A stretch of 64,000 nt of DNA, from assembly GCF_003097635.1 (NCBI RefSeq), contig NZ_QCZI01000001.1, positions 124,001 to 188,000 of the forward strand, read 5' to 3'. The DNA is from Flavobacterium psychrotolerans. Lineage in GTDB: Bacteria; Bacteroidota; Bacteroidia; Flavobacteriales; Flavobacteriaceae. Both the position numbers and the translations under genes were made by a program. Under the pieces are notes generated by a model. It saw only the letters and a program-made list of their open reading frames with translations. It was not told where the DNA came from and ran no database searches. Position 1 is the stretch's first letter. Each line of letters opens with the position of its first letter. Below are positions 1-64,000 of this stretch, one piece after another.

Positions 1-228
1 AAAAACATAAAAACCGTAATTAATGCAAAATGCACAAGTTGCCACTCAGGAGGCTCCCAATTCCCTGACTTGGAGAACTACGACCAAGTACTTGAATCCA
101 CTCAAAATGGGAACCTATTATGTAAAATTAACGGAGCCTGTGGCGGTATTATGCCTCAAGATGGGAAAATGCCTCAAGCAACAATAGATATGATTCAACT
201 TTGGGCGGATCAAGGATTCCTAAATTAA
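1..228 (+). CDS. C-terminal end of a c-type cytochrome (partial)
   Basis: The window opens inside this gene; 75 residues and the stop are visible. A haem-attachment motif C-T-S-C-H lies at visible residues 11-15, and two Met residues about 55-60 residues in could serve as axial ligand. Two further cysteines (LLC, GAC) could be ligands or a disulfide. By family knowledge the protein is a periplasmic electron carrier or the cytochrome domain of a larger protein. It ends 12 bases before the YceI-like gene, so the two are probably co-transcribed. The N-terminus and any additional domains are outside the window. Confidence 0.75.
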   Translation, partial: KNIKTVINAKCTSCHSGGSQFPDLENYDQVLESTQNGNLLCKINGACGGIMPQDGKMPQATIDMIQLWADQGFLN

Positions 229-240
229 AAAAAGTAAAAC

Positions 241-786
241 ATGAAAAAATTTGCAGTCTTAACAATGTGTCTTTTTGTTGGAAGCCTCACATTCTCTCAA
301 AAAATGATGACTCGATCTGGAGAAATAAAATTTGATGCTTCCGTTCCAAATATGGTAGAGGTTGCGGGAATCAATAGTACGGTTTCTTGTATTCTTGATG
401 AGACAACGGGTGACTTTGTTGCCTTGGCTTTGGTAAAAGCATTTAAGTTCAAAGCTCCTTTGATGGAAGAACATTTTAATGAAAATTACATGGAATCTTC
501 TCAATTCCCTAAATCAACTTTCAAAGGAAAAATAGCGAATTTTGATGCTTCAAAATTATCTTCCTCAAAAACAGTTTATGATTTGGAAGGCGATTTGACC
601 ATCCATGGCGTTACTAAAAAAATAAAAACGAAGATTTCTCTTGCTCTAAATGCGGGAAAAGTGAATGCCATCAGCAACTTTACAGTAAAGGCACAAGATT
701 ATAAAATTGAGATCCCAAGTCTTGTAAAAGAAAAATTTGCAGAAAACATCAAGATTGCAATTAATTTTGTCCTTGAAGGAAAATAA
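241..786 (+). CDS. YceI-like family protein
   Basis: A 181-residue protein with an N-terminal signal peptide (MKK, hydrophobic core, cleavage expected near residues 19-20). The rest matches the YceI pattern: an early beta-strand with G-x-I-x-F-D, F-x-x-S-x-F-K-G in the middle (about residue 90), then G-D-L-T-I-H-G-V-T and a closing I-x-I-x-F-x-L strand. YceI proteins are small periplasmic or secreted beta-barrels that bind isoprenoid or fatty-acid-like lipids; Bacteroidota often place them next to haem proteins. The cytochrome gene lies 12 bases upstream, suggesting one operon, and a hairpin terminator follows. The ligand cannot be read from the sequence. Confidence 0.85.
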   Translation: MKKFAVLTMCLFVGSLTFSQKMMTRSGEIKFDASVPNMVEVAGINSTVSCILDETTGDFVALALVKAFKFKAPLMEEHFNENYMESSQFPKSTFKGKIANFDASKLSSSKTVYDLEGDLTIHGVTKKIKTKISLALNAGKVNAISNFTVKAQDYKIEIPSLVKEKFAENIKIAINFVLEGK

Positions 787-812
787 TATTATTATAGAAT
801 TAGTTATTTAAG

Positions 813-850
813 AAACCGTCAAGAAGCAATTTTTGATGGTTTTTTTTTAT
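813..850 (+). terminator. rho-independent terminator after the YceI-like gene
   Basis: An 8-9-bp imperfect stem (AACCGTCA with TGATGGTT, one G-T pair) is followed by a run of eight or nine T, about 30 bases after the YceI-like stop. It would end the cytochrome/YceI transcript. Confidence 0.7.
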
Positions 851-1199
851 AAATTGCTGTGACTTGATTAGTAAATAAATCCTAAAATACGCAACAAAAC
901 GAATAGCTTCGAATTCCTAATTGCACTCAATATATTCCTATGGATTCAATTCCATAAAATACCCAATTGTACTGATTCTTGAGAAATGCAGGCATGAAAA
1001 AAATAACGTTTATTCCATTTCTTCTAACAAAAACAACACAAGTAACCTTTTTACCTTCCTCCCATTCAAACTACTTATTTGCAGATAATATATAAGATAT
1101 TTTAGATTATTGAATTGATGGGTGCGTAATTTTTTGTAATAATAACAAGATTAGATCTCAAAACCAAAAAATGATTTTGATTTTTGGGGATGATCTGAA
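851..1199. other. intergenic stretch without recognisable feature
   Basis: About 350 AT-rich bases between the YceI terminator and the convergent lipoprotein stop. I see no convincing ORF, repeat or RNA structure. Confidence 0.5.
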
Positions 1200-2210
1200 T
1201 TAGTTTTTTACAAAATACAAAAGGTGAATTTCATCACTTACATGTTTTAACTGAACACTCTTAGAGTTAAATTCTGAAACGTTCCAATCCCTATTAAATT
1301 CATTAAACATAGAACCTGCAAAATTCACCTTCAACTTTTTAGTCCCATAATCCAGAGAGCTCCAAGAACCTTTAATGGTTGTATACCCTTTTACCGCTGT
1401 GACTGAACCATCAGATGAAAAAGTAAAGTTATAGCCGTAGAATTGCGTAGTTCTATCTTCATTATTATCTAAAAAATATGAAATATGCCAGGTTCCAACC
1501 ACGATAATATCAGATAATTTCATGTCAGATGGATTGCCGCACTGGACTATTGCATTTTCTATCGCACGACTCAATCCATCATTATTGGAAATAGTAGAAA
1601 TCTGCCCTTCAAAATTGGTCACAGTTAGGGGATAAACTAGTCCGAAAAAATCGGTAACATTTACATTATCTAAAAGATTAAACAACTGCGAGTCACTTTG
1701 GACAGTTATAGTCTTGGCAATTTGACGATTGCTGTCATATGAATTAATAATGATTGGATAATTAAAGTCAATGCAATCTATTTCATTTATATTTTGTGCT
1801 ACTCCGTAATTTTCTAAAATATATTTTAATTGCGTATCATTTAATACTACAACTTGCTGAAAATCTCTATAAATCATAGTTATCGGATAAACAAAATTTA
1901 CCTTGTCATCATCAAAAACAGATTCTTCTTTAATGGCAGCAATTAAACCACAATCTGATTTTGATTTAACTGTAATTCGACGATTATCAACAACAATAGT
2001 AACCGGCAATTTTACACTACAAAAACTTGTTCCGTCTATAATATTATCATAAGCGGTTGGATATTGGGAAACTCTAGACAACAATGATGTTAATGGTGAA
2101 GTCTTGGTTAAACTATTCGTTGGATTTTGAATCACATTTTCTTCCTCTTTTTGACAAGAAAACAAGACTGCCCCTAAAAGAAAGATGAGTATAAATTGTA
2201 TTTTTTTCAT
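1200..2210 (-). CDS. lipoprotein with four internal repeats and a lipocalin-like C-terminus
   Basis: A 336-residue predicted lipoprotein: MKK, a hydrophobic stretch and a lipobox L-F-S-C with the cysteine at residue 19. I start it at the MKK codon (2210) because the upstream extension lacks signal-peptide character and would put 13 residues before the MKK. Residues of about 60-235 contain four tandem units of roughly 50-60 residues, each with a core like F/L-x-Y-P-I-x-V followed by a segment ending near L-x-x-x-I/L-E. The C-terminal 100 residues read G-T-W...DG...G-S-W, typical of lipocalin-like domains in Bacteroidota lipoproteins. It is divergent (114 bases) from an ECF sigma gene and may belong to the same surface-uptake locus. 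Function is not known; surface exposure is inferred. Confidence 0.7.
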   Translation of the reverse strand: MKKIQFILIFLLGAVLFSCQKEEENVIQNPTNSLTKTSPLTSLLSRVSQYPTAYDNIIDGTSFCSVKLPVTIVVDNRRITVKSKSDCGLIAAIKEESVFDDDKVNFVYPITMIYRDFQQVVVLNDTQLKYILENYGVAQNINEIDCIDFNYPIIINSYDSNRQIAKTITVQSDSQLFNLLDNVNVTDFFGLVYPLTVTNFEGQISTISNNDGLSRAIENAIVQCGNPSDMKLSDIIVVGTWHISYFLDNNEDRTTQFYGYNFTFSSDGSVTAVKGYTTIKGSWSSLDYGTKKLKVNFAGSMFNEFNRDWNVSEFNSKSVQLKHVSDEIHLLYFVKN

Positions 2211-2324
2211 GACCGTAATTGGCGTTATCCATGTTATTGCAATATACAAAACAAGTTTAAGCTAAATAACCCTACACTAAATATTTTTTTTTAACTTCAC
2301 ACTCTGAGAAATTAACAGCTTATA

Positions 2325-2846
2325 ATGGATAAAACCAAAATCATTGGTATTTGTAACGAAATCATTTTTTCGACCTTTTTCAAAAGCAATGTCAAGTCCG
2401 TTCGCAATTATTTGTACTTTAAATTCGGAAATGAAGAACAAGCCAATGACATGGTACAAGATGCTTTCATTAAGTTGTGGGAAAACTGTGCCGATGTTCC
2501 ACAAGAAAAAGCCAAATCATTTTTATATACCGTGGCCAATAATGCTACTCTAAACCAAATTGCACACCAAAAGGTGGTTTTGAATTATGCAAAAAATAAC
2601 GTTAACACAGATAAAAATAGTGTTAATCCAGAATTTATTCTTGAAGAAGAGCAATTCAAAATCAAATTAGACAAAGCAATCAGTAACTTAACCGAAGGTC
2701 AAAGAACCGCTTTTCTTCTGCATCGGATAGAAGGAAAAAAATATTTAGAAATCGCTGAAATATTGGGAATTAGTGTAAAAGCTGTTGAAAAAAGAATTCA
2801 CGGCGCATTAGTTTCATTGCGAATTGAAATTGAGCAAATAAAGTAG
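2325..2846 (+). CDS. ECF-type RNA polymerase sigma factor
   Basis: A 173-residue sigma-70 family protein with only regions 2 and 4. Region 2 spans about residues 20-85 (A-N-D-M-V-Q-D-A-F-I-K-L-W is the classic region 2 signature) and region 4 about 115-165 (L-T-E-G-Q-R-T-A-F-L-L-H...G-x-x-x-x-E-I-A-E-I-L-G-I-S). It directs RNA polymerase to a small regulon. The next two genes are a FecR-type anti-sigma factor and a TonB-dependent receptor, the standard arrangement for Bacteroidota cell-surface signalling in which substrate binding outside releases the sigma factor. The inducing substrate is not apparent. Confidence 0.92.
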   Translation: MDKTKIIGICNEIIFSTFFKSNVKSVRNYLYFKFGNEEQANDMVQDAFIKLWENCADVPQEKAKSFLYTVANNATLNQIAHQKVVLNYAKNNVNTDKNSVNPEFILEEEQFKIKLDKAISNLTEGQRTAFLLHRIEGKKYLEIAEILGISVKAVEKRIHGALVSLRIEIEQIK

Positions 2847-2891
2847 GGTTTCTATGATGTAATCTGTTTATATCGTAAATAAAAGGATAGT

Positions 2892-3791
2892 ATGGAAGAG
2901 AAATATGAATTAGCAAAATGGTTAGCTGGAGAAATGTCGGATGAGGAATTAATAAATTTCCAAAACACAAAAGAATACACCACCTATGCAAGAATAAAAC
3001 AGTACTCAAATGAGCTAGAAGCACCTCCGTTTGATGAAAAAAAATTATACGAAAGTATTATTAAGAGACAAAATAAAAAAGGGAATGTAATTTCCATGTA
3101 CAAAAATTGGGTGTTTAAAATTGCCGCGGTATTAATTATTGGACTTGGTGTTATCTTTGTAATGCAGAATTTCACTACGCAAACCCAAAGTGCCGGTAAC
3201 GGAAAAAAAACTACTTTTACATTACCCGATTATTCTGAAGTTGTTTTGAACGCCGGTTCCGAAATAGAATATAAAAAATGGAATTGGGACAATAACAGAA
3301 AACTAGAGTTAAATGGAGAAGCTTATTTTAGGGTCGCAAAAGGCAAACGATTTGAAGTCGCAACCAATCTGGGAAAAGTAACTGTACTAGGAACTCAATT
3401 TAATGTTAAAGCCAGAAAAAACAGATTTGACGTGACTTGTTTTGAAGGCAGGGTAAAAGTAAATTATAAGGACAAAGAAATACTTTTGACTTACGGGCAA
3501 AGTGTAACTTTTGAAAATGAAAGGCAAATAGACTCAAAAATTGATGTTTCTAAACCTGAATGGCTAGAAAACAAAATTGCATTTAATACCGAAAATTTAC
3601 AACGAATAATAGATGAAATTGAAAGGCAATATGATGTTTCAATTGAAGTAAAACCAAATTATTCAGATGAATTATTTACCGGAAAAATACCTACTGATGA
3701 TTTAAATGTTGCTCTTAAAATTATTGCTACAACCTATCATTTTGAAATAAAAAAAATTGGAACAAATAAAATATATCTTGAAGGAAAATAA
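2892..3791 (+). CDS. FecR-family anti-sigma factor
   Basis: A 299-residue single-pass inner-membrane protein. The cytoplasmic N-terminus (residues 1-70) would bind the sigma factor, a transmembrane helix lies near residues 75-95, and the periplasmic part holds the FecR domain (T-F-T-L-P-D-Y-S-E-V...L-N-G-E-A-Y-F-R-V, G-T-Q-F-N-V) followed by the C-terminal DUF4974-type domain (F-N-T-E-N-L-Q-R-I-I-D-E-I-E-R-Q-Y...T-G-K-I). It starts 45 bases after the sigma gene, and its stop is directly followed by the receptor start. It transmits the state of the receptor to the sigma factor. Family assignment is firm; the partner is inferred from gene order. Confidence 0.92.
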   Translation: MEEKYELAKWLAGEMSDEELINFQNTKEYTTYARIKQYSNELEAPPFDEKKLYESIIKRQNKKGNVISMYKNWVFKIAAVLIIGLGVIFVMQNFTTQTQSAGNGKKTTFTLPDYSEVVLNAGSEIEYKKWNWDNNRKLELNGEAYFRVAKGKRFEVATNLGKVTVLGTQFNVKARKNRFDVTCFEGRVKVNYKDKEILLTYGQSVTFENERQIDSKIDVSKPEWLENKIAFNTENLQRIIDEIERQYDVSIEVKPNYSDELFTGKIPTDDLNVALKIIATTYHFEIKKIGTNKIYLEGK

Positions 3792-6338
3792 ATGTTTTTT
3801 TTAAAACGGAATTATACATTATTGATTTGCTTTGTTTTTGCCTTGAGCGCTTTTGCCCAAGAAAGAGACAAAGCAATTCCGTTAAAAACCATTTTGCAAA
3901 CCATAGAAAAAGAACACCACGTAATTTTTAATTATATCGATACTGAAATTGTTTCTTATATAATTCCACCTCCAAAAAGCACTTTGACCTTGAATGAAAA
4001 GATAAACTATCTTCAAAACAAGACCAACCTTTCCTTTGAAAACATAAACAATCAATTCATTACTGTTTTTAATAAAAGCGAGTCTGATTCAACACTAATT
4101 TGCGGGCATATTTTCTCGAGAATTGATAATTCTCCACTTGAAAATGCAAATATTCAAATCGGTAGAGGCAATACTACAGTAAGCGACAAGAAGGGCTATT
4201 TCGAATTGAAAAATGAAAATTCAAATGAAATTGTGGTAAGTTTTATTGGTTTCACAACAATTAAAATCACAATACCCAATTTACAAAATCAGGACTGTAT
4301 AACCATTTATCTTGAACAAGAAATTTCTGAACTGGATGATATTACAACTAATCATTTTTTGACCTCGGGAATATCAAAAACTTTGAATGGCACATATGAA
4401 ATAAAACCTAAAAAACTTGGACTATTACCCGGATTAATTGAATCGGATGTTTTGCAAACTCTACAACAAATTCCTGGAATAAATAGTGCCGATGAAAGTG
4501 TTGCGAACATCAATGTTAGAGGCGGTACCCACGACCAAAATCTGTTTTTGTGGAATGGAATAAAAATGTACCAAACCGGCCATTTTTTCGGATTAATTTC
4601 AGCTTTTAATCCTAATTTGGCTCACACAGTTTCTATATATAAAAATGGAACTTCCGCCTTTTATGGGGAAAGTGTATCGAGTGTTGTGGATATTTCATCT
4701 GACACGAGAGATTTTGAAAAGAACAGTTTTGGTGCTGGAATAAATTTGATTAATGCGGATGTTTACTCTAAATTTTATAGTAGTAAAAAAGGTTTTTTTG
4801 AAATTTCGGCCCGAAGATCCATAACTGATTTAGTTGAAACCCCTACTTACAAACAGTATTTTGATAAGGCATTTCAAAACACAACTATTTCCAACTTTTC
4901 CAACCAACAAAACGTCAATTATACAAATGATGAAAAGTTTTATTTTTCTGATGTTACAGTTAAATATTCTCAAAAAATAGGATTAAAAAATCATTTCACA
5001 GTCGATTTTATATCCATTAATGATCGCTTAAACGTTTATCAAACTAATACTATCAATTCTAACTATCAGTCGGAAAATAATACCTTATATCAAAAAAATT
5101 ATGGAGGAAATCTTTCGTGGGAACGAAATTGGAATACCCAAAATACGAGCAAAATCAATACATACAGCTCTTCATATGAACTTGATGCCAAAAAAAATAA
5201 GATACAAGACAACCAAATTGTTAAACAAGAAAATAAAATATTGGATAATGGCATTAAGTTAGAAAACCACCATGTTATCAGTTCCAAATTTACTTTCAAT
5301 AATGGATATCAGTTTAGCGAAATTGGTGCTTCAAATTTAGATGAAGTAAATAGTCCGTCTTTTTACAGAAGAAACAAAAGTGTTTTGAGAATCCATGCGC
5401 TCGTTCTTGAAGGAAAGTATAACGATACCATTTCTAAAGTGTCTTTGAATGCTGGAATACGTATTAACTATATTGAACAATTTAACAGGTATCTTTTTGA
5501 ACCGAGATTACAATTTAATTACGGAATTTTCGAATATTTAAATTTGGAGATTTTAGGGGAATTTAAAAGCCAAAATTGTTTTCAGATTATTGATTTACAG
5601 AAAGATTATTTTGGAATAGAAAAAAGACGCTGGATATTAGCCAATAATACTACAATCCCAATTCAAAGGAGCAAACAAGCATCCATTAGTTTGACTTTTG
5701 CAAAAAATAATTGGCTGATTACTTTAGAAAATTACTATAAAAAAGTATCCGGAATAAACAGTTCCGGCCAGGGATTTCAGAATCAATTAGAATTCGAAAA
5801 AATTAACGGGGATTACGAAGTCTTTGGGACGGAAATTCTGTTGCAAAAAAAAATAGATCACTTTATTTCATGGATAAGTTACACCTATAACGACAATAAT
5901 TATTATTTCCCAAACTTTATACATCCCTCATTTTCAAACAATTTCAAAATGGATCATGTGATAACTTGGGCTGGTATTTATGAAAAAGATAATCTTAAAA
6001 TAGCTTTGGGATCCAAATGGTATTCGGGAAGACCAGAAACAACTCCTGTAAATGATAAAATAAATAACAGCAATCCTTCAAATCCAACTATTGAATATAA
6101 TTCTCCAAACAACAAACATTTAGAGCCTTTTTTTCAAATAAATTTTTCTACAACTTACAAATGGAAAAATCAAAATGGAATTCAATACAAGTTGGGTTTC
6201 TCCATATTGAATGTATTAAATAAACAAAATGAAATTAGTGAGTATTATAGAATAAATACTGCTTCTAATTCTATCGAAGATGTAAAAACATTGGCATTGC
6301 TAAGAACTCCAAATTTAAGTTTCAGAGTAAATTTTTAA
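3792..6338 (+). CDS. TonB-dependent outer-membrane receptor with STN signalling domain
   Basis: An 848-residue receptor. After a signal peptide (residues 1-23) comes an STN (secretin/TonB short N-terminal) domain at about 30-95, a CarboxypepD-reg-like beta-sandwich at about 105-180 (D-K-K-G-Y-F-E-L, S-F-I-G-F), the plug at about 205-310 (L-Q-Q-I-P-G-I...N-V-R-G-G...L-W-N-G-I) and a beta-barrel to the end with a terminal aromatic residue (R-V-N-F). The STN domain is the part that contacts FecR proteins, agreeing with the adjacent sigma and anti-sigma genes. No SusD partner follows, so this is a FecA-like rather than SusCD arrangement; the substrate might be a siderophore or another small ligand. 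It converges on argS with 3 bases between stops. Confidence 0.9.
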   Translation: MFFLKRNYTLLICFVFALSAFAQERDKAIPLKTILQTIEKEHHVIFNYIDTEIVSYIIPPPKSTLTLNEKINYLQNKTNLSFENINNQFITVFNKSESDSTLICGHIFSRIDNSPLENANIQIGRGNTTVSDKKGYFELKNENSNEIVVSFIGFTTIKITIPNLQNQDCITIYLEQEISELDDITTNHFLTSGISKTLNGTYEIKPKKLGLLPGLIESDVLQTLQQIPGINSADESVANINVRGGTHDQNLFLWNGIKMYQTGHFFGLISAFNPNLAHTVSIYKNGTSAFYGESVSSVVDISSDTRDFEKNSFGAGINLINADVYSKFYSSKKGFFEISARRSITDLVETPTYKQYFDKAFQNTTISNFSNQQNVNYTNDEKFYFSDVTVKYSQKIGLKNHFTVDFISINDRLNVYQTNTINSNYQSENNTLYQKNYGGNLSWERNWNTQNTSKINTYSSSYELDAKKNKIQDNQIVKQENKILDNGIKLENHHVISSKFTFNNGYQFSEIGASNLDEVNSPSFYRRNKSVLRIHALVLEGKYNDTISKVSLNAGIRINYIEQFNRYLFEPRLQFNYGIFEYLNLEILGEFKSQNCFQIIDLQKDYFGIEKRRWILANNTTIPIQRSKQASISLTFAKNNWLITLENYYKKVSGINSSGQGFQNQLEFEKINGDYEVFGTEILLQKKIDHFISWISYTYNDNNYYFPNFIHPSFSNNFKMDHVITWAGIYEKDNLKIALGSKWYSGRPETTPVNDKINNSNPSNPTIEYNSPNNKHLEPFFQINFSTTYKWKNQNGIQYKLGFSILNVLNKQNEISEYYRINTASNSIEDVKTLALLRTPNLSFRVNF

Positions 6339-6341
6339 AAC

Positions 6342-8120
6342 CTACATTCTTTCCGGAACCTCAATCCCTAATAGTTGAAACGCCGATTTAATGGTATCAC
6401 TTACTTTTTTAGATAGCTGAACTCGAAATGTTTTTTTAATCAAATCTGCTTCCCCTAAAATAGAAACAGTTTGGTAAAATGAATTGTATTCTTTGACTAA
6501 GTCATAGGTATAATTTGCCAATAAAGCGGGACTATGATTTTGTGCAGCATTCTGAATTACTTCAGGGTACAATTCGATTTGTTTTATCAATTCTTTTTCT
6601 TTTTCGTGCACTTCGACTGCACTCAATGTGACATCAATATTAAAATCAACCTTTCTTAAAATCGACTGAATTCTTGCATAGGTATATTGAATGAAAGGCC
6701 CCGTATTTCCTGCAAAATCTACTGATTCTTCCGGATTAAAGAGGATTCTTTTTTTAGGATCCACTTTCAAAATATAATATTTCAATGCCCCTAACCCGAT
6801 GACCTTGTACAATTTTTCTTTTTCCTCCTTAGAATATTCTTCCAGTTTACCTAATTCTTCTGCTAATTGTTGTGCCGTTTTAGTCATGTCCTCCATCAAA
6901 TCATCCGCATCAACAACGGTTCCTTCACGAGATTTCATTTTACCGGAAGGCAAATCGACCATGCCGTAGGATAAATGAAATAGATTTTTAGACCAATCAA
7001 AGCCAAGCTTTTTCAATATTAAAAACAAAACTTTAAAATGGTAATCTTGTTCATTTCCTACCGTGTAAACCATCCCCCCAACATCAGGAAAATCCTTGAC
7101 ACGTTGAATGGCGGTTCCAATGTCTTGTGTCATGTAAACGGCAGTTCCGTCAGAGCGAAGTACAATTTTTCGATCCAAACCATCCTCCGTTAAATCAATC
7201 CAAACTGAACCGTCTGGATCTTTTTCAAAAACGCCTTTTTCCAGACCAATTTGCACTACGTCTTTTCCCAATAAATAAGTATTGCTCTCGTAATAATAAG
7301 TGTCAAAATCGACTCCAAGATTTCTATAAGTGATTTCAAATCCATCATAAACCCATTGGTTCATCGTTTTCCAGAGTTGCACCACTTTTTCATCTCCCGC
7401 TTCCCAATCTAAAAGCATTTTTTGGGCTTCGAGAATAATTGGAGCTTGTTTTTTGGCTTCCTCTTCTGTTTTCCCTTCAATAACTAATTGATTGATTTCT
7501 TCTTTATAGGCTTTATCAAAAGCAACATAATATTTCCCAACCAATTTATCCCCTTTTAAACCAGAGCTTTGCGGAGTTTCTCCGTTTCCAAATTTTTGCC
7601 AAGCGAGCATCGACTTACAAATATGAATTCCTCTATCATTAATGATTTGGGTCTTGTATACTTTTTTACCGGAAGCTTTTATAATTTCGGCAACGGAATA
7701 CCCTAAAAGATTGTTGCGAACATGTCCTAAATGCAACGGTTTGTTTGTGTTGGGCGAAGAATATTCAACCATTACCGCTTTATCATTTGGATTGGGAATT
7801 ACAAAACCAAATTGGGCATCATCTTTAATTTCATTGAAAAAACTCAAATAATAACTGTCCGAAATTACAATATTCAAAAATCCGGAAACTACATTGAAAC
7901 TTTTAACTTGCTCAACGTTTTCGACTAAAAAGCTTCCAATTTTATTTCCTAATTCCAGTGGATTGCTTTTGATTTGTTTCAGAAGCGGAAATAGTACCAT
8001 GGTAATATCTCCTTCAAATTCCTTACGGGTAGTTTGATATTCAATTCTTTCGATTGAAACATCAAATAGTACACGTATTGCATTTTTTATTTGCGGGGTA
8101 AGAATTTGAGAAAGAGACAT
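6342..8120 (-). CDS. argS: arginyl-tRNA synthetase
   Basis: A 592-residue class I aminoacyl-tRNA synthetase that charges tRNA-Arg. The HIGH-type signature is present as H-L-G-H after S-S-P-N-T-N-K-P near residue 128. The KMSKS loop is degenerate (G-K-M-K-S-R-E-G), as is common in ArgRS. The C-terminal helical anticodon-binding domain follows (F-I-Q-Y-T-Y-A-R-I-Q-S-I-L-R). The start at 8120 (MSLSQ) is preferred: the longer reading frame would run through the -7 promoter element at 8143-8150. The gene is monocistronic here. Confidence 0.95.
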   Translation of the reverse strand: MSLSQILTPQIKNAIRVLFDVSIERIEYQTTRKEFEGDITMVLFPLLKQIKSNPLELGNKIGSFLVENVEQVKSFNVVSGFLNIVISDSYYLSFFNEIKDDAQFGFVIPNPNDKAVMVEYSSPNTNKPLHLGHVRNNLLGYSVAEIIKASGKKVYKTQIINDRGIHICKSMLAWQKFGNGETPQSSGLKGDKLVGKYYVAFDKAYKEEINQLVIEGKTEEEAKKQAPIILEAQKMLLDWEAGDEKVVQLWKTMNQWVYDGFEITYRNLGVDFDTYYYESNTYLLGKDVVQIGLEKGVFEKDPDGSVWIDLTEDGLDRKIVLRSDGTAVYMTQDIGTAIQRVKDFPDVGGMVYTVGNEQDYHFKVLFLILKKLGFDWSKNLFHLSYGMVDLPSGKMKSREGTVVDADDLMEDMTKTAQQLAEELGKLEEYSKEEKEKLYKVIGLGALKYYILKVDPKKRILFNPEESVDFAGNTGPFIQYTYARIQSILRKVDFNIDVTLSAVEVHEKEKELIKQIELYPEVIQNAAQNHSPALLANYTYDLVKEYNSFYQTVSILGEADLIKKTFRVQLSKKVSDTIKSAFQLLGIEVPERM

Positions 8121-8142
8121 AGAATTATAGATTTTAAGTCTG

Positions 8143-8150
8143 CAAATATA
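8143..8150 (-). promoter_or_regulatory. -7 promoter element for argS
   Basis: The minus strand reads TATATTTG, matching the Bacteroidota TAnnTTTG consensus, 22 bases upstream of the chosen argS start. No clear -33 TTG is seen. Confidence 0.6.
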
Positions 8151-8455
8151 GGCATATCTATTGCATTTTAAAAATGGAAATATTTTTGAATAATTACAGA
8201 ACGCTAAAAGCATTTAACAATAACTTATTATATTAATCTAACAAGTTTGATATATTTGTCAAATATAAATGTATAACCTTTTGAACCACTATAATATTGA
8301 ATATGAATTCCTTGCAAGAAAATGTTTTTTTTGTAAGAATTTTACATATTTAAGTGCATAGAAGCGCATTTCTTCGATTTAATTTGCATTTAATCGATGT
8401 TTTTTTGTACATTGTTTTATTAAAGGATATCATATTATGATAATATTAAATTTTA

Positions 8456-11400
8456 ATGAAAAAATTATCACTCTTACTAGCCTTTTCAATAGCAGTAAAT
8501 TGTTTTTCGCAGGCCATAACAGTAAATACTAGTACGTATTCTGTCCCTCAATTAGTGAATACCGTATTGATTAATTCATTATGTGCTTCAGCAACAAATA
8601 TTACATCTAAAACAGGCACTAATTTTGGCTCATCAAATGGTATTGGGTATTTCCAGAATACTAATCCAAATTTTCCGATTAAAAACGGTGTAATTTTGAG
8701 TACCGGTAATGCACAAAATGCCGTTGGACCTAATTTTACAGCGTTGAATGACGGCGCTAATAATTGGCCTGGAGATTCCGCTTTAGAAAATACCATGACA
8801 CAAGCAGGAATTACGATGAATTCCATTAATGCAACCGTTTTAGAATTTGATTTTACACCTATTTCTCCTTCTTTTAGCTTTCAATTCCTTTTTGCTTCTG
8901 AAGAATATGGAAATTTCCAATGCCAGTTTTCTGATGCTTTTGCTTTCTTGCTAACCAACACCGCCACAGGCGTAACAACAAACTTAGCCATAGTTCCAAA
9001 TACTACTACACCAATATCTGTTACAACAATTAGAGATTATTTGTATAATTCTAAATGCCCTTCTGCAAATGCCCAATATTTTGGAAGTTACAATGGCGCT
9101 TCTGCTGCTGCTGGTTCTGCAACAAATTTTAATGGCCAAACCAAATTATTAAATGCATCTGCCACTTTAGTTCCTAATACGCCTTACCATATTAAACTGG
9201 TTATTGCCGATCGTACAGATTCTGGATCTGATTCTGCTATATTTATAGCTTCAGACACTTTCAACATTGGACAAAATGTTTTGGGCTTAGACCTAACTGT
9301 TGCTGACAATACGGCCATTTGTTTTGGCACTTCCCATATTTTATCCTCTGGTTTAAATCCTGCGGATTATACTTTAAGTTGGAAAAAAGATGGTGTTCCT
9401 AAAGGAAATGGTGCAAACCTAACCATTAGCCAACCCGGAAATTATTCGATTACCTATCAAAATAAAATAAATGGTTGCCCCCCGGAAACCGACTTCTTGA
9501 AGGTTGAGTATTTCCCAATGATTGTTACAAAAAACCCAATTAATTTATCAAAATGTGACATAGGATCTCCCACCTATTTATATGATTTGTCATTGAATAC
9601 ACCAATAGTAAAAACCGGTTTAGATCCACTAACAGTGATTAACTACTACGCTTCAATTCCCGATGCAAATGCTGGAATAAACGTTTTACCAACCAATTAT
9701 ACCAGCGCTCCGGGACAAACTGTTTATGTTAGAATTAACAATAGTGCGAATTCTTGTTTTACAGTAAAATCTTTCAAGTTATTGACTTCCCCTGCTCCAA
9801 TTGCCAATAAACCACCAGACATAACTCAATGCGCTATAAAAGCAGGGACAAATACGAGTCAAATTCAACCCTCTAAACAAAATCCATTCATTTTAAATGG
9901 TCAATCAGCAACTTCAAACATCATAACTTATTACACCTCAATATCCGATGCCAATACAAATACAAATCCATTAGGGAATGTTTATACCGGTATTGATGGT
10001 ACTATAATATATGCCAGAATTGAAAATTCAACTGATACAAGTTGCTTTAGTACAACTAGCTTCAAATTGATTGTAAATCCATTACCCGAAGTCGATAAAT
10101 TACTGGATGTGGAAGCCTGTGATAAATATTTGTTGATGCCGTTAGTTAATGGAAATTATTCTACAAAAGATATTGAAACAGGAAACGTATTTTTAGCCGG
10201 AGATGCTGTTCTTGAAACAACAACTATGCAAATAATTAACCAACCCGACGGTCCTTTGGGTTGTGCCGCCAAAAGCACGTTTAAAATCACTATAATTGAC
10301 GCTGAAAAATTAACCCCAAAAAGCAGCACACATTGTGAAAATTATACTTTACCCGCCTTAGAAGTTGGTAAATATTTTACTTTACCCGGAGGAAAAGGTA
10401 CTGAAATAAAAAAAGGCACCGTGATTACCACTACAACAACTATCAATTTTTATTACAAAGCTAAAGAAGAACCATTTTGTGAGATTGACGAACCTTTTAC
10501 AGTTACTATAATCCCAATTGAAAATGTAGGCATCCATCCTAACGTATTTGATTGCACTTCATATCGACTTCCTCCATTGACTGCAGGTAATTATTACACT
10601 CAGGATAACGGAGGTGGCTCAATGTTAGCCCCTGGAACCGTCATTACAACTTCGCAGACCGTTTATGTTTACAATACCAACGCTTCCGATCCTCTTAATA
10701 TTTGTGTTTCAAAAACTTCTTTTGAAATTTTTATAGGAATAAATACCCCCCCAGATATTTCACAGTGTGAAGGGTATCCTTTACCTGATTTACCTATTGG
10801 TAATTACTATACTTTGCCCTCAGGTGCCGGAACTTTAATTCCATTTGGAACCATAATAAATGATACACAAACCATATATATCTATGTCCCAAATGGAAAC
10901 GTACCCAATTGTACTGACACGATACACTTTGTAGTACAAATTGCACAACCACAAATTGATGTGCTAAATGATATTACTGCATGTGACAATTACACCTTGC
11001 CTTTGCTAGCAAAAGGAGCATACTACACGGAGACTAATGGTGCAGGAACATTGTTAAAGGCGGGAGACATAATTACATCAAGTCAAACCATATATATTTT
11101 CAAACGTTCTATTGATTGTAACAATGAATCCAGTTTTAAAGTCACTATTAACAAAAGTCCATTAATAGATTCCAGAGCTCTAGTTGAAAGTTGCAATAAT
11201 TATGTACTTACGCCTTTGACCGTTGGTGATTATTATACTGGTCCAGGAGGATCTGGCACAAAACTTTCTTCCGGAACTGTTATTAATACATCACAAAAGA
11301 TATATATTTATGCCGTTTCGAAAATCTCGGCAAATTGTACCAGTGAGAACAGTTTTGATATTATTTTATATTCTATTGAAGCCGATCAGCCCGCAGATGT

Positions 11401-13069
11401 TTCTGCTTGTGACAGTTATACATTACCTGCTTTAAAAGTCGGAAATTATTATGACCAACCCGGAGATTATTCATCAGGTGATGTCATACGCAGTGGTACA
11501 GCAGGTATAATGCATGCTGGGGATGTAATAACAACCACAAAAACGTTGTATATATATACCGAATCGGGAGAGAGAATCAATTGTACAGACGAAAACAGTT
11601 TTGTTATAACCATTAATAAATCACCTATAATAGGCGCAGTTTCCGATGTTAATGTTTGTAATTCATACACATTGCCCAAACTGGCATTAGGAGACTATTA
11701 CACCCAAACTGGTGGAGCTGGAACTCTGTTGAAGGAAGGAGATATCATTACATCAACCCAAACGCTTTATGTGTATGCCCAAACAGCAACAACTCCTAAT
11801 TGTACAGATGAAAAAAGTTTTAAAGTAACCATATTCAACGTAGATGAACTACCAGATATAACTATTTGCGAAGGTTACACATTACCCCAACTGAAAATTG
11901 GAAATTATTATACAGGGTCAAACGGAACGGGAACCATTTTAAATTCTGGAGAAGTGGTAAAAAGCTTCCAAACCATATACATTTATTCATTATCCCCATT
12001 TAGTCCAACATGTAATGATCAAAGTGATTTTGTTGTTACCATTGTAGACACTCCAATTGCCTTTCCAGTGCCAAGTAACTTGACAACTGTTTGTGATTAT
12101 GACGGTACCAATGACGGAATTACTATTTTTAATTTGACTCCACTTAGTTCAACTATTTTAGGAAGTCAGACTTCCGCTGAATTTACAATTCAATATTATG
12201 CCAAACAAGCCGATGCTATAGCGCAAATCAACCCAATTGTTTCAACCGACTTGAAAACAATTTTTGTACGAGTAAGCAACACATTAACTCCAAATTGTTT
12301 TGATATAAAAAGTATTGCCATAACTGTAAAAAAACTTCCCGTGCCAAATCCAAAAGGAGGAATCATTTGTTATGACAGTAAAACTAGCACATTATTAAAT
12401 CCATATATTATTCCCAGTGGTTTGAGTGCTGTTGACTATACCTTTAAATGGCTCAATGAAACCGGAGTTATAATGGGAACCAATGATACATATAATGCCA
12501 TTTTACCCGGAACATATACTTTAATTGCAACTGACAATCAATTAGGGTGTGTATCAGATCCTATTTCCGTTGAAGTATCCCCTTCTGAACCGGCCGTAAT
12601 TGGCTATTCATCATCCGATTATTTTTTAGAAAACCAAATGATAGTAGTAGAAGCTAATGGCGTTGGAGGATTTTATGAATACCAATTGGATTCCGGTGTT
12701 TTTCAAGACAGTCCCGTTTTTCAAAACGTTCCATCAGGAACTCATACAATAACCGTTAGAGATAAAAATGGCTGTGGGAATTCTGTAACAGAAGCTTTGA
12801 TTGTAAATTACCCTAAATTCTTTACCCCTAATGGCGATGGTTACAATGACACTTGGAACATTTATGACTTAAAGGAGGATATGGATGCTACCATATATAT
12901 ATTTGACCGTTACGGAAAATTGTTAAGTCAAATAAAACCATCCGGGCATGGTTGGGACGGAAGTTATAACAATCAAAACATGCCTTCCAGTGACTATTGG
13001 TTCACTATAAACTATTTGAAGTTTGGAGTTTTGAAAGAATTCAAATCGCATTTTTCAATGAAACGATAA
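8456..13069 (+). CDS. giant T9SS-secreted repeat protein, choice-of-anchor-L domain and type-B sorting domain
   Basis: A 1537-residue secreted protein. After a signal peptide (about residues 1-19) the first 280 residues match the choice-of-anchor L pattern (F-L-F-A-S-E-E-Y-G-N-F...D-A-F-A-F). The middle contains nine copies of a roughly 80-residue unit whose core is C-x-x-Y-x-L-P-x-L-x-x-G-x-Y-Y-T followed by a Gly-rich G-x-G-T and T-x-T-I-Y-I-Y, ending near C-x-x-E/D-x-S-F-x-V-T-I; the paired cysteines could form disulfides. The C-terminal 90 residues are the gliding-motility-associated (type-B) sorting domain: F-F-T-P-N-G-D-G-Y-N-D-T-W near residue 1453, then D-R-Y-G-K and G-W-D-G. Such proteins cross the outer membrane by the type IX system and act at the surface as adhesins or matrix proteins; the ligand is unknown. 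Confidence 0.88.
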   Translation: MKKLSLLLAFSIAVNCFSQAITVNTSTYSVPQLVNTVLINSLCASATNITSKTGTNFGSSNGIGYFQNTNPNFPIKNGVILSTGNAQNAVGPNFTALNDGANNWPGDSALENTMTQAGITMNSINATVLEFDFTPISPSFSFQFLFASEEYGNFQCQFSDAFAFLLTNTATGVTTNLAIVPNTTTPISVTTIRDYLYNSKCPSANAQYFGSYNGASAAAGSATNFNGQTKLLNASATLVPNTPYHIKLVIADRTDSGSDSAIFIASDTFNIGQNVLGLDLTVADNTAICFGTSHILSSGLNPADYTLSWKKDGVPKGNGANLTISQPGNYSITYQNKINGCPPETDFLKVEYFPMIVTKNPINLSKCDIGSPTYLYDLSLNTPIVKTGLDPLTVINYYASIPDANAGINVLPTNYTSAPGQTVYVRINNSANSCFTVKSFKLLTSPAPIANKPPDITQCAIKAGTNTSQIQPSKQNPFILNGQSATSNIITYYTSISDANTNTNPLGNVYTGIDGTIIYARIENSTDTSCFSTTSFKLIVNPLPEVDKLLDVEACDKYLLMPLVNGNYSTKDIETGNVFLAGDAVLETTTMQIINQPDGPLGCAAKSTFKITIIDAEKLTPKSSTHCENYTLPALEVGKYFTLPGGKGTEIKKGTVITTTTTINFYYKAKEEPFCEIDEPFTVTIIPIENVGIHPNVFDCTSYRLPPLTAGNYYTQDNGGGSMLAPGTVITTSQTVYVYNTNASDPLNICVSKTSFEIFIGINTPPDISQCEGYPLPDLPIGNYYTLPSGAGTLIPFGTIINDTQTIYIYVPNGNVPNCTDTIHFVVQIAQPQIDVLNDITACDNYTLPLLAKGAYYTETNGAGTLLKAGDIITSSQTIYIFKRSIDCNNESSFKVTINKSPLIDSRALVESCNNYVLTPLTVGDYYTGPGGSGTKLSSGTVINTSQKIYIYAVSKISANCTSENSFDIILYSIEADQPADVSACDSYTLPALKVGNYYDQPGDYSSGDVIRSGTAGIMHAGDVITTTKTLYIYTESGERINCTDENSFVITINKSPIIGAVSDVNVCNSYTLPKLALGDYYTQTGGAGTLLKEGDIITSTQTLYVYAQTATTPNCTDEKSFKVTIFNVDELPDITICEGYTLPQLKIGNYYTGSNGTGTILNSGEVVKSFQTIYIYSLSPFSPTCNDQSDFVVTIVDTPIAFPVPSNLTTVCDYDGTNDGITIFNLTPLSSTILGSQTSAEFTIQYYAKQADAIAQINPIVSTDLKTIFVRVSNTLTPNCFDIKSIAITVKKLPVPNPKGGIICYDSKTSTLLNPYIIPSGLSAVDYTFKWLNETGVIMGTNDTYNAILPGTYTLIATDNQLGCVSDPISVEVSPSEPAVIGYSSSDYFLENQMIVVEANGVGGFYEYQLDSGVFQDSPVFQNVPSGTHTITVRDKNGCGNSVTEALIVNYPKFFTPNGDGYNDTWNIYDLKEDMDATIYIFDRYGKLLSQIKPSGHGWDGSYNNQNMPSSDYWFTINYLKFGVLKEFKSHFSMKR

Positions 13070-13126
13070 TGATGATTTACATGAATTTTAATAAAAAACA
13101 AACTTGCCTCAATCAATTTTAAAATT

Positions 13127-13160
13127 TTGGGTTAATTAAAAAAGACAAATACTAATTTTG
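13127..13160 (+). promoter_or_regulatory. Bacteroidota-type promoter for the 13205 gene
   Basis: TTG at 13127-13129 and TAATTTTG at 13153-13160 are separated by 23 bases, at the long end of the known range for the TTG / TAnnTTTG promoter. It lies 45 bases before the start codon. Confidence 0.5.
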
Positions 13161-13204
13161 CAATGTCAGATTTCCAAAAAAATTAATAACACTATCACAT
13201 CAAA

Positions 13205-13606
13205 ATGCCAAACAATAGTATCTATTCCACATTTTTCAGCCGAGTTAAAGCCAGTATTGAAGATGGCACTTTCGCCAAATTAACTTTAGCGAAAACTATC
13301 GGCAACCCTGATTTGAAGAATATTTATGTACGTACTGCAATGCTCGAAGAAGAACTTGGCCTAGCAATAACCTTCCGTTTTCAGACTGAAGAAGTGGTGG
13401 AAAGCTATAGTATTGATGAAGCAATCAGAATATTAATCCCTTATATCAATAATCCATTTTTTTCTGTTTTACTGTTTACGACCGATGCTGATGTCACGTT
13501 GAAACTCAATAAAAAAAGAGTCGCCAGCATTGTGGAGCAATCCCCAACTTTCAAAAATGCAGATTCTCTATTGATCGAACTCGCCAAAAAATTAGAACAA
13601 AATTAA
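13205..13606 (+). CDS. conserved hypothetical protein, possibly a stand-alone methyltransferase N-terminal domain
   Basis: A 133-residue soluble protein with no signal peptide or membrane segment. It contains L-T-L-A-K-T-I-G, a segment with R-F-Q-T-E-E-V-V, and L-L-F-T-T-D-A-D-V-T-L-K-L-N-K-K-R. I recall this arrangement, from memory only, as the N-terminal domain in front of some Bacteroidota SAM-dependent methyltransferases; here no methyltransferase domain follows, so it would be a stand-alone or truncated version. It has its own promoter and converges on the oxidase gene. No function is assigned. Confidence 0.55.
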   Translation: MPNNSIYSTFFSRVKASIEDGTFAKLTLAKTIGNPDLKNIYVRTAMLEEELGLAITFRFQTEEVVESYSIDEAIRILIPYINNPFFSVLLFTTDADVTLKLNKKRVASIVEQSPTFKNADSLLIELAKKLEQN

Positions 13607-13646
13607 GTTCAAATCCAACGTTTAAAAAGCAATTCCTAAATGAATC

Positions 13647-15056
13647 CTATTTATTGTCAGGGAAAATTTTCCCTGGATTTAAAATTCCGTTAGGATCAAA
13701 AATAGTCTTTATCCCTTTCATGAGTTGCAAATGGGTTTCGCTAAAGGCAATATCCATAAAGTTTTTTTGAACGTAGCCAATGCCGTGTTCTCCGGACAAA
13801 GTTCCTTTTAAGGCAACAGTCAATTCAAAAATTTCCCGAATTCCTTTTGGCACTTCGGTTTTCCAATTTTCATCAGACATGGTATCTTTTATGATGTTTA
13901 CATGCAAATTACCATCACCAGCATGACCGTAGCAAATAGATTTAAAACCGTATTTATTTCCTATTCCTTTTATTCCATTAAGCAATATTGGTAGCTCAAA
14001 CCGAGGAACAACAGTATCTTCTTCCTTGTAAATTGAATTTGCTTTTACGGCTTCGGCAACACTGCGACGCATTTTCCAAAGTGCATTTTTCTGGTCTTCA
14101 GTATCGGCAAACAGAACTTCATCTATTTGAAATTGTTCGACAACAGCCATTATTTTTTCAGCTTCCGCAAAAAGGATTTCTGGGTAATTGCCATCTACTT
14201 CGATCAATAAATGAGCTTGAATTTCGTCTTTGACAGTTACATTGAGATTTGGAACAAATTTTAATGTCCAATCTATGGCATCGCGCTCCATAAATTCTAA
14301 AGCACTCGGAACAATTCCTGCTCTAAAAATAGCTGAAACGGCTTCGCATGCTTCGTTAGCATTGTAAAACGGAACGAGCATCAAGACATTATGTGTGTTT
14401 TGAGGCAACAATTTCATTACAATTTTTGTGATGATTCCAAGCGTACCTTCACTACCCACCATTAATTGGGTTAAATTGTATCCTGTAGAATTTTTTAAGG
14501 TATTTGCTCCTGTCCAAATAATTTCTCCATTGGCTAAAACTACTTCTAGGTTTAAAACATAGTCTTTAGTAACTCCGTATTTTACGGCTCTTGCTCCACC
14601 CGAATTTTCGGCAACGTTCCCTCCTATCCAACAACTGCCTTGACTGCTTGGATCTGGTGGGTAGAACAGCTTTTTCTCGGCAACGGCTTCCCTTAAAACT
14701 TGGGTGATAACAGCGGGTTCTACAATAACTTGAAGGTTTTTCTCATCAATATTCAAAATTTTATTGAAACGTTCCATAGAAAGTCCAATTCCTTGGTGAA
14801 TACTTAATGCGCCTCCACTCAAACCCGTTCTGGCTCCTATTGCCGTTACTGGGATTTTATGCTCATTAGCCACTTTTAGTATTGCAGAAATTTCTTCTGG
14901 CGTTCCTGGTTTTATCACTACCGATGGGGGAAAAACATAATCTTCGGTTTCGTCATGGCCGTAATGATTTCTAGTTTCTTCGTCGGTAAAAAGGTAAGCG
15001 CTACCAACAATTCTATCGAGTTGTTGCAATATTTCGGCTGTAATTGGAGTGTTCAT
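13647..15056 (-). CDS. FAD-linked oxidase, GlcD-like (glycolate/D-lactate dehydrogenase family)
   Basis: A 469-residue flavoprotein. The N-terminal half is a FAD-binding-4 (PCMH) domain (P-V-T-A-I-G-A-R-T-G-L-S-G-G-A near residue 75; P-D-P-S-S-Q-G-S...G-G-N-V-A-E-N-S-G-G near 140). The C-terminal half is the FAD-linked oxidase cap, with H-A-G-D-G-N-L-H-V-N near residue 390 and G-E-H-G-I-G-Y near 430; the histidines are the usual metal and substrate ligands. These enzymes oxidise 2-hydroxyacids such as D-lactate or glycolate and pass electrons to quinone or a cytochrome. No GlcE/GlcF subunits accompany it, so a single-subunit D-lactate-type dehydrogenase is more likely. The exact substrate is not determinable. 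Confidence 0.85.
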   Translation of the reverse strand: MNTPITAEILQQLDRIVGSAYLFTDEETRNHYGHDETEDYVFPPSVVIKPGTPEEISAILKVANEHKIPVTAIGARTGLSGGALSIHQGIGLSMERFNKILNIDEKNLQVIVEPAVITQVLREAVAEKKLFYPPDPSSQGSCWIGGNVAENSGGARAVKYGVTKDYVLNLEVVLANGEIIWTGANTLKNSTGYNLTQLMVGSEGTLGIITKIVMKLLPQNTHNVLMLVPFYNANEACEAVSAIFRAGIVPSALEFMERDAIDWTLKFVPNLNVTVKDEIQAHLLIEVDGNYPEILFAEAEKIMAVVEQFQIDEVLFADTEDQKNALWKMRRSVAEAVKANSIYKEEDTVVPRFELPILLNGIKGIGNKYGFKSICYGHAGDGNLHVNIIKDTMSDENWKTEVPKGIREIFELTVALKGTLSGEHGIGYVQKNFMDIAFSETHLQLMKGIKTIFDPNGILNPGKIFPDNK

Positions 15057-15119
15057 GAAAGTTGCATTTGTGGCGTGAAAGTAGTTGTTTTTTTAAATAT
15101 TTACAAATGCAAAAGGCAT

Positions 15120-15196
15120 TTCTTATTTAGCCCTGATAGAGGTGATATCCCTCGCTTCTTTGCGAGGATAAAGCCGAAAGCAGGAAAATGATTTCT
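15120..15196 (+). repeat. dispersed stem-loop element, copy 1
   Basis: Begins TTAGCCCTGATAGAGGTGAT and ends AGCAGGAAAATGA, with a central hairpin of CTCGC...GCGAG. The same frame is found at 23864-23943 (inverted) and 59187-59276, with different central hairpins. It lies downstream of the minus-strand MFS gene and could terminate transcription. Confidence 0.65.
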
Positions 15197-15229
15197 AAAA
15201 AGGCCCGAGTATTTCGCTCCTGATTTCGA

Positions 15230-16429
15230 TTATTTTTTCTTTAAATTGGGCAAAAAGAAGGCAATAATTCCTATTAAGGGCAAATAAGCACAGAGATAAT
15301 AAACATAAATGATACTGGTGTGATCGGCCAGATTTCCTAATAAAGCAGAGCCTAAACCGCCCATCCCGAAAGCGAATCCGTAGAAAAGTCCAGAAACCAT
15401 TCCGAGTTTTTTAGGTAATAATTCTTGTGCATAAACCAAGATGGCTGGAAATGCTGAAGAAATGATGATTCCGATGAGGACAGATAGGAATCCTGTCCAA
15501 AATAAATCGACAAATGGCAATAGCAAAGTGAATGGAGCAACGCCTAAAACAGAGAACCAAATAACATATTTCCGTCCGAATTTATCACCAATAGGTCCTC
15601 CAATTAAAGTTCCGATAGCGCAAGAAGCTAAGAATAATACTAAATGAAACTGAGCATCCTGAACCGATAAATGAAATTTTTCGATGAGATAAAAGGTAAA
15701 ATAACTCGACATGCTAGCCATGTAAAAGAATTTGGAAAATATCAATACTAATAAGATTCCAACCGAAACATTGATTTTTATTTGGGATAAATTAGGCAAA
15801 TCAATCACTGCTTTTTTAGAAGTACGAAGACTCAAGTGATTTTGATACCAAAATGCAATTCGGCTCAGGACTATTAACCCGACAAATGCTACTATGGCAA
15901 ACCAAATGATATAGTGTTGCGAGTTGGGCACTACGATTAATGCTACTAATAATGGGCCAATGGCCGTTCCTGCATTTCCACCCAATTGAAAAATAGATTG
16001 CGCCAAACCTCTTTTTCCGCCGGAAGCCAAGAATGAAATTCGGGACGCTTCAGGATGAAAAATGGAAGAACCAATTCCTACAAGGATTACCGAAAATACT
16101 ATTGTGTAAAAACTTGAAGCATACGATAAAAAAACGATACCTGCCAAGGTAAAACACATGCCGAAAATTTGAGAGAAAGGTTTGGGTCTTGTATCTGTAT
16201 ACAATCCTACGAGGGGTTGCAAGATGGAAGCTGCCAATTGATAGGAAAGCGTTATTAATCCTATTTGGGTGAAATTCAAATGAAAATTTTCTTTTAGAAT
16301 GGGATAGGATGCGGGAATTACTGCCTGCAATAAATCGTTAATTAAATGGGCAAAAGCAATAGAAAACAGAATAGGGAAAACTGTTTTTGAGGCTAAATTT
16401 CCCGCTGAAGTAGTATCTGAAGTGCTCAT
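15230..16429 (-). CDS. MFS transporter, fosmidomycin-resistance (Fsr)-like
   Basis: A 399-residue integral membrane protein with about twelve hydrophobic helices. The pattern resembles the Fsr subgroup: A-H-L-I-N-D-L-L-Q-A in helix 1, Y-P-I-L-K-E-N-F, S-S-I-F-H-P-E-A-S-R in the helix 4-5 region and F-Q-L-G-G-N-A-G-T-A-I-G-P-L further on. Fsr-type proteins are proton-driven exporters of fosmidomycin and probably other anionic compounds; the true substrate in Bacteroidota is unknown. Its start is separated by only 3 bases from the stop of the upstream AEC transporter gene, so the two are one transcription unit. Confidence 0.85.
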   Translation of the reverse strand: MSTSDTTSAGNLASKTVFPILFSIAFAHLINDLLQAVIPASYPILKENFHLNFTQIGLITLSYQLAASILQPLVGLYTDTRPKPFSQIFGMCFTLAGIVFLSYASSFYTIVFSVILVGIGSSIFHPEASRISFLASGGKRGLAQSIFQLGGNAGTAIGPLLVALIVVPNSQHYIIWFAIVAFVGLIVLSRIAFWYQNHLSLRTSKKAVIDLPNLSQIKINVSVGILLVLIFSKFFYMASMSSYFTFYLIEKFHLSVQDAQFHLVLFLASCAIGTLIGGPIGDKFGRKYVIWFSVLGVAPFTLLLPFVDLFWTGFLSVLIGIIISSAFPAILVYAQELLPKKLGMVSGLFYGFAFGMGGLGSALLGNLADHTSIIYVYYLCAYLPLIGIIAFFLPNLKKK

Positions 16430-16432
16430 AGT

Positions 16433-17344
16433 CTAAAAAGTAGTTAAAATCCAATACCAAAATCCCAATGTAATAAATGATAAAGGAATCCCTATCCCAA
16501 TCATCATACTACTTAATTTGGGCTTCAGTCCATAATTTGAAGCCAAGATAGCCCCTGCAATCATGGATGGCATTGCAGATTCCATAACCGAAACATCAAT
16601 AGCCAAGCCTTTACCGTGAAGCAGCACTTTATATAAAAGATAAAAAATGGCAGGAGTAATTATTAACTTGAAAAACAAACCCAATCCCAAAAATCCCCAG
16701 TGCTTGCTTTTTCTGTCAATACTTAATTGTAATCCTACTGAAACCAATGCAATTGGCGTGATGGTATTCCCTAATTTTTGAAACACAGATTGCAATTCCG
16801 TTGAAAAATCCATTTGAATCGCATTCATGATACAGGCAAGTACGAAAGCAATAAAAGGCGGAAAAAGTAGAATTTTAGAGAATATATAACCAAAATCCGG
16901 TTTCCCTCTTGAAAAAAAAGAGGCCGTAATAATTCCAAAAGTGGACAATACAACAAATGATCCCGGTTGGTCAACAATAATTGCGGTCCTCAAACCCTCT
17001 TCTCCATATAAGGCTTGAATGATTGGAAATCCAACAAAGGAAGTGTTTCCTAATCCGGCAGTGAGTATCAGACAACCTATAAGTTTATTAGACCAACCGA
17101 ACCTTTTTCCGATGAAATAGAAAAAAATAAACGACAGAAAAAATCCCAACCATGCCACTCCTAAAGGAAACAATAAACTGCTGTTAATTGCTATTTTGGG
17201 AATATAAAACAGGGCTAAAGCGGGCAAGGCCACATAGATAATGAATTGATTCAGGGCTATGTATCCGTTTTTGGGAAAAGCACTAACGTATTTCAATCCA
17301 AACCCAATAAGCAAACAAAGGAGTAATAAAACAATATTGTCCAT
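16433..17344 (-). CDS. AEC-family transporter (auxin efflux carrier-like)
   Basis: A 303-residue membrane protein with about ten hydrophobic segments in two sets of five. The N-terminal set contains L-G-N-T-S-F-V-G-F-P-I-I-Q-A-L-Y-G and the C-terminal set E-S-A-M-P-S-M-I-A-G-A; these two conserved turns are typical of the AEC/malate-permease family. Bacterial members export or exchange dicarboxylates such as malate; the substrate here cannot be named. It is the first gene of a two-gene unit with the MFS transporter, and a near-consensus -7 element (TTCCTTTG) lies about 20 bases upstream. Confidence 0.85.
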   Translation of the reverse strand: MDNIVLLLLCLLIGFGLKYVSAFPKNGYIALNQFIIYVALPALALFYIPKIAINSSLLFPLGVAWLGFFLSFIFFYFIGKRFGWSNKLIGCLILTAGLGNTSFVGFPIIQALYGEEGLRTAIIVDQPGSFVVLSTFGIITASFFSRGKPDFGYIFSKILLFPPFIAFVLACIMNAIQMDFSTELQSVFQKLGNTITPIALVSVGLQLSIDRKSKHWGFLGLGLFFKLIITPAIFYLLYKVLLHGKGLAIDVSVMESAMPSMIAGAILASNYGLKPKLSSMMIGIGIPLSFITLGFWYWILTTF

Positions 17345-17484
17345 TTATTTTTATTGATTTTGTGCAAAGGAACGTCAAAAAAATGAATCCACAGGTTAAG
17401 GAACAAGAAAGCTAAAATTAAAATTTATAAGAAGTCCTTTAAGCGGAACTACTATTTTTAGTAATTTTACAAAAATGAAATTCC

Positions 17485-18573
17485 TTGGATTCAAAAAACA
17501 AAATCGCCTCGACACTTCACGAAAAAGCAGGAATTTCTCCACCAGAAATTCTTAGTACAAACGTTGTGGCTCAAATTCAGCAATTTAGAAAAAAGCAACC
17601 CACTTCAAAAGAATTGGTGGAGGGGATTTTAGACAAAAATATTACTGCATTAAGTCGTGCGATTACTTTGGTAGAAAGTACGAATACTAACCATTTAGAA
17701 AAAGCAAACGAAGTTATTAATGCTTGTTTGCCTCATGCCAACAAATCAGTCCGAATAGGAATCACAGGAGTTCCTGGAGTTGGAAAAAGTACTTTTATTG
17801 AGGCCTTTGGAAAATACTTGACTGGTCTAGGAAAAAAAGTAGCCGTATTGGCTGTCGATCCGAGTAGTACCATTAGTCACGGAAGCATTTTGGGAGACAA
17901 AACCCGAATGGAAGAATTGGTAAAAGACAAAAATGCCTATATCCGCCCATCCGCTTCGGGAGAAACGTTAGGTGGAGTGGCCCGAAAAACTCGGGAAACC
18001 ATTACGCTTTGTGAAGCCGCAGGGTTTGACACCATAATTATAGAAACCGTTGGCGTTGGTCAGAGCGAAACGGCTGTACACAGTATGGTCGATTTCTTTT
18101 TGTTACTAAAAATTTCGGGTGCTGGCGATGAGTTGCAAGGCATAAAACGGGGCATTATGGAAATGGCGGATGCTATTGTAATTAACAAAGCCGATGGCGA
18201 TAATATTAGAAAAGCCAATTTAGCCAAAACCGAATTTAACCGGGCATTGCATTTATTTCCCGCTAAAAAATCGGGTTGGATCCCTACAACTGCTACCTGT
18301 AGCGCTATTACCCACGACGGAATTCCTGAAGTTTGGGAAACGATTTCTAAATTTCTGGAACAGACAAAAGGGAATCTGTATTTCTTTGAAAAACGCAAGG
18401 AGCAAAACCAGTACTGGATGTTGGAAACCATCAACGAACAACTAAAACTGCATTTTTTCAATCATCCGGAAATCCAGAAATTATTGGACGAAAACAAAAA
18501 AGCAGTGCAAAATGATGAAATTTCACCTTTTGCAGCTGCTCAAATTTTGTTGAAAACCTATTTTAAAAAATAA
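17485..18573 (+). CDS. meaB: methylmalonyl-CoA mutase-associated GTPase MeaB
   Basis: A 362-residue G3E-family P-loop GTPase. Walker A is G-V-P-G-V-G-K-S-T near residue 95, then the D-P-S-S base-sensing and Mg2+ region (A-V-D-P-S-S), the E-T-V-G-V-G-Q-S-E switch near 185 and N-K-A-D (guanine specificity) near 233. MeaB loads and protects the adenosylcobalamin-dependent methylmalonyl-CoA mutase. The only in-frame start near the conserved N-terminus is TTG (17485); an ATG ten bases upstream is in another frame and an in-frame stop lies at 17476-17478. A diverged copy of its last 73 bases recurs at 19426-19498. The mutase genes are not in this window. Confidence 0.93.
   Translation: MDSKNKIASTLHEKAGISPPEILSTNVVAQIQQFRKKQPTSKELVEGILDKNITALSRAITLVESTNTNHLEKANEVINACLPHANKSVRIGITGVPGVGKSTFIEAFGKYLTGLGKKVAVLAVDPSSTISHGSILGDKTRMEELVKDKNAYIRPSASGETLGGVARKTRETITLCEAAGFDTIIIETVGVGQSETAVHSMVDFFLLLKISGAGDELQGIKRGIMEMADAIVINKADGDNIRKANLAKTEFNRALHLFPAKKSGWIPTTATCSAITHDGIPEVWETISKFLEQTKGNLYFFEKRKEQNQYWMLETINEQLKLHFFNHPEIQKLLDENKKAVQNDEISPFAAAQILLKTYFKK
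18493..18565 (+). repeat. direct repeat (meaB 3' end), copy A
   Basis: 73 bases inside the meaB coding end that recur at 19426-19498 with five differences, all G/C to A/T in copy B, four of them synonymous in the meaB frame. Confidence 0.9.
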
Positions 18574-18670
18574 AAATATATAATGCGTTTCTTTATAAAA
18601 AATTACAAAATATCTATCAGAACATTCAGGATTTTATGACGGATTGATGATAAGAAATTATAATTACTTA

Positions 18671-19402
18671 TCATTTTTCTCCTAAATGGGAAATAAATTT
18701 TTTCATATCAAATGATTTGCTTTTTTCATATGAATCATACATATATACTTCTTTACTCCTTAGGATTGATTCTCTCTTGTTTTTTAAAATATACATTGAG
18801 TTAACGTGATTTGGAATATTTGAATTTAGAAAAATCTCATATTTTGGTATTAAATCATAGCATTTACCATTTGAATGAAATAATGAATTAGATGGATGTG
18901 TATTCATATTAAATATCCCCACATAGATAATAGATGTTTTTTCATCATTAGTCAAATCAAATATATCACTATCAATTTGGGAAATTAAATCATCGAACGG
19001 AAAAATATTATGTGCTGAAAATGAAATTTGTTTAAATTTTTCAGAAGCAATTTTTGTAGATTCTTTAATATGTTCAGGATATCTTGTCTTGTAGAAAGCA
19101 TTGGCATAAAAAAGAAATGATTCATAATTGATAATTTTCAAAAGACGTCCTTTTGACTTACATAGTTCATGTAATTTAATTAGATCGTGTGAATTTTTCA
19201 GAAGTTTATCTTCATTATTTGAAAATTGGATTCCCTTTTTTTTAAGCTCCATACAAATAAATTTATATGAAAGTTCTAAACTCATTCCCATTAAGTAATG
19301 TGCCATACGATTAAAAGAACCACAAGTAAAAGCAATATATCTAGCTGTAACATAGTTCTCGAACCTCAACATTGTAAATAATTCACTTGTATCTTTATCC
19401 AT
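18671..19402 (-). CDS. HEPN-like protein of unknown function, inserted beside meaB
   Basis: A 243-residue protein, strongly AT-rich compared with meaB. Residues of about 20-110 look helical and carry the marks of a HEPN-type domain: A-x-Y-L-M-G-M-S-L-E-L-S-Y-K, then N-S-H-D-L-I-K-L-H-E-L-C, then Y-A-N-A-F-Y-K-T-R-Y-P. The C-terminal half is unrecognised. HEPN domains occur in ribonuclease toxins and antiphage proteins, but the catalytic R-x4-6-H is not evident, so activity is uncertain. I start at 19402 (MDKDT) because the longer frame is read from the repeated meaB fragment. The gene lies between two copies of the meaB 3' end, which indicates it was inserted by recombination. Confidence 0.6.
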   Translation of the reverse strand: MDKDTSELFTMLRFENYVTARYIAFTCGSFNRMAHYLMGMSLELSYKFICMELKKKGIQFSNNEDKLLKNSHDLIKLHELCKSKGRLLKIINYESFLFYANAFYKTRYPEHIKESTKIASEKFKQISFSAHNIFPFDDLISQIDSDIFDLTNDEKTSIIYVGIFNMNTHPSNSLFHSNGKCYDLIPKYEIFLNSNIPNHVNSMYILKNKRESILRSKEVYMYDSYEKSKSFDMKKFISHLGEK

Positions 19403-19425
19403 ATCTACTACTTTAAGTTTTCTAT

Positions 19426-19498
19426 AACAAAAAAGCAGTACAAAATGATGAAATTTCACCTTTTACAGCTGCTCAAATTTTATTAAAAACTTATTTTA
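19426..19498 (+). repeat. direct repeat (meaB 3' end), copy B
   Basis: Matches 18493-18565 at 68 of 73 positions by hand alignment. In the meaB frame it still reads K-K-A-V-Q-N-D-E-I-S-P-F, but no stop follows and it runs into the 3' end of the convergent 76-residue gene. Confidence 0.9.
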
Positions 19499-19726
19499 CT
19501 CTTTCTCGTAACGTTCCATTTCCCGGTCATAAAAGGCATTGGCAAGCTCGATCAAACCTTCCATTTCGGCATTTAATTCGCCTTCATCTAGGTCTTCGGC
19601 TTCTTCCATAAACTCGACCTCATCGTCTTTTAGGTTGATGATAAATCGAGGATAATCCAAGTGAATGATGAAAATATCTTCCGGAAAGTCCGTGTTGTCG
19701 CCTAGTAAAAATTTTGGTAATTCCAT
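19496..19726 (-). CDS. small acidic protein of unknown function
   Basis: A 76-residue, strongly acidic protein (many Glu and Asp, for instance F-M-E-E-A-E-D-L-D-E-G-E). No membrane segment, signal or metal motif. Its stop codon sits on the junction with the repeated meaB fragment, so in the ancestral arrangement it probably converged directly on meaB. It ends with an amphipathic helix (L-I-E-L-A-N-A-F-Y-D-R-E-M-E-R-Y). A conserved Flavobacteria-type small protein seems likely, with no known function. Confidence 0.65.
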   Translation of the reverse strand: MELPKFLLGDNTDFPEDIFIIHLDYPRFIINLKDDEVEFMEEAEDLDEGELNAEMEGLIELANAFYDREMERYEKE

Positions 19727-19804
19727 ATTATGTTGATTTGATTATTTGCTGATTCGGTTATTTTTTCATTAAAATTAACGAATAACCGAATTTACTTATT
19801 TAAT

Positions 19805-20713
19805 TTATTTGTCTGACAGAATAATCGGTGCATTCCCTTTGCTGTTCATAAAAATAATTTTAGTATTTGGGGAAGTCGCAATTTCTTTCTGTGCTTTTAT
19901 TTGTTCGTATTGCAATTGTTTATCGGTTAATCCTAAAGATATAATCCGTTGGTAATCGGCAATACCCTGTGCCTCTACCCTTTTTCGTTCCGCTTCCTGT
20001 TTTTCTTTCTGCAATACAAAAGTCATTTTTTGGGCATCTTGCTCGGCATTAATTTTACTTTCGATTGACGCTTTTACAGAAGCTGGAAGATTGATGTTTC
20101 GGATTAACAATTGCTCCAAAATTAATCCTCGAGTCTTAAAATCGGCTTCAATCGTTTTGAAAATACGCTGTTGAAATTCGTTTCTTTTGGTAGAATACAA
20201 TGCCACGGCATCATAATAAACGGCGTTGTCACGAATACGGGTTCGGGTTACGGGACGCACAATTTTATCGGTATAATTTACCCCAATTTGTTTAAAGATC
20301 TTTGGTGCATCATTGGGAGTAATCCGGTATAAAACAGTTAAATCAATAACTACTTCCAGCCCGTCATTAGACAAAACACGAATGGCGTCGTCCCCTTCCT
20401 GAACTCCTTCTCCGTGAATGGCTGACATGGTATAGTTTTGTGTTTGAATATCAAAATCCGTTACGTCCAAAAGCGGATTGATTAAATGCAAACCACTTTC
20501 CAATACGTCGGATTGAACACTTCCGTAAAGCGATTGCACGCCCACTTTCCCAGCGTCTATTTGCTTGAACATTGAAGAGAAAATCCCTATAGCAATTACC
20601 AATAGCGCAATAAACTTTACTGTGTTGGCATATGGAGTAAACGGATTCGCATTGTGTTTTAATGAAAAACTGACAATTAGTAAAATAACTCCAAGAATAA
20701 TGAATAGTATCAT
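19805..20713 (-). CDS. SPFH/prohibitin-family membrane protein
   Basis: A 302-residue protein with two short N-terminal hydrophobic segments (residues 1-20 and 30-45) followed by a Band-7/SPFH domain (Q-I-D-A-G-K-V-G-V-Q-S-L-Y-G, L-H-L-I-N-P-L near residues 50-85, then V-I-D-L-T-V-L-Y-R-I). The C-terminal third is a coiled coil rich in E, Q, K and A (S-K-I-N-A-E-Q-D-A-Q-K-M). SPFH proteins form oligomeric membrane rings and regulate proteases such as FtsH or organise membrane domains. Length and layout suit the prohibitin branch better than HflC; no FtsH is adjacent. Confidence 0.85.
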   Translation of the reverse strand: MILFIILGVILLIVSFSLKHNANPFTPYANTVKFIALLVIAIGIFSSMFKQIDAGKVGVQSLYGSVQSDVLESGLHLINPLLDVTDFDIQTQNYTMSAIHGEGVQEGDDAIRVLSNDGLEVVIDLTVLYRITPNDAPKIFKQIGVNYTDKIVRPVTRTRIRDNAVYYDAVALYSTKRNEFQQRIFKTIEADFKTRGLILEQLLIRNINLPASVKASIESKINAEQDAQKMTFVLQKEKQEAERKRVEAQGIADYQRIISLGLTDKQLQYEQIKAQKEIATSPNTKIIFMNSKGNAPIILSDK

Positions 20714-20759
20714 TTTTTAATATTTAGTTTATTGAACGAGAGAATGATTAGTATTTATT

Positions 20760-22148
20760 TTAGCTTAAATCCTTTTGGTTTTCTAAAACCAATTTCTTAG
20801 TCAATCTCGCAAAGCGAATATACAAAAATAATGCGGCCGCTGTTAGTCCCGCCAACAATCCAATCCAAATTCCAGTCGCTTTAAAATCGGTGTATTTTCC
20901 CAAATAAAAAGATATAGGAAAACCAATAAGCCAATAAGCTACAAAAGTAATGTACATGGGGATTTTCACGTCTTGTAACCCTCGCAAAGCACCCAAAACA
21001 ACAACTTGCATCCCATCTGAAATTTGAAAAACAGCAGCAACCAAAAGCAATTTAGAAGCAATCAATAGGATTTCGGTATTGTCCAGTGATTGCGTAACAT
21101 CATCCATATTCAAAAACAAGTGCGGCAAATAGTTGTGTAAAGCCACGAATGTTATGGCGAAAAACGTTTCCAGAATAATGGTCAATAAAAATATAGATCG
21201 TGCAATGGTAATTAAATTTTTATAATCGTTTAATCCCTTTGCATAACTCACCCGAATCATGGCGGTGACATTTAGCCCCATGGCAATCATAAAAGTCGTG
21301 GAGGACAGGATCAGCGCAATTTGATTGGCCGCCTGGCTGTTTTTTCCAAGGGAACCCGAAAGCCAGATTGCCATGGTAAATAAAGCCACTTCAAACAACA
21401 TTTGCATGGCAGAAGGAAATCCGAGATTGATGATTTTTTTTAGCATGGATTTTCGTATTTCCTTGAAACTAAAATTCTTGAAATACCTTTTAAATACTGC
21501 ATTTTTTCGCAAAAGAAAGTGCATGAAAACCACCATCATAATTCTCGAAATCACGGTTCCTAATGCGGCACCTAAAATCCCTAATTTTGGGAAAATCCAA
21601 ATTCCATAAATCAAAACGTAATTAAAAAAAATATGCACCACGTTTGCCATAAAAATAGCGTACATGGAATATTTAGTTTGAGATAACCCATCGGCAAATT
21701 GCTTGTAACCCTGGTACATAATAACCGGAATTAGAGAAAACGCTACCCAATCTATATAGGGCGCAGCCATATCGGCTACTGCTGTGGGCTGGTGCATCAA
21801 GTACATGATGGGCTTTGACAAAACGGTCAAGATAAATAAAGTAACTCCCAATATGGTACATAACAAAAGACCATGATGAAACGTGGAACGGATTTTCTTG
21901 TCGTTTTTTTCAGCATCGGCTTCAGCAGTCAATGGGGTTATGGCAGTAGAAAAACCAATCCCTAAAGATAAACCAATAAAAATAAAACTATTTCCTAAAG
22001 AAACAGCCGCCAACTCTGTGGAGCCTAAACTCCCCACCATAAAATTATCTACAATTCCTATTAAGGTATGCCCTAACATCCCGAGAATCACGGGATAGGC
22101 CAATTTTAAATTATAAGAAAATTCTTTTGTGTATTGAGATCGCTTCAC
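20760..22148 (-). CDS. MATE-family efflux transporter
   Basis: About 462 residues and twelve predicted transmembrane helices in two bundles of six. Helix 1 carries L-A-Y-P-V-I-L-G-M-L-G and D-N-F-M-V-G, followed by L-G-S-T-E-L-A-A-V-S-L-G-N-S, the NorM-type MATE signature. These antiporters export drugs or metabolites using Na+ or H+. I use the GTG at 22148 (MKRSQYTKEF): the alternative ATG at 22202 would place coding sequence across a good promoter at 22168-22199, and its extra 18 residues do not resemble a MATE N-terminus. Confidence 0.88.
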   Translation of the reverse strand: MKRSQYTKEFSYNLKLAYPVILGMLGHTLIGIVDNFMVGSLGSTELAAVSLGNSFIFIGLSLGIGFSTAITPLTAEADAEKNDKKIRSTFHHGLLLCTILGVTLFILTVLSKPIMYLMHQPTAVADMAAPYIDWVAFSLIPVIMYQGYKQFADGLSQTKYSMYAIFMANVVHIFFNYVLIYGIWIFPKLGILGAALGTVISRIMMVVFMHFLLRKNAVFKRYFKNFSFKEIRKSMLKKIINLGFPSAMQMLFEVALFTMAIWLSGSLGKNSQAANQIALILSSTTFMIAMGLNVTAMIRVSYAKGLNDYKNLITIARSIFLLTIILETFFAITFVALHNYLPHLFLNMDDVTQSLDNTEILLIASKLLLVAAVFQISDGMQVVVLGALRGLQDVKIPMYITFVAYWLIGFPISFYLGKYTDFKATGIWIGLLAGLTAAALFLYIRFARLTKKLVLENQKDLS

Positions 22149-22167
22149 TTTATTATTATTAAGTCCG

Positions 22168-22199
22168 CAAAGGTAAGTAGAAGCTTTCAATTGCATCAA
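22168..22199 (-). promoter_or_regulatory. promoter of the MATE gene
   Basis: On the minus strand, TTG (22197-22199) and TACCTTTG (22168-22175) are separated by 21 bases, matching the Bacteroidota TTG / TAnnTTTG promoter. It sits 20 bases before the GTG at 22148 and decides that start. Confidence 0.7.
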
Positions 22200-22305
22200 C
22201 ACTATTGCGAATATAAAGTCTCTTTAGGCATGAAAATTTATGTAAAACAAGGAATCATATAACAAACCTCAATAATTATGTAACATTTCGGCTTTATTGT
22301 AAGTA

Positions 22306-22313
22306 TACTTTTG
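22306..22313 (+). promoter_or_regulatory. -7 element for the 22369 outer-membrane protein gene
   Basis: TACTTTTG matches TAnnTTTG, 55 bases before the start codon. No TTG is visible at the expected -33 distance. Confidence 0.5.
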
Positions 22314-22368
22314 CACCATGGTTTTGAGCCAATTAAATTATTACTAATAAATATTAAAAACGAAAATT

Positions 22369-22887
22369 ATGAAAATTACGGGAAAAATTAAAGTCTTATT
22401 TGCATTTGCAATAGCAATCTTATTTGCAAACAATCTACAAGCACAAGAAAAAACGGAAGCCACTAATTATGACCAAGGATTTCGTTTAGGAGTTGGATTA
22501 AATGGTGGTGTACCTACCAACCATGATTTTTACAACTATTCATTAGGTGCAGATGTCAGACTTCAATATGATTTATCAAAAAGAACCTCGGTAACACTTA
22601 CTACCGGTTTTACCAATTTATTTATTAATAATGGTGTTAAGGATCTAGGTTTTATCCCAGTAAAAGCAGGTTTCAAAGCCTTTATTTGGGAAGATCAATT
22701 CTATGTTTTAGGAGAAATTGGTGGTGGTATTGCAGTTACTAATGGATACAAACAAGACACCTACTTATGGACACCCGGAATTGGATATGCCAATAAAATC
22801 ATTGACGTGAGTTTACGTTATGAAGCCTACACCGAATATGATACCAATCAAATTGCCTTGCGTGTTGCTTATGGTTTCAAACTATAA
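22369..22887 (+). CDS. small outer-membrane beta-barrel protein
   Basis: A 172-residue secreted protein with a clear signal peptide (MKI, hydrophobic core, A-Q-A / A-Q-E cleavage near residue 25). The remainder alternates aromatic and polar residues in about eight beta-strands (G-F-R-L-G-V-G-L-N-G-G, A-D-V-R-L-Q-Y-D-L-S, V-T-L-T-T-G-F) and ends in L-R-V-A-Y-G-F-K-L, consistent with an eight-stranded outer-membrane barrel of the OmpW/OmpX size class. Function unknown. It is followed by a strong bidirectional terminator shared with PPK2. Confidence 0.75.
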   Translation: MKITGKIKVLFAFAIAILFANNLQAQEKTEATNYDQGFRLGVGLNGGVPTNHDFYNYSLGADVRLQYDLSKRTSVTLTTGFTNLFINNGVKDLGFIPVKAGFKAFIWEDQFYVLGEIGGGIAVTNGYKQDTYLWTPGIGYANKIIDVSLRYEAYTEYDTNQIALRVAYGFKL

Positions 22888-22902
22888 ATACCCATTCAAA
22901 AA

Positions 22903-22937
22903 CAAAAAATGCCCTCAAAATTTGAGGGCATTTTTTG
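22903..22937. terminator. bidirectional rho-independent terminator
   Basis: An almost perfect palindrome (AAAAAATGCCCTCAAA / TTTGAGGGCATTTTTT) between the convergent barrel and PPK2 genes, with T runs on both strands. Confidence 0.9.
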
Positions 22938-22939
22938 TT

Positions 22940-23818
22940 TTATTCTTTTTTCAGTATCTCTTTATACATTTCAAAATTGGCTTTAACTTTTTCATCTAAT
23001 TCGGGTTCTTTAATATCCGTATGCCGCTGCATTTCTTCCCAAATAATTTTAGCCACAATATAACGGGCCATTTCCTTATCATCAGCGGGAACAATATACC
23101 AAGGGGCATGCTTTTTTGAAGTTTTGTTAATGGCTTCCTCATAATACTGCATGTATTCATCCCAATGTTCGCGTTCCTTCAAGTCCCCAGGCGAAAATTT
23201 CCAATGGTGCTCCACCTCTTCCAATCGACGCATTAACCGCTTGCGTTGCTCTTCCTTACTCAGGTACAAAAAGAATTTCAACACTATGGTGCCGTTTTGG
23301 GTAATGTGCTTCTCGAAATTATTGATTTGCTCCATTCTGTTTTCCCAAAATTCAGGTGTAATATCCTCAACAGATAAAATTCCCGGCAAATTCTCACTCA
23401 TAACATATTCCGGATGCACCCGCGTTACCAACACGTTTTCATAATGCGTCCGGTTAAAAACCGAAAACTTCCCTTTTTCGGGCAAAGCCAAATAATGCCT
23501 CCACAAATAATCGTGCTCTAATTCTGCTGAATTTGGAGTCTTAAAAGTAAAAACCTCAACCCCTCTAGGATTAAATTCCTTAAAAACCTCCCGAATCAAA
23601 CTGTCTTTCCCTGAGGTATCCATGCCTTGCAAACAAATCAAAACACCATACCGGTTGTGGGCATACATCACGTCCTGCAACGCACTCAGCTTGACCTGCA
23701 CCTTATCTAATTTCTCCTCCTTTTCGGCATCGTCGGATTTGTTACGCAAATTTGTTGGAATTTCAGAAAGCCGAATTGGACTTACTACTTTAAAATCATC
23801 GGGATCAATAGACTTCAT
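22940..23818 (-). CDS. PPK2-family polyphosphate kinase/phosphotransferase
   Basis: A 292-residue soluble P-loop kinase. The Walker A is G-M-D-T-S-G-K-D at residues 65-72, followed by P-R-G-V-E-V-F-T-F-K-T-P, L-W-R-H-Y near 107, F-N-R-T-H-Y-E (Walker B region) near 120 and the lid module around 205-225 (R-R-L-E-E-V-E-H-H-W-K-F-S). PPK2 enzymes transfer phosphate between polyphosphate and nucleotides. The length fits the short one-domain forms that phosphorylate ADP or AMP from polyphosphate; direction and nucleotide preference cannot be read safely. Divergent from the DUF6929-type gene. Confidence 0.9.
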   Translation of the reverse strand: MKSIDPDDFKVVSPIRLSEIPTNLRNKSDDAEKEEKLDKVQVKLSALQDVMYAHNRYGVLICLQGMDTSGKDSLIREVFKEFNPRGVEVFTFKTPNSAELEHDYLWRHYLALPEKGKFSVFNRTHYENVLVTRVHPEYVMSENLPGILSVEDITPEFWENRMEQINNFEKHITQNGTIVLKFFLYLSKEEQRKRLMRRLEEVEHHWKFSPGDLKEREHWDEYMQYYEEAINKTSKKHAPWYIVPADDKEMARYIVAKIIWEEMQRHTDIKEPELDEKVKANFEMYKEILKKE

Positions 23819-23863
23819 AGAAAATAATTTATATTTATCACCTCAAATTTAATCATTTTTTGA

Positions 23864-23943
23864 AGCTATTTCCTGCTGTTCGTTATATCTTTTTGTTCCC
23901 CCGAAAAGGGGGAACAAAAAGGATGTCACTTCCATCAGGGCTA
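23864..23943 (-). repeat. dispersed stem-loop element, copy 2 (inverted)
   Basis: On the minus strand it begins TAGCCCTGATGGAAGTGACA and ends AACAGCAGGAAATAGCT. The core is a perfect 14-bp stem at 23889-23902 and 23908-23921 with a GAAAA loop. Same outer frame as copies at 15120 and 59187. This one sits between divergent genes, so it could insulate or alter their promoters. Confidence 0.75.
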
Positions 23944-23968
23944 GGCTTTTCTTTTCAAAATAAAATTT

Positions 23969-24841
23969 ATGGAAAAATTTACTTTCGAATTACTGTTTCA
24001 AATTATCGGAATTGGCTCCGCCTCCGGACTGGTTTACAAAGACAATACCCTACTGCTCATTGGCGACAACAGCGAATTTCTTTATGAATACATCCTTAAT
24101 TCCGGTGTTTTAAAGCAGCATCCGCTGACGGAACATCCACTAGAAAACATTCCTAAAAAAGACAAACCCGATTTTGAATCGATAACTTCTTTTGCAAATA
24201 GTTTGTACGTTTTGGGTTCGGGATCGACCGAAAAACGCAACAAAATGGTACAAATCGATGCAAAAACCAAACAAATCATCACAACAACTGATTTGACCGA
24301 TTTGTATCTGATGATACAAAGTTTCGGCAAAATCAAATCCGAAGATTTCAATATTGAAGGTGCCATTTACTACGGCACAAGTTGGCTATTGTTTAACCGT
24401 GGCAACGGAACCACCAACAAGAATGTCATATTTACCATTCAGAGAAAAAACTTGACCAATGAATTCAATATCCTTTCTAACGCCTATAAGCTACCCCAAA
24501 TAAATGGAGTGCGCACCAGTTTTACCGATGCGATTTTGGTTGATGATAAGATTTACTTTTTGGCTACAGCCGAAGACACGACCTCAACTTATGAAGATGG
24601 CGAAGTTTTAGGCAGCATTATTGGTCGTATTGATGTGCAAACCATGAAAATTGATTTTACCAGAAAAATCAGTGACGAACACAAATTTGAGGGATTGACC
24701 CTATTTGAAAATTCCAATTCCGAAATCACATTTTTTCTCTGCGAAGACCAAGACACGGATGAATTGAAATCCAATATTTACAAATTGACTTTAAAAAAGG
24801 CTAATTCAAGAAAAGAATCATCGACCGTACAGATTTATTAG
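23969..24841 (+). CDS. DUF6929-like beta-propeller-type protein
   Basis: A 290-residue protein without signal peptide. It has repeated short strands with motifs such as S-A-S-G-L-V-Y-K-D-N-T-L-L-L-I-G-D-N near residue 20, K-P-D-F-E-S-I-T-S-F near 75, N-I-E-G-A-I-Y-Y-G near 130 and H-K-F-E-G-L-T-L-F-E-N near 245; E-S/E-G turns of this sort suggest a propeller fold. From memory it resembles the DUF6929 family of Bacteroidota, whose function is unknown. It is the last apparent core gene before the accessory region. Confidence 0.65.
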   Translation: MEKFTFELLFQIIGIGSASGLVYKDNTLLLIGDNSEFLYEYILNSGVLKQHPLTEHPLENIPKKDKPDFESITSFANSLYVLGSGSTEKRNKMVQIDAKTKQIITTTDLTDLYLMIQSFGKIKSEDFNIEGAIYYGTSWLLFNRGNGTTNKNVIFTIQRKNLTNEFNILSNAYKLPQINGVRTSFTDAILVDDKIYFLATAEDTTSTYEDGEVLGSIIGRIDVQTMKIDFTRKISDEHKFEGLTLFENSNSEITFFLCEDQDTDELKSNIYKLTLKKANSRKESSTVQIY

Positions 24842-24997
24842 GGTGTCTTGTCAGCGGGTTACCAATGCTCAGACGAGCGGGTTAGATGGCAGATTTAGCA
24901 TTAAAGTTCAAAAAAATTGTTAATGCTAAACCAGCACAAATGTTTCACAGAAGCACTTCAACCGCCATATCGTCAAGTCGATGTTAGCGGTTCGTTG
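24842..24997. other. palindromic CTAAC-bearing junction between the DUF6929 and VOC genes
   Basis: On the minus strand the VOC stop is followed by a CGCTAAC box, then a hairpin with arms GGTTTAGCATTAA and TTAATGCTAAATC, then a second CTAAC box (ATCTAACCCG). The layout recalls attC-like cassette junctions. No ORF. Confidence 0.45.
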
Positions 24998-25420
24998 TTA
25001 TTGTTCTGCTGGTTGTTTTGTTGGAAATTTTGAAATATCCATATAGAAAATTTCCCAAGTATGTCCGTCAAAATCTTCAATAGTTCGCTGTTGCATAAAG
25101 CCATAGTCCCTCATTTCATTAGGTTCTATACCTCCTGCTGCAATACCGTTTTTCACAATTTCATTTACCTTGTCTACGCTTTCAACGGAAAGCGAAAACA
25201 AACCTGCAATATTGCTCTTGGTGTTTGCAATGGGTTTGTTGGTAAATGTTTTAAATTTTTCGTGAGTCATAATCATCACAAAAATGCTTTCACTCCAAAC
25301 CATACACTTTCCATTGTCGTCCGAAAATTGAGGATTGTTTGTAAAACCTAATGCAATATAAAAGTCCATAGCCTTTTGCAAGTCTTTTACTGCTAAATTG
25401 ATAAAAATTTGTTTTGCCAT
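24998..25420 (-). CDS. VOC-family (glyoxalase/bleomycin-resistance fold) protein
   Basis: A 140-residue protein with the two beta-alpha-beta-beta-beta modules of the vicinal-oxygen-chelate fold: F-I-N-L-A-V-K-D-L-Q-K-A-M-D-F-Y-I-A-L-G-F at the start and D-Y-G-F-M-Q-Q-R-T-I-E-D-F-D-G-H-T-W-E-I-F-Y-M-D at the end, where H and E are typical metal ligands. The glyoxalase-like family includes isomerases, dioxygenases and drug-binding proteins; this subtype (lactoylglutathione lyase-like) has no firm substrate. It is a single-gene unit bounded by palindromic junctions. Confidence 0.82.
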   Translation of the reverse strand: MAKQIFINLAVKDLQKAMDFYIALGFTNNPQFSDDNGKCMVWSESIFVMIMTHEKFKTFTNKPIANTKSNIAGLFSLSVESVDKVNEIVKNGIAAGGIEPNEMRDYGFMQQRTIEDFDGHTWEIFYMDISKFPTKQPAEQ

Positions 25421-25644
25421 TTTTTAAATACTTAGTTGTTGAAGTTAAAATAATTTCTACTTTTTATTTCTGTCAATGAGTTGTCTCTGAAAACGTTCTG
25501 GTACTACGACTAAATTAAGCTCATTATTCGGATTTGCCACCCGAGCGATAGCGAACAGGCGAAGCAAATCATCCCAAATACAAAACCATTTTTCCATTAA
25601 GCCAAATGCCCAAATCCGTTGTAGTGGCTGTTAGCTGATGTTTT

Positions 25645-26031
25645 TTATTTTTCTTCAAGTTTAAACTCATCAATTCTGCCGTTTTTAAGTTCAATACTAA
25701 TACTTTTATTATTCCGATTTGTTATTTTATAAACTATTGTATCGTCAATTCCGTCGGCGATTAAATAAGTTCCCAAAATCTTTTTATTATTATCGTCCAT
25801 TTCGATTGAATCAATAATTCTATATTTAGCAATATCTTCAGAGTTAAACTTGTTGTTATTATAAAAAGCCATTCGATCTTTTCTTATGCTCAAGCCTGAT
25901 GCTGAATCTACAGAACTAATCCATTCGCCCGAAGGAATTATTTGAATTTTGTTTAATTCAGTTTTAAGTATTTTGTTTTTAGAACAACTGAGAATTGCAA
26001 AAAAGAGAATAAATAGTAATTTGTTTTTCAT
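25645..26031 (-). CDS. small lipoprotein of unknown function
   Basis: About 128 residues. The start at 26031 (MKNKLL) gives a lipobox I-L-S-C with cysteine near residue 17; two codons upstream is another ATG. The mature part is short and beta-rich (S-G-E-W-I-S-S-V-D-S-A-S-G-L, then K-I-L-G-T-Y-L-I-A-D), resembling a small lipocalin-like or immunity-type domain, but I do not recognise the family. It is flanked by CTAAC/GTTAG palindromes, as for the VOC gene. Confidence 0.6.
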   Translation of the reverse strand: MKNKLLFILFFAILSCSKNKILKTELNKIQIIPSGEWISSVDSASGLSIRKDRMAFYNNNKFNSEDIAKYRIIDSIEMDDNNKKILGTYLIADGIDDTIVYKITNRNNKSISIELKNGRIDEFKLEEK

Positions 26032-26059
26032 TGTCATCTAGTTCGGTTTTTTCAAAATA

Positions 26060-26192
26060 TCAGCTAACGTCCGGTGGCTTGCGTCAGTGGCGTAAATCTT
26101 ACCGAACAATCGCAAATATAAACCAAACTTTGAGTTATCAGCATATTTTCTAAAGAAACACAGAATTAAGCCATTGTGGCAAACCGCTGTTA
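26060..26192. repeat. imperfect palindrome with AACGTCCGG / CCGCTGTT ends (attC-like)
   Basis: Arms AACGTCCGGTGGCTTGC (about 26065) and TGGCAAACCGCTGTT (about 26177) pair imperfectly, with inner GTCAGTGGC / GCCATTGTGG pieces. It precedes the lipoprotein gene and starts with GCTAACG. The same CTAAC layout is seen next to the VOC gene. No integron integrase is in the window. Confidence 0.4.
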
Positions 26193-26303
26193 TCCTCATT
26201 TTGTTACTGCCAGTTCCATTTTGCACTTAAAGTATTGTATTCATTGACTTTATAAAAATATACTATGCAATTTTAAGCAACAAAAAGCAACGAAATACTT
26301 GTT

Positions 26304-26324
26304 TTGTTATACCTAATGTTGTAC
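26304..26324 (+). other. candidate left attachment/recombinase site (paired boxes)
   Basis: TTGTTATAC at 26304-26312 and ATGTTGTAC at 26316-26324; an inverted GTACAACA lies at 26402-26409 just before the integrase gene. The right edge at 51778-51797 has TTGTTGTAC and ATGTTGTAC in the same order. The pairing suggests recombinase core or arm sites at both island ends. Confidence 0.45.
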
Positions 26325-26428
26325 CTTCGTATCACGATGCACCCAATTGAAAACCTAGTATTTACAATACTTTCACTCATTTGCATTGCTTTACAAATAT
26401 AGTACAACATTTCTAATTTCCTAACACT

Positions 26429-27646
26429 ATGGCATCAATTAAACTAATTTTAAGAACACATCAGGCAGACCAAACAGGACACAGCCCATTGTATATTCGA
26501 ATTATAAAAGATAGAAAAACGAAATTTATCACTGCTGGAGTGAAGCTCAAAGAGAACGAGTGGGATGAAACAAAGCAGAAAGTAAAGAAGAACCATCCAA
26601 ACAGTGCGAGGATGAATGCCTCATTATCTCAAAAGATTGCCGATGCTGAAGGTCAGGTTGCGGATATGGAACGCAAAGTAAAATCCATTTCAATCAGTAA
26701 ATTAAAAGATGCTATCAAGGGAAAAGTTGTGCCAAACTTTTTTGAATATGCTTATGCTCGATGTGAAAAAATAAAAGGCAGCGTATCATTTGGAACTTAT
26801 AAAAACTATACGCTTTACACCAAGAAGTTTGAGAATTATGTTGGTAGTAGGGATGTTTATTTCGATGATATTACGGTTACAGTTCTCAAAGATTATATGG
26901 CTCATATGGGAAATATTTTGAAAAACGGAGCAACTACGCAACGCTATTCTATTATGATTTTGGCGATAATGTTCAAGGAAGCAATCAAAGAAGATATCAT
27001 TCCGGAATATATGTACCCATTTAACAAACTGACATTGAGAAAAGATACTGAAAAAAGAGTATTCCTAAACAAAGACCAAATCGAGATATTAACCAATTTA
27101 GAACTAAAGGAAGGACGAAAAGCTGATTTATGGCGTGATTTATTCCTTTTCTCAATTTACGCAGGAGGATTAAGATTTAGTGATGTTATCGAGCTGCAAT
27201 ACACTAATTACAATAGCGAAGAACAAAGAATAAAAAAAGTAATCCGCAAAACAGGAAGATTACACCAGTTTAAAATCGGAAAGGTTGCGATTGATATTTT
27301 GAATAAATACATCAAGGAAGATGCACAACACGATGATTATATTTTTCCGATTATAACCGATAAAGCAACTTACAAAAAGAGCGAAGAAATGCGTTATTTT
27401 ATATCTCAAAGAGAAAATCATTCCGCCAATTTCCAACTCAACCGAATGGGTAAAATAATGAAACTGCCGTTTCCACTTTCGTTCCATTTATCAAGACACA
27501 GTTTTGCAACCAATGCGTTAAATAACGGAATGAGAATTGAGCACGTTTCTAAATTAATGGATCACACAGACATCAGCACAACGCAGATATATGCTAAAAT
27601 CATCAGTGAAGAACTGGACAAAGCGGTAGACAATTATATTTTTTAA
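26429..27646 (+). CDS. tyrosine-type site-specific integrase
   Basis: A 405-residue tyrosine recombinase. Residues 1-100 form the Bacteroidota-type arm-binding domain (R-T-H-Q-A-D-Q-T-G-H-S-P-L-Y-I-R), about 110-205 the SAM-like core-binding domain, and 210-405 the catalytic domain. Catalytic residues are visible: R in G-G-L-R-F-S-D (about 249), K in R-K-T-G-R (about 275), H-L-S-R-H (H about 353, R about 356), H in L-M-D-H-T-D and the nucleophile Y in Q-I-Y-A-K (about 388). It should insert and excise the island to its right. It lies at the left edge next to the paired boxes, the usual place for an integrase. Confidence 0.93.
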   Translation: MASIKLILRTHQADQTGHSPLYIRIIKDRKTKFITAGVKLKENEWDETKQKVKKNHPNSARMNASLSQKIADAEGQVADMERKVKSISISKLKDAIKGKVVPNFFEYAYARCEKIKGSVSFGTYKNYTLYTKKFENYVGSRDVYFDDITVTVLKDYMAHMGNILKNGATTQRYSIMILAIMFKEAIKEDIIPEYMYPFNKLTLRKDTEKRVFLNKDQIEILTNLELKEGRKADLWRDLFLFSIYAGGLRFSDVIELQYTNYNSEEQRIKKVIRKTGRLHQFKIGKVAIDILNKYIKEDAQHDDYIFPIITDKATYKKSEEMRYFISQRENHSANFQLNRMGKIMKLPFPLSFHLSRHSFATNALNNGMRIEHVSKLMDHTDISTTQIYAKIISEELDKAVDNYIF

Positions 27647-27703
27647 ATATCGTGTTAAGTGCCTATTTTATTGACCTTAAACGATTGTTAATAACTTCAA
27701 ATA

Positions 27704-27730
27704 AAATCCTTTAACAAGGATTTTTTTTAT
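27704..27730 (+). terminator. terminator after the integrase gene
   Basis: Stem AAATCCTT / AAGGATTT with a TAAC loop, followed by a long T run. Confidence 0.8.
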
Positions 27731-27916
27731 TTTATAACTTTACCACAGAGTAAACAAGTAATTTTTAAAGCATTCGAAACGAGTGATAAACGAACTCTAG
27801 TAGAAAACACTAGGACTTCCAAAAAGCAACCAATTTAAAACCGCTTTTAATTACCTTTCAATACTAAATGAATACCAAAAAAAACATACTAAAATTTGAA
27901 TTCAAAGGATCAAAAT

Positions 27917-28804
27917 ATGCAAACAGCTCCGTTTGTAGAATTATTGGCAGTGCCACAAGCACTAGCCAAAAATCCTTTATTTGATATAATCGTTGAAGAA
28001 AAAGTCAATGTTCAAAGTTATTGCAATGCCTTAATTGCAAAAACATTAGAACTCAAACAATCTCAATTCCCTGCATTTATCGATTATCAATTCAACCTGG
28101 TAAAAAACCCAGAGGTATGGATTTGTAAACTCGAAAAACTATTAGCCAACAATGAAGCTTTTTTCAGTTCCAAAACGGCAATGAGTAGATACAATAAGTT
28201 GTACTTTTTAATCGAGAAAAAACGAACAGAGCTGCAATCTTTAAGAGTAGTTGACACGAAAACAAAAACTCCAAAAAGACTTATTAACGCTAATTCTGAT
28301 GATAGATATTTTTCGTATTTTGAAGTCAAAAATCATATTGAAACACTAACAGACTTTACCGAAAAACTTATTTATTTAACCCAAGAAGCTTTTGCGTATA
28401 AACAAGCTGATAAATTTTCAATTAATACAACTTTACAAGCGTATGACGAACAATGTAACCATCAAATTGAGCATTTACAAACTCTACGCAAAATGCGTTC
28501 TGAATATGATAAAGAACAACAAGAAAAATTAGACAATGTAAAATTGGCAAAAGCACCAACTTTAAAAATCCGTTTGAATGGTCCAATCAATATTTTAACT
28601 GATGCTTACAAACAAATGATGAATGATGTAAAACCAAATGGCAAACCTTACATTGAGTATAAAATAAAAGAAATTGCAAAATTCATTTGTGATAATTATT
28701 TAGACGAAAATGGAAATGAACTTTCAATGCTTACAATTCAAACATATTTATCGCCAACTCGAACAGATAAGAACCCAAATAATGATTGGAAAATAAAACT
28801 ATAG
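27917..28804 (+). CDS. island protein of unknown function upstream of the HTH and primase genes
   Basis: A 295-residue hydrophilic, helix-rich protein (many K, E, Q and N) with a C-terminal segment resembling a winged helix: I-A-K-F-I-C-D-N-Y-L-D-E-N-G-N-E-L-S-M-L-T-I-Q-T then Y-L-S-P-T-R-T-D-K. Proteins with this ending commonly precede an HTH protein and a VirE-type gene in Bacteroidota elements, so a role in replication or regulation of the island is plausible but not shown. I use the ATG at 27917; an in-frame TTG at 27896 is the alternative. Family not recognised with certainty. Confidence 0.6.
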   Translation: MQTAPFVELLAVPQALAKNPLFDIIVEEKVNVQSYCNALIAKTLELKQSQFPAFIDYQFNLVKNPEVWICKLEKLLANNEAFFSSKTAMSRYNKLYFLIEKKRTELQSLRVVDTKTKTPKRLINANSDDRYFSYFEVKNHIETLTDFTEKLIYLTQEAFAYKQADKFSINTTLQAYDEQCNHQIEHLQTLRKMRSEYDKEQQEKLDNVKLAKAPTLKIRLNGPINILTDAYKQMMNDVKPNGKPYIEYKIKEIAKFICDNYLDENGNELSMLTIQTYLSPTRTDKNPNNDWKIKL

Positions 28805-28867
28805 TCCGATTTTTTCTAAAATTAACATTTCAACTTCTCAATATTCATAAGGTCTAACAAACTTTTT

Positions 28868-28907
28868 AGTCCGATAAGACCAAATAAGTCTAATCGGACT
28901 TTTTTTG
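28868..28907. terminator. long bidirectional terminator or attenuator
   Basis: AGTCCGATaAGAC (28868-28880) pairs with GTCTaATCGGACT (28888-28900) around a CAAATAA loop, then a run of T; AAAA precedes it. A partial copy of the arm (AGTCCGATTTTTT) lies just after the stop at 28803. Confidence 0.85.
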
Positions 28908-28948
28908 ATTTCGTCCATTTGCACCATAACAATTTAAAACTTTTAAAA

Positions 28949-29230
28949 ATGGATGCAATTATCTTCACAAAAGACCAGTTCACAGATCTAATGACAAAAT
29001 TAGACACTATTCAATCTCAAATCTCTATCAAGGCAGACCCAAAGAAAGAAACCTTTTTAGACAATCAAGAATTCCTTTTACTGATGAAAATTTCAAAACG
29101 TACAGCTCAAACCTGGAGAGACGAAGGTAAAATTTCATTCAGTCAAGTGGGAAACAAAATCTACTACAAACTTTCTGATGTTGAAAAACTCCTTACGGAA
29201 CATTACAACAAATCTTTTAAAGGAAGATAA
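28949..29230 (+). CDS. small helix-turn-helix DNA-binding protein (excisionase/MerR-like)
   Basis: A 93-residue protein. A coiled N-terminus is followed by an HTH_17-type domain: L-D-N-Q-E-F-L-L-L-M-K-I-S-K-R-T-A-Q-T-W-R-D-E-G, then I-S-F-S-Q-V-G-N-K-I-Y-Y-K-L-S-D-V-E-K-L-L, the usual excisionase/MerR helix-turn-helix plus wing. It could act as a recombination directionality factor or a repressor of the island. I start at 28949 (MDAII): ten further upstream codons fall next to the terminator hairpin and are rich in His, Asn and Leu. Confidence 0.8.
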   Translation: MDAIIFTKDQFTDLMTKLDTIQSQISIKADPKKETFLDNQEFLLLMKISKRTAQTWRDEGKISFSQVGNKIYYKLSDVEKLLTEHYNKSFKGR

Positions 29231-29231
29231 A

Positions 29232-29324
29232 ATGAAAGAGTGTAACGGAACTTGCGAAATTTGTGATTGCAAGCCAATCACAAAAGGGAAACTTCTAATC
29301 TTGAAAATAAATTTTAAAACCTAA
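29232..29324 (+). CDS. tiny cysteine-rich ORF
   Basis: A 30-codon ORF with four cysteines in the pattern C-x3-C-x2-C-x-C, starting 1 base after the HTH stop and ending 3 bases before the primase start, so it could be translated by coupling. The spacing suits a zinc-binding knuckle. It is too short to judge from the sequence and could be chance. Confidence 0.35.
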   Translation: MKECNGTCEICDCKPITKGKLLILKINFKT

Positions 29325-29327
29325 AAA

Positions 29328-31421
29328 ATGGTAACAGTCTTTAAAAACTTCAACGAAGTCATAGAACACAAAACAATTTCAACAATTTTAGAAGAAATCA
29401 AAACTGGAAAGTACAGACCGGGCATAGTTTACTTACGAAAGTCACTTACCGAAAACAAAACAGAAGCCTACAACAAAGCCAAAAAATCACTTCCAGCATT
29501 CACGCCTTCGGGAAAGTTTGTTGGAGGTCGAAAATTGGAATTCCTAGCCGAATATTCAAATTGTATCATTTTGGACATTGATAAATTAAGTAAAACCGAT
29601 TTGCAAAATGCTTCGCATTTGGCCAATCAAAGTGAGTTTACTTATGCCAGTTTCATCAGTCCATCAGGAAACGGATTAAAAATTTTAGTCAAAATTAATT
29701 CAGACAAAGCCAATCACAAAGAAGCATTTTTATTGGTTCAAGCACATTATGAGGCTATTTTAAAACTGGAAATAGACAAATCGGGCAAAGATGTAACAAG
29801 GTTATGTTTTTATTCTTTTGATGAAAATTTATATCTCAATGAGAACGCTTCCGTTTTTGCTACATCAATTCCAGTCGAAATTCCCGAGCTTGTCATCCCG
29901 AGCGCAGTCGAGGGAACTCAACTAGAACCATCAACAGATTACGATGCCATTTACAATCATTGCATAAAATTCACCGAAAAAAAAGTGCAATTCGTGAATG
30001 GTAGCCGAAACGTATTCGTACACCAATTAGCCTGTAACCTAAATCGCAAAGGAGTTTCACTTCACGAAGCTTTGGGATATATTTTAACTGATTTTGGTTA
30101 TGATGAAAAAGAAGTAACACAAGCAGTAAATAGTGCTTACGGAAACATTCACGAGTTTGGAAACGATAAAAGAGAAAAGCCAACTAAGAAAAAAGATGTC
30201 ACTCTGAGCTTGTCGAAGAGCTTTGATGATAGCGAAGACGACGAAGACAAACCAAAACCAACCCAAATAGACCGTTTAGAACTGTTTTTATCAAACAAAT
30301 ATGTATTTCGGCATAATATAGTATCAGGTAAATTAGAGTTCCAATATTTCGGTAAAAAGAAGTGGAATGTAATGAATGATTTTATTGAAAATTCAATGCT
30401 ACGGGAGTGTTTAAAAGGACGAATTAAAACCAATTTATCTTCATTACGAAACTTATTGTATTCTGATTTTTGTGAGCTGTTCAATCCATTTGAAGATTAC
30501 TTTTTCAATTTACCTACTTATGATGAAAAGACCGATTACATTACCGAATTAGCCAACACCATAACCACTACAAAACAAGAACTTTGGCAGCAATGTTTCA
30601 AAAAATGGTTAGTGGCTATGGTTGGTTGCGTTCTCGATGAAAAGGTAATAAATCACACCGTTATTGTCTTTAGCGGCAAACAAGGATTAGGTAAAACAAC
30701 GTGGGTTGAAAAACTCGTTCCCAAGCAATTGAAAGAATATTTATTTTCCGGAACCATCAACCCAAATAATAAAGATACTTTGGTTCAACTAGCGGAATGT
30801 ATGTTAATCAACTTGGACGAACTCGAAAATTTAAATCGTTCCGAAATTGGATCACTAAAAGAAATCATTACAAAAACGCAAATCAGAATGCGAAAAGCTT
30901 ACGGACACAACAACGAAACAATGCCCAGAAGGGCATCGTTTGCCGGAAGTGTCAATACCGCACAGTTTTTAAATGATAGTACAGGAAGCAGAAGGTTTCT
31001 TTGTTTTGAATTGGAAGGCATAAAATACCAGCACAATGTAGATATTAATATGGCATTTTCACAAGCTTTATTTCTTTTCAAAAGTGGTTTCAGGTTTTGG
31101 TTTGACCAGGAAGAAATAAAATCAATAACCGAGAATAATGAACAATACCAACTCCGAAGTCCAGAAGAAGAATTGCTTTTAACGTGGTTTGAACCTTGCG
31201 AGGTAGAAAATGCGCAAACGTTTTTAAATGCTTCGCAAATAGCTTCAAAATTAGTCGATAGAACAAAAATCAACATTAATGATAATACAATTAACAAGCT
31301 GGGGAAAGCACTAAAAAAACATAATTTTATAAGACTTAAAAAAAATGGATTATTTGTTTATGCAGTTAAAGAAAACAGCTATGAAGAAGTAGATTATAGC
31401 AACAGAGAAATTCAAGAATAA
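29328..31421 (+). CDS. VirE/VapE-like primase-helicase protein
   Basis: A 697-residue protein. Residues of about 40-190 match the BT4734-type N-terminal domain that goes with VirE in Bacteroidota (I-L-D-I-D-K-L...F-I-S-P-S-G-N-G-L-K). Residues of about 390-620 are a P-loop ATPase of the VapE type: Walker A S-G-K-Q-G-L-G-K-T-T near 448, Walker B-like L-I-N-L-D-E-L-E near 490, then G-S-V-N-T-A-Q-F-L. Such proteins are superfamily-3-like helicases often linked to a primase and serve replication of mobile elements. Two dispersed repeats are read in frame inside a linker (residues 189-196 and 291-298). Replication initiation is an inference. Confidence 0.82.
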   Translation: MVTVFKNFNEVIEHKTISTILEEIKTGKYRPGIVYLRKSLTENKTEAYNKAKKSLPAFTPSGKFVGGRKLEFLAEYSNCIILDIDKLSKTDLQNASHLANQSEFTYASFISPSGNGLKILVKINSDKANHKEAFLLVQAHYEAILKLEIDKSGKDVTRLCFYSFDENLYLNENASVFATSIPVEIPELVIPSAVEGTQLEPSTDYDAIYNHCIKFTEKKVQFVNGSRNVFVHQLACNLNRKGVSLHEALGYILTDFGYDEKEVTQAVNSAYGNIHEFGNDKREKPTKKKDVTLSLSKSFDDSEDDEDKPKPTQIDRLELFLSNKYVFRHNIVSGKLEFQYFGKKKWNVMNDFIENSMLRECLKGRIKTNLSSLRNLLYSDFCELFNPFEDYFFNLPTYDEKTDYITELANTITTTKQELWQQCFKKWLVAMVGCVLDEKVINHTVIVFSGKQGLGKTTWVEKLVPKQLKEYLFSGTINPNNKDTLVQLAECMLINLDELENLNRSEIGSLKEIITKTQIRMRKAYGHNNETMPRRASFAGSVNTAQFLNDSTGSRRFLCFELEGIKYQHNVDINMAFSQALFLFKSGFRFWFDQEEIKSITENNEQYQLRSPEEELLLTWFEPCEVENAQTFLNASQIASKLVDRTKININDNTINKLGKALKKHNFIRLKKNGLFVYAVKENSYEEVDYSNREIQE
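29892..29915 (+). repeat. dispersed repeat GTCATCCCGAGCG-type inside the VirE-like gene
   Basis: Starts GTCATCCCGAGCGCAGTCGA and ends GGGA, a repeat sequence I recognise as widespread in Bacteroidota. Here it is translated as V-I-P-S-A-V-E-G in the linker of the primase-helicase, without breaking the frame. Confidence 0.7.
30198..30221 (+). repeat. dispersed repeat GTCACTCTGAGC-type inside the VirE-like gene
   Basis: GTCACTCTGAGCTTGTCGAA followed by GAGC; another common repeat type, translated as V-T-L-S-L-S-K-S. Again in frame and in a low-complexity acidic linker. Confidence 0.65.
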
Positions 31422-31462
31422 TTGAATAATTAAACCTTAAAAACAGCACACAAAAATCGCTT

Positions 31463-31497
31463 AAAAAAGTGGAAAACTAACGTTTCCACTTTTTTTA
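31463..31497. terminator. bidirectional terminator after the VirE-like gene
   Basis: Stem AAAAAAGTGGAAA / TTTCCACTTTTTT with a seven-base loop, running into T on the plus strand. Confidence 0.85.
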
Positions 31498-31537
31498 TGT
31501 TTTTTACTTTTATTTGCTTCAAAATTCTTTGTTTTTA

Positions 31538-31742
31538 TAGGGTAAGGTTGGTACCCAAAAAACGGCACAAACATTTTTTATTTTTTTTCTTGTCAAACAA
31601 TCGGGTAATATAAGACCATAACAAAGCAAATTAGTAAAGTAGTAGTTCCAGTTTGCACTCATACAGCCATATAAATCCGTTTTTTTTATGCTAAAAAAAT
31701 AAAAAATCTTTTATCTCAAATTAGGGTACCAACCTTACCCTA
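31538..31742. repeat. 19-bp perfect inverted repeat upstream of hsdM
   Basis: TAGGGTAAGGTTGGTACCC at 31538-31556 and its exact reverse complement at 31724-31742, 167 bases apart. The 514-base gap between the primase gene and hsdM otherwise contains only the terminator and AT-rich DNA without an ORF. The arms could fold as a long stem, act as binding sites, or mark a former insertion. Confidence 0.75.
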
Positions 31743-31935
31743 AACTTGTTTTCGCTCTTTTACATTCCATTGCTTTTTTGTATGTTTGTTGATTGTACAA
31801 AATCTGCTACAACAGATAGTAAAAACAGAAAATAAAATACCTGCACAAATTATAAAATCTAAAAAATAAAGTTGGTCTCATTTAACAAAGAGTTAGGTAG
31901 ATAACTTTGTTTTTAAATACTATTTTTAATCAATA

Positions 31936-34038
31936 ATGACAAACGAACAACTCAAAAAACTAGAAAAAGACCTGTGGGATTCTGCCAATTCGCTCCGTGC
32001 TTATGGCGGACTGAAAGCAGCCGATTATGCAGTGCCAGTTTTAGGACTAATTTTTCTACGATTTGCAGAAAATAAATACAGCCACTACGAGCCTGAAATC
32101 CTTAAAGAATACGAAGCCGAAAAAGGAACCAGATTAGAAAGATCAATTCATTCTATAGCGTTGTCAAAATGTGGTTTTTATTTGCCAGATTTTGCTCGTT
32201 ATGATTATTTACTCACACTTCCTGGAGACGAAAGTTTGGCTAAAAAACTCCGTGAAGCAATGGAAGGCATCGAAAAATACCAAGACGATAAATTCAAGGA
32301 TGTTTTGCCAAAAGAAGCCTACTTTGAAATAGAAAAAAAGAAAGCCGATATACTACCACAATTACTCAAGACATTCTCCGACATTCCTAAAAATGCAACA
32401 GGAGATATTTTTGGTAAGATATATGAATTCTTCTTGGGCGAATTCGCAATGAGCGAAGGGCAAAAAGGAGGAGAATTTTTCACACCAACTTCTGTAGTGC
32501 GTTTTATTGTAGAAGTCATTGAACCGTATGCCGGAAAGATATACGATCCAGCTTGTGGTTCGGGAGGTATGTTCGTACAAAGTGCAACTTTCGTTAAAGA
32601 AGCCAAACACGATTTGAGTGATATTTATGTGTACGGTCAAGAATATATGGGCGAAACGGCACGATTGGCAAAGATGAACTTGATGGTCAACAACATTCGT
32701 GGCGAAATTACAGAAACCAACTCTTACGAAAATGACCCTTATGATGGTTTAGGAAAGTTCGATTTTGTAATGGCTAATCCACCGTTTAATGTAAAATCAG
32801 TAAAAGAAAGTACCGTAAAAAACGACGAACGTTTCTACAAATACGGCTTGCCAAAAAACAAAGGCAAAAACACCAACGACAGCATTACCGATGCCAATTA
32901 TCTTTGGATTTCCTTATTTGCTACATCATTAAACGATAAAGGAAGAGCTGGCTTTGTGATGCCTAATTCGGCATCTGATGCAAGAAATTCAGAATATGAA
33001 ATTCGTAAAAAGATAGTAGATAGCGGCATTGTAGATTGTATGGTTTCTATGCCTTCCAATATGTTTTTAACCGTTACGGTTGCTGCAACGTTATGGTTTT
33101 TTGACAAGCAGAAAATAAATACGGATAGAAAAGATAAAATACTTTTTATTGATTCGACAGAAACCTACAATCAAATTGATAGAGCACACCGTGAGTGGAA
33201 AGAAGAACACATACAAAACCTTACGGCAATTGTACGTTTGTATCGTGGAGAAAACGAACGCTATCTTGAATTAATTGGTAGTTACATCAACCAAGCCAAC
33301 GAAGCGATAGACAAAGTGCCAACAGCTTATAATGATTATTTTACTATTTTAAAAAGTACGATAATTAATTTACAGCATTATTCAAGAGAAAGTAAAACCA
33401 AACACAAGCCTGAAGCTTTCAAAAAGATTGAAGAAAATGGTCTACTTAATAAAATAGCAGCTTTATCATTACCAAATATTCCGTTACCAGTCATTGCGAG
33501 GAACGAAGCAATCGCATCAAACGAGCAACAATTAAAGTACGCCAAAAAATTAATTGTTTACACCACCCAAATAAAAGAATTAGAAACTAAACTAAAAACT
33601 AGCAAAGACGCATTGCTTGAAGTTTTAGCACTTGCTGATAAACAAATCAAAGTAAAAAACGATAAAGACTGGGTGGCTTTAGGCTTAAATGGTATAAAAT
33701 TAATTGAAGAATTGCAACAAATCTGGAAAAACAGTACCGACGAAGTTGCCTATTTTCAAACCAATATAGACTGGTTACAAAGCCGTTTTCCAGAAGCAAA
33801 ATATGCCGATGTTATAGGTTTATGCAAAGTTGCCGATAAAACTGAATATACAGAAGAACAAGATTACTCAATGAATGCGGGTAGATATGTTGGGATAGTT
33901 GATAATGATGGTTTTAAATCATTCAATGATTATAAAGACAAAATTTTTGATTTAAATCAAAAATTAAATAGTTTAAAAATTCAATCTAAATCTATCGAAC
34001 TAACTATTGAAGAAAATATTAATAATCTGTTTATATGA
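31936..34038 (+). CDS. hsdM: type I restriction-modification methyltransferase subunit
   Basis: A 700-residue N6-adenine methyltransferase. An HsdM N-terminal helical domain (L-K-K-L-E-K-D-L-W-D-S-A-N-S-L-R) leads to G-G-E-F-F-T-P near residue 177, the SAM motif I D-P-A-C-G-S-G-G near 203 and the catalytic N-P-P-F near 280. The C-terminal 250 residues are longer than usual, with coiled-coil character (V-Y-T-T-Q-I-K-E-L-E-T-K-L-K). A dispersed repeat is translated in frame at about residues 519-526. It overlaps hsdS by 4 bases (ATGA). With hsdS it methylates the host recognition site; with hsdR it completes the restriction complex. Confidence 0.95.
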   Translation: MTNEQLKKLEKDLWDSANSLRAYGGLKAADYAVPVLGLIFLRFAENKYSHYEPEILKEYEAEKGTRLERSIHSIALSKCGFYLPDFARYDYLLTLPGDESLAKKLREAMEGIEKYQDDKFKDVLPKEAYFEIEKKKADILPQLLKTFSDIPKNATGDIFGKIYEFFLGEFAMSEGQKGGEFFTPTSVVRFIVEVIEPYAGKIYDPACGSGGMFVQSATFVKEAKHDLSDIYVYGQEYMGETARLAKMNLMVNNIRGEITETNSYENDPYDGLGKFDFVMANPPFNVKSVKESTVKNDERFYKYGLPKNKGKNTNDSITDANYLWISLFATSLNDKGRAGFVMPNSASDARNSEYEIRKKIVDSGIVDCMVSMPSNMFLTVTVAATLWFFDKQKINTDRKDKILFIDSTETYNQIDRAHREWKEEHIQNLTAIVRLYRGENERYLELIGSYINQANEAIDKVPTAYNDYFTILKSTIINLQHYSRESKTKHKPEAFKKIEENGLLNKIAALSLPNIPLPVIARNEAIASNEQQLKYAKKLIVYTTQIKELETKLKTSKDALLEVLALADKQIKVKNDKDWVALGLNGIKLIEELQQIWKNSTDEVAYFQTNIDWLQSRFPEAKYADVIGLCKVADKTEYTEEQDYSMNAGRYVGIVDNDGFKSFNDYKDKIFDLNQKLNSLKIQSKSIELTIEENINNLFI
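33490..33513 (+). repeat. dispersed repeat GTCATTGCGAGG-type inside hsdM
   Basis: GTCATTGCGAGGAACGAAGC followed by AATC, a repeat type found in many Bacteroidota, translated as V-I-A-R-N-E-A-I within the coiled-coil extension of HsdM. The related form occurs inverted at 59227-59251. Confidence 0.7.
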
Positions 34039-35288
34039 TTTGGCAAATAAAAACTTTAGACGAATTAGGTTTTGTTGCTCGTGGTAAATCAAAACACAGA
34101 CCTCGCGGAGATAAAAAACTATACGGCGGAAAATATCCTTTAATTCAAACAGGAGATATTCAAAAAACCGATTTTTATATTTCCGAATATACAAACACAT
34201 ACAACGATGTTGGATTAGCTCAAAGTAAATTATGGAAAAAAGGCACATTGTGTCTTTCCATCGTTGGTGCTAATACTGCCGAATCTGCTATTTTAGGATT
34301 TGATGCTTGTTTTCCTGATAGTGTAATTGGTTTCATTGCAAATCCCGAAATGTCAAATGAAATATTTATTAAATATTATTTTGACACAATGAAACTGCAA
34401 ATGAGAAAAATATCTGATGGTGGAGCAAGAGAAAACTTAAGTATGGAGAAGTTATTTACTTTCAAAATACCAACACCACCAGTTATTATTCAAAATAAAA
34501 TTGCTTCCATACTATCTTCTTACGATGAATTGATTGAAAACAACAAACAACGCATCAAGCTTTTGGAAGAAATGGCAGAAGAAATTTATAAAGAATGGTT
34601 TGTGCGTTTGCGTTTTCCGGGTTATGTAAATTCTAAAATACTAAATGGATTACCTTATGGTTGGGAGAAAGTAAGATTAGATGATTATATTAAATTTGAA
34701 AAAGGTATTGAGCCAGGAAGTGATAATTACTGCAATGAAAAAATAGATAATAATTACATACCTTTTTTGAGAGTTGGAGATTTGGGTTCAAGGGACAATT
34801 GTGTATTTGTTCACAAAGACTTATTAAAAGACAAAATTTTAAATACAGATGATATTGCTATTACTTTAGACGGAAGTGTTGGTCTAGTTGCAATGAATTT
34901 ATCTGGAGGATTTTCTAGTGGAGTTAGAAAAATAGTTTTTAAAAATAAAAATTTAAAGAGGTCATTCATTTACCAAACTTTATTGTCAGAAAACATTCAA
35001 TCAACAATAAAAGCTCACGCTGCGGGAACAACAATTCTGCACGCTGGAAGTTCGATAAACTTTATGAAAATTCTTTTACCTGATAAAATAATTTTAGACA
35101 AGTTTGAAGAAGTTGTAAATCCAATTATTGAGGAGATTCTGATATTAAAAGGTAAAACTCAAATACTTCAAGAAACACGTAATTTATTATTACCTCGATT
35201 AATAAGCGGTAAATTAAGTGTTAATCATTTGGTCGAGGAAGAATTATTAATGGTAGCAGAGCCAAGAGCCGAATATCAAAATAAATAA
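34035..35288 (+). CDS. hsdS: type I restriction-modification specificity subunit
   Basis: A 417-residue HsdS with two target-recognition domains and two conserved helical spacers. TRD1 covers about residues 1-150, the central spacer reads S-Y-D-E-L-I-E-N-N-K-Q-R-I-K-L-L-E-E-M-A near 160-185, TRD2 about 205-370 (L-P-Y-G-W-E-K-V near its start), and the distal spacer contains L-L-L-P-R-L-I-S-G-K near 390. It decides the bipartite DNA sequence for both modification and cutting; the sequence cannot be deduced. Its start overlaps hsdM, and its stop is 3 bases before the first DUF262 gene. Confidence 0.93.
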   Translation: MIWQIKTLDELGFVARGKSKHRPRGDKKLYGGKYPLIQTGDIQKTDFYISEYTNTYNDVGLAQSKLWKKGTLCLSIVGANTAESAILGFDACFPDSVIGFIANPEMSNEIFIKYYFDTMKLQMRKISDGGARENLSMEKLFTFKIPTPPVIIQNKIASILSSYDELIENNKQRIKLLEEMAEEIYKEWFVRLRFPGYVNSKILNGLPYGWEKVRLDDYIKFEKGIEPGSDNYCNEKIDNNYIPFLRVGDLGSRDNCVFVHKDLLKDKILNTDDIAITLDGSVGLVAMNLSGGFSSGVRKIVFKNKNLKRSFIYQTLLSENIQSTIKAHAAGTTILHAGSSINFMKILLPDKIILDKFEEVVNPIIEEILILKGKTQILQETRNLLLPRLISGKLSVNHLVEEELLMVAEPRAEYQNK

Positions 35289-35291
35289 ATT

Positions 35292-37130
35292 ATGAGTAGC
35301 ACAACACCGTTAATAGATTTGTTTGGCAAAAAATTTATAATTCCGCATTATCAACGTGGGTATAGATGGGAAGAGCAGGAAGTTACTGAACTGCTTGATG
35401 ATATTTGGAATTTTATGAACACGTCTAACAATGGAGAATTCTATTGTTTGCAGCCTATTGTAGTTCAAAAAATAGCAGAAAACGAATACAATGTTTTAGA
35501 CGGACAACAACGATTAACAACGTTATACTTGATACTGGTTTATTTAGAAGAAAGAAGGTTTGAAGATGGGTACAATCAGGAGCTTTTTACATTAAACTAT
35601 GAAACAAGAGACAAGTGCGAAAAGTTTTTAGCCGATAGAACTTTTATAACTACTGTTGATGAATCAAATATTGATTTTCAGCACATCTGTAATAGTTATA
35701 GATACATAGAAACTTGGTTTAGTAAACACGCAGGAGCAAAAGGAAAATTAATCCCAATTTTACTTGACGATAATAGTTTAGGAAACAAAAACATACGTTT
35801 TATTTGGTATGATGTAGAACAAGAAAAAAATCCAATAGATGTTTTCATTCGACTGAATGTGGGTAAAATTCCATTAACCGATGCCGAATTGATAAAAGCA
35901 TTATTACTACAAAGTGACAAATACCATCCAGACGATTTGAAATTCAATAAAATGAAATTGTTTGAAATCGCCACTGAATGGGACACGATTGAATATACAT
36001 TACAAGAAGAAGTTTTTTGGTATTTTTTAAGCAACGAGGAAAATACAAAGCCCACACACATCGAATTTATTTTTGATGCTATTGCAAATAAGATTTTAAA
36101 AGAGAAAAAGTATTTTGAATCTAAACCTTTAAAACACGCAACTTTTCTAATCCTGTCAGCTTATTTACAAGACTTAATCACAAATGATAAAAAATCTCGA
36201 ATAGATGCGGTAAAACACATTTGGGAAATGGTAATTGAATATTTTGAATATTACAAAGAATGGTTCGAAAACAGAAAACTCTATCATTATATTGGCTATC
36301 TAATTGAATCAAAAGGAAGTTATATAATTGATACCTTAATAAAAGAATCGAAAGAAAGAACAAAAAAATCCTTTGTAACATATCTCGAAGGCGAAATTAA
36401 AGATTTAATCAAAATAAATACAAAACGCAAAGATGCAAGTGGCAATAGTATAGCTGTTAATCTAAAAGATTTGTGTTATGAAAACGAGGACCAAAAAACA
36501 AACGATAAGCCATTAATTATCAAGATTTTGTTTTTGCACAATGTTATAGCTACCTTAAAATCGGAAAAAGAAAAAGCAAAATTTCCTTTCAATCTTTACA
36601 AAAAAACTAAAAAGAACGAAAAATGGAGTTTAGAGCATATCCACGCACAAAAATCTGAAAATATTACAAAATTAGAACAGCAAAAATCTTGGCTACAAGA
36701 CCATATAAAATCATTGACCAATACAAATGATACGCAATTTGACAGTGTAATTAAAAAGATGAATATTGCTTTAAAAGATGATGATTTAGACAAAGAAGAA
36801 TTTAATAAAATGGTGAGTTCAGTGTACTCATTAATCAATAAAATATCGGGTATTACCGAAAAGAACACGCATCAGATTGATAATTTATGTTTAATCGATA
36901 AAAACACCAACAGTCAACTAAACAATTCTGTTTTTGATGTAAAGAGAGAGAAAATTAAAAAAAGAGAAGTCAAAGGATTTTACATTCCTATTAGTTCTAG
37001 GAATGTCTTTTTAAAATCGTACACAGATTACCCTCAAAACAATGCCTATTGGAGATTAGAAGACAGAACAGGGTATCTTAAAAGTCTTGAGGAAATGTAT
37101 AATTATTTTGTAATAGAAGCAGTTAATTAA
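35292..37130 (+). CDS. DUF262/DUF1524 (GmrSD-like) protein
   Basis: A 612-residue protein combining DUF262 and a C-terminal HNH-type DUF1524. DUF262 marks: I-P-H-Y-Q-R-G-Y-R-W near residue 16 and L-D-G-Q-Q-R-L-T-T-L near 72. The nuclease region has W-S-L-E-H-I-H-A-Q near 445 and N-L-C-L-I-D-K-N-T-N near 535, the usual H...N pattern. GmrSD, the studied relative, is a type IV enzyme that cuts glucosylated hydroxymethylcytosine DNA. Here the gene stands inside a type I R-M operon (3 bases after hsdS, 9 before the next DUF262 gene), which suggests added defence against modified phage DNA; that role is inferred. Confidence 0.88.
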   Translation: MSSTTPLIDLFGKKFIIPHYQRGYRWEEQEVTELLDDIWNFMNTSNNGEFYCLQPIVVQKIAENEYNVLDGQQRLTTLYLILVYLEERRFEDGYNQELFTLNYETRDKCEKFLADRTFITTVDESNIDFQHICNSYRYIETWFSKHAGAKGKLIPILLDDNSLGNKNIRFIWYDVEQEKNPIDVFIRLNVGKIPLTDAELIKALLLQSDKYHPDDLKFNKMKLFEIATEWDTIEYTLQEEVFWYFLSNEENTKPTHIEFIFDAIANKILKEKKYFESKPLKHATFLILSAYLQDLITNDKKSRIDAVKHIWEMVIEYFEYYKEWFENRKLYHYIGYLIESKGSYIIDTLIKESKERTKKSFVTYLEGEIKDLIKINTKRKDASGNSIAVNLKDLCYENEDQKTNDKPLIIKILFLHNVIATLKSEKEKAKFPFNLYKKTKKNEKWSLEHIHAQKSENITKLEQQKSWLQDHIKSLTNTNDTQFDSVIKKMNIALKDDDLDKEEFNKMVSSVYSLINKISGITEKNTHQIDNLCLIDKNTNSQLNNSVFDVKREKIKKREVKGFYIPISSRNVFLKSYTDYPQNNAYWRLEDRTGYLKSLEEMYNYFVIEAVN

Positions 37131-37139
37131 AGCAAATCA

Positions 37140-39455
37140 ATGAAATATACTTTATATACATTATTAGAAAATAATTTAGTCAAAATTCCATTGATTCAAA
37201 GAGATTATGCACAAGGTCGAGAATCAGAAAAAGATTTAAGAAATAGTTTCATAACCAAAATACAAAAAATCTTAAATGAAGATACAGAAAAGCTTAATTT
37301 AGATTTTGTCTATGGTTACACCGAAAAAACCAGTCAAGGTAAGAACGATTTTATACCGCTTGATGGACAACAACGATTAACTACTTTGTGGTTATTACAT
37401 TGGTATTTTGCTTCTAAAGAAGGGAAATTAATAAAAGAGGAAGAAACTAATGAAATCAAAACAATTCTTTTAAATTTCACTTATGAAACAAGAATTTCTT
37501 CTAAAAGATTTTGTGAAAATTTAGTCAATAACCCAATTTCAAATTTAGATAAAATAGAATCTATAAAAGAAGAAATAATAGATTCGTCTTGGTTTATGAC
37601 TTCTTGGAAAAATGATCCCACAATTATTGCAATGCTTAATATGTTGGAAACAATTCATTCATCATTAGCCGATTCTGAAAATGTTTGGGATAAATTGACT
37701 TTGAATGAACTTATTACTTTTGATTACATTGATATTAAATCCGATGAATTCAAATTAACAGATGAGCTATACATAAAAATGAATTCAAGAGGAAAACCTT
37801 TAACACCTTTTGAAAATTTTAAAGCAATATTCTCTCAACTTTTAAATGATGATAAAACAAATTATTTTAAGGAAAGAATTGATTTCAAAGGAAGTAAAAT
37901 TAACTATCAACAATATTTTGCTTTTAATATTGATGGTAAATGGGTCGATTTATTTTGGAATTACAGGAAGGTTAGTGATAAAGGTTTAGATGAAAACATA
38001 TTAAATTTTTTCTATTATGTAGCAGAAATGCTTCATTACAAGAAAAATAAAGATGAAAATTTCATCAAGAATTTCGAATCATTAAAAACGGTTTACGCAC
38101 ATAAGGAAAATGTTGATTTTCTTTTCAATTCGCTTGATTTTCTGTCGAGTGTAAATGGTATTGATTCGTTTTTCAGTGAATTATTTTGTAATAATGAATA
38201 TGTAATTGGTAAAGTAAAATTATTTGATGACAATACTACCGATTTATTTTTAAGAGCGTTCACTGACAATCAATTTGATGTGAAGCAAAGAGTGCTGCTA
38301 TATGGAGTTTTAGAATTTTGTATTGAAACTAAATCACTCTTTCCGGATAAAAAATTAAAGGATTTCATTAGAATATTGAGAAATTTACTTTCAAGAATTC
38401 GACAAGTAAATACCAAAAAAAGAATTGAATATACTTCAAATTTAAGACTTCCGAACTTTTTTGATTATTCTAAATTTATCGATGAATTGGTAAAATTAAT
38501 TAAGACAAATCAAAACAAAAATGTATTTCAATTATTTACAGAAAATAAACTAAAAGGATTTACAAAAGAGGCTTTTGATGCTGAAAAGAGTAAAATTGTT
38601 TCTATTCTTAAAAACAATAAAGAAGAAGAAAATATTATCAAACTAGAGGAACATTTTTATTTAGAAGGCATTAGTGATAATTTCGAAATTGAAGCTGTTA
38701 ATATTGAAAAATATGTGGAAGCTTTTTATGAAATTTGGGAACTTAAAGAAACTAATAATTCACTATTAGTGAGAGCATTATTAACACACGGTGATTTTTC
38801 AGTAATTACACACGATTATTCCAGCTTGGGTATAATTAGATATTTTGGTTCCAAGGAGTATTGGAATAGAATTCTTTCAACTACTGATAAAATTGAACAG
38901 GTAGCAATAAAAAGTATAATTAACTCATTTTTAAAAGAATATATTAATTTACCAGAAAAGACAATCACTGATAAATTAAACAAAATGATAATGAATTTTA
39001 AACCAATAGTAAAAGATTGGATTTATTATTTTGTCAAATACAATGAGTTTACTTCAACTTATTCTGAAAGGTTCAATTTGTTTACTTGGAAAGATAGTAA
39101 TGGATTTAATATAAATAGTTTAGGCAATTCAGGTATACAGCCTTTGGCTTCCTATCACCTTAATCCTTATTTAATTACTATAAATAGTAGATTGACCAAG
39201 CAAAAAGGCTTAACACTCTATATGGGTAGATATACAGAGGATTTAAGCTTTTTACGTTTGCTAAAAGATATAGATATCTATTGTAGCGATGAAGGATATG
39301 ATATTTACAATATTGATAAACACAAAGAATTTAATTCACTTGTAAAAAACTTTAAACTGGTAAAGGCTAGTAATTATTACGTTTTAAAGGAATCTATAAC
39401 AAAAGATAAAATTGAAATAGCGATTGATTTTTGTCAAGAAGTTTTAAAAAAATAA
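37140..39455 (+). CDS. second DUF262 protein, lacking a visible HNH nuclease
   Basis: A 771-residue protein with DUF262 features: I-P-L-I-Q-R-D-Y-A-Q-G-R-E near residue 17, F-I-P-L-D-G-Q-Q-R-L-T-T-L-W near 75 and K-M-N-S-R-G-K-P-L-T-P-F-E-N near 215. I find no E-H-I-x-A-Q or other DUF1524 motif downstream; the C-terminal 500 residues are unrecognised and probably helical. It follows the first DUF262 gene by 9 bases and precedes hsdR by 21, so it is co-transcribed with both. It may be the NTPase/sensor half of a pair whose nuclease is the upstream protein, or an independent effector. Confidence 0.82.
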   Translation: MKYTLYTLLENNLVKIPLIQRDYAQGRESEKDLRNSFITKIQKILNEDTEKLNLDFVYGYTEKTSQGKNDFIPLDGQQRLTTLWLLHWYFASKEGKLIKEEETNEIKTILLNFTYETRISSKRFCENLVNNPISNLDKIESIKEEIIDSSWFMTSWKNDPTIIAMLNMLETIHSSLADSENVWDKLTLNELITFDYIDIKSDEFKLTDELYIKMNSRGKPLTPFENFKAIFSQLLNDDKTNYFKERIDFKGSKINYQQYFAFNIDGKWVDLFWNYRKVSDKGLDENILNFFYYVAEMLHYKKNKDENFIKNFESLKTVYAHKENVDFLFNSLDFLSSVNGIDSFFSELFCNNEYVIGKVKLFDDNTTDLFLRAFTDNQFDVKQRVLLYGVLEFCIETKSLFPDKKLKDFIRILRNLLSRIRQVNTKKRIEYTSNLRLPNFFDYSKFIDELVKLIKTNQNKNVFQLFTENKLKGFTKEAFDAEKSKIVSILKNNKEEENIIKLEEHFYLEGISDNFEIEAVNIEKYVEAFYEIWELKETNNSLLVRALLTHGDFSVITHDYSSLGIIRYFGSKEYWNRILSTTDKIEQVAIKSIINSFLKEYINLPEKTITDKLNKMIMNFKPIVKDWIYYFVKYNEFTSTYSERFNLFTWKDSNGFNINSLGNSGIQPLASYHLNPYLITINSRLTKQKGLTLYMGRYTEDLSFLRLLKDIDIYCSDEGYDIYNIDKHKEFNSLVKNFKLVKASNYYVLKESITKDKIEIAIDFCQEVLKK

Positions 39456-39476
39456 ATACCATAATACATTTTAACT

Positions 39477-42400
39477 ATGGCATATCTAAACGAATCACAT
39501 ATTGAAGTAGCCGACATCAATTTCTTTACCGAAAAATTGGGCTACACTCACATCAATGCTTGGGAGAAAAAACTAATGGGCAGAGAAACACTCAAAGATG
39601 TAGTGTTACTCGACCGATTACGAAGCAGTTTAGAGAACCTAAATAAAAATTTACCGTCAGAATGTATTGACCACGCCATTTATGAACTGACAAAAAGCAG
39701 AGCTACACTTACGCCAATCATAGCAAACAAAGAAATATATGAACTAATTAAAAACGGTGTACAAGTTGAATATAAAAACGAATTAGGTCGTGAAGAAAAT
39801 GATTATGTCAAAGTAATTGATTTTAACGAAAAGACAAACAATGATTTTTTATTGGTTTCTCAATTAAGTATCGAATACCAGGAAACACAAACCATCACAC
39901 GAAGACCCGATTTATTGCTCTACATAAATGGTTTACCATTAGTAATGATTGAATTAAAAAATGCTACGGAAAAGGTAAAAGTAGGATTTGATAAAAACTT
40001 AAAGGATTACAAACGAGATATTCCACAATTGTTTTGGTACAATTTATTTGTGTGTGTGTCAAACGGAATTCAAACCAGAGTGGGTAGTTTCAATGCACCT
40101 TGGGATCATTTCTTTTCTTGGTTAAAATTAACCGACACCGCCATTACTCACGACCAGCCCACAAAAGACGAAATCGAGATTGAAAGCCAAAGAACCGGAG
40201 AACATTTAAGTTTGAAAATCTTTGGCGAAGGTCTTTGTTGCAAAGAAAACATACTAGATTATTTTGAAAACTTTGTGTTGTACCATAAAAACAAGGTTAA
40301 AATTATTGCTAAAAACCATCAGTATTTAGGAGTAAACAATGCGATACTGGCTTTACAGAATAAAGATACCAACAAAGGGAAGTTAGGTATATTTTGGCAC
40401 ACACAAGGTTCAGGGAAATCGTATTCAATGATTTTCTTTTCTAAAAAAATCCATCGTAAAGTTACAGGAAATTGGTCCTTTTTAGTCATTACAGACCGTA
40501 AAGATTTGGATGGTCAGATTTACAGAAACTTTCTAGAAACAGAAGCCATTGTTGAAACCAAAGACCAAAAAGAAAATTATTTCAGACCAAAAGACAAAGT
40601 AAATCTTCGAGAATACTTGCAATCCAATAGAGCGTATGTTTTTACATTGATTTTCAAATTCGGGATAGAAAGCGGCAAAACATATCCACAACTAACCGAC
40701 AGAAAAGATTGGATTGTTATTGTAGATGAAGCCCACAGAACACAATATAAGAGTTTGGCAGAGAATATGCGTATTGCATTACCAAACGCCCAATACATAG
40801 CTTTTACAGGCACACCATTATTAAAAAGCGAATTAACAAAGGATTGGTTCGGTTCTTATATTTCGGAATACAATTTTGCGCAAAGTATTGAAGATGGTGC
40901 AACAGTGCCTATTTTCTATAAAAAGAGTGTACCAAGAGTAGAACAAGTAAATCCTGATTTGGTTGGAGAAGCAGCTGCTATTTTGGAAGACGAAAACCTT
41001 ACAGAAGAGCAAAAAAGCAAATTAGATAAAGAGTTTTCTACCTTATTGAATGTAGTCAGAAGAGACGATAGATTAGAAGAAATTGCAAAGCATATAGTGA
41101 AACATTTTCCGTATCGTTTAGATGTCGTAGATGAAGAGGACAGAAGAAGACCAATGAAAGCAATGGTAATAAGCATTGATAAATTCACAGCTGTCAAAAT
41201 GTATGAAAAAGTACAATACCATCTAAAAGAAGAAATCAAAGAGTTAAGAAAGAAAATAGCTAGCGAAACCAATCCCGAACTAAAAACAAGATATGAAAAG
41301 GCAATTTCTTTTATGACCGAAACCAAAATGGCAGTGGTAATTAGTCAAGAAGGAAGTGATAAAGAAGAGGAAAAAACATTTAGTGAAGCAGGTTTAAATA
41401 TTAGACCACACAGACAATTATTAGACCATCCAGATGAAGACGGTCGCAATATTGAAGATTATTTCAAAGACCCAAACAATACATATCGCATTGTTTTTGT
41501 TACCGCAATGTGGATGACTGGTTTTGATGCACCATCGGTTTCAACGCTTTATTTAGATAAACCATTGCAAAATCACACGTTAATGCAAACTATTGCAAGA
41601 ACAAATCGGGTTATTGAAGGAAAGAAGAATGGTTTAGTAATAGATTATTTTGGAGTTTTTAGAAATCTTAAAATAGCTTTAGCTGCATATGCAGAAGGAA
41701 CTAGAGGCAGAAAAAATGAAGACGATGAAGACGAATATCCAGCAAAAGAGTTTGAAGAATTATTATCATTATTAGACCAAGCAATAATTGAAGCAAAGCT
41801 ATTTTGTAACGAATTGGGAGCTGATGTAGATAAAATTCTATCAATGGGAGAAAGAGGATTCAAAGAAATAGAATTGTTTCAAGAATACGCCAATATTATT
41901 TTGGCTAAAGATGAGCATAGAAAACAATTAGGATTATTCGTAAATACCATTGTTTCGTTATATGATTCAGCAAAACCCGAAGTGTATGAATTTCCAATCG
42001 TAAAAAAGAATAGGGATGTTTTACAATATTTAAGAGATGTTGTCGACAGAAATGTAGATCAGGACGAAGCAGTAGAAAGAGCCAAGAAAAAGATTGAAGA
42101 ATTACTAGACAGTAGTATCGTTGGAAAAGGAGATTTGCAAGAACCAATTAATTTGGAATACAAGATGGATTCATCAAAGCAAATCGATTTAAGTAAATTA
42201 AATTTCGAATTATTGAGAAGCGAGTTTCCAGAAAAAAAGCATAAGAATATTCAGTTTGCAGATTTAAGAGAATTGCTCGAAGTGAAGTTAAAGCAAATGA
42301 TGGCTCAAAATAAAACGAGAGGTTCATTTTTAGAAAACTTTCAAAAGATAATTGATGATTATAACTCTGGTAGTATTTCTATTGAAGAAGCTTATGAAGA

Positions 42401-42770
42401 ATTAGTGAAACAAGCCGAAGCAATGAATGAAGAGCAACATCGAGCTGCTAAAAATGAAATGAATGAAGAAGAGCAAGAACTTTTCGACTTATTAAAAAAA
42501 GACAAATTAACCAAAGAGGAAGAAAAATCAGTTCGATTGGCTGCAAAGTCTTTACTAGAGAAATTATACGACGCTAAAAATAAAATCCTAATCCAAGAAT
42601 GGCATAAAGAAAAGGCAACACAGGAAAAAGTAAAAAGAGAAATCCAATTGGTACTTGGAAGCTTGCTACCAGAAACCAGTTATGACCGATTAGTTTTTTC
42701 TCAAAAAGTAGATGTAGCATTTCAGCATTTTTATGAGTTAGCACAAATGGGAAGAGGTTTTGCTGCTTAA
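39477..42770 (+). CDS. hsdR: type I restriction-modification endonuclease/translocase subunit
   Basis: A 1097-residue HsdR. The N-terminal nuclease carries the PD-ExK core as R-R-P-D-L-L-L near residue 142 and V-M-I-E-L-K near 158. The SF2 translocase has Walker A T-Q-G-S-G-K-S near 310, D-E-A-H near 417, A-F-T-G-T-P near 443 and the motif V/VI region T-A-M-W-M-T-G-F-D-A-P near 680, followed by I-A-R-T-N-R-V. The long acidic C-terminus (residues 900-1050) is helical and would contact HsdM. With hsdM and hsdS this makes a complete type I system, interrupted by the two DUF262 genes. Confidence 0.95.
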   Translation: MAYLNESHIEVADINFFTEKLGYTHINAWEKKLMGRETLKDVVLLDRLRSSLENLNKNLPSECIDHAIYELTKSRATLTPIIANKEIYELIKNGVQVEYKNELGREENDYVKVIDFNEKTNNDFLLVSQLSIEYQETQTITRRPDLLLYINGLPLVMIELKNATEKVKVGFDKNLKDYKRDIPQLFWYNLFVCVSNGIQTRVGSFNAPWDHFFSWLKLTDTAITHDQPTKDEIEIESQRTGEHLSLKIFGEGLCCKENILDYFENFVLYHKNKVKIIAKNHQYLGVNNAILALQNKDTNKGKLGIFWHTQGSGKSYSMIFFSKKIHRKVTGNWSFLVITDRKDLDGQIYRNFLETEAIVETKDQKENYFRPKDKVNLREYLQSNRAYVFTLIFKFGIESGKTYPQLTDRKDWIVIVDEAHRTQYKSLAENMRIALPNAQYIAFTGTPLLKSELTKDWFGSYISEYNFAQSIEDGATVPIFYKKSVPRVEQVNPDLVGEAAAILEDENLTEEQKSKLDKEFSTLLNVVRRDDRLEEIAKHIVKHFPYRLDVVDEEDRRRPMKAMVISIDKFTAVKMYEKVQYHLKEEIKELRKKIASETNPELKTRYEKAISFMTETKMAVVISQEGSDKEEEKTFSEAGLNIRPHRQLLDHPDEDGRNIEDYFKDPNNTYRIVFVTAMWMTGFDAPSVSTLYLDKPLQNHTLMQTIARTNRVIEGKKNGLVIDYFGVFRNLKIALAAYAEGTRGRKNEDDEDEYPAKEFEELLSLLDQAIIEAKLFCNELGADVDKILSMGERGFKEIELFQEYANIILAKDEHRKQLGLFVNTIVSLYDSAKPEVYEFPIVKKNRDVLQYLRDVVDRNVDQDEAVERAKKKIEELLDSSIVGKGDLQEPINLEYKMDSSKQIDLSKLNFELLRSEFPEKKHKNIQFADLRELLEVKLKQMMAQNKTRGSFLENFQKIIDDYNSGSISIEEAYEELVKQAEAMNEEQHRAAKNEMNEEEQELFDLLKKDKLTKEEEKSVRLAAKSLLEKLYDAKNKILIQEWHKEKATQEKVKREIQLVLGSLLPETSYDRLVFSQKVDVAFQHFYELAQMGRGFAA

Positions 42771-42849
42771 TTTGTATTGTAAAATCCTTATTTTTTAAAT
42801 GAGGTATTAATTTATAATTTTTATTAATTCATTCTAAAATCTATCAGAT

Positions 42850-45279
42850 ATGGAATTAACTTTAACTAAAATAAACGGCACCAATCCTTTCTTAAATTAC
42901 GATGAATTAAAAGATTCGTTTATAAATGAGTTAATTTCTTATTATGGAAAAGCTGAAGTTATAATTTTAAATAAATTTCCAGTTTCAGTATTAAATCAAT
43001 CGACATTAGATTTTGTTATTTTTATAAAAGTCCCTGAGAATCTTTCAGTCAGACCAAAAATTGAAACTAAAGATAATTTTGTTTATATATCAAATTTAAT
43101 TATTGCGGTTTCAATTATTAAAGAATATAAGAACCAAAATATCACAGTTGAAAATAGCGAATTAGAAATTAATGATTCATTTATTGATTTAAAAGATAAT
43201 GCCTCAAAACTCAAATGGGGTTTAACAAATTATTTTCACGATGCTTGTAATCTAATTAGAGAAAAAATAACTGTTCATCCTGTTTTTTGGGTTTTAAATG
43301 ATAACGATGAGTTAGTTTCCAATAATATAATTGTAGCTAAAAGTTTAAAATTTAATTTAATAAAGGAATGTATTGCTTTAAATGATTACTTAAGATATCC
43401 AGGATATTTAGATTGGAATTATGAGCCCTCGTATGAAACATCGATTAAACAAATTTTAGAACGAGCATCAAAAGATTCAGAATTAGGTTATCTAACAAAA
43501 CAAAAAATTGAACGATTTCAAAATAGATTTGAGTCAGCATCACAAAAAGCATTTGATTCAATAGGAAATACACTTGTTGAAGTAAAAGGGAGAGCTGGTT
43601 CAGGTAAGTCATCAGATTTACTAAAATGGATGCTGCAAAAAAGTTTGATAGGCAAAAGAGCTACATTTTTAACTTACAATCATCTATTAGTTTATGAGAT
43701 TTCAAGACAAATAAAAGGATTTGAGAATGTATTAACCGAAAATGAAATTATTCAGAAAGAATCAACTACGACAAACACGATTCATTCTTTTATGTTCAAT
43801 ATTGCTAAAAAATTAGGAGTGGTTTTACTAATGTCTGAAAGTAGAATTAGTTATTTAACAAATGTAATGAATGACAGACTTGAAAGAATTGAGTTATTGT
43901 TTAATGGTATTAGAAATCAAAATATTACAATCAATAAGAATGATTTAAAAAAAATTATACAAAATGAAAACTCTTTTGATGAAGGGACTAAAAGAGAGGC
44001 AATTGATTTTATAAATCATTCTGATATGTATAAAGATTTTAAAAATGTACTAGAAACAAAGAAGCATATAAATCAATTTAAAATATTTAAAAAGATAAAA
44101 TTAGAAGAGCATATTAATTCCAGTATGTTTTTGTCTGATTATCACGAAGTATTAAAAAAAATTCTGTTGGCTATAGATAACTTGGATTTGTTCTTTAAAG
44201 AATTTCAAATTGAAAATAAGTTTGAATTACTTGAGAACACAATGAATTTGAATTCATCAATTCTTGTTAATGATGGAAGTAAGAATATAAATTTAGAGGA
44301 ATTAAAAAAGCGATATGGAAAAAGTATAAATGGTTTTAGAGCAGGAAGAAGTTTGTATATTGATGAGGCTCAAGATTGTCATTCTTACGAAAGAGATATT
44401 TTTTTTTCATTATTTGGTGTAAAAAATATAATAATTGCTAGCGGTGGGAAAGAACAACTTATAAGATATTCAGAAGTATGCAACTGGAATATTTCAAAAG
44501 GATATAAAATTGATAGTTATCAATACCTAAAAAGAAGAAAATCTTACAGAATGAAACCTGCAATCGCATCCTTGGTAAATCATATTGCTGCATCTTTTAA
44601 TATAGATTTAGGAATAGAACCATTAGATACAGAAGATCACGGTAGAATATTGATTGAGAGAAATTACAATCCTGATTTATTTAGAAAAGCAAAAATAATT
44701 AATGAACTTTTAATAGCGGGTACTAGGCAAGGATGTAGCTCTTATGATTCATTATTATTACTAAAAAATGCTAAAGAAAAGAATCAAAATGCAAATATTA
44801 TATTATCAGATCAAAAAAGTATTAATATTAATGAATATGATGTTGTAAAAATCGATAGTGACAATAAAAAAACAGAATGGGAATTATTATCAATTGCTGA
44901 CAATGTAATAAATGAAGCTAGATTTTGGAATTCTACAGGAAATATTGATAAAAGAAAACAAAGTGTACCAGGTTCATTAAGTATTAGAGCGATTTATTAC
45001 GAATCTAGTCGAGGTTTAGAGGCTTGGTCAACAATGTGTTTTGATATTAATGGTTTTTTTGATTCCAAACGAAATGAAGATGATGCAGATAATTTTTTGC
45101 TTTCAGAAATTATGGAACCAGAAGAAAGAAAAAACAAATATGCAGCAACTTGGGTTCTAATGGCTTTAACTAGAGCAATTGACACTTGTTATATTGAGCT
45201 TTTACCCTCTGACAATGCTTTGAATAATTCCATTAATAGTTTTATAAATATGAATCATAATTATATAGAAATGATATAA
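42850..45279 (+). CDS. SF1/UvrD-like helicase with an unknown N-terminal domain
   Basis: An 809-residue protein. The first 230 residues are not recognised. Residues 240-809 form a superfamily-1 ATPase: Walker A G-R-A-G-S-G-K-S near 248, D-E-A-Q-D near 505, R-R-K-S-Y-R-M (motif IV-like) near 573, and S-S-R-G-L-E-A-W plus A-L-T-R-A (motifs V and VI) near 720 and 772. Insertions between motifs are large. It follows hsdR by 79 bases in the same direction and may belong to the defence operon; similar helicases accompany other antiphage modules. DNA or RNA preference is unknown. Confidence 0.8.
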   Translation: MELTLTKINGTNPFLNYDELKDSFINELISYYGKAEVIILNKFPVSVLNQSTLDFVIFIKVPENLSVRPKIETKDNFVYISNLIIAVSIIKEYKNQNITVENSELEINDSFIDLKDNASKLKWGLTNYFHDACNLIREKITVHPVFWVLNDNDELVSNNIIVAKSLKFNLIKECIALNDYLRYPGYLDWNYEPSYETSIKQILERASKDSELGYLTKQKIERFQNRFESASQKAFDSIGNTLVEVKGRAGSGKSSDLLKWMLQKSLIGKRATFLTYNHLLVYEISRQIKGFENVLTENEIIQKESTTTNTIHSFMFNIAKKLGVVLLMSESRISYLTNVMNDRLERIELLFNGIRNQNITINKNDLKKIIQNENSFDEGTKREAIDFINHSDMYKDFKNVLETKKHINQFKIFKKIKLEEHINSSMFLSDYHEVLKKILLAIDNLDLFFKEFQIENKFELLENTMNLNSSILVNDGSKNINLEELKKRYGKSINGFRAGRSLYIDEAQDCHSYERDIFFSLFGVKNIIIASGGKEQLIRYSEVCNWNISKGYKIDSYQYLKRRKSYRMKPAIASLVNHIAASFNIDLGIEPLDTEDHGRILIERNYNPDLFRKAKIINELLIAGTRQGCSSYDSLLLLKNAKEKNQNANIILSDQKSININEYDVVKIDSDNKKTEWELLSIADNVINEARFWNSTGNIDKRKQSVPGSLSIRAIYYESSRGLEAWSTMCFDINGFFDSKRNEDDADNFLLSEIMEPEERKNKYAATWVLMALTRAIDTCYIELLPSDNALNNSINSFINMNHNYIEMI

Positions 45280-45497
45280 AATTTCATAAACCAAATTTTT
45301 ATTAACTCATTAACAGATATAGGGTTAATAAACTATTAGGTGGACTTATTAAATTAATAAAGAAATTTAAATCACATTATCTCTTTCATCTGCACAAAAA
45401 TCGCTCCTAGTCCAAGTATTCCTAGCATCAATTCTTTGTTTGCTTCATTTCGCTAATTTCCAATCCAATTAAAGACAACATATTTGAGTATAATTTA

Positions 45498-45532
45498 AAA
45501 AACCAGTTTTACCATAGGCAAAACTGGTTTTT
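45498..45532 (-). terminator. terminator for the two small minus-strand genes
   Basis: AAAAACCAGTTTT (45498-45510) pairs with AAAACTGGTTTTT (45520-45532). On the minus strand it ends in T after the stem, just downstream of the 53-residue ORF. Confidence 0.8.
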
Positions 45533-45540
45533 AAAGAACA

Positions 45541-45702
45541 TTATTTTAATGCCCTTATGATCAAAATCAAAGCAATTGAAACAGTTGCAACTGCAACAAC
45601 ACTATTGACAAATTTAGCAGTTTCACCATAAACAGTAACACAATTACTGTTATGGCATAGTGACGCTTGCTCACTGGTTTTAATTTTATTAAATGTGTAC
45701 AT
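45541..45702 (-). CDS. small protein with a C-terminal membrane helix
   Basis: A 53-residue ORF: a polar N-terminal half with two cysteines (S-L-C-H-N-S-N-C) and a hydrophobic C-terminal helix of about 20 residues (V-A-V-A-T-V-S-I-A-L-I-L-I-I). It ends directly before a rho-independent terminator and lies 66 bases downstream of the 57-residue gene, so the two may share a transcript. Function unknown. Confidence 0.5.
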   Translation of the reverse strand: MYTFNKIKTSEQASLCHNSNCVTVYGETAKFVNSVVAVATVSIALILIIRALK

Positions 45703-45768
45703 CTAATTAATTTTTTGGTTAATAGAATTCCGAACAACACCAAGCCGTGTTCTATCAGCTACCTAATG

Positions 45769-45942
45769 TTACTTCTCTTTAGTAACACCTTTGAATGGAG
45801 TACCATCTTGCTTAACATCCATAAAACGACCAGTATCAGCATCACGCTTTACCCACTGCTCCGTTTTTGGATTATAAGTTTGACTACGGTCTTTTACAGC
45901 ACCATTACGATGTCCGTCTCCAACTTTACCATTTTTAGCCAT
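45769..45942 (-). CDS. small basic protein (MAKNGKVGDGHRNGAVK type)
   Basis: A 57-residue, hydrophilic, Gly- and Lys-rich protein: starts M-A-K-N-G-K-V-G-D-G-H-R-N-G-A-V-K, then T-Y-N-P-K-T-E-Q-W-V-K-R-D and G-R-F-M-D-V-K, ending K-G-V-T-K-E-K. The repeated N-P-K-T...V-K-R-D-x-x-T-G-x-F pattern is familiar from small Bacteroidota proteins in mobile regions, but no function is known to me. Codon usage and the clean start make it a likely real gene. Confidence 0.65.
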   Translation of the reverse strand: MAKNGKVGDGHRNGAVKDRSQTYNPKTEQWVKRDADTGRFMDVKQDGTPFKGVTKEK

Positions 45943-46034
45943 AGCTGTTAATGATTTTGTCTAACCAAACTATTTAATATTAAGGCGTTTGGTCAAAAAC
46001 CCAAGGAATAATTAGGTAATAAATAGAATTCTAT

Positions 46035-46118
46035 TACTTTTGCAGAAGAAATATAGAGCCGTCAAACTTTTATTTCATCCGACCGAAGCGCTATTCCTTT
46101 TTGCTTCGGTTATTTTTT
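46035..46118 (+). ncRNA. candidate small RNA with its own promoter and terminator
   Basis: A -7 element TACTTTTG (46035-46042) is followed about 40 bases later by a hairpin ACCGAAGC...GCTTCGGT (46082-46089 / 46103-46110) and nine T. No ORF lies between, and no plus-strand gene upstream needs this terminator. A transcript of about 65-70 bases starting near 46050 is implied. The -33 box is not convincing. Confidence 0.4.
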
Positions 46119-46122
46119 TTTA

Positions 46123-46470
46123 CTATTCAAAATAATTCATTATTCGGTCTCTGTCCTCATTATCCTTATCATTTTTATGGTATATCTCAATAAAAACAAT
46201 TTTATTATCATCCTTGAAATAAGCATAAACTAAACGCAATCCCGAATTAACTCCATTTCCTTTTAACGATTTACAAGCTATTTTTTTTACTTTAATAACA
46301 CAGCTTTCAATTCCTAGGTTGTCAATTCTAAAACTAAAAGGAGGTCTTGCATCAGGTAAAATTTCCAAAACTTTCTTTACTACTTCTATGTCGTCCTTTA
46401 AAGTCTTATACTTTTTCAAAAGACCTTTAAAGTCTTTCTTAAACGGATCTATTTCTTCAAATACTATCAT
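46123..46470 (-). CDS. RelE/ParE-like toxin paired with a Panacea-domain antitoxin
   Basis: A 115-residue small protein with the RelE-type layout: an N-terminal helix (F-K-K-D-F-K-G-L-L-K-K-Y), then beta-strands with I-K-V-K-K-I-A-C-K-S-L and G-L-R-L-V-Y-A-Y-F near residues 75-85, and F-I-E-I-Y-H-K-N-D-K near 95-105. RelE-like toxins cut mRNA on the ribosome or block gyrase (ParE). Its start overlaps the antitoxin stop by 4 bases, and it is the second gene, as usual for Panacea-type pairs. The fold call is from motif only. Confidence 0.75.
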   Translation of the reverse strand: MIVFEEIDPFKKDFKGLLKKYKTLKDDIEVVKKVLEILPDARPPFSFRIDNLGIESCVIKVKKIACKSLKGNGVNSGLRLVYAYFKDDNKIVFIEIYHKNDKDNEDRDRIMNYFE

Positions 46471-47267
46471 AATTCAACTTCCTCTTCATAATTTCTTACA
46501 GAAAAAGGAGGTTCTCTATAAAAAGCCAATTCGTAATTAATTTCTTCTCCATCTTTTGAAGCCATCCAAGGAATATCTTTATGCGAATAATTACTAACCG
46601 CAGAAGCCGACCAATCACTCATTTGTTCAATTACTCTATCAATTATCTCTTTTTCACTAGCTTTTAATTCTGTTAAATCAGCTTTTTCTAATGGTAAATA
46701 ACGAGTTTGAGGATAACCGTGATATTCTGTTTTTACACGTTGTATTTGATTAAAATCAATCATTTGAGAAATAATAGTATCTAGGTTTTGAGGCACTGGT
46801 CCAAAAGGTAGTTTTCTGTAATTAGCTCCAGTAAGATGTTCTTCGTATAATTCATAATAATTAAAATCAGAAAAATACAAAAGCTTGTATAAAACAGTTT
46901 CTCCTACATTTGGTTTTCCGGCACACTTTTCCAAAATATACAATAGCACATTTTTAAACTTACCTATTTGTAAAGTTGGTACTGATATTCTCTCATTTAC
47001 AGTTTTTGGCTTTTCAGTTTCTTCTGAAATAAGCAAACCTTCTGATGTAAAGTCCTCTGACATAAAGTCGTCAAGCGAAAAACCAAGAACTTGAGCAAAC
47101 TTTTGCAGTTCCATAATATTTAAACTTCTTTTACCCAACTCAATTTGAGTTATAGAAGGTCTAGATATTCCAACAATTTTTGCCAAGTCTTCTTGTGAAA
47201 GTTGTTTTTTCTTTCTTAACTCAACAATCCGCTGTCCAATTTGAACTTGTGATATTTGAAAAATCAT
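46467..47267 (-). CDS. XRE-HTH plus Panacea (DUF4065) antitoxin
   Basis: A 266-residue protein. Residues 10-65 are an XRE helix-turn-helix (R-I-V-E-L-R-K-K-K-Q-L-S-Q-E-D-L-A-K, I-E-L-G-K-R-S). Residues of about 100-250 match DUF4065/Panacea (V-L-Y-K-L-L-Y-F-S-D-F-N-Y-Y-E-L-Y, G-P-V-P-Q near 170, and D-W-S-A-S-A-V-S-N-Y-S-H-K-D near 235). Panacea domains are known as widely partnered antitoxins; the HTH would bind its own promoter, where two 15-bp palindromes are found. Fusion of the two domains in one protein is a recognised arrangement. Confidence 0.85.
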   Translation of the reverse strand: MIFQISQVQIGQRIVELRKKKQLSQEDLAKIVGISRPSITQIELGKRSLNIMELQKFAQVLGFSLDDFMSEDFTSEGLLISEETEKPKTVNERISVPTLQIGKFKNVLLYILEKCAGKPNVGETVLYKLLYFSDFNYYELYEEHLTGANYRKLPFGPVPQNLDTIISQMIDFNQIQRVKTEYHGYPQTRYLPLEKADLTELKASEKEIIDRVIEQMSDWSASAVSNYSHKDIPWMASKDGEEINYELAFYREPPFSVRNYEEEVEL

Positions 47268-47293
47268 AATTTTGAGATATTAGTTAGTGGGTA

Positions 47294-47324
47294 CAAATAT
47301 ATAAAATGTTTTAATATAAAACAA
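47294..47324 (-). promoter_or_regulatory. promoter of the Panacea toxin-antitoxin operon
   Basis: Minus-strand TTG (47322-47324), 20-base spacer, TATATTTG (47294-47301), 26 bases before the start codon. A palindromic operator lies in the spacer. Confidence 0.7.
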
Positions 47325-47345
47325 AATTATGTTTTAATTTAAAAC
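47308..47345. promoter_or_regulatory. twin operator palindromes for the antitoxin
   Basis: GTTTTAATATAAAAC (47308-47322) and GTTTTAATTTAAAAC (47331-47345) differ by one base and are 23 bases apart centre to centre. The first lies between the -33 and -7 boxes, the second just upstream. They are likely binding sites of the XRE domain for autoregulation. Confidence 0.75.
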
Positions 47346-47437
47346 AATAGTTTAATCAACTCATAATCTTTAAAAAAAGGATTAGTGCTAAAAAGGACGT
47401 TTTACATTTCAGTTGCCACTCCTTTGCCAACGCTCCA

Positions 47438-47505
47438 AAAAAAATTACTGGCACAGTTTTTAGAAAAAACACGTACGCTTCGCAACTTGCGCCAGTAATT
47501 TTTTT
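47438..47505. repeat. long hairpin H1 of the structured intergenic region
   Basis: Perfect 15-bp arms AAAAAAATTACTGGC (47438-47452) and GCCAGTAATTTTTTT (47491-47505), loop 38 bases. Confidence 0.75.
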
Positions 47506-47517
47506 CCCCAAGCTGTG

Positions 47518-47604
47518 TTACATAATTGAGTATTATAGTTCATCACAAAGCGTTTATATTGTTTTTTTGGTTTTTGCAATGAAGCTATAATATCATTTAT
47601 GTAA
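47518..47604. repeat. long hairpin H2 of the structured intergenic region
   Basis: Arms of 24 bases (47518-47541 and 47581-47604) starting TTACATAA and ending TTATGTAA, with one mismatch and two single-base bulges. Confidence 0.65.
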
Positions 47605-47629
47605 AACAGCCGCTCCTGCCAACGCGCTT

Positions 47630-47709
47630 GCCAGTGGCTCCAGGACAACATTTTTTGCAGCTCCCATCGCATCACCCAGCTACAAAAAACACCGTCCTTC
47701 GCCACTGTC
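47630..47709. repeat. long hairpin H3 of the structured intergenic region
   Basis: Arms of 32-33 bases (47630-47662, 47678-47709) around a 15-base loop. Five arm differences are transitions, all giving G-U pairs on the minus strand. Confidence 0.7.
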
Positions 47710-47822
47710 TTCAACAACGTTCACCATTTCATCAGAAACTTTACGGTTATACTTACTTTTAAGAACGTTTTAGGTAACTGTTTTTAGCAACTTTACACCT
47801 AAATCGGTAGTGTTTGCATTGC

Positions 47823-47905
47823 TTTTGTAAGTGTTGTAAATCGCTTATCAACTCTATTTCTAACATTCACAATTTCGGATTAAGCAATTTACAACACCCA
47901 CAAAA
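47823..47905 (-). repeat. hairpin H4, paralogous with H6
   Basis: 25-base arms (47823-47847, 47881-47905). Three differences, all G-U on the minus strand. The loop shares CAACT...ATTTCTAA...TTCACAATTTC with H6, and the preceding GTGTTTGCATTG matches the sequence before H6. Confidence 0.8.
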
Positions 47906-47919
47906 CCAAAAAAGAGCCA

Positions 47920-48109
47920 GTAAGAGTATCTTTTTTTATTTGCCAGAAACACAAAATAAATTGATTTTCCATCGCCTTGATAACTAGCGTTTTAAGTAAA
48001 TTATTTTCTTAAAAATTCAAATCTAACTTTTTAAGAAGTGTTGGCATCAAGCCGATAGTAAAATCAATCAGAAACTTCTCAGTAAGCAAATAAAAAAAGA
48101 CACACTTAC
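47920..48109 (-). repeat. compound hairpin H5 of the structured intergenic region
   Basis: Outer arms of 24 bases (47920-47943, 48086-48109; GTAAG...ATTTGC). An inner stem is formed by ATTGATTTTCCATCG / ATAGTAAAATCAAT, and an innermost CTTAAAAA / TTTTTAAG. Confidence 0.7.
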
Positions 48110-48153
48110 CTGCGCTACTGCCTCATCGCACTAGGAAAAAGTGTTTTCATTGT

Positions 48154-48235
48154 TTTTGTAAGTGTAATAAATTGCTTTACAACTTCATTTCTAAACTTCA
48201 CAATTTCAATAAAGCAATTTATTACACCCACAAAA
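48154..48235 (-). repeat. hairpin H6, paralogous with H4
   Basis: 26-base arms (48154-48179, 48210-48235) with two differences, both G-U on the minus strand. Closely related to H4 in stem, loop and flanks. Confidence 0.85.
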
Positions 48236-48246
48236 TCAAACCGTAA

Positions 48247-48332
48247 GAAAGAGTATTGAATTTTAAAGCAGAAAAATGATTGGAATAGATTTTATATTTC
48301 TTTTTCCTACTTTAAAATTCAATACCCTTTCC
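48247..48332 (-). repeat. long hairpin H7 of the structured intergenic region
   Basis: Arms of about 30 bases (48247-48276, 48301-48332; AAAGAGTATTGAATTTTAAA in the first) with one bulge and two transitions, both G-U on the minus strand. Confidence 0.75.
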
Positions 48333-48433
48333 GAAGAACATCAGCTATCAAATCAACCTTTTTTGGTTCCGTTTTCATTAAGAACATCTCGTTCAAAAGG
48401 AAAATAAAAAAATAAATAAAAGAAAGTAAAGGT

Positions 48434-48601
48434 AAGTTCCGGTTTCAAGAAAAAAAAGTTCAAGCCCTTCGGGTTTTAGAAAAAATCTCCACCCATACCG
48501 TTTCGCAACAACATTTCATTCCGATTTCACGCCCACATTTCCGATGATGTATCGGGTAGTATTTTTTCTAAAAAAACTTGTTTTTCTTGAAACCTCCACT
48601 T
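48434..48601. repeat. giant hairpin H8 of the structured intergenic region
   Basis: Arms of up to about 60 bases (48434-48500, 48550-48601), GGTTTCAAGAAAA pairing with TTTTTCTTGAAACC, then TTTTAGAAAAAAT with ATTTTTTCTAAAA. A side bulge holds CCCTTCGGG, a stable UUCG-type tetraloop. Confidence 0.65.
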
Positions 48602-48746
48602 GAAGTACGACTTTCTTTTTTTTCTTTTTTTCTTTTAAAAATTTTATGTATGGCTTGTGAAATGGAACGAAGTGGAATTCACGAAAACCAAAAAAACAAA
48701 CTGAACTATTGAGTAATGCAAGGCACATCATCTTAAAACGGAACGT

Positions 48747-49169
48747 ATGATGAATTTTATAATCAAAACCCACAAAGTGGGAACAATTTACACAAAACCC
48801 CATTTATTTGTACTTAACAAAGGGATGAACAGCGGTAAGCCCCAAAAAGAGCCATTTACTAACAGTTTTGTAGTCATTTTTCAAAACAAAGAAGATTGCG
48901 AAAGTCTTTATTTTATTGCTTTTAGTTTATGGAAAACAAAGTTTTGGCATCAGCATTTAGTGGGTTCGGTTATTTCATTTTTACGCTTACCCGATTTCAA
49001 AAAAGAATTTAGCCCAAAAGCCAGTTTAATGATGGTGGAACACGAGCAGCACCAAAAAAATGTTGCAGCTCTCAAACTTCTGGAGAAAAAAGAAAAGCAA
49101 TTTCACGAAAATTTGCATCTTATCAGTGACATCCGCAGAGCCATTTTATACCGCTATTGCAGAAAATAA
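48747..49169 (+). CDS. DUF6943-like protein
   Basis: A 140-residue protein: M-M-N-F-I-I-K-T-H-K-V-G-T-I-Y-T-K-P-H-L-F-V-L-N-K-G-M-N-S-G-K-P, with a central F-W-H-Q-H-L-V-G-S-V-I-S-F and C-terminal basic helices (H-L-I-S-D-I-R-R-A-I-L-Y-R). I place it, from memory, in DUF6943, a Bacteroidota family of unknown function common in mobile elements. It lacks a signal or membrane span. It is divergent from the hairpin array. Confidence 0.7.
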   Translation: MMNFIIKTHKVGTIYTKPHLFVLNKGMNSGKPQKEPFTNSFVVIFQNKEDCESLYFIAFSLWKTKFWHQHLVGSVISFLRLPDFKKEFSPKASLMMVEHEQHQKNVAALKLLEKKEKQFHENLHLISDIRRAILYRYCRK

Positions 49170-49202
49170 ATCAATCCTGGTCCTATTGGACTAGGATTGA
49201 TT
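49169..49202. repeat. hairpin after the DUF6943 gene
   Basis: AATCAATCCT, GTCC, TATT, GGAC, AGGATTGATT forms a nearly perfect stem directly after the stop, but no T run follows. It may stabilise the mRNA end or terminate weakly. Confidence 0.6.
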
Positions 49203-49307
49203 GCGCCTTATTCCCAAGCAAACCGAAGCATAAAAGCAATATGATTGCACCACTTAAATAAATCGAAGTAAAGCAAAGCAATCTACTTTTATTGACTACT
49301 ATAAACA

Positions 49308-49333
49308 AAAAAAGCCCAGAATTACTGGGCTTT
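49308..49333 (-). terminator. terminator of the DUF5675/membrane-protein cassette
   Basis: AAAGCCCAG / CTGGGCTTT with a five-base loop; the minus strand ends in a T run. It follows the 80-residue gene. Confidence 0.9.
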
Positions 49334-49354
49334 AAAGTTGGTTATTAACCAAAT

Positions 49355-49597
49355 TTAAGGGTTAGTTTTCGGTTCTTCTTCCGATTTTACAGCAGTTTGA
49401 GAAACTACTGAAATAATACTACCTCCAAGAACCAAGTAACCAGCAGCCGAAACCAGTCCAACAGGTAAGGCAATAGGCGAAGCGATGATAATTCCACCTA
49501 CAGAAGCCAAAGCAATCCCAACAGTTCTCAAAATTTTAAACCATTTTGGAGTTGGTGCCAAGGTTCTTTCTACTAAATTCATTTTGTTATTTTTCAT
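49355..49597 (-). CDS. small protein with two membrane segments
   Basis: An 80-residue protein: basic N-terminus (W-F-K-I-L-R-T), then two hydrophobic stretches (about 26-45 and 46-67, G-I-A-L-A-S-V-G-G-I-I-I-A-S-P and V-S-A-A-G-Y-L-V-L-G-G-S-I-I-S), and an acidic tail. The size and hairpin-like topology fit a holin or a pore-forming membrane protein, but no family is recognised. It overlaps the stop of the 87-residue gene by 11 bases if the first ATG is used; MNLVE (49582) is an alternative start. Confidence 0.65.
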   Translation of the reverse strand: MKNNKMNLVERTLAPTPKWFKILRTVGIALASVGGIIIASPIALPVGLVSAAGYLVLGGSIISVVSQTAVKSEEEPKTNP

Positions 49598-49850
49598 AAT
49601 CTTGATTTTTATAAATTGATAGTTCTAAATTGTGTACTCTTTTTTCGATGTATTCTACTTTTTGGTTCAGTAAGTCATTACCACTTTTAAACTCGGTTTT
49701 GATGATTAAAGCCATCGTTTTAACTTCAACCAAATCTTTTTCCATACTCTTAAAATCGGTGTGTAATTGCTTGATAAAATAAGCCACAATCGAGAGTAAC
49801 AAAGTGATAAGTGTTCCAAAAAGTGTAGCGATGATGTTGATGTTTTCCAT
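49587..49850 (-). CDS. small membrane-anchored coiled-coil protein
   Basis: An 87-residue protein with an N-terminal membrane helix (about residues 5-27; I-I-A-T-L-F-G-T-L-I-T-L-L-L-S-I-V) and a long amphipathic helix (about 30-80) that looks coiled-coil (D-F-K-S-M-E-K-D-L-V-E-V-K, then V-E-Y-I-E-K-R-V-H-N-L-E). This layout is common in phage lysis cassettes (holin or spanin-like). It starts 12 bases after the DUF5675 stop and overlaps the next gene. Confidence 0.65.
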   Translation of the reverse strand: MENINIIATLFGTLITLLLSIVAYFIKQLHTDFKSMEKDLVEVKTMALIIKTEFKSGNDLLNQKVEYIEKRVHNLELSIYKNQDYEK

Positions 49851-49862
49851 TTTTTGGACTTT

Positions 49863-50315
49863 TTAGAATTGAAAATTATTTTCAATGATCATTGTATTGT
49901 TTTCAACTTTCGCCAATGCTACTAATTTTGGATAAATCATTTTGTAAGCTGCAACACTTTGAGTAACTTGAAAATTGCCATCAACAAATTGAAAACCAAA
50001 ACCACAAAGCGGACAGCCGGCAGTTTCTTTAATAGTATTTCCGGTATGGATATACACAAAACTGAAATTAGGCAAACCAGTAATTTCAATCATTCCTTCG
50101 TGAAACTTTCCAAATGCTTTTTTGTAATCCACATTTTTAGCTCCGTGAGTGTTCAACTTTAAACTAAATACTCCTTTTGGAATGGCAGTTTGAGAAGGGA
50201 TTTTCACTTCTCTAATTTTGTCCTCCAACAAGTAACATTGAAAGATGCCATTAATGTACAACTGGCTTAATGTGCTTTCCTTTCCTTGCGCTACTCTTAT
50301 TATTTTGCTTTCCAT
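49863..50315 (-). CDS. DUF5675-family protein
   Basis: A 150-residue protein starting at 50315 (M-E-S-K-I-I-R-V-A); the upstream ATG would put the start inside the terminator of the preceding gene. Marks of DUF5675: E-S-T-L-S-Q-L-Y-I-N-G near the start, L-E-D-K-I-R-E near 38, and V-Y-I-H-T-G-N-T-x-x-x-T-A-G-C near 100-112. The conserved H...G-C pair resembles the H/C pair of L,D-transpeptidases, so an action on cell wall is possible but unproven. DUF5675 occurs in phages and Bacteroidota mobile elements. Confidence 0.78.
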   Translation of the reverse strand: MESKIIRVAQGKESTLSQLYINGIFQCYLLEDKIREVKIPSQTAIPKGVFSLKLNTHGAKNVDYKKAFGKFHEGMIEITGLPNFSFVYIHTGNTIKETAGCPLCGFGFQFVDGNFQVTQSVAAYKMIYPKLVALAKVENNTMIIENNFQF

Positions 50316-50342
50316 AGTTCTGATAGATTTGAGATTAAACAA

Positions 50343-50371
50343 AAAATCCCTCACTTTTGGCGAGGGATTTT
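50343..50371. terminator. bidirectional terminator between the MARQKG-type gene and DUF5675
   Basis: AAAATCCCTC / GAGGGATTTT with a nine-base loop; T run on the minus strand. It separates a highly expressed-looking first gene from the following genes. Confidence 0.85.
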
Positions 50372-50383
50372 CGGAAGGTTTTT

Positions 50384-51187
50384 CTAAAAAGCATCCTCAA
50401 CTTTCAAGCAGTTACCACTGGAAAACAAGTAGTAATTTGGTCCCACTTGTTGGTAGAACTCAATTCCGATGCACTGTAAAACAGTTGTGTTTACCGTTGG
50501 AATTGCTCCGTTAGGTAAAGTTGCAACAATTGTAGTAGCAGGAACTGGAGCGTACAAATCCAAGAAAGGACTGTATTGAATGTCGTTTACTTCATTCAAA
50601 GCTGCATCCATTGGATCATAGCTGTTTGTGGTAGCGTTGTATTCAAAATCACTTACTACTGAAAGTGAAGTAATCAAACGGAAATGAGTTGCTCCAGATG
50701 GAGCATTAACCAAATTCGCTGGGTTAAAAGCATCAACTACAAATTCGCCAGTTTCTCTATCAACTCCGTGAGTTAATGAAAACGGAGCGTTGAAAATTCC
50801 ATTGAAAGAAGAGTTTTTGTCAAACTCAAAACCTTTTAAGTAATTTCTTTGTGTTGTGATTTCAATTTTTCTGTAACCTCTCGCTTCGGTTTGGTCTTCC
50901 AAGTTGATTTTCTTCATAATTGAAGTTAATCTTCCAGTTACTTGGCTGTCCGCCATTTGTTTCATTACTTGAGATAAACCAGTTCGAACAGATTTTCCAG
51001 CCTTGGCACAAGCACCAAATTCGTTCATATTCTCACGAGTTCTCTCAAATTCAGGAGCAGTTAACACTTGGTCACCAGTTGGTCCGCCAACCATTCCAGC
51101 GAAGTAGCCTTCCTGTCCTTTGATTTTGAAGTGTCGGATATCTCCAAGAGTTCCAACATACTTAATAACACCTTTTTGTCTTGCCAT
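50384..51187 (-). CDS. Bacteroidota mobile-region protein of the MARQKG(V/I)IK type
   Basis: A 267-residue soluble protein starting M-A-R-Q-K-G-V-I-K-Y-V-G-T-L-G-D (51187; the longer frame adds hydrophobic codons before it). It contains G-G-P-T-G-D-Q-V-L-T-A-P-E-F-E-R-T-R-E-N near residue 38, then F-G-A-C-A-K-A-G-K-S, a middle coil and a beta-rich C-terminal half. I remember similar proteins (R-T-R-E-N-x-x-E-F-G) as frequent, often multi-copy, hypothetical proteins of Bacteroidota found with DUF5675. The compact, structured sequence could be a capsid, tail or effector protein; none is established. Confidence 0.7.
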   Translation of the reverse strand: MARQKGVIKYVGTLGDIRHFKIKGQEGYFAGMVGGPTGDQVLTAPEFERTRENMNEFGACAKAGKSVRTGLSQVMKQMADSQVTGRLTSIMKKINLEDQTEARGYRKIEITTQRNYLKGFEFDKNSSFNGIFNAPFSLTHGVDRETGEFVVDAFNPANLVNAPSGATHFRLITSLSVVSDFEYNATTNSYDPMDAALNEVNDIQYSPFLDLYAPVPATTIVATLPNGAIPTVNTTVLQCIGIEFYQQVGPNYYLFSSGNCLKVEDAF

Positions 51188-51246
51188 TTTTTTAAGATTT
51201 AAAAAGTTAATAATTAGATTAAATTCATAAGACAAATTTCAATGAT

Positions 51247-51254
51247 TATCTTTG
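51247..51254 (+). promoter_or_regulatory. -7 promoter element of the nuclease gene
   Basis: TATCTTTG, 30 bases before the ATG at 51285. It excludes the longer reading frame with a TTG start at 51252. Confidence 0.6.
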
Positions 51255-51284
51255 ATTATCAATAACTTAAAACACTGTAAATCA

Positions 51285-51776
51285 ATGCAATACAACGCAA
51301 AAGCACCGTACATAGTGGAAGCCCATTGGCAAATTGAAGAAGTCCTAGATGGTGATAGCATAATCATTTGCAATCGTTTCACTGGAATGAAAAAAGAAAT
51401 CCGTCTTTATGGTTTAGATGCACCAGAAGTAAAACTAAATAGGAAGATGAAAGAAGACGAGGAGAAAAGCAGTTTACCTGCCCAATTATTGCTCCAATTT
51501 GGTTTGCAATCCTTGCACTTCGTTTTGTCGGTTGCACCACCTAAAACGGTTGTAACTATCGTTACGGAACAGGAGAATTATTATGACTACTGGAACAGGC
51601 AATTAGGATATGTAATATTGCCAGGAGGAGAATGTTTGAATGATTTGCTTTTGATCAATGGGTATGCAAAAGCAACCCAAAATTATTATTGTGGCCGATT
51701 AGCGGAATACCAAGCAATGAACCGCCAAGCGCAGCTTAACAGTACTGGTATTTATAGCTTTGTAAAAAGTTTTTGA
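51285..51776 (+). CDS. thermonuclease (SNase)-family protein
   Basis: A 163-residue nuclease. The staphylococcal-nuclease active site is visible: V-L-D-G-D near residue 20, then R40 and D45/E48 in I-R-L-Y-G-L-D-A-P-E, spaced as R35, D40 and E43 of the reference enzyme; Y-W-N-R-Q-L-G-Y-V supplies the second arginine near 105. SNase enzymes cut single- and double-stranded DNA and RNA with Ca2+. No signal peptide is seen, so it may act inside the cell or be released by lysis. It is the last gene before the right-hand boxes. Confidence 0.88.
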   Translation: MQYNAKAPYIVEAHWQIEEVLDGDSIIICNRFTGMKKEIRLYGLDAPEVKLNRKMKEDEEKSSLPAQLLLQFGLQSLHFVLSVAPPKTVVTIVTEQENYYDYWNRQLGYVILPGGECLNDLLLINGYAKATQNYYCGRLAEYQAMNRQAQLNSTGIYSFVKSF

Positions 51777-51777
51777 T

Positions 51778-51797
51778 TTGTTGTACTTATGTTGTAC
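51778..51797 (+). other. candidate right attachment/recombinase site (paired boxes)
   Basis: TTGTTGTAC (51778-51786) and ATGTTGTAC (51789-51797), matching the left-hand pair at 26304-26324 except one base and one spacer base. It overlaps the end of the nuclease gene and ends the island. Confidence 0.45.
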
Positions 51798-51867
51798 TAC
51801 AGGGATTTTAATTTTTGTGAATGTCAATAAAATATATACTTCACAAGCGTATTAAGACTAAACGGCT

Positions 51868-52509
51868 GTTATAGGCTGCCTTACTTTTTTGCAGGAACAT
51901 CAATCATTACTAAATTCCCACCTTTTTCAGACGAAGGAATTTCCATTTTCACAAATGCTTTATTCCACTCAATTTGAGTAACTGCATCTTTATGAATTTC
52001 GTTGCCATTTTCAAATATTGCAATAACAAGCCAAGGATTAGTATTCATATAGACTTTCAGTTCTATGTCTTTTAATTTTTCTTTTAAATGATTAAGTGTT
52101 TCGAGTTTATTAGGTTCTAATAAAAAAGCCATTATTCCGACACGCAAGCCAAAATTTCGAATATCAATGATAATATCATTTTTATTTGATTTAGTACTAA
52201 CACTTCCAAAGTTTTGGTTTTCAAACACCAATTTTCCGATGCTAATTACAAATAATTGATGGAGACCTACGTATTCCGTTAGTTTTAGTCCTTTACCTAA
52301 TTTTATCATTCTTTCACCTCTTTTATGATGTGAAATTCCGCTTAAATGTCTTGAGGTTTTGTCTGGTTCTGCAAGATTAATTTCTCCGTAATAAATATCA
52401 CCTTTGGGAACTTGTAAAAAATACATGAACTCTTTTGTCCATGTACCGTCAGTTGCTAATATTTTGAATTTTGTTTTTCCCATACTGTTTTTCAAAGGTT
52501 GCCTATAAC
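51868..52509. repeat. inverted repeat bracketing a single gene
   Basis: GTTATAGGC (51868-51876) and GCCTATAAC (52501-52509), extending to 13 bp with two mismatches, lie within about 20 bases of the ends of the 204-codon reading frame. This resembles a one-gene cassette. Confidence 0.65.
51881..52483 (-). CDS. hypothetical protein in an inverted-repeat cassette
   Basis: About 200 residues, soluble. N-terminal strands (F-K-I-L-A-T-D-G-T-W-T-K-E), a middle H-H-K-R-G-E-R-M-I-K-L-G-K-G-L, then a hydrophobic-strand region with G-L-R-V-G-I-M-A-F, and a beta-rich C-terminus (N-P-W-L-V-I-A-I-F-E-N-G). No domain recognised. I use ATG 52483; the alternative start is TTG at 52495. The gene stands alone between the inverted GTTATAGGC repeats. 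Confidence 0.55.
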   Translation of the reverse strand: MGKTKFKILATDGTWTKEFMYFLQVPKGDIYYGEINLAEPDKTSRHLSGISHHKRGERMIKLGKGLKLTEYVGLHQLFVISIGKLVFENQNFGSVSTKSNKNDIIIDIRNFGLRVGIMAFLLEPNKLETLNHLKEKLKDIELKVYMNTNPWLVIAIFENGNEIHKDAVTQIEWNKAFVKMEIPSSEKGGNLVMIDVPAKK

Positions 52510-52595
52510 GTCAGTCTGTGAAAAAACCTCCGTTTGTATCCCAACAAATATAACAAAAACCTTTAATAAAAACAGGATTTTTCGTATTTTTAGGG

Positions 52596-52868
52596 ATGCA
52601 ACACATCACAGGAACCTCCCGCCATCAAATGCGTATTTCTTCTTTGGAAGACGCTATCTCACCCGATAATCAAGTCCGTTTTATAGATGCTTTTGTAGTG
52701 TTTATAGATCTTTGCAAGCTTGGATTTACCATACAGCCCCTCAAGAAAGAAGGGCGTCCGAGTTACAACCCCCAAGTATTTTTAAAAATCTATTTATACG
52801 GCTATCTCAACGGAATCCGAAGTTCTAGAAAACTAGAAAAAGAATTAATAACAAAATGTGTCAAGTAA
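52596..52868 (+). pseudogene. truncated IS1182/IS5-type transposase (N-terminal fragment)
   Basis: Ninety codons matching the N-terminal DUF772-like region of IS1182-type transposases (S-P-D-N-Q-V-R-F-I-D-A-F, G-R-P-S-Y-N-P-Q-V-F-L-K-I-Y-L-Y-G-Y, R-S-S-R-K-L-E-K-E). The catalytic DDE domain is absent; a stop follows at 52866-52868 and the frame gives way to the 21-bp array. An inactive remnant. Confidence 0.8.
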
Positions 52869-53061
52869 TTTTAGGAGGGGTCAACTCCTATGGTTTTGAT
52901 AGGTACTCCTATAATTTTGATAGGTGCTCCTATACTTTTAAAAGGAGATCCTATGGTTTTGATAGGAGATCCTATGATTTTAGTAGGAGCTCCTATAATT
53001 TTGATAGGTGCTCCTATGGTTTTAATAGGTGCTCCTATGATTTTGATAGGTACTCCTAATT
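52869..53061. repeat. array of eight 21-bp palindromic units
   Basis: Eight 21-bp units (52894-53061), each TTTTGATAGGTGCTCCTATG-like with a 14-bp near-palindrome (ATAGG...CCTAT) of variable centre (GTGCTC, GTACTC, GAGATC, GAGCTC). A diverged 25-base unit precedes it. 21 bp is two helical turns, so all palindromes face the same side. Three frames are open over it, as expected for a multiple of three. Confidence 0.85.
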
Positions 53062-53226
53062 ATGGGAATTGACATTAAATTGTGTAAACGCAAAAAACCG
53101 CCAATAGGGAAAAACCATGAGAGGAGGCAAACACCATGCAAACCAAAATCCCTTTCAGCATGGAACTCCTGAAAGGGATTATGGAATGGATCAATCATTA
53201 AAAAGTTATTTTTACAACCCTTTCTA
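53062..53226. other. intergenic DNA after the 21-bp array, including a terminator
   Basis: Contains a hairpin AATCCCTTTCAG / CTGAAAGGGATT (about 53147-53181) that looks like the terminator for the minus-strand gene ending at 53227. A 21-codon ORF at 53136-53201 overlaps this hairpin and is not called. Confidence 0.6.
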
Positions 53227-54252
53227 TTAATTCCTTCTACCGGATGGCGAAGTCGGTCTGGCGGGATTTTGTTTGGAAGTAGGTAAAACGGGACGCGCAC
53301 TGGGTCGTTGCATTTCCCTGTTGGGCATCCTCCTATTTATAGTGGGAGCGGTTGGTCGTATTGGAACCGGTTGCCGATTGGGCGAAGCTACTCTCGGTTT
53401 ATTTAAGGATTGCCCCATTGATGGCGCTGTGTTTCCGTTTCGGGAGGGAAATGTGGGTTTTCTATAATTTCTGCCGTTATAGGTTGCATTATAACTGCCG
53501 TTTCTCTTGTTTGTCATCACCATCGTCGAGGTTGACCTTCTAGGATAATAGTGGTTGTAATATACGGGATTCAATACCACAAGGGTTCGGTGATACTGAT
53601 TGTTTCTGAAATAATGATAGTGATAGCCCCAATAATCATGGTAAAACACAGGATACCAAGGATGCCAAAAGTTGGGATAATACCCCCAATACCATGGAGA
53701 ACGATACACTACATATACCGGAGAAAAGAGATACAATACTATGGGCCAGCCATCTACCGACGTGTAGGCGGTTTCTGGAATGATTGCCTTTGCCTCTCCT
53801 GCATATCCGGGGTTTGGCGTTACTGAAGTTCTTACCGATGAGGATTCGACAACGTAATATTGGCCATACAAATCGGCGTCTCCAATAATTTGAACCGAAA
53901 TTTTACCGGAGGAATCTTTAGAGACATTAATTACCGCGACATCTTGATTTTCTTTAGCGTTAATGGGCACTTGCAGAATGATTGCGTGCGAATTGACATC
54001 TTTCTCGCTTACCACTTTTATATAATCGATGTAGGTGTCGCCATTTAAATCCAGATTATTAATTTTGCGATTCTTGTCGTTAATTGCTTTTTCAAAATCT
54101 TCCAGTGTTCTCGATTTTTGAAAAACATCCAATACCGCATACAGATTTAAATTGTCACCCGGTAAACCGAGCGCTTCAGGTTCATTGACATTCTGGGAAA
54201 TCGCAGCTAAACGCAACAGACCGATAACCAGCAACAAAAGCGCTTTTTTCAT
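53227..54252 (-). CDS. secreted protein with Pro/Arg-rich C-terminus
   Basis: A 341-residue protein with a signal peptide (MKK...A-A-I-S-Q). The N-terminal 130 residues include N-L-D-L-N-G-D-T-Y-I-D-Y-I, an EF-hand-like acidic loop. The middle (about 175-230) is very aromatic (W-Y-W-G-Y-Y-P-N-F-W-H-P-W-Y-P, H-Y-H-Y-F). The last 90 residues are rich in P, R, S and N with repeats of the N-R-x-P type, likely disordered and basic. The start at 54252 was chosen because MKK begins the signal. Function unknown; cell-envelope attachment is possible. Confidence 0.7.
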   Translation of the reverse strand: MKKALLLLVIGLLRLAAISQNVNEPEALGLPGDNLNLYAVLDVFQKSRTLEDFEKAINDKNRKINNLDLNGDTYIDYIKVVSEKDVNSHAIILQVPINAKENQDVAVINVSKDSSGKISVQIIGDADLYGQYYVVESSSVRTSVTPNPGYAGEAKAIIPETAYTSVDGWPIVLYLFSPVYVVYRSPWYWGYYPNFWHPWYPVFYHDYWGYHYHYFRNNQYHRTLVVLNPVYYNHYYPRRSTSTMVMTNKRNGSYNATYNGRNYRKPTFPSRNGNTAPSMGQSLNKPRVASPNRQPVPIRPTAPTINRRMPNREMQRPSARPVLPTSKQNPARPTSPSGRRN

Positions 54253-54331
54253 GATTCTGATTTTAAATTTAATAACTCCAATCACTATTAAAGTTACAAA
54301 AAAAATCAAAACACAAACACCACTTTTTTAA

Positions 54332-55966
54332 TTACTTCTCGATTTCTCGCAAATTTTCCATCTTTTTATGGGCCAAGAAACCAGCAATATCTTCAAAATG
54401 TTCTTTTACCCTTTTGTTTCCAAATTCGAAAACTTTGGTGGCCAATCCATCCAGGAAATCACGGTCGTGAGAAACAAGAATTAACGTCCCATCAAAATCG
54501 CGCAGGGCATCTTTGATAATGTCTTTGGTTTTCATGTCCAAATGGTTGGAAGGCTCATCGAGAATCAACAAGTTCACAGGTTCCAATAACAATTTAATCA
54601 TGGCCAGACGGGTTTTCTCCCCACCCGAAAGCACTTTCACTTTCTTGGTCACGTCATCCCCATGAAACATAAACGCACCCAGTATATCCTTGATTTTGGT
54701 ACGCACATCGCCCACAGCAATATCATCTATGGTCGAAAAAATGGTGCCGTTTTCATCTAATAATGCCGCTTGATTTTGGGCAAAATAACCAATTTGGGAG
54801 TTGTGACCAATTTCAACACTGCCGCTATTGATCTCGATTTCTTTCATAATGGCTTTAATCATGGTCGATTTTCCTTCGCCATTTTTGCCCACAAAGGCCA
54901 CTTTATCGCCCCGTTCTATAACAATATTGGCATCTTTAAAAATAAGATGCTCCCCATAGGATTTGGTTAAGTCCTTCACCACTACAGGATATTGACCGGA
55001 ACGAACTGCTGGTGGAAATTTAAGTTTCAAAGCCGAAGTATCCACCTCATCCACCTGAACAATAACCAGTTTCTCTAACATCTTTACACGGGACTGAACA
55101 GCATCGGTTTTAGAAAACGTGCCTTTAAAACGATCAATAAAAGTTCGGTTATCAGCAATCATGCGTTGTTGCTCGTCATAGGCTTTTTGCTGGTGCACTC
55201 TTCTGTCTTTTCTAAGTTCCAGATAATGGGAATATTTGGCTTTGTAATCGTAGATTCTTCCCATGGTCACTTCAATGGTTCGGTTGGTAATATTATCGAC
55301 AAAGGCTCTATCGTGAGAAATCACCACTACCGCTTTGGCTGAATTCATCAGGAACTCTTCCAGCCATTGGATGCTTTCAATATCCATGTGATTGGTAGGC
55401 TCATCCAGCAGAATCAGATCGGGTTTTTGCAACAGGATTTTGGCGAGTTCAATTCGCATTCTCCAACCGCCCGAAAACTCGGAAGTTTGACGCGTAAAAT
55501 CCTCCCGAACAAATCCCAAACCAATCAGGATTTTCTCGATTTCGGCTTCATAATTCACCTCTTCTATGGCATAGAATTTCTCGCTCAGGTCTGAAACGCG
55601 TTCAATCAATTTCATGTACGCATCACTTTCATAATCGGTACGAATGGTTAATTGCTCATTAATTTGGTCAATCTCATCTTTCATTTTGAAGATTTCGCCA
55701 AAAGCTTTAGACGTTTCTTCCATTACCGTGGCACCGTCAGTGGTTAATAAATGCTGCGGCAAATAGGCAATAACCGCTTCTTTTGGCGCCGAAATATTCC
55801 CTGTGGAAGGTTTGCTTTGTCCCGCAATAATTTTTAATAAGGTGGATTTTCCCGCTCCGTTTTTGCCCATCAAGGCTATTTTGTCGTTTTCATTGATGGC
55901 AAAAGAAACATCGCTAAATAAAGTGGTTCCGCCAAATTGAACGGAGATATCGTTGACTGTGATCAT
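54332..55966 (-). CDS. ABC-F family ATPase (ribosome-associated)
   Basis: A 544-residue protein with two ABC domains and no membrane part. Walker A sites: G-K-N-G-A-G-K-S-T near residue 36 and G-K-N-G-E-G-K-S-T near 353. Signatures F-S-G-G-W-R-M-R near 163 and L-S-G-G-E-K-T-R near 440, each followed by L-L-D-E-P-T/S-N-H. A linker of about 80 residues (R-V-H-Q-Q-K-A-Y-D-E-Q) joins the domains. ABC-F proteins act on the translating ribosome, some as antibiotic-resistance factors; this size resembles the YbiT type. A -7 element TATCTTTG lies at 56018-56025 (minus strand). Confidence 0.92.
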   Translation of the reverse strand: MITVNDISVQFGGTTLFSDVSFAINENDKIALMGKNGAGKSTLLKIIAGQSKPSTGNISAPKEAVIAYLPQHLLTTDGATVMEETSKAFGEIFKMKDEIDQINEQLTIRTDYESDAYMKLIERVSDLSEKFYAIEEVNYEAEIEKILIGLGFVREDFTRQTSEFSGGWRMRIELAKILLQKPDLILLDEPTNHMDIESIQWLEEFLMNSAKAVVVISHDRAFVDNITNRTIEVTMGRIYDYKAKYSHYLELRKDRRVHQQKAYDEQQRMIADNRTFIDRFKGTFSKTDAVQSRVKMLEKLVIVQVDEVDTSALKLKFPPAVRSGQYPVVVKDLTKSYGEHLIFKDANIVIERGDKVAFVGKNGEGKSTMIKAIMKEIEINSGSVEIGHNSQIGYFAQNQAALLDENGTIFSTIDDIAVGDVRTKIKDILGAFMFHGDDVTKKVKVLSGGEKTRLAMIKLLLEPVNLLILDEPSNHLDMKTKDIIKDALRDFDGTLILVSHDRDFLDGLATKVFEFGNKRVKEHFEDIAGFLAHKKMENLREIEK

Positions 55967-56017
55967 CTGGATGGTTAGATTTTTAGATAATTGAGATTAT
56001 CAGATTTTTGAAAGGCG

Positions 56018-56025
56018 CAAAGATA
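56018..56025 (-). promoter_or_regulatory. -7 promoter element of the ABC-F gene
   Basis: Minus-strand TATCTTTG, 51 bases before the start; no clear -33. Confidence 0.5.
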
Positions 56026-56095
56026 GGTGATTGTTTGATTTTAGGACTACTGGATTTTTTAAAAAATAATCTTCTGTAAGACGTAGAGAAAATTT

Positions 56096-56899
56096 TTAAT
56101 TTAAGATAAACCTACGAACCACCTCAGCCACGCCATGATTGTTGTTGGACGCCACAATGACATCGCCTCTATCCCTTAACTCCGGATTCACATTGTCTAC
56201 CCAAACGCCTAATCCGGCATATTCTATCATGGTTAAATCGTTCCCCGCATTACCAACGGCAATGATTTCGCTTTGCAGAATATTTAATTTTTTGGCCAAA
56301 AATTTAATGCTTGCCGCTTTATCAATGCCATTTTGAGCCACTTCCAGAAAGAAAGGTTTGGACATGGAAATACTCAAATGGGGCATGGCCAATTTCAGTT
56401 CTTTTTCTACTTGCAAAAGGTAACTGGGCTCTTCTAATAAAATACATTTAATGGCAGACGAATTGACGGCTTCTTTAAAATTGGTCACTTTGTTGTGTTT
56501 CAAACCCGTAATCGTTTTTTCGACCTCAATGTATTCTGAATCGGTTTCGCTCACAATATTCCCGTCGATATAGGTGATGATATGCGTTTTGCTTTTCAAA
56601 CTGTAATCGTACAATTCATGAATTTGTTGCTGGGTCAACGATTGTTCAAAAATCACTTGGTCTTCTTTTAAGTCCGTAATCACGGCACCGTTAAAAGAAA
56701 GCATGTACGAATTATTGACATCCAAATGCAATTCTTTGGCAAAGTCGGTCATGGCTAGTGTGGGGCGGCCGGAAGCCAAGACCACATATACGCCCAATTC
56801 CTGTGCTTTTAAAAGCATTTCCTTATTCTCTTTTGAGATTTTATGGTCATCGGTTAACAGCGTGTCATCCATGTCCAAAACCAGCATTTTATATTTCAT
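56096..56899 (-). CDS. Cof-type HAD-superfamily phosphatase
   Basis: A 267-residue HAD hydrolase: motif I D-M-D-D-T-L-L near residue 9, motif II S-G-R near 42, motif III K near 190-210 (G-I-D-K-A-A-S-I), motif IV G-N-A-G-N-D-L-T-M near 220. The C2-type cap lies between motifs II and III. These enzymes dephosphorylate sugar phosphates or flavin precursors; substrate unknown. Its start is 17 bases beyond the DUF2007 stop, so the two are probably one operon. Confidence 0.9.
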   Translation of the reverse strand: MKYKMLVLDMDDTLLTDDHKISKENKEMLLKAQELGVYVVLASGRPTLAMTDFAKELHLDVNNSYMLSFNGAVITDLKEDQVIFEQSLTQQQIHELYDYSLKSKTHIITYIDGNIVSETDSEYIEVEKTITGLKHNKVTNFKEAVNSSAIKCILLEEPSYLLQVEKELKLAMPHLSISMSKPFFLEVAQNGIDKAASIKFLAKKLNILQSEIIAVGNAGNDLTMIEYAGLGVWVDNVNPELRDRGDVIVASNNNHGVAEVVRRFILN

Positions 56900-56916
56900 G
56901 TAAGGGTAATTTGAGT

Positions 56917-57135
56917 TTAAATACTCATCCTAAATTCCTCGATAACTGGATTCGCCTTGGCAAAATCAGTTTCCTGGATAAATAACTCCACTGCCTGTCC
57001 CGAAGTGCCAAAACCGGCTAAAGTGGCAGATTGTATGTTGTTTTTTACTACTGTGGCTACACCAACTTCTTCTATTTTTTGTTGTAAGGCTAAGGCCAAA
57101 ATTTCACTTCCCGAAAATACTTTCATCAATCCCAT
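56917..57135 (-). CDS. DUF2007-family protein
   Basis: A 72-residue protein: V-F-S-G-S-E-I-L-A-L-A-L-Q-Q-K-I-E-E-V-G-V, then V-V-K-N-N and V-E-L-F-I-Q-E-T-D-F-A-K-A-N-P-V. This beta-alpha-beta layout matches DUF2007, a small domain of unknown function with a possible signal-transducing role. It stands between a lone RecA-like gene and the HAD gene, all minus strand and close together. Confidence 0.82.
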   Translation of the reverse strand: MGLMKVFSGSEILALALQQKIEEVGVATVVKNNIQSATLAGFGTSGQAVELFIQETDFAKANPVIEEFRMSI

Positions 57136-57153
57136 GGGTTCTATTTTTATAAA

Positions 57154-57816
57154 TTAATCTTCCGTTTCTTCTTCGCTTTCTTCGTCTTCATCCTCTTCGA
57201 CTTCTGCTCCAATCTCGAACAAGTAGGGTTCCAGCATCATTTTTTCGGCCAAAAGTTCTATGCGTTCCGTGAGTTGTTCCGAAAAAATAATGCGTTGCGT
57301 CTTGGTGATGCTATTGGAAATGCGCATGATTTTAGTTTCGTGACGCAGTTTCAAAATAGGATCTGCATCATCTAGGATAAACATTTTTAGTCGGTTTACA
57401 TTGTAACCGGCCGTGGTGAACATTTCGCTCAATTTATTGGGAGTCCCAATTAGAACATCAATCCCCGTAGAAATATAGTTTTTATCGTATTCCATGTCGC
57501 CTTTATCATGAACGCCATAGACTCTCAAGTTGGTTTCACTACCCAAATTTTCGAACAGCGTTTCCATTTCCAACACTTTGGTTTTGTCTTCCACAATGAT
57601 CAGGGCACGAGGTGATTCTTCGCCTTCGGCAACCAATTGTTGAATCACATTGATTACAATAGTGGTTGATTTTCCGCTACCTTTTGGGGAGATAATAATA
57701 CAATCGGCTCCGCTTTTTAGGGTGGAAAAAGTTTCCTGTTGCAAATCATTGGCTTCCTTTAAACCGTTTTCAATGAGTGCTTGTTGTAACTTTTCGTTTA
57801 TTTTTTTTAGTTTCAT
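57154..57816 (-). CDS. stand-alone RecA1 half of a DEAD-box helicase
   Basis: A 220-residue protein with motifs of the first DEAD-box domain only: Q motif L-Q-Q-E-T-F near residue 27, Walker A S-P-K-G-S-G-K-S-T near 47, I-G-T-P-N-K-L near 125, and D-D-A-D in place of D-E-A-D near 150. The S-A-T motif is changed (F-S-E). There is no RecA2 domain; the C-terminus is a run of Asp and Glu. Without RecA2 it cannot be a normal helicase; it may bind RNA or regulate. Similar single-domain genes are, from memory, known in Flavobacteriia. Confidence 0.78.
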   Translation of the reverse strand: MKLKKINEKLQQALIENGLKEANDLQQETFSTLKSGADCIIISPKGSGKSTTIVINVIQQLVAEGEESPRALIIVEDKTKVLEMETLFENLGSETNLRVYGVHDKGDMEYDKNYISTGIDVLIGTPNKLSEMFTTAGYNVNRLKMFILDDADPILKLRHETKIMRISNSITKTQRIIFSEQLTERIELLAEKMMLEPYLFEIGAEVEEDEDEESEEETED

Positions 57817-57909
57817 TTTTTATAGCTGTAAGCTATAAGCTGTGGGTTGTAGGCTAAATAAAGCAATTCAAACTGCTTATTGCCTAAGCCTATTGCCTAA
57901 AGCTAATTA

Positions 57910-59073
57910 TTATTTACTGGCGAACAATTGCACATCTGTTTCTGAAATTTCATTTCCTCCAAGAATGATGAGTCGTTCCACCACATTTCGCAGTTCGCGT
58001 ATGTTTCCCGTCCAATCGTATTCCTGCAACAATTTGACGGCTTGATTGGAAAAGGATTTGGGCACAATCCCTTGCTCCGTCGCTATTTTTTCAGTGAAAT
58101 AGTCAATCAGTAATGGAATATCGTCCCGTCTGTCATTCAATGCCGGAACCTTGATTAAAATTACCGCCAAACGATGGTACAAATCTTCCCGAAAACGCCC
58201 CTCGGCAATTTCGGTTTTTAAATCTTTATTGGTGGCGGCCACAACCCGAACATCTACCTTAATATCTTTGTCGGCCCCTACCCGAGTAATCATGCTTTCT
58301 TGCAGGGCACGCAACACTTTGGCTTGCGCCGAAAGACTCATGTCCCCAATTTCATCTAGGAAAATAGTTCCCTTATCTGCCGCTTCAAATTTCCCGGCAC
58401 GGTCGCGAACTGCCGATGTAAAGGCTCCTTTCACGTGACCAAACAATTCGCTTTCTATCAACTCGCTTGGAATGGCGGCACAATTGACTTCAATTAACGG
58501 AAAATTGGCCCTTTCGCTTTTTTCATGCAGTTGATGGGCTACCAATTCTTTTCCCGTTCCGTTTGGCCCGGTGATTAAAACCCGGGCTTCGGTTTTGGCA
58601 ACCTTGTCAACCATCAATTTGATGTGATTGATGGCTTGGCTTTCGCCAATCATTTCGTAATTTTTACTGACTTTTTTCTTCAGAATTTTGTTCTCGACCA
58701 CCAATTGTTTTTTGTCTAAAGCGTTGCGGACGGTATTTAACAATCGGTTCAAATCGGGCGGTTTCGAAATATAATCGAAGGCGCCCAATCGCATGGTTTG
58801 AATGGCCGTTTCCATATCCCCATGCCCGGAAATCATCACCATCGGAATTTCAGGTTTAATTTTCTTTACCGCTTCCAGCAATTCGACTCCGTCCATTTTG
58901 GGCATTTTGATGTCGCACAAAACGAGGTCGTAATCGTTATTTTTGATTTTCTCCAGCCCTTGAATTCCGTCTTCGGCATCTTCAACACTATAGGTATCGC
59001 TTTCTTCAGAAAGTATTTTTGTAAGCACTCTTCGGATGGCCGCTTCGTCTTCTATGATAAGTATTCTGCTCAT
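57910..59073 (-). CDS. NtrC-type sigma-54 response regulator lacking the DNA-binding domain
   Basis: A 387-residue protein. Receiver domain 1-120 with phospho-acceptor D54 (L-C-D-I-K-M-P) and the acidic pair E8/D9. Sigma-54 AAA+ domain about 140-370: Walker A G-P-N-G-T-G-K-E near 167, the GAFTGA loop as G-A-F-T-S-A near 220, Walker B F-L-D-E-I-G-D near 237. After the AAA+ part it ends at E-T-D-V-Q-L-F-A-S-K without a Fis-type HTH. Such regulators may activate RpoN from solution. A sensor kinase is not in the window. The start at 59073 (M-S-R-I-L) is chosen as the receiver beginning. Confidence 0.9.
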   Translation of the reverse strand: MSRILIIEDEAAIRRVLTKILSEESDTYSVEDAEDGIQGLEKIKNNDYDLVLCDIKMPKMDGVELLEAVKKIKPEIPMVMISGHGDMETAIQTMRLGAFDYISKPPDLNRLLNTVRNALDKKQLVVENKILKKKVSKNYEMIGESQAINHIKLMVDKVAKTEARVLITGPNGTGKELVAHQLHEKSERANFPLIEVNCAAIPSELIESELFGHVKGAFTSAVRDRAGKFEAADKGTIFLDEIGDMSLSAQAKVLRALQESMITRVGADKDIKVDVRVVAATNKDLKTEIAEGRFREDLYHRLAVILIKVPALNDRRDDIPLLIDYFTEKIATEQGIVPKSFSNQAVKLLQEYDWTGNIRELRNVVERLIILGGNEISETDVQLFASK

Positions 59074-59159
59074 TTGTAAGTTATATTTTTGCCACGAAGG
59101 CACAAAGGCACCAAGTTTTTTATTGTACCCATTAAGTTTTCAAAGTTAACAAAAATTCG

Positions 59160-59180
59160 CCACTTCGCTCGAGATGACAT
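59160..59180. repeat. dispersed repeat (inverted GTCATCTCGAGCGAAG)
   Basis: CTTCGCTCGAGATGAC at 59163-59178, the reverse complement of a widespread Bacteroidota repeat type, in the intergenic stretch between the NtrC-type and ABC-2 genes. Confidence 0.6.
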
Positions 59181-59186
59181 GATTAG

Positions 59187-59276
59187 TCCTTTAGCCCTGA
59201 TGGAAGTGGAAATCCTGTTGTTGTGAGATTGCCTCGCAAGCTCGCAATGACAGATTGTAACGTACAGCAGGAAAAT
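59187..59276 (+). repeat. dispersed stem-loop element, copy 3, with a nested repeat
   Basis: Begins TAGCCCTGATGGAAGTGGAA, ends ACAGCAGGAAAATGA. Its centre is replaced by an inverted GTCATTGCGAGC-type repeat (59227-59251), itself a hairpin. The outer frame is shared with 15120 and 23864. Confidence 0.75.
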
Positions 59277-59310
59277 GATTTATTGATCAAGACCAAGCCA
59301 TTCGCTTCCA

Positions 59311-60615
59311 TTAATATTTTAACCATCGGTACAATTCTTTCCAGGTCGGTTTTTTGCCATACATCAATATTCCGACCCTGTATATTTTTGAGGCAAACCA
59401 AACTACGAAAAAGAAAGTTCCGAAAAGAATGGCTATTGAAATTAGGATTTGCCACCACGGCACGCCAAATGGAATGCGCATGAGCATAACAATGGGAGAC
59501 GTAAGCGGAATCATGGAAAAAACGGTGGCAATTGTACCGTGCGGATTATTCATCACGGTAAAAAAACCGATGTAAACGCCCAGAATTAAAGGCATGATGA
59601 TAGGCAACAGGAATTGCTGGGAGTCGGTTTCGTTATCGACAGCGGCACCAATGGCGGCATAAAAAGAGCTGTACAGAAAATAACCTCCAATGAAATAAAC
59701 GATGAAGCTTAGGATCAAAGTGGCTATGGGCAAATCCCATAATTCCTTGATATACATTTGGGCGGTTCCGGCTAATTCCTGTTGCGCCGAGTGCAGCATT
59801 TCGGGCGGAATTTTAGCTGTTGGCCCCACATTAACACCAAAGAACACGGAGGCCGCAAACATTAATGACAACCCAATGATTGCCCAAATAAAGAATTGCA
59901 GTATTCCAGCCAATGAGGTTCCAATGATTTTTCCCATCATCAATTGGAAGGGTTTTACCGAGGAAATGATGATTTCGACAATGCGGTTGGTTTTCTCTTC
60001 GATGACGCTGCGCATGACCATATTGCCGTAAATGATGATGAACATCATGATGAGATAGCCGAATGCGCCCCCAATGGCAATTTTGATTTCATTGAGTCCT
60101 TTGACCCCTTCTTCTCCCGATGATTTTGTTAAACTGATGCTGACCTTTGCCTCGGCATTTTGTATGGCCAAAGTGTCAAGTTTCGCATTTTCAAAGTTGA
60201 TTTTGGTGATTTTTTTAGCAATAACATCTTCCGTTTGATCTAGAAAAGTAAGACTTGGACTGTCGTTTGAAACGTACTGAATTTTACTTTCCAATATTTT
60301 GGTGTCAGCCACTTTTGGTATATAAAGCAATCCTTCGTAACTTTCATTCACTATGCTATCCTTCAGAATTTTCACATCAATCAAGGATAAATCGAGATAT
60401 TTATATTCTTCCGTGTTTTTAAATTCTTTGACAAATAATCCGGTTTCATCATGAATAGCAATATTTTTAACTTCGGCTTTCATGGTGGTTAGATAACCTA
60501 CAAATGCTGCTATTCCCACGAAAAGCAATGGACTCAAAAAAGTCATGACAATGAAGGATTTGTTGCGGACTTTGGCAATAAATTCTCTTTTTATGATTAG
60601 GGTTAAAATGCTCAT
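59311..60615 (-). CDS. ABC-2 type transporter permease
   Basis: A 434-residue membrane protein: N-terminal transmembrane helix (residues 20-42), a large extracytoplasmic domain of about 130 residues, then five or six helices from about 175 (G-A-F-G-Y-L-I-M-M-F-I-I-I-Y-G-N-M). Short conserved piece R-S-V-I-E-E-K-T-N-R-I-V-E-I-I after the second helix is typical of NatB-like permeases. It forms a transporter with the ATPase 55 bases upstream; export of ions, antibiotic or lipid is possible, the substrate not known. Confidence 0.85.
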   Translation of the reverse strand: MSILTLIIKREFIAKVRNKSFIVMTFLSPLLFVGIAAFVGYLTTMKAEVKNIAIHDETGLFVKEFKNTEEYKYLDLSLIDVKILKDSIVNESYEGLLYIPKVADTKILESKIQYVSNDSPSLTFLDQTEDVIAKKITKINFENAKLDTLAIQNAEAKVSISLTKSSGEEGVKGLNEIKIAIGGAFGYLIMMFIIIYGNMVMRSVIEEKTNRIVEIIISSVKPFQLMMGKIIGTSLAGILQFFIWAIIGLSLMFAASVFFGVNVGPTAKIPPEMLHSAQQELAGTAQMYIKELWDLPIATLILSFIVYFIGGYFLYSSFYAAIGAAVDNETDSQQFLLPIIMPLILGVYIGFFTVMNNPHGTIATVFSMIPLTSPIVMLMRIPFGVPWWQILISIAILFGTFFFVVWFASKIYRVGILMYGKKPTWKELYRWLKY

Positions 60616-60670
60616 TTTCTTTTTAGATTGTTGGACAATTAGATTTTTAGACTTCTTAGATTCCAGTAGT

Positions 60671-61591
60671 CTATTGAGTTACCGTTTTAATAAAAATATC
60701 ATTGACACTTGGGATTTTTTCCAGAAAATGGGTAACTTGTCCTCGTTGGGTCAGCAAATGCAAGAGTTCATTTGGCGTTGCATTCCCGAGTTGGATTTCG
60801 AGTTTTATTTCGTCATTGAGCGATTTGAAATTGGTTTGTGCCACGGTATATTTTTGAGTAATATCAAACATCAAACCTTCCACATTATCGGATATGATGC
60901 CCACTTCAAAACTGTTGGTTCGGTATTGACGCTTTACATCGTCGAGTTTTCCTTCAATGAGTTTGTTCGATTTGTGAATCAAAGCAATATCGTCACACAA
61001 TTCTTCGACACTTTCCATTCGATGCGTAGAGAAAATTATGGTGGAACCCTGTTTTCGCAATTCTAAAATTTCGTCTTTGATTAAACTCGCATTTACGGGA
61101 TCGAAACCTGAGAACGGTTCGTCAAAAATCAGCAATTTTGGCTTGTGCAAAACGCAAACCACAAACTGGATTTTCTGCGCCATTCCCTTTGACAACTCTT
61201 CGATTTTCTTGTCCCACCATCCCTGAATTTCAAATCGGTCAAACCAATAATTAAGTTGTTTTTTGGCTTCGGCTTTAGAAAGTCCTTTCATTTGTACCAA
61301 ATACAGGCATTGTTCGCCTACTTTCATGGATTTATACAAACCTCTTTCTTCAGGCAAATACCCTATATATTGAACATGCTTGGGCTGTAATTTTTCTCCA
61401 TCAAAAATGACTTCACCACCATCGGGAAGGGTAATTTGATTGATAATTCTAATAAGGGATGTTTTTCCTGCGCCATTTGGACCTAGAAGCCCGTAAATAC
61501 TTCCTTTAGGAACGGTGAGGGAAACTTCGTTAAGAGCGACAAAATCGCCGTATTGCTTGAGGACATTTTTTACTTCAAGTATATTGCTCAT
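60671..61591 (-). CDS. ABC transporter ATP-binding protein (NatA-like)
   Basis: A 306-residue ATPase: Walker A G-P-N-G-A-G-K-T near residue 41, signature L-S-K-G-M-A-Q-K near 130 (a variant of L-S-G-G), Walker B L-L-I-F-D-E-P-F near 150 and the H switch S-T-H-R near 192. A C-terminal extension of about 90 residues (V-K-R-Q-Y-R-T-N-S-F-E) fits the NatA/CcmA group. The start at 61591 (M-S-N-I-L-E-V) matches family length; seven codons upstream is another ATG. It is the first gene of the exporter pair. Confidence 0.88.
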   Translation of the reverse strand: MSNILEVKNVLKQYGDFVALNEVSLTVPKGSIYGLLGPNGAGKTSLIRIINQITLPDGGEVIFDGEKLQPKHVQYIGYLPEERGLYKSMKVGEQCLYLVQMKGLSKAEAKKQLNYWFDRFEIQGWWDKKIEELSKGMAQKIQFVVCVLHKPKLLIFDEPFSGFDPVNASLIKDEILELRKQGSTIIFSTHRMESVEELCDDIALIHKSNKLIEGKLDDVKRQYRTNSFEVGIISDNVEGLMFDITQKYTVAQTNFKSLNDEIKLEIQLGNATPNELLHLLTQRGQVTHFLEKIPSVNDIFIKTVTQ

Positions 61592-61836
61592 GCTTAATTT
61601 AAATTTATGCAAAAGTACATAATTCGGAGTGATTTGGCTGCAATTCTTACAATTTAAGTAGGAAACCTATTTATGGGAACTTCAAAAAACTAAAAGGATA
61701 AATTTCACAACAAATCGGATGTAAACTTTTAGCACTTGTTATTGAACGATTGCATCTAAACATCCCTTTTTATCCTTCATTCAAAATTAATGACAGTCGC
61801 AATTGGAAACTTCCTGTACTTTCGGGATGTTTTATT

Positions 61837-61844
61837 TATATTTG
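61837..61844 (+). promoter_or_regulatory. -7 promoter element of the GIN-domain gene
   Basis: TATATTTG, 17 bases before the start codon at 61861. No -33 TTG at the usual distance. Confidence 0.5.
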
Positions 61845-61860
61845 AACAAAATATACAAAC

Positions 61861-62691
61861 ATGAAAAATACAATACTGCTCTTCACTTTACTATTATTTG
61901 GTTATTCCGTCTTTAGTCAAGAAAAAATAAAAGGATCAAAAATTGTAACCGTTGAAAAGAAAGAAACCAAAGAGTTTGACAATCTTGAAGCAGATGGGAA
62001 CCTGGAACTTTTTTTAATAAAAGGCGATAAGTGCGGAATTGAAATAGAAGCCGATGACAATCTTCATGATATTATTGAAATAAACCAAAACGGAAGTACG
62101 TTGCAACTGTCAAGTACTAAAGAAGTAAAAAAAGCAAAAAAATTTAGTGTTCGGATTACCTATACCGATGATTTTAAAATGGCAGTTGTAAAAAACAAAA
62201 CAACGATAACCGCTTTAGAAGAAATGGTTCTGAATGATTTCACTTTTAAAAGTTTCAATGATGCTAAAATATTCGCCAACGTAAAAACCAAAAAATTTAC
62301 TTTGTTTGCCAATGACAAATCAAAAATTGAACTCAATTCAAAATCCGCTGAAACCACTATAGAACTAAGCCAAAATGCCCAAATGAAAGCCTTAATTTCA
62401 TCTGAAAAATTAACCATTGACATGTATCAAAAAACTACTGCGACTGTAGAAGGAGATGCCGTTAATTTAAAATTAAGATTAGACAATAACGCCGAATTTA
62501 CAGGCCGGAAACTGACTTCTAAAAATGCCGAAATTACAACCGAAGAAAATGCAAATTGCAGTATTGTTGTAGATACTAAAGCTAGTATTAACGCTTCCGG
62601 AAAATCGGAAATACAATTGTTTGGAACACCAAAAATTGAGTTGACAAATTTTACAGATAGTGCTATTTTGTATAAAAAACCTTTAAAATAA
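61861..62691 (+). CDS. head GIN domain (DUF2807) protein
   Basis: A 276-residue secreted protein with a signal peptide (MKN, hydrophobic core, cleavage near F-S-Q). From about residue 35 it forms a right-handed repeat of short strands (F-D-N-L-E-A-D-G-N-L-E-L-F-L, then K-A-K-K-F-S-V-R-I-T, then repeated N-A-x-I/L-x-x patterns), matching the GIN/DUF2807 fold common in Bacteroidota envelopes. Function unknown. It shares a terminator with trxB. Confidence 0.85.
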   Translation: MKNTILLFTLLLFGYSVFSQEKIKGSKIVTVEKKETKEFDNLEADGNLELFLIKGDKCGIEIEADDNLHDIIEINQNGSTLQLSSTKEVKKAKKFSVRITYTDDFKMAVVKNKTTITALEEMVLNDFTFKSFNDAKIFANVKTKKFTLFANDKSKIELNSKSAETTIELSQNAQMKALISSEKLTIDMYQKTTATVEGDAVNLKLRLDNNAEFTGRKLTSKNAEITTEENANCSIVVDTKASINASGKSEIQLFGTPKIELTNFTDSAILYKKPLK

Positions 62692-62747
62692 AGAGTTTGT
62701 AGCATTTTTATTTTAGTGTCCATAAAAATGGAACAATAAATTCCTAC

Positions 62748-62788
62748 AAACAAAGAGTCCCAATTAAAAAATTGGGACTCTTTGTTTG
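62748..62788. terminator. bidirectional terminator between the GIN and trxB genes
   Basis: AAACAAAGAGTCCCAATT pairs with AATTGGGACTCTTTGTTT around a short loop. Confidence 0.9.
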
Positions 62789-62811
62789 AAATATAAAACT
62801 AATCTTGAATA

Positions 62812-63759
62812 TTACTCCAATGTCGCTAAGTACCGTTCTGCGTCTAAAGCGGCCATACAGCCCGTTCCTGCAGCAGTAACTGCTTGACGATAGACATGGT
62901 CAGCGGCGTCTCCTCCAACAAAAACACCAGCTACATTCGTTTTAGAAGTTCCTGGAGTATTCACGATATAACCCGTTTCGTCAAGAGTGAGGTAATCTGC
63001 AAAAATATCCGTATTGGGTTTGTGCCCAATGGCTACAAAGAAGCCCGTTGCCGGAATATCAAAAACTTCTTTAGTTGATTTATTCAAAGCCTTCACGGAA
63101 GTTACCACTTGGTCATCTCCCAAAACCTCAACTGTATCATGGTTCATTAAAATAGTAATGTTTTCGGTTTTGCGAACGCGCTCTTCCATGATTTTGGAAG
63201 CCCTAAATTTTTCGCTTCGCACCAACATGGTCACTTTTTTACACAATTTGGATAAATAATGCGCCTCTTCACAAGCGGAATCCCCCGCTCCCACAATTAC
63301 CACTTCCTGGTTTCTGTAGAAAAACCCGTCGCAGACAGCACATGCAGAAACGCCACCACCCATTTTTAAATAGTGTTGTTCGGAAGGAATGCCTAAATAC
63401 TTCGCAGATGCTCCAGTAGAAATGATCACGGTTTCACAGTGCAATTCTTTGGTTTCATTGATCCATACTTTATGGATGCTCCCAGAGAAATCAACTTTTG
63501 TAGCCCAACCGTCACGAACATCCGTTCCAAAACGTTGTGCTTGACTTTGTAATTGAACCATCATTTCAGGACCTGTTACCCCATCAACATAACCGGGAAA
63601 ATTTTCCACTTCATTGGTTGTTGTTAATTGTCCACCTGGTTGGGTTCCTTGGTACAAAACGGGATTCATGTTCGCTCTGGCAGCATAAATAGCTGCCGTA
63701 TAACCTGCGGGACCAGAACCTATAATTAAGCATTTAATTTTTTCGATTGTATCAGACAT
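62812..63759 (-). CDS. trxB: thioredoxin-disulfide reductase
   Basis: A 315-residue flavoprotein. FAD-binding G-S-G-P-A-G-Y near residue 14, redox pair C140-A-V-C143 followed by D-G, NADPH-binding G-A-G-D-S-A near 155 and the closing F-V-G-G-D-A-A near 280. It reduces thioredoxin with NADPH and so keeps cytoplasmic thiols reduced. Length and motifs fit the low-molecular-weight bacterial type. A -7 element TACATTTG is found at 63790-63797 (minus strand). Confidence 0.96.
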   Translation of the reverse strand: MSDTIEKIKCLIIGSGPAGYTAAIYAARANMNPVLYQGTQPGGQLTTTNEVENFPGYVDGVTGPEMMVQLQSQAQRFGTDVRDGWATKVDFSGSIHKVWINETKELHCETVIISTGASAKYLGIPSEQHYLKMGGGVSACAVCDGFFYRNQEVVIVGAGDSACEEAHYLSKLCKKVTMLVRSEKFRASKIMEERVRKTENITILMNHDTVEVLGDDQVVTSVKALNKSTKEVFDIPATGFFVAIGHKPNTDIFADYLTLDETGYIVNTPGTSKTNVAGVFVGGDAADHVYRQAVTAAGTGCMAALDAERYLATLE

Positions 63760-63789
63760 AAATATAATTTTAAATCAATTTTGAGACTG

Positions 63790-63797
63790 CAAATGTA
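63790..63797 (-). promoter_or_regulatory. -7 promoter element of trxB
   Basis: Minus-strand TACATTTG, 30 bases before the trxB start. Confidence 0.55.
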
Positions 63798-63879
63798 AAC
63801 TATATTATAAAAAATTCATGCTCTATTAAATCCTAAATAACTATCTCAAAATAAATTTATTTTATTTTAGACAAATCTT

Positions 63880-63908
63880 TTGTAAAGAAAAATTAAAGAT
63901 TATATTTG
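63880..63908 (+). promoter_or_regulatory. promoter of a tRNA-like gene
   Basis: TTG (63880-63882), 18-base spacer, TATATTTG (63901-63908), then GCACTCGC and the tRNA-like sequence. Both boxes match the consensus. Confidence 0.7.
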
Positions 63909-63918
63909 CACTCGCTTT

Positions 63919-63975
63919 CGGGGTGTAGCGTAGCTCGGTTATCGCGTCACGCAGTGCGTGAAGACCGCTGATAAA
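63919..63975 (+). pseudogene. broken tRNA-Pro-like gene (5' half)
   Basis: The sequence starts CGGGGTGTAGCGTAGC and GGTTATCGCG, as in bacterial tRNA-Pro up to the D arm. Then TCACGC-AGT-GCGTGA forms the anticodon stem with only a three-base loop, so no anticodon is possible. No T arm or 3' acceptor arm follows. A good promoter stands in front. Confidence 0.65.
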
Positions 63976-64000
63976 AACCTTAAAAATATTAAATATGTAC

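What the first reader, a model, noticed from the sequence alone, without database searches (positions are those of the whole stretch)
47438..48601. Eight consecutive long hairpins in non-coding DNA
About 1.2 kb without a gene, almost fully covered by eight imperfect hairpins with arms of 15-60 bases. In H3-H7, all 13 arm-to-arm transitions that I counted become G-U pairs on the minus strand and none the other way, as expected for a conserved minus-strand RNA. It is comparable in size with large structured RNAs of phages and mobile elements. Other explanations are a transfer or replication origin, or stacked palindromic inserts.
Basis: partly seen in the sequence, partly recalled or inferred. 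Interest (0 to 1): 0.75.

Follow-up and report, generated by a model that had tools for sequence, protein, structure and literature searches.

The report
Large structured RNA of mobile element
The eight hairpins are real and form a conserved, one-strand-specific structure inside an apparently undescribed kind of mobile DNA element of Bacteroidota, most likely made as a 1.2-kb non-coding RNA, with one hairpin built from two copies of what looks like the host's chromosome-resolution (dif) site.

Summary
Observation confirmed: eight arm pairs cover 398 nt of 47430-48640 (200 dinucleotide shuffles: mean 21, max 96). In a strand-neutral test, transition mismatches in the arms are minus-strand G.U 10:0 in the window, 666:76 over 81 related copies, 17:15 in the rest of the window. 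Two hairpins show strong covariation. The region is a module of a 25.7-kb integrative element bounded by a 13-bp direct repeat (26181, 51860): tyrosine integrase, VapE-type primase-helicase, defence cargo, hairpins, DUF6943 (target-recognition-domain fold), lysis-like genes, an unnamed 'MARQKG' protein, a nuclease. 111 of 398 genus genomes match the DNA; H8 and H2 are detected in 23 and 16 of 36 more distant loci. A terminator-like hairpin often ends the module on the minus strand, so an RNA is favoured. H2 is an inverted pair of dif-like sites, as in the folded attP of CTXphi, which keeps a single-stranded-DNA reading open. No Rfam family reaches its threshold there. Transcription and function are untested.

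The parts
26181..26193 (.). left attachment core AAACCGCTGTTAT (12 of 13 identical to the right one)
   Evidence: equivalent 13-bp repeats at both ends of 6 related elements (5 identical, 1 with one mismatch)
26429..27646 (+). tyrosine integrase (PF00589, PF17293, PF13102) at the left end of the element
   Evidence: close homologue at the same place in 6 of 7 SNase-type hairpin copies whose left side was followed
27896..28804 (+). conserved 302-aa protein of unknown function
29328..31421 (+). BT4734-like/VapE primase-helicase
   Evidence: PF05272, PF08800
31936..47267 (.). cargo: type I restriction-modification (HsdM, HsdS, HsdR), two GmrSD_N proteins, an 809-aa protein without a match, SocA/Panacea-domain protein with a 115-aa partner ORF
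   Evidence: other genes in this place in other copies
47430..47512 (-). H1: terminator-like hairpin, 3' end of the proposed RNA
47506..47612 (-). H2: hairpin made of two inverted dif-like sites (47517-47542 plus, 47580-47605 minus), also in other genera
47618..47720 (-). H3
47805..47912 (-). H4 (duplicate of H6)
47909..48120 (-). H5: two-part long hairpin with strong covariation
48136..48243 (-). H6
48240..48336 (-). H7: 31-bp hairpin with strong covariation
48398..48640 (-). H8: 5' domain of the proposed RNA; also found without H1-H7
48747..49169 (+). DUF6943 protein, predicted fold of a restriction-enzyme target-recognition domain, divergent from the proposed RNA
   Evidence: PF22105
49312..49335 (-). 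terminator-like hairpin (T-run on the minus strand) between the lysis-like genes and DUF6943
   Evidence: read from the sequence
49355..50354 (-). small membrane-like protein (49355-49597), holin-like protein (49587-49850), DUF5675 protein (49863-50354)
   Evidence: 'membrane-like' and 'holin-like' are my reading of size and sequence
50384..51235 (-). MARQKG protein, no Pfam or NCBIfam match and no clear fold match
51252..51776 (+). staphylococcal-nuclease-like protein at the right end
   Evidence: PF00565; homologue in 70 of the 84 loci (its printed 71 counts my reference sequence)
51860..51872 (.). right attachment core AAACGGCTGTTAT

Best explanation
The hairpins are one conserved module of an integrative mobile element (window 26181-51872). 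SHOWN by computation: the module is homologous over its length in many Flavobacterium copies, changes in it keep the minus-strand fold, and H8 and H2 are detectable in other genera. INFERRED: it is transcribed leftwards from the gap between DUF6943 and H8, folds into a chain of long hairpins and stops at H1, giving a non-coding RNA of about 1.2 kb (about 0.8 kb in most of the distant loci where both ends were placed). INFERRED: it is made when the element is active and serves its life cycle, as a scaffold or as a substrate of the divergently encoded DUF6943, whose fold is that of a DNA-recognition domain. INFERRED: the element is a phage-satellite-like island (integrase, VapE primase, defence cargo, lysis-like genes, no virion gene recognised).
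For: Strand-neutral arm test 666:76 over 81 copies, 10:0 in the window, 17:15 background; 62:15 in 35 more distant loci (shorter arms allowed). H7 (27 rows): 97.1% of cells paired, 15 of 31 pairs changed on both sides; H5 (53 rows): 95.5%, 21 of 47; 0 of 500 shuffles reach the observed value on any measure, and slides collapse pairing. Terminator-like hairpin within 140 nt after H2 on the minus strand in 45 of 67 nearer loci and 7 of 14 distant ones, against 1 of 67 and 0 of 14 in an interior control stretch. H8 in 23 and H2 in 16 of 36 distant loci. Attachment repeats and integrase at the ends. Precedent: the most abundant transcripts of phage ICP1 (~800 nt) and of its satellite PLE are predicted non-coding (PMC7567579, passages).
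Against: No transcript data. A strict Bacteroidota-type promoter is upstream of H8 in only 1 of 89 copies; a relaxed one in 26 of 89, with short spacing and mostly overlapping the start of DUF6943. G.T wobble is tolerated in single-stranded DNA too, and both strands fold well below their shuffles. In 8 of 35 distant loci the minus-strand energy is less than 2 standard deviations below 8 shuffles. H1 is also a terminator for cargo read on the other strand. H2 resembles a DNA recombination site. Fold relatives of DUF6943 bind DNA. 22 of 67 nearer and 7 of 14 distant loci lack a recognised terminator.
Confidence: 0.55

Rival explanations
1. The minus strand acts as folded single-stranded DNA: the hairpin chain is a replication, conversion or recombination region, and H2 is a XerC/XerD site folded from two dif-like halves, like attP(+) of CTXphi.
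For: H2 arms carry TTACATAA, spacer, TTATAG on both sides, inverted, with unequal spacers (7 and 6 in the window, 5 and 7 in others); 94 inverted pairs and 38 single hits in 2.68 Mb of partly overlapping loci; one chromosomal match with at most 1 mismatch in 9 of 13 genomes (with 2 mismatches the reversed control hits about as often), with G-C skew lower on the right than on the left of it in 5 of 5 genomes sampled, noisily. dif-flanked ssDNA prophages are reported for Flavobacterium (PMC9719478, passages) and inverted dif-like pairs for CTXphi-like phages, with an extra dif-like site in three Bacteroidetes microvirus proviruses (PMC3091885, passages). One-strand wobble bias fits ssDNA as well.
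Against: No HUH replicase or relaxase among the element proteins scanned; the element's attachment core next to its own integrase is another sequence; terminator-like end. A symmetric dif pattern found nothing in 12 genomes.
Confidence: 0.2
2. Cargo-capture site: H1/H2 is where new cargo enters the island, and decayed H1-H2 pieces inside cargo mark earlier insertions.
For: Genes next to H1 differ from copy to copy; extra partial H1-H2 copies lie 0.3-13 kb apart in L057, L058, L059, L060, L117, L144, L166.
Against: Breakpoints differ from copy to copy, most pieces are decayed, and dif-like sites were not found at the other cargo ends; homologous recombination between repeats would do the same. 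It does not explain H3-H8.
Confidence: 0.1
3. Stacked palindromic inserts or transcription insulators without a function of the folded strand.
For: H4/H6 duplication, three copies of the H4-H6 unit in L157 and stand-alone H8.
Against: Same order in full-length relatives, compensatory changes and one-strand wobble bias are not expected without selection on the fold.
Confidence: 0.1
4. Transfer origin of a conjugative or mobilisable element.
For: Structured DNA in a mobile element.
Against: No relaxase among the element proteins scanned.
Confidence: 0.05

Closest known systems
GOLLD and ROOL RNAs
   Same: Large structured non-coding RNAs of phages and prophages (GOLLD often over 800 nt), function unknown (PMC12286853, passages)
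   Different: No match to an Rfam model at its threshold in the region or in 6 related loci; a chain of long hairpins; no tRNA in the window; in an integrase/VapE island
ICP1 ~800-nt ncRNA and PLE satellite IIR transcript
   Same: Non-coding RNAs of a phage and of its satellite; the ICP1 one lies next to the lysis cluster (PMC7567579, passages)
   Different: No sequence comparison was made; here covariation and strand polarity, not expression, are the evidence
CTXphi attP (+) hairpin
   Same: Inverted pair of dif-like sites that can fold on one strand (CTXphi from PMC3091885 passages)
   Different: Only H2 of eight hairpins; the element has its own integrase and another attachment core; no ssDNA form known
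Phage satellites (PICI, P4, PLE; recalled)
   Same: Tyrosine integrase, VapE-type primase, defence cargo, attachment repeats; some relatives sit at tRNA genes
   Different: No packaging or capsid-remodelling gene recognised; carries MARQKG and SNase; helper unknown

Membership tests
GOLLD / ROOL / other Rfam RNAs | match to the Rfam covariance model at the curated score | tested here: not met
   cmscan of the window: only three Flavo-1 RNAs, all outside the element; none in 6 related loci; at E <= 1 in 47300-48800, 22 matches, all far below gathering scores (best 29.2 bits against 73, a microRNA model)
GOLLD / ROOL / other Rfam RNAs | expressed as a long RNA | not testable with these tools
   no transcript data
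structured non-coding RNA | compensatory base changes beyond controls | tested here: met
   H7 and H5; H2 has 6 of 23 pairs changed on both sides; H1, H3, H4, H6, H8 not counted
structured non-coding RNA | wobble pairs on the proposed strand | tested here: met
   666:76; 62:15
structured non-coding RNA | promoter and terminator | tested here: inconclusive
   terminator-like in 45/67 and 7/14 loci; promoter strict 1/89, relaxed 26/89
CTXphi-type folded Xer attachment site | inverted pair of dif-like sites | tested here: met
CTXphi-type folded Xer attachment site | integration at the chromosomal dif | tested here: not met
   the 13-bp direct repeats at the element's ends are another sequence
CTXphi-type folded Xer attachment site | single-stranded DNA stage | not testable with these tools
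   none
integrative element with tyrosine integrase | integrase at one end and direct repeats at both ends | tested here: met
   7 elements; repeats identical in 5, 12 of 13 in 2
phage satellite | dependence on a helper phage for packaging | not testable with these tools
   none
conjugative or mobilisable element (oriT) | relaxase | tested here: not met
   no relaxase among the element proteins scanned with Pfam, PADLOC or NCBIfam; HsdS and HsdR only with PADLOC, and not every small ORF was scanned

The most novel reading that the evidence does not exclude
A satellite-like island carries a one-strand-folded region in which a composite XerC/XerD site (H2) forms from two inverted, individually imperfect dif-like sites; the island would use the host chromosome-resolution recombinases on single-stranded (or cruciform) DNA for dimer resolution, capture of defence cargo or a second integration route, with the TRD-fold protein DUF6943 recognising the hairpins.
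Probability: 0.18. Interest if true: 0.88.

Novelty: new variant of a known kind. Interest (0 to 1): 0.72.

Why it matters
Large structured RNAs of phages and satellites are an open problem: their function is unknown. This would add a Bacteroidota family with dozens of alignable copies, a simple genetic neighbourhood and a candidate protein partner, in a genus with laboratory strains. It also points to an apparently undescribed, widespread defence-carrying integrative element, and to a dif-like composite hairpin that makes the RNA-versus-ssDNA question directly testable.

Tried and rejected
Phage and plasmid collections: no match to the hairpin DNA, to DUF6943 in plasmids or to MARQKG in phages. 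Viral contigs: one contig with MARQKG, three with DUF6943 relatives. An integron attC reading of the right end (GTTRRRY-like flank, recalled motif) was dropped when the 13-bp repeat with the left end beside the integrase was found. In scripts and notes I labelled the MARQKG protein 'DUF6266a/b' from memory; Pfam gives no hit even at E 5, so that label is wrong and is not used here. MARQKG model (pLDDT 83): no PDB match at E <= 0.001, VIA Z below 5; a known fold is not excluded. The tRNA 3'-end of L039 was not found a second time in the assembly with up to 3 mismatches. The right end of the window element gave only one strong match in the own genome. Copies where an integrase follows MARQKG I read as tandem neighbours: of four copies with the shorter MARQKG variant followed to 40 kb (L122, L129, L135, L136) all four have an integrase of that kind 20-40 kb to the left, two of them also one to the right. 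Direct-repeat search by exact words over the window flanks did not list the attachment repeat, because its longest exact run is below 10 nt.

Rows left out before counts: H5 alignment used 53 of 75 listed copies (5 reverse-strand palindrome hits, 17 left out for length); H7 used 27 of 36 (9 reverse-strand); H2 used 10 nearer and 13 of 14 distant. One search used the 81 of 101 records with a DUF6943 start. One search left out 7 of 60 loci as too short. One search allowed arms of 12, of 14. One search left out 4 of 85 loci as too short.

Literature: eight searches showed no description of this element or RNA in their listings; papers were read only as passages.

Full report
What is there. In window 47430-48640 eight inverted repeats cover 398 nt, against a mean of 21 and a maximum of 96 in 200 dinucleotide shuffles. 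The minus strand folds to -405.8 kcal/mol and the plus strand to -309.8; both are about 15 standard deviations below their shuffles, so energy alone does not pick a strand. The arms do. I seeded arms with Watson-Crick matches only and extended them without gaps, which favours neither strand. Among mismatches that are transitions, the window has 10 that are G.U on the minus strand and 0 the other way; 81 related copies give 666:76 and the rest of the window 17:15. Copies are related, so 666 is not a count of events. In 35 more distant loci, most of them outside Flavobacterium, it is 62:15 in total, not in every locus. The base composition of the window copy would give a ratio near 1.5 (my estimate from the counts).

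Relatives. Full-length copies keep the order of hairpins; others lack or duplicate some. Covariation is strong where I counted it: H7 on 27 rows has 15 of 31 pairs changed on both sides and 97.1% of cells paired; H5 on 53 rows has 21 of 47 and 95.5%. On every measure 0 of 500 shuffles reach the observed value, and sliding one arm by 1-3 columns drops pairing to 39-64%. The structures came from the same alignments, which favours them over their slid versions. H1, H3, H4, H6 and H8 were not counted this way. In the distant loci the fold excess is weaker: in 8 of 35 the minus-strand energy is less than 2 standard deviations below 8 shuffles.

The element. To the left lie cargo genes that differ from copy to copy; to the right a recurring set: DUF6943, a small membrane-like protein, a holin-like protein, DUF5675, the MARQKG protein and an SNase-like protein. 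At 26429-31421 the window has a tyrosine integrase, a conserved 302-aa protein and a BT4734/VapE primase-helicase. Close homologues of this trio lie left of the hairpins in 6 of the 7 SNase-type hairpin copies whose left side I followed; the seventh (L046/L284) has only remote primase and integrase matches. A 13-bp direct repeat stands before the integrase and after the SNase: identical in 5 of 7 elements, 12 of 13 in the window and in one other. The window element is thus 25,692 bp with type I restriction-modification, GmrSD-like and Panacea-domain cargo. Some relatives sit at tRNA genes: a tRNA lies close behind the SNase in L039, L070, L075, L161, L205, L227, L237 and L241, the only 8 of 60 loci scanned that hold a tRNA. 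The nearest named record is Flavobacterium franklandianum (95% MARQKG identity; records very near the window's own genome may be hidden). That the element is a phage satellite is an inference. In one phage contig a DUF6943 relative lies between genes I read as terminase and portal (the names are my reading).

DUF6943. Its predicted fold (pLDDT 90.9) matches target-recognition domains of restriction enzymes: Foldseek E 5.8e-3 at best; VIA Z 8.3 for 7eew (3.6 A, 133 residues); of the ten best rows eight are restriction-modification specificity subunits or methyltransferases and two are Esub1, whose nature I did not check. Among viral models the best hit is annotated 'sigma-70 like' (E 4.3e-4), followed mainly by restriction specificity and methyltransferase proteins. 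Z near 8 alone can be a common arrangement; the uniform list and full-length cover make it more credible. Such domains bind DNA, which speaks neither for nor against an RNA partner.

RNA or single-stranded DNA. For RNA: a hairpin followed by a T-run on the minus strand within 140 nt after H2 in 45 of 67 nearer loci and 7 of 14 distant ones, against 1 and 0 in an interior control; H8 at one end and H2 at the other are detected in 23 and 16 of 36 distant loci, with a span of 0.76-0.79 kb in 7 of the 9 where both were placed and 1.1-1.2 kb in 2. Against or open: no convincing promoter. For DNA: H2 is an inverted pair of dif-like sites. The same sequence form occurs with at most one mismatch once in each of 9 of 13 genomes searched, while a symmetric dif pattern found nothing in 12. 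G-C skew is lower on the right than on the left of the site in 5 of 5 genomes sampled, noisily; this is consistent with the chromosomal dif but not proof. H2 also covaries outside the dif-like cores. Flavobacterium ssDNA prophages flanked by dif sites are in print (PMC9719478, passages), and CTXphi-like phages carry inverted dif-like sites used on single-stranded DNA (PMC3091885, passages). I give RNA 0.55 and single-stranded DNA 0.2.

Comparison. It works most like the large non-coding RNAs of phages and satellites (PMC12286853, passages; PMC7567579, passages) but matches none of the Rfam models at threshold. Eight full-text searches of open-licence papers listed no description of the element or the RNA; subscription papers were not searched.

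Noticed in passing
window 47506-47612 (H2): Two inverted dif-like sites with unequal spacers form this hairpin; 13 distant loci, 12 of them outside Flavobacterium by record title, align with it.
   Followed up: partly
L160, L157: Two facing MARQKG elements in L160, and three copies of the H4-H6 unit in L157.
   Followed up: no
L281 (G107:C27), L278 (G364:C1): Elements seem to occur in tandem: in L281 a MARQKG end is followed by an integrase; in L278 a tRNA-Ser-like 3' end (my reading) precedes the integrase.
   Followed up: partly
L249 (viral contig) 7962-8408: A DUF6943 relative lies between genes that look like phage terminase and portal.
   Followed up: no
window 15125, 23865, 59189: Three Flavo-1 RNAs (Rfam RF01705) outside the element.
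   Followed up: no
L248: A viral-collection contig where a MARQKG element follows what look like Mu-like head genes (my reading).
   Followed up: no
L051, 1088 to 10 bases left of the block: Cargo includes what looks like a broken Cas9 start next to H1 (my reading of the sequence).
   Followed up: no
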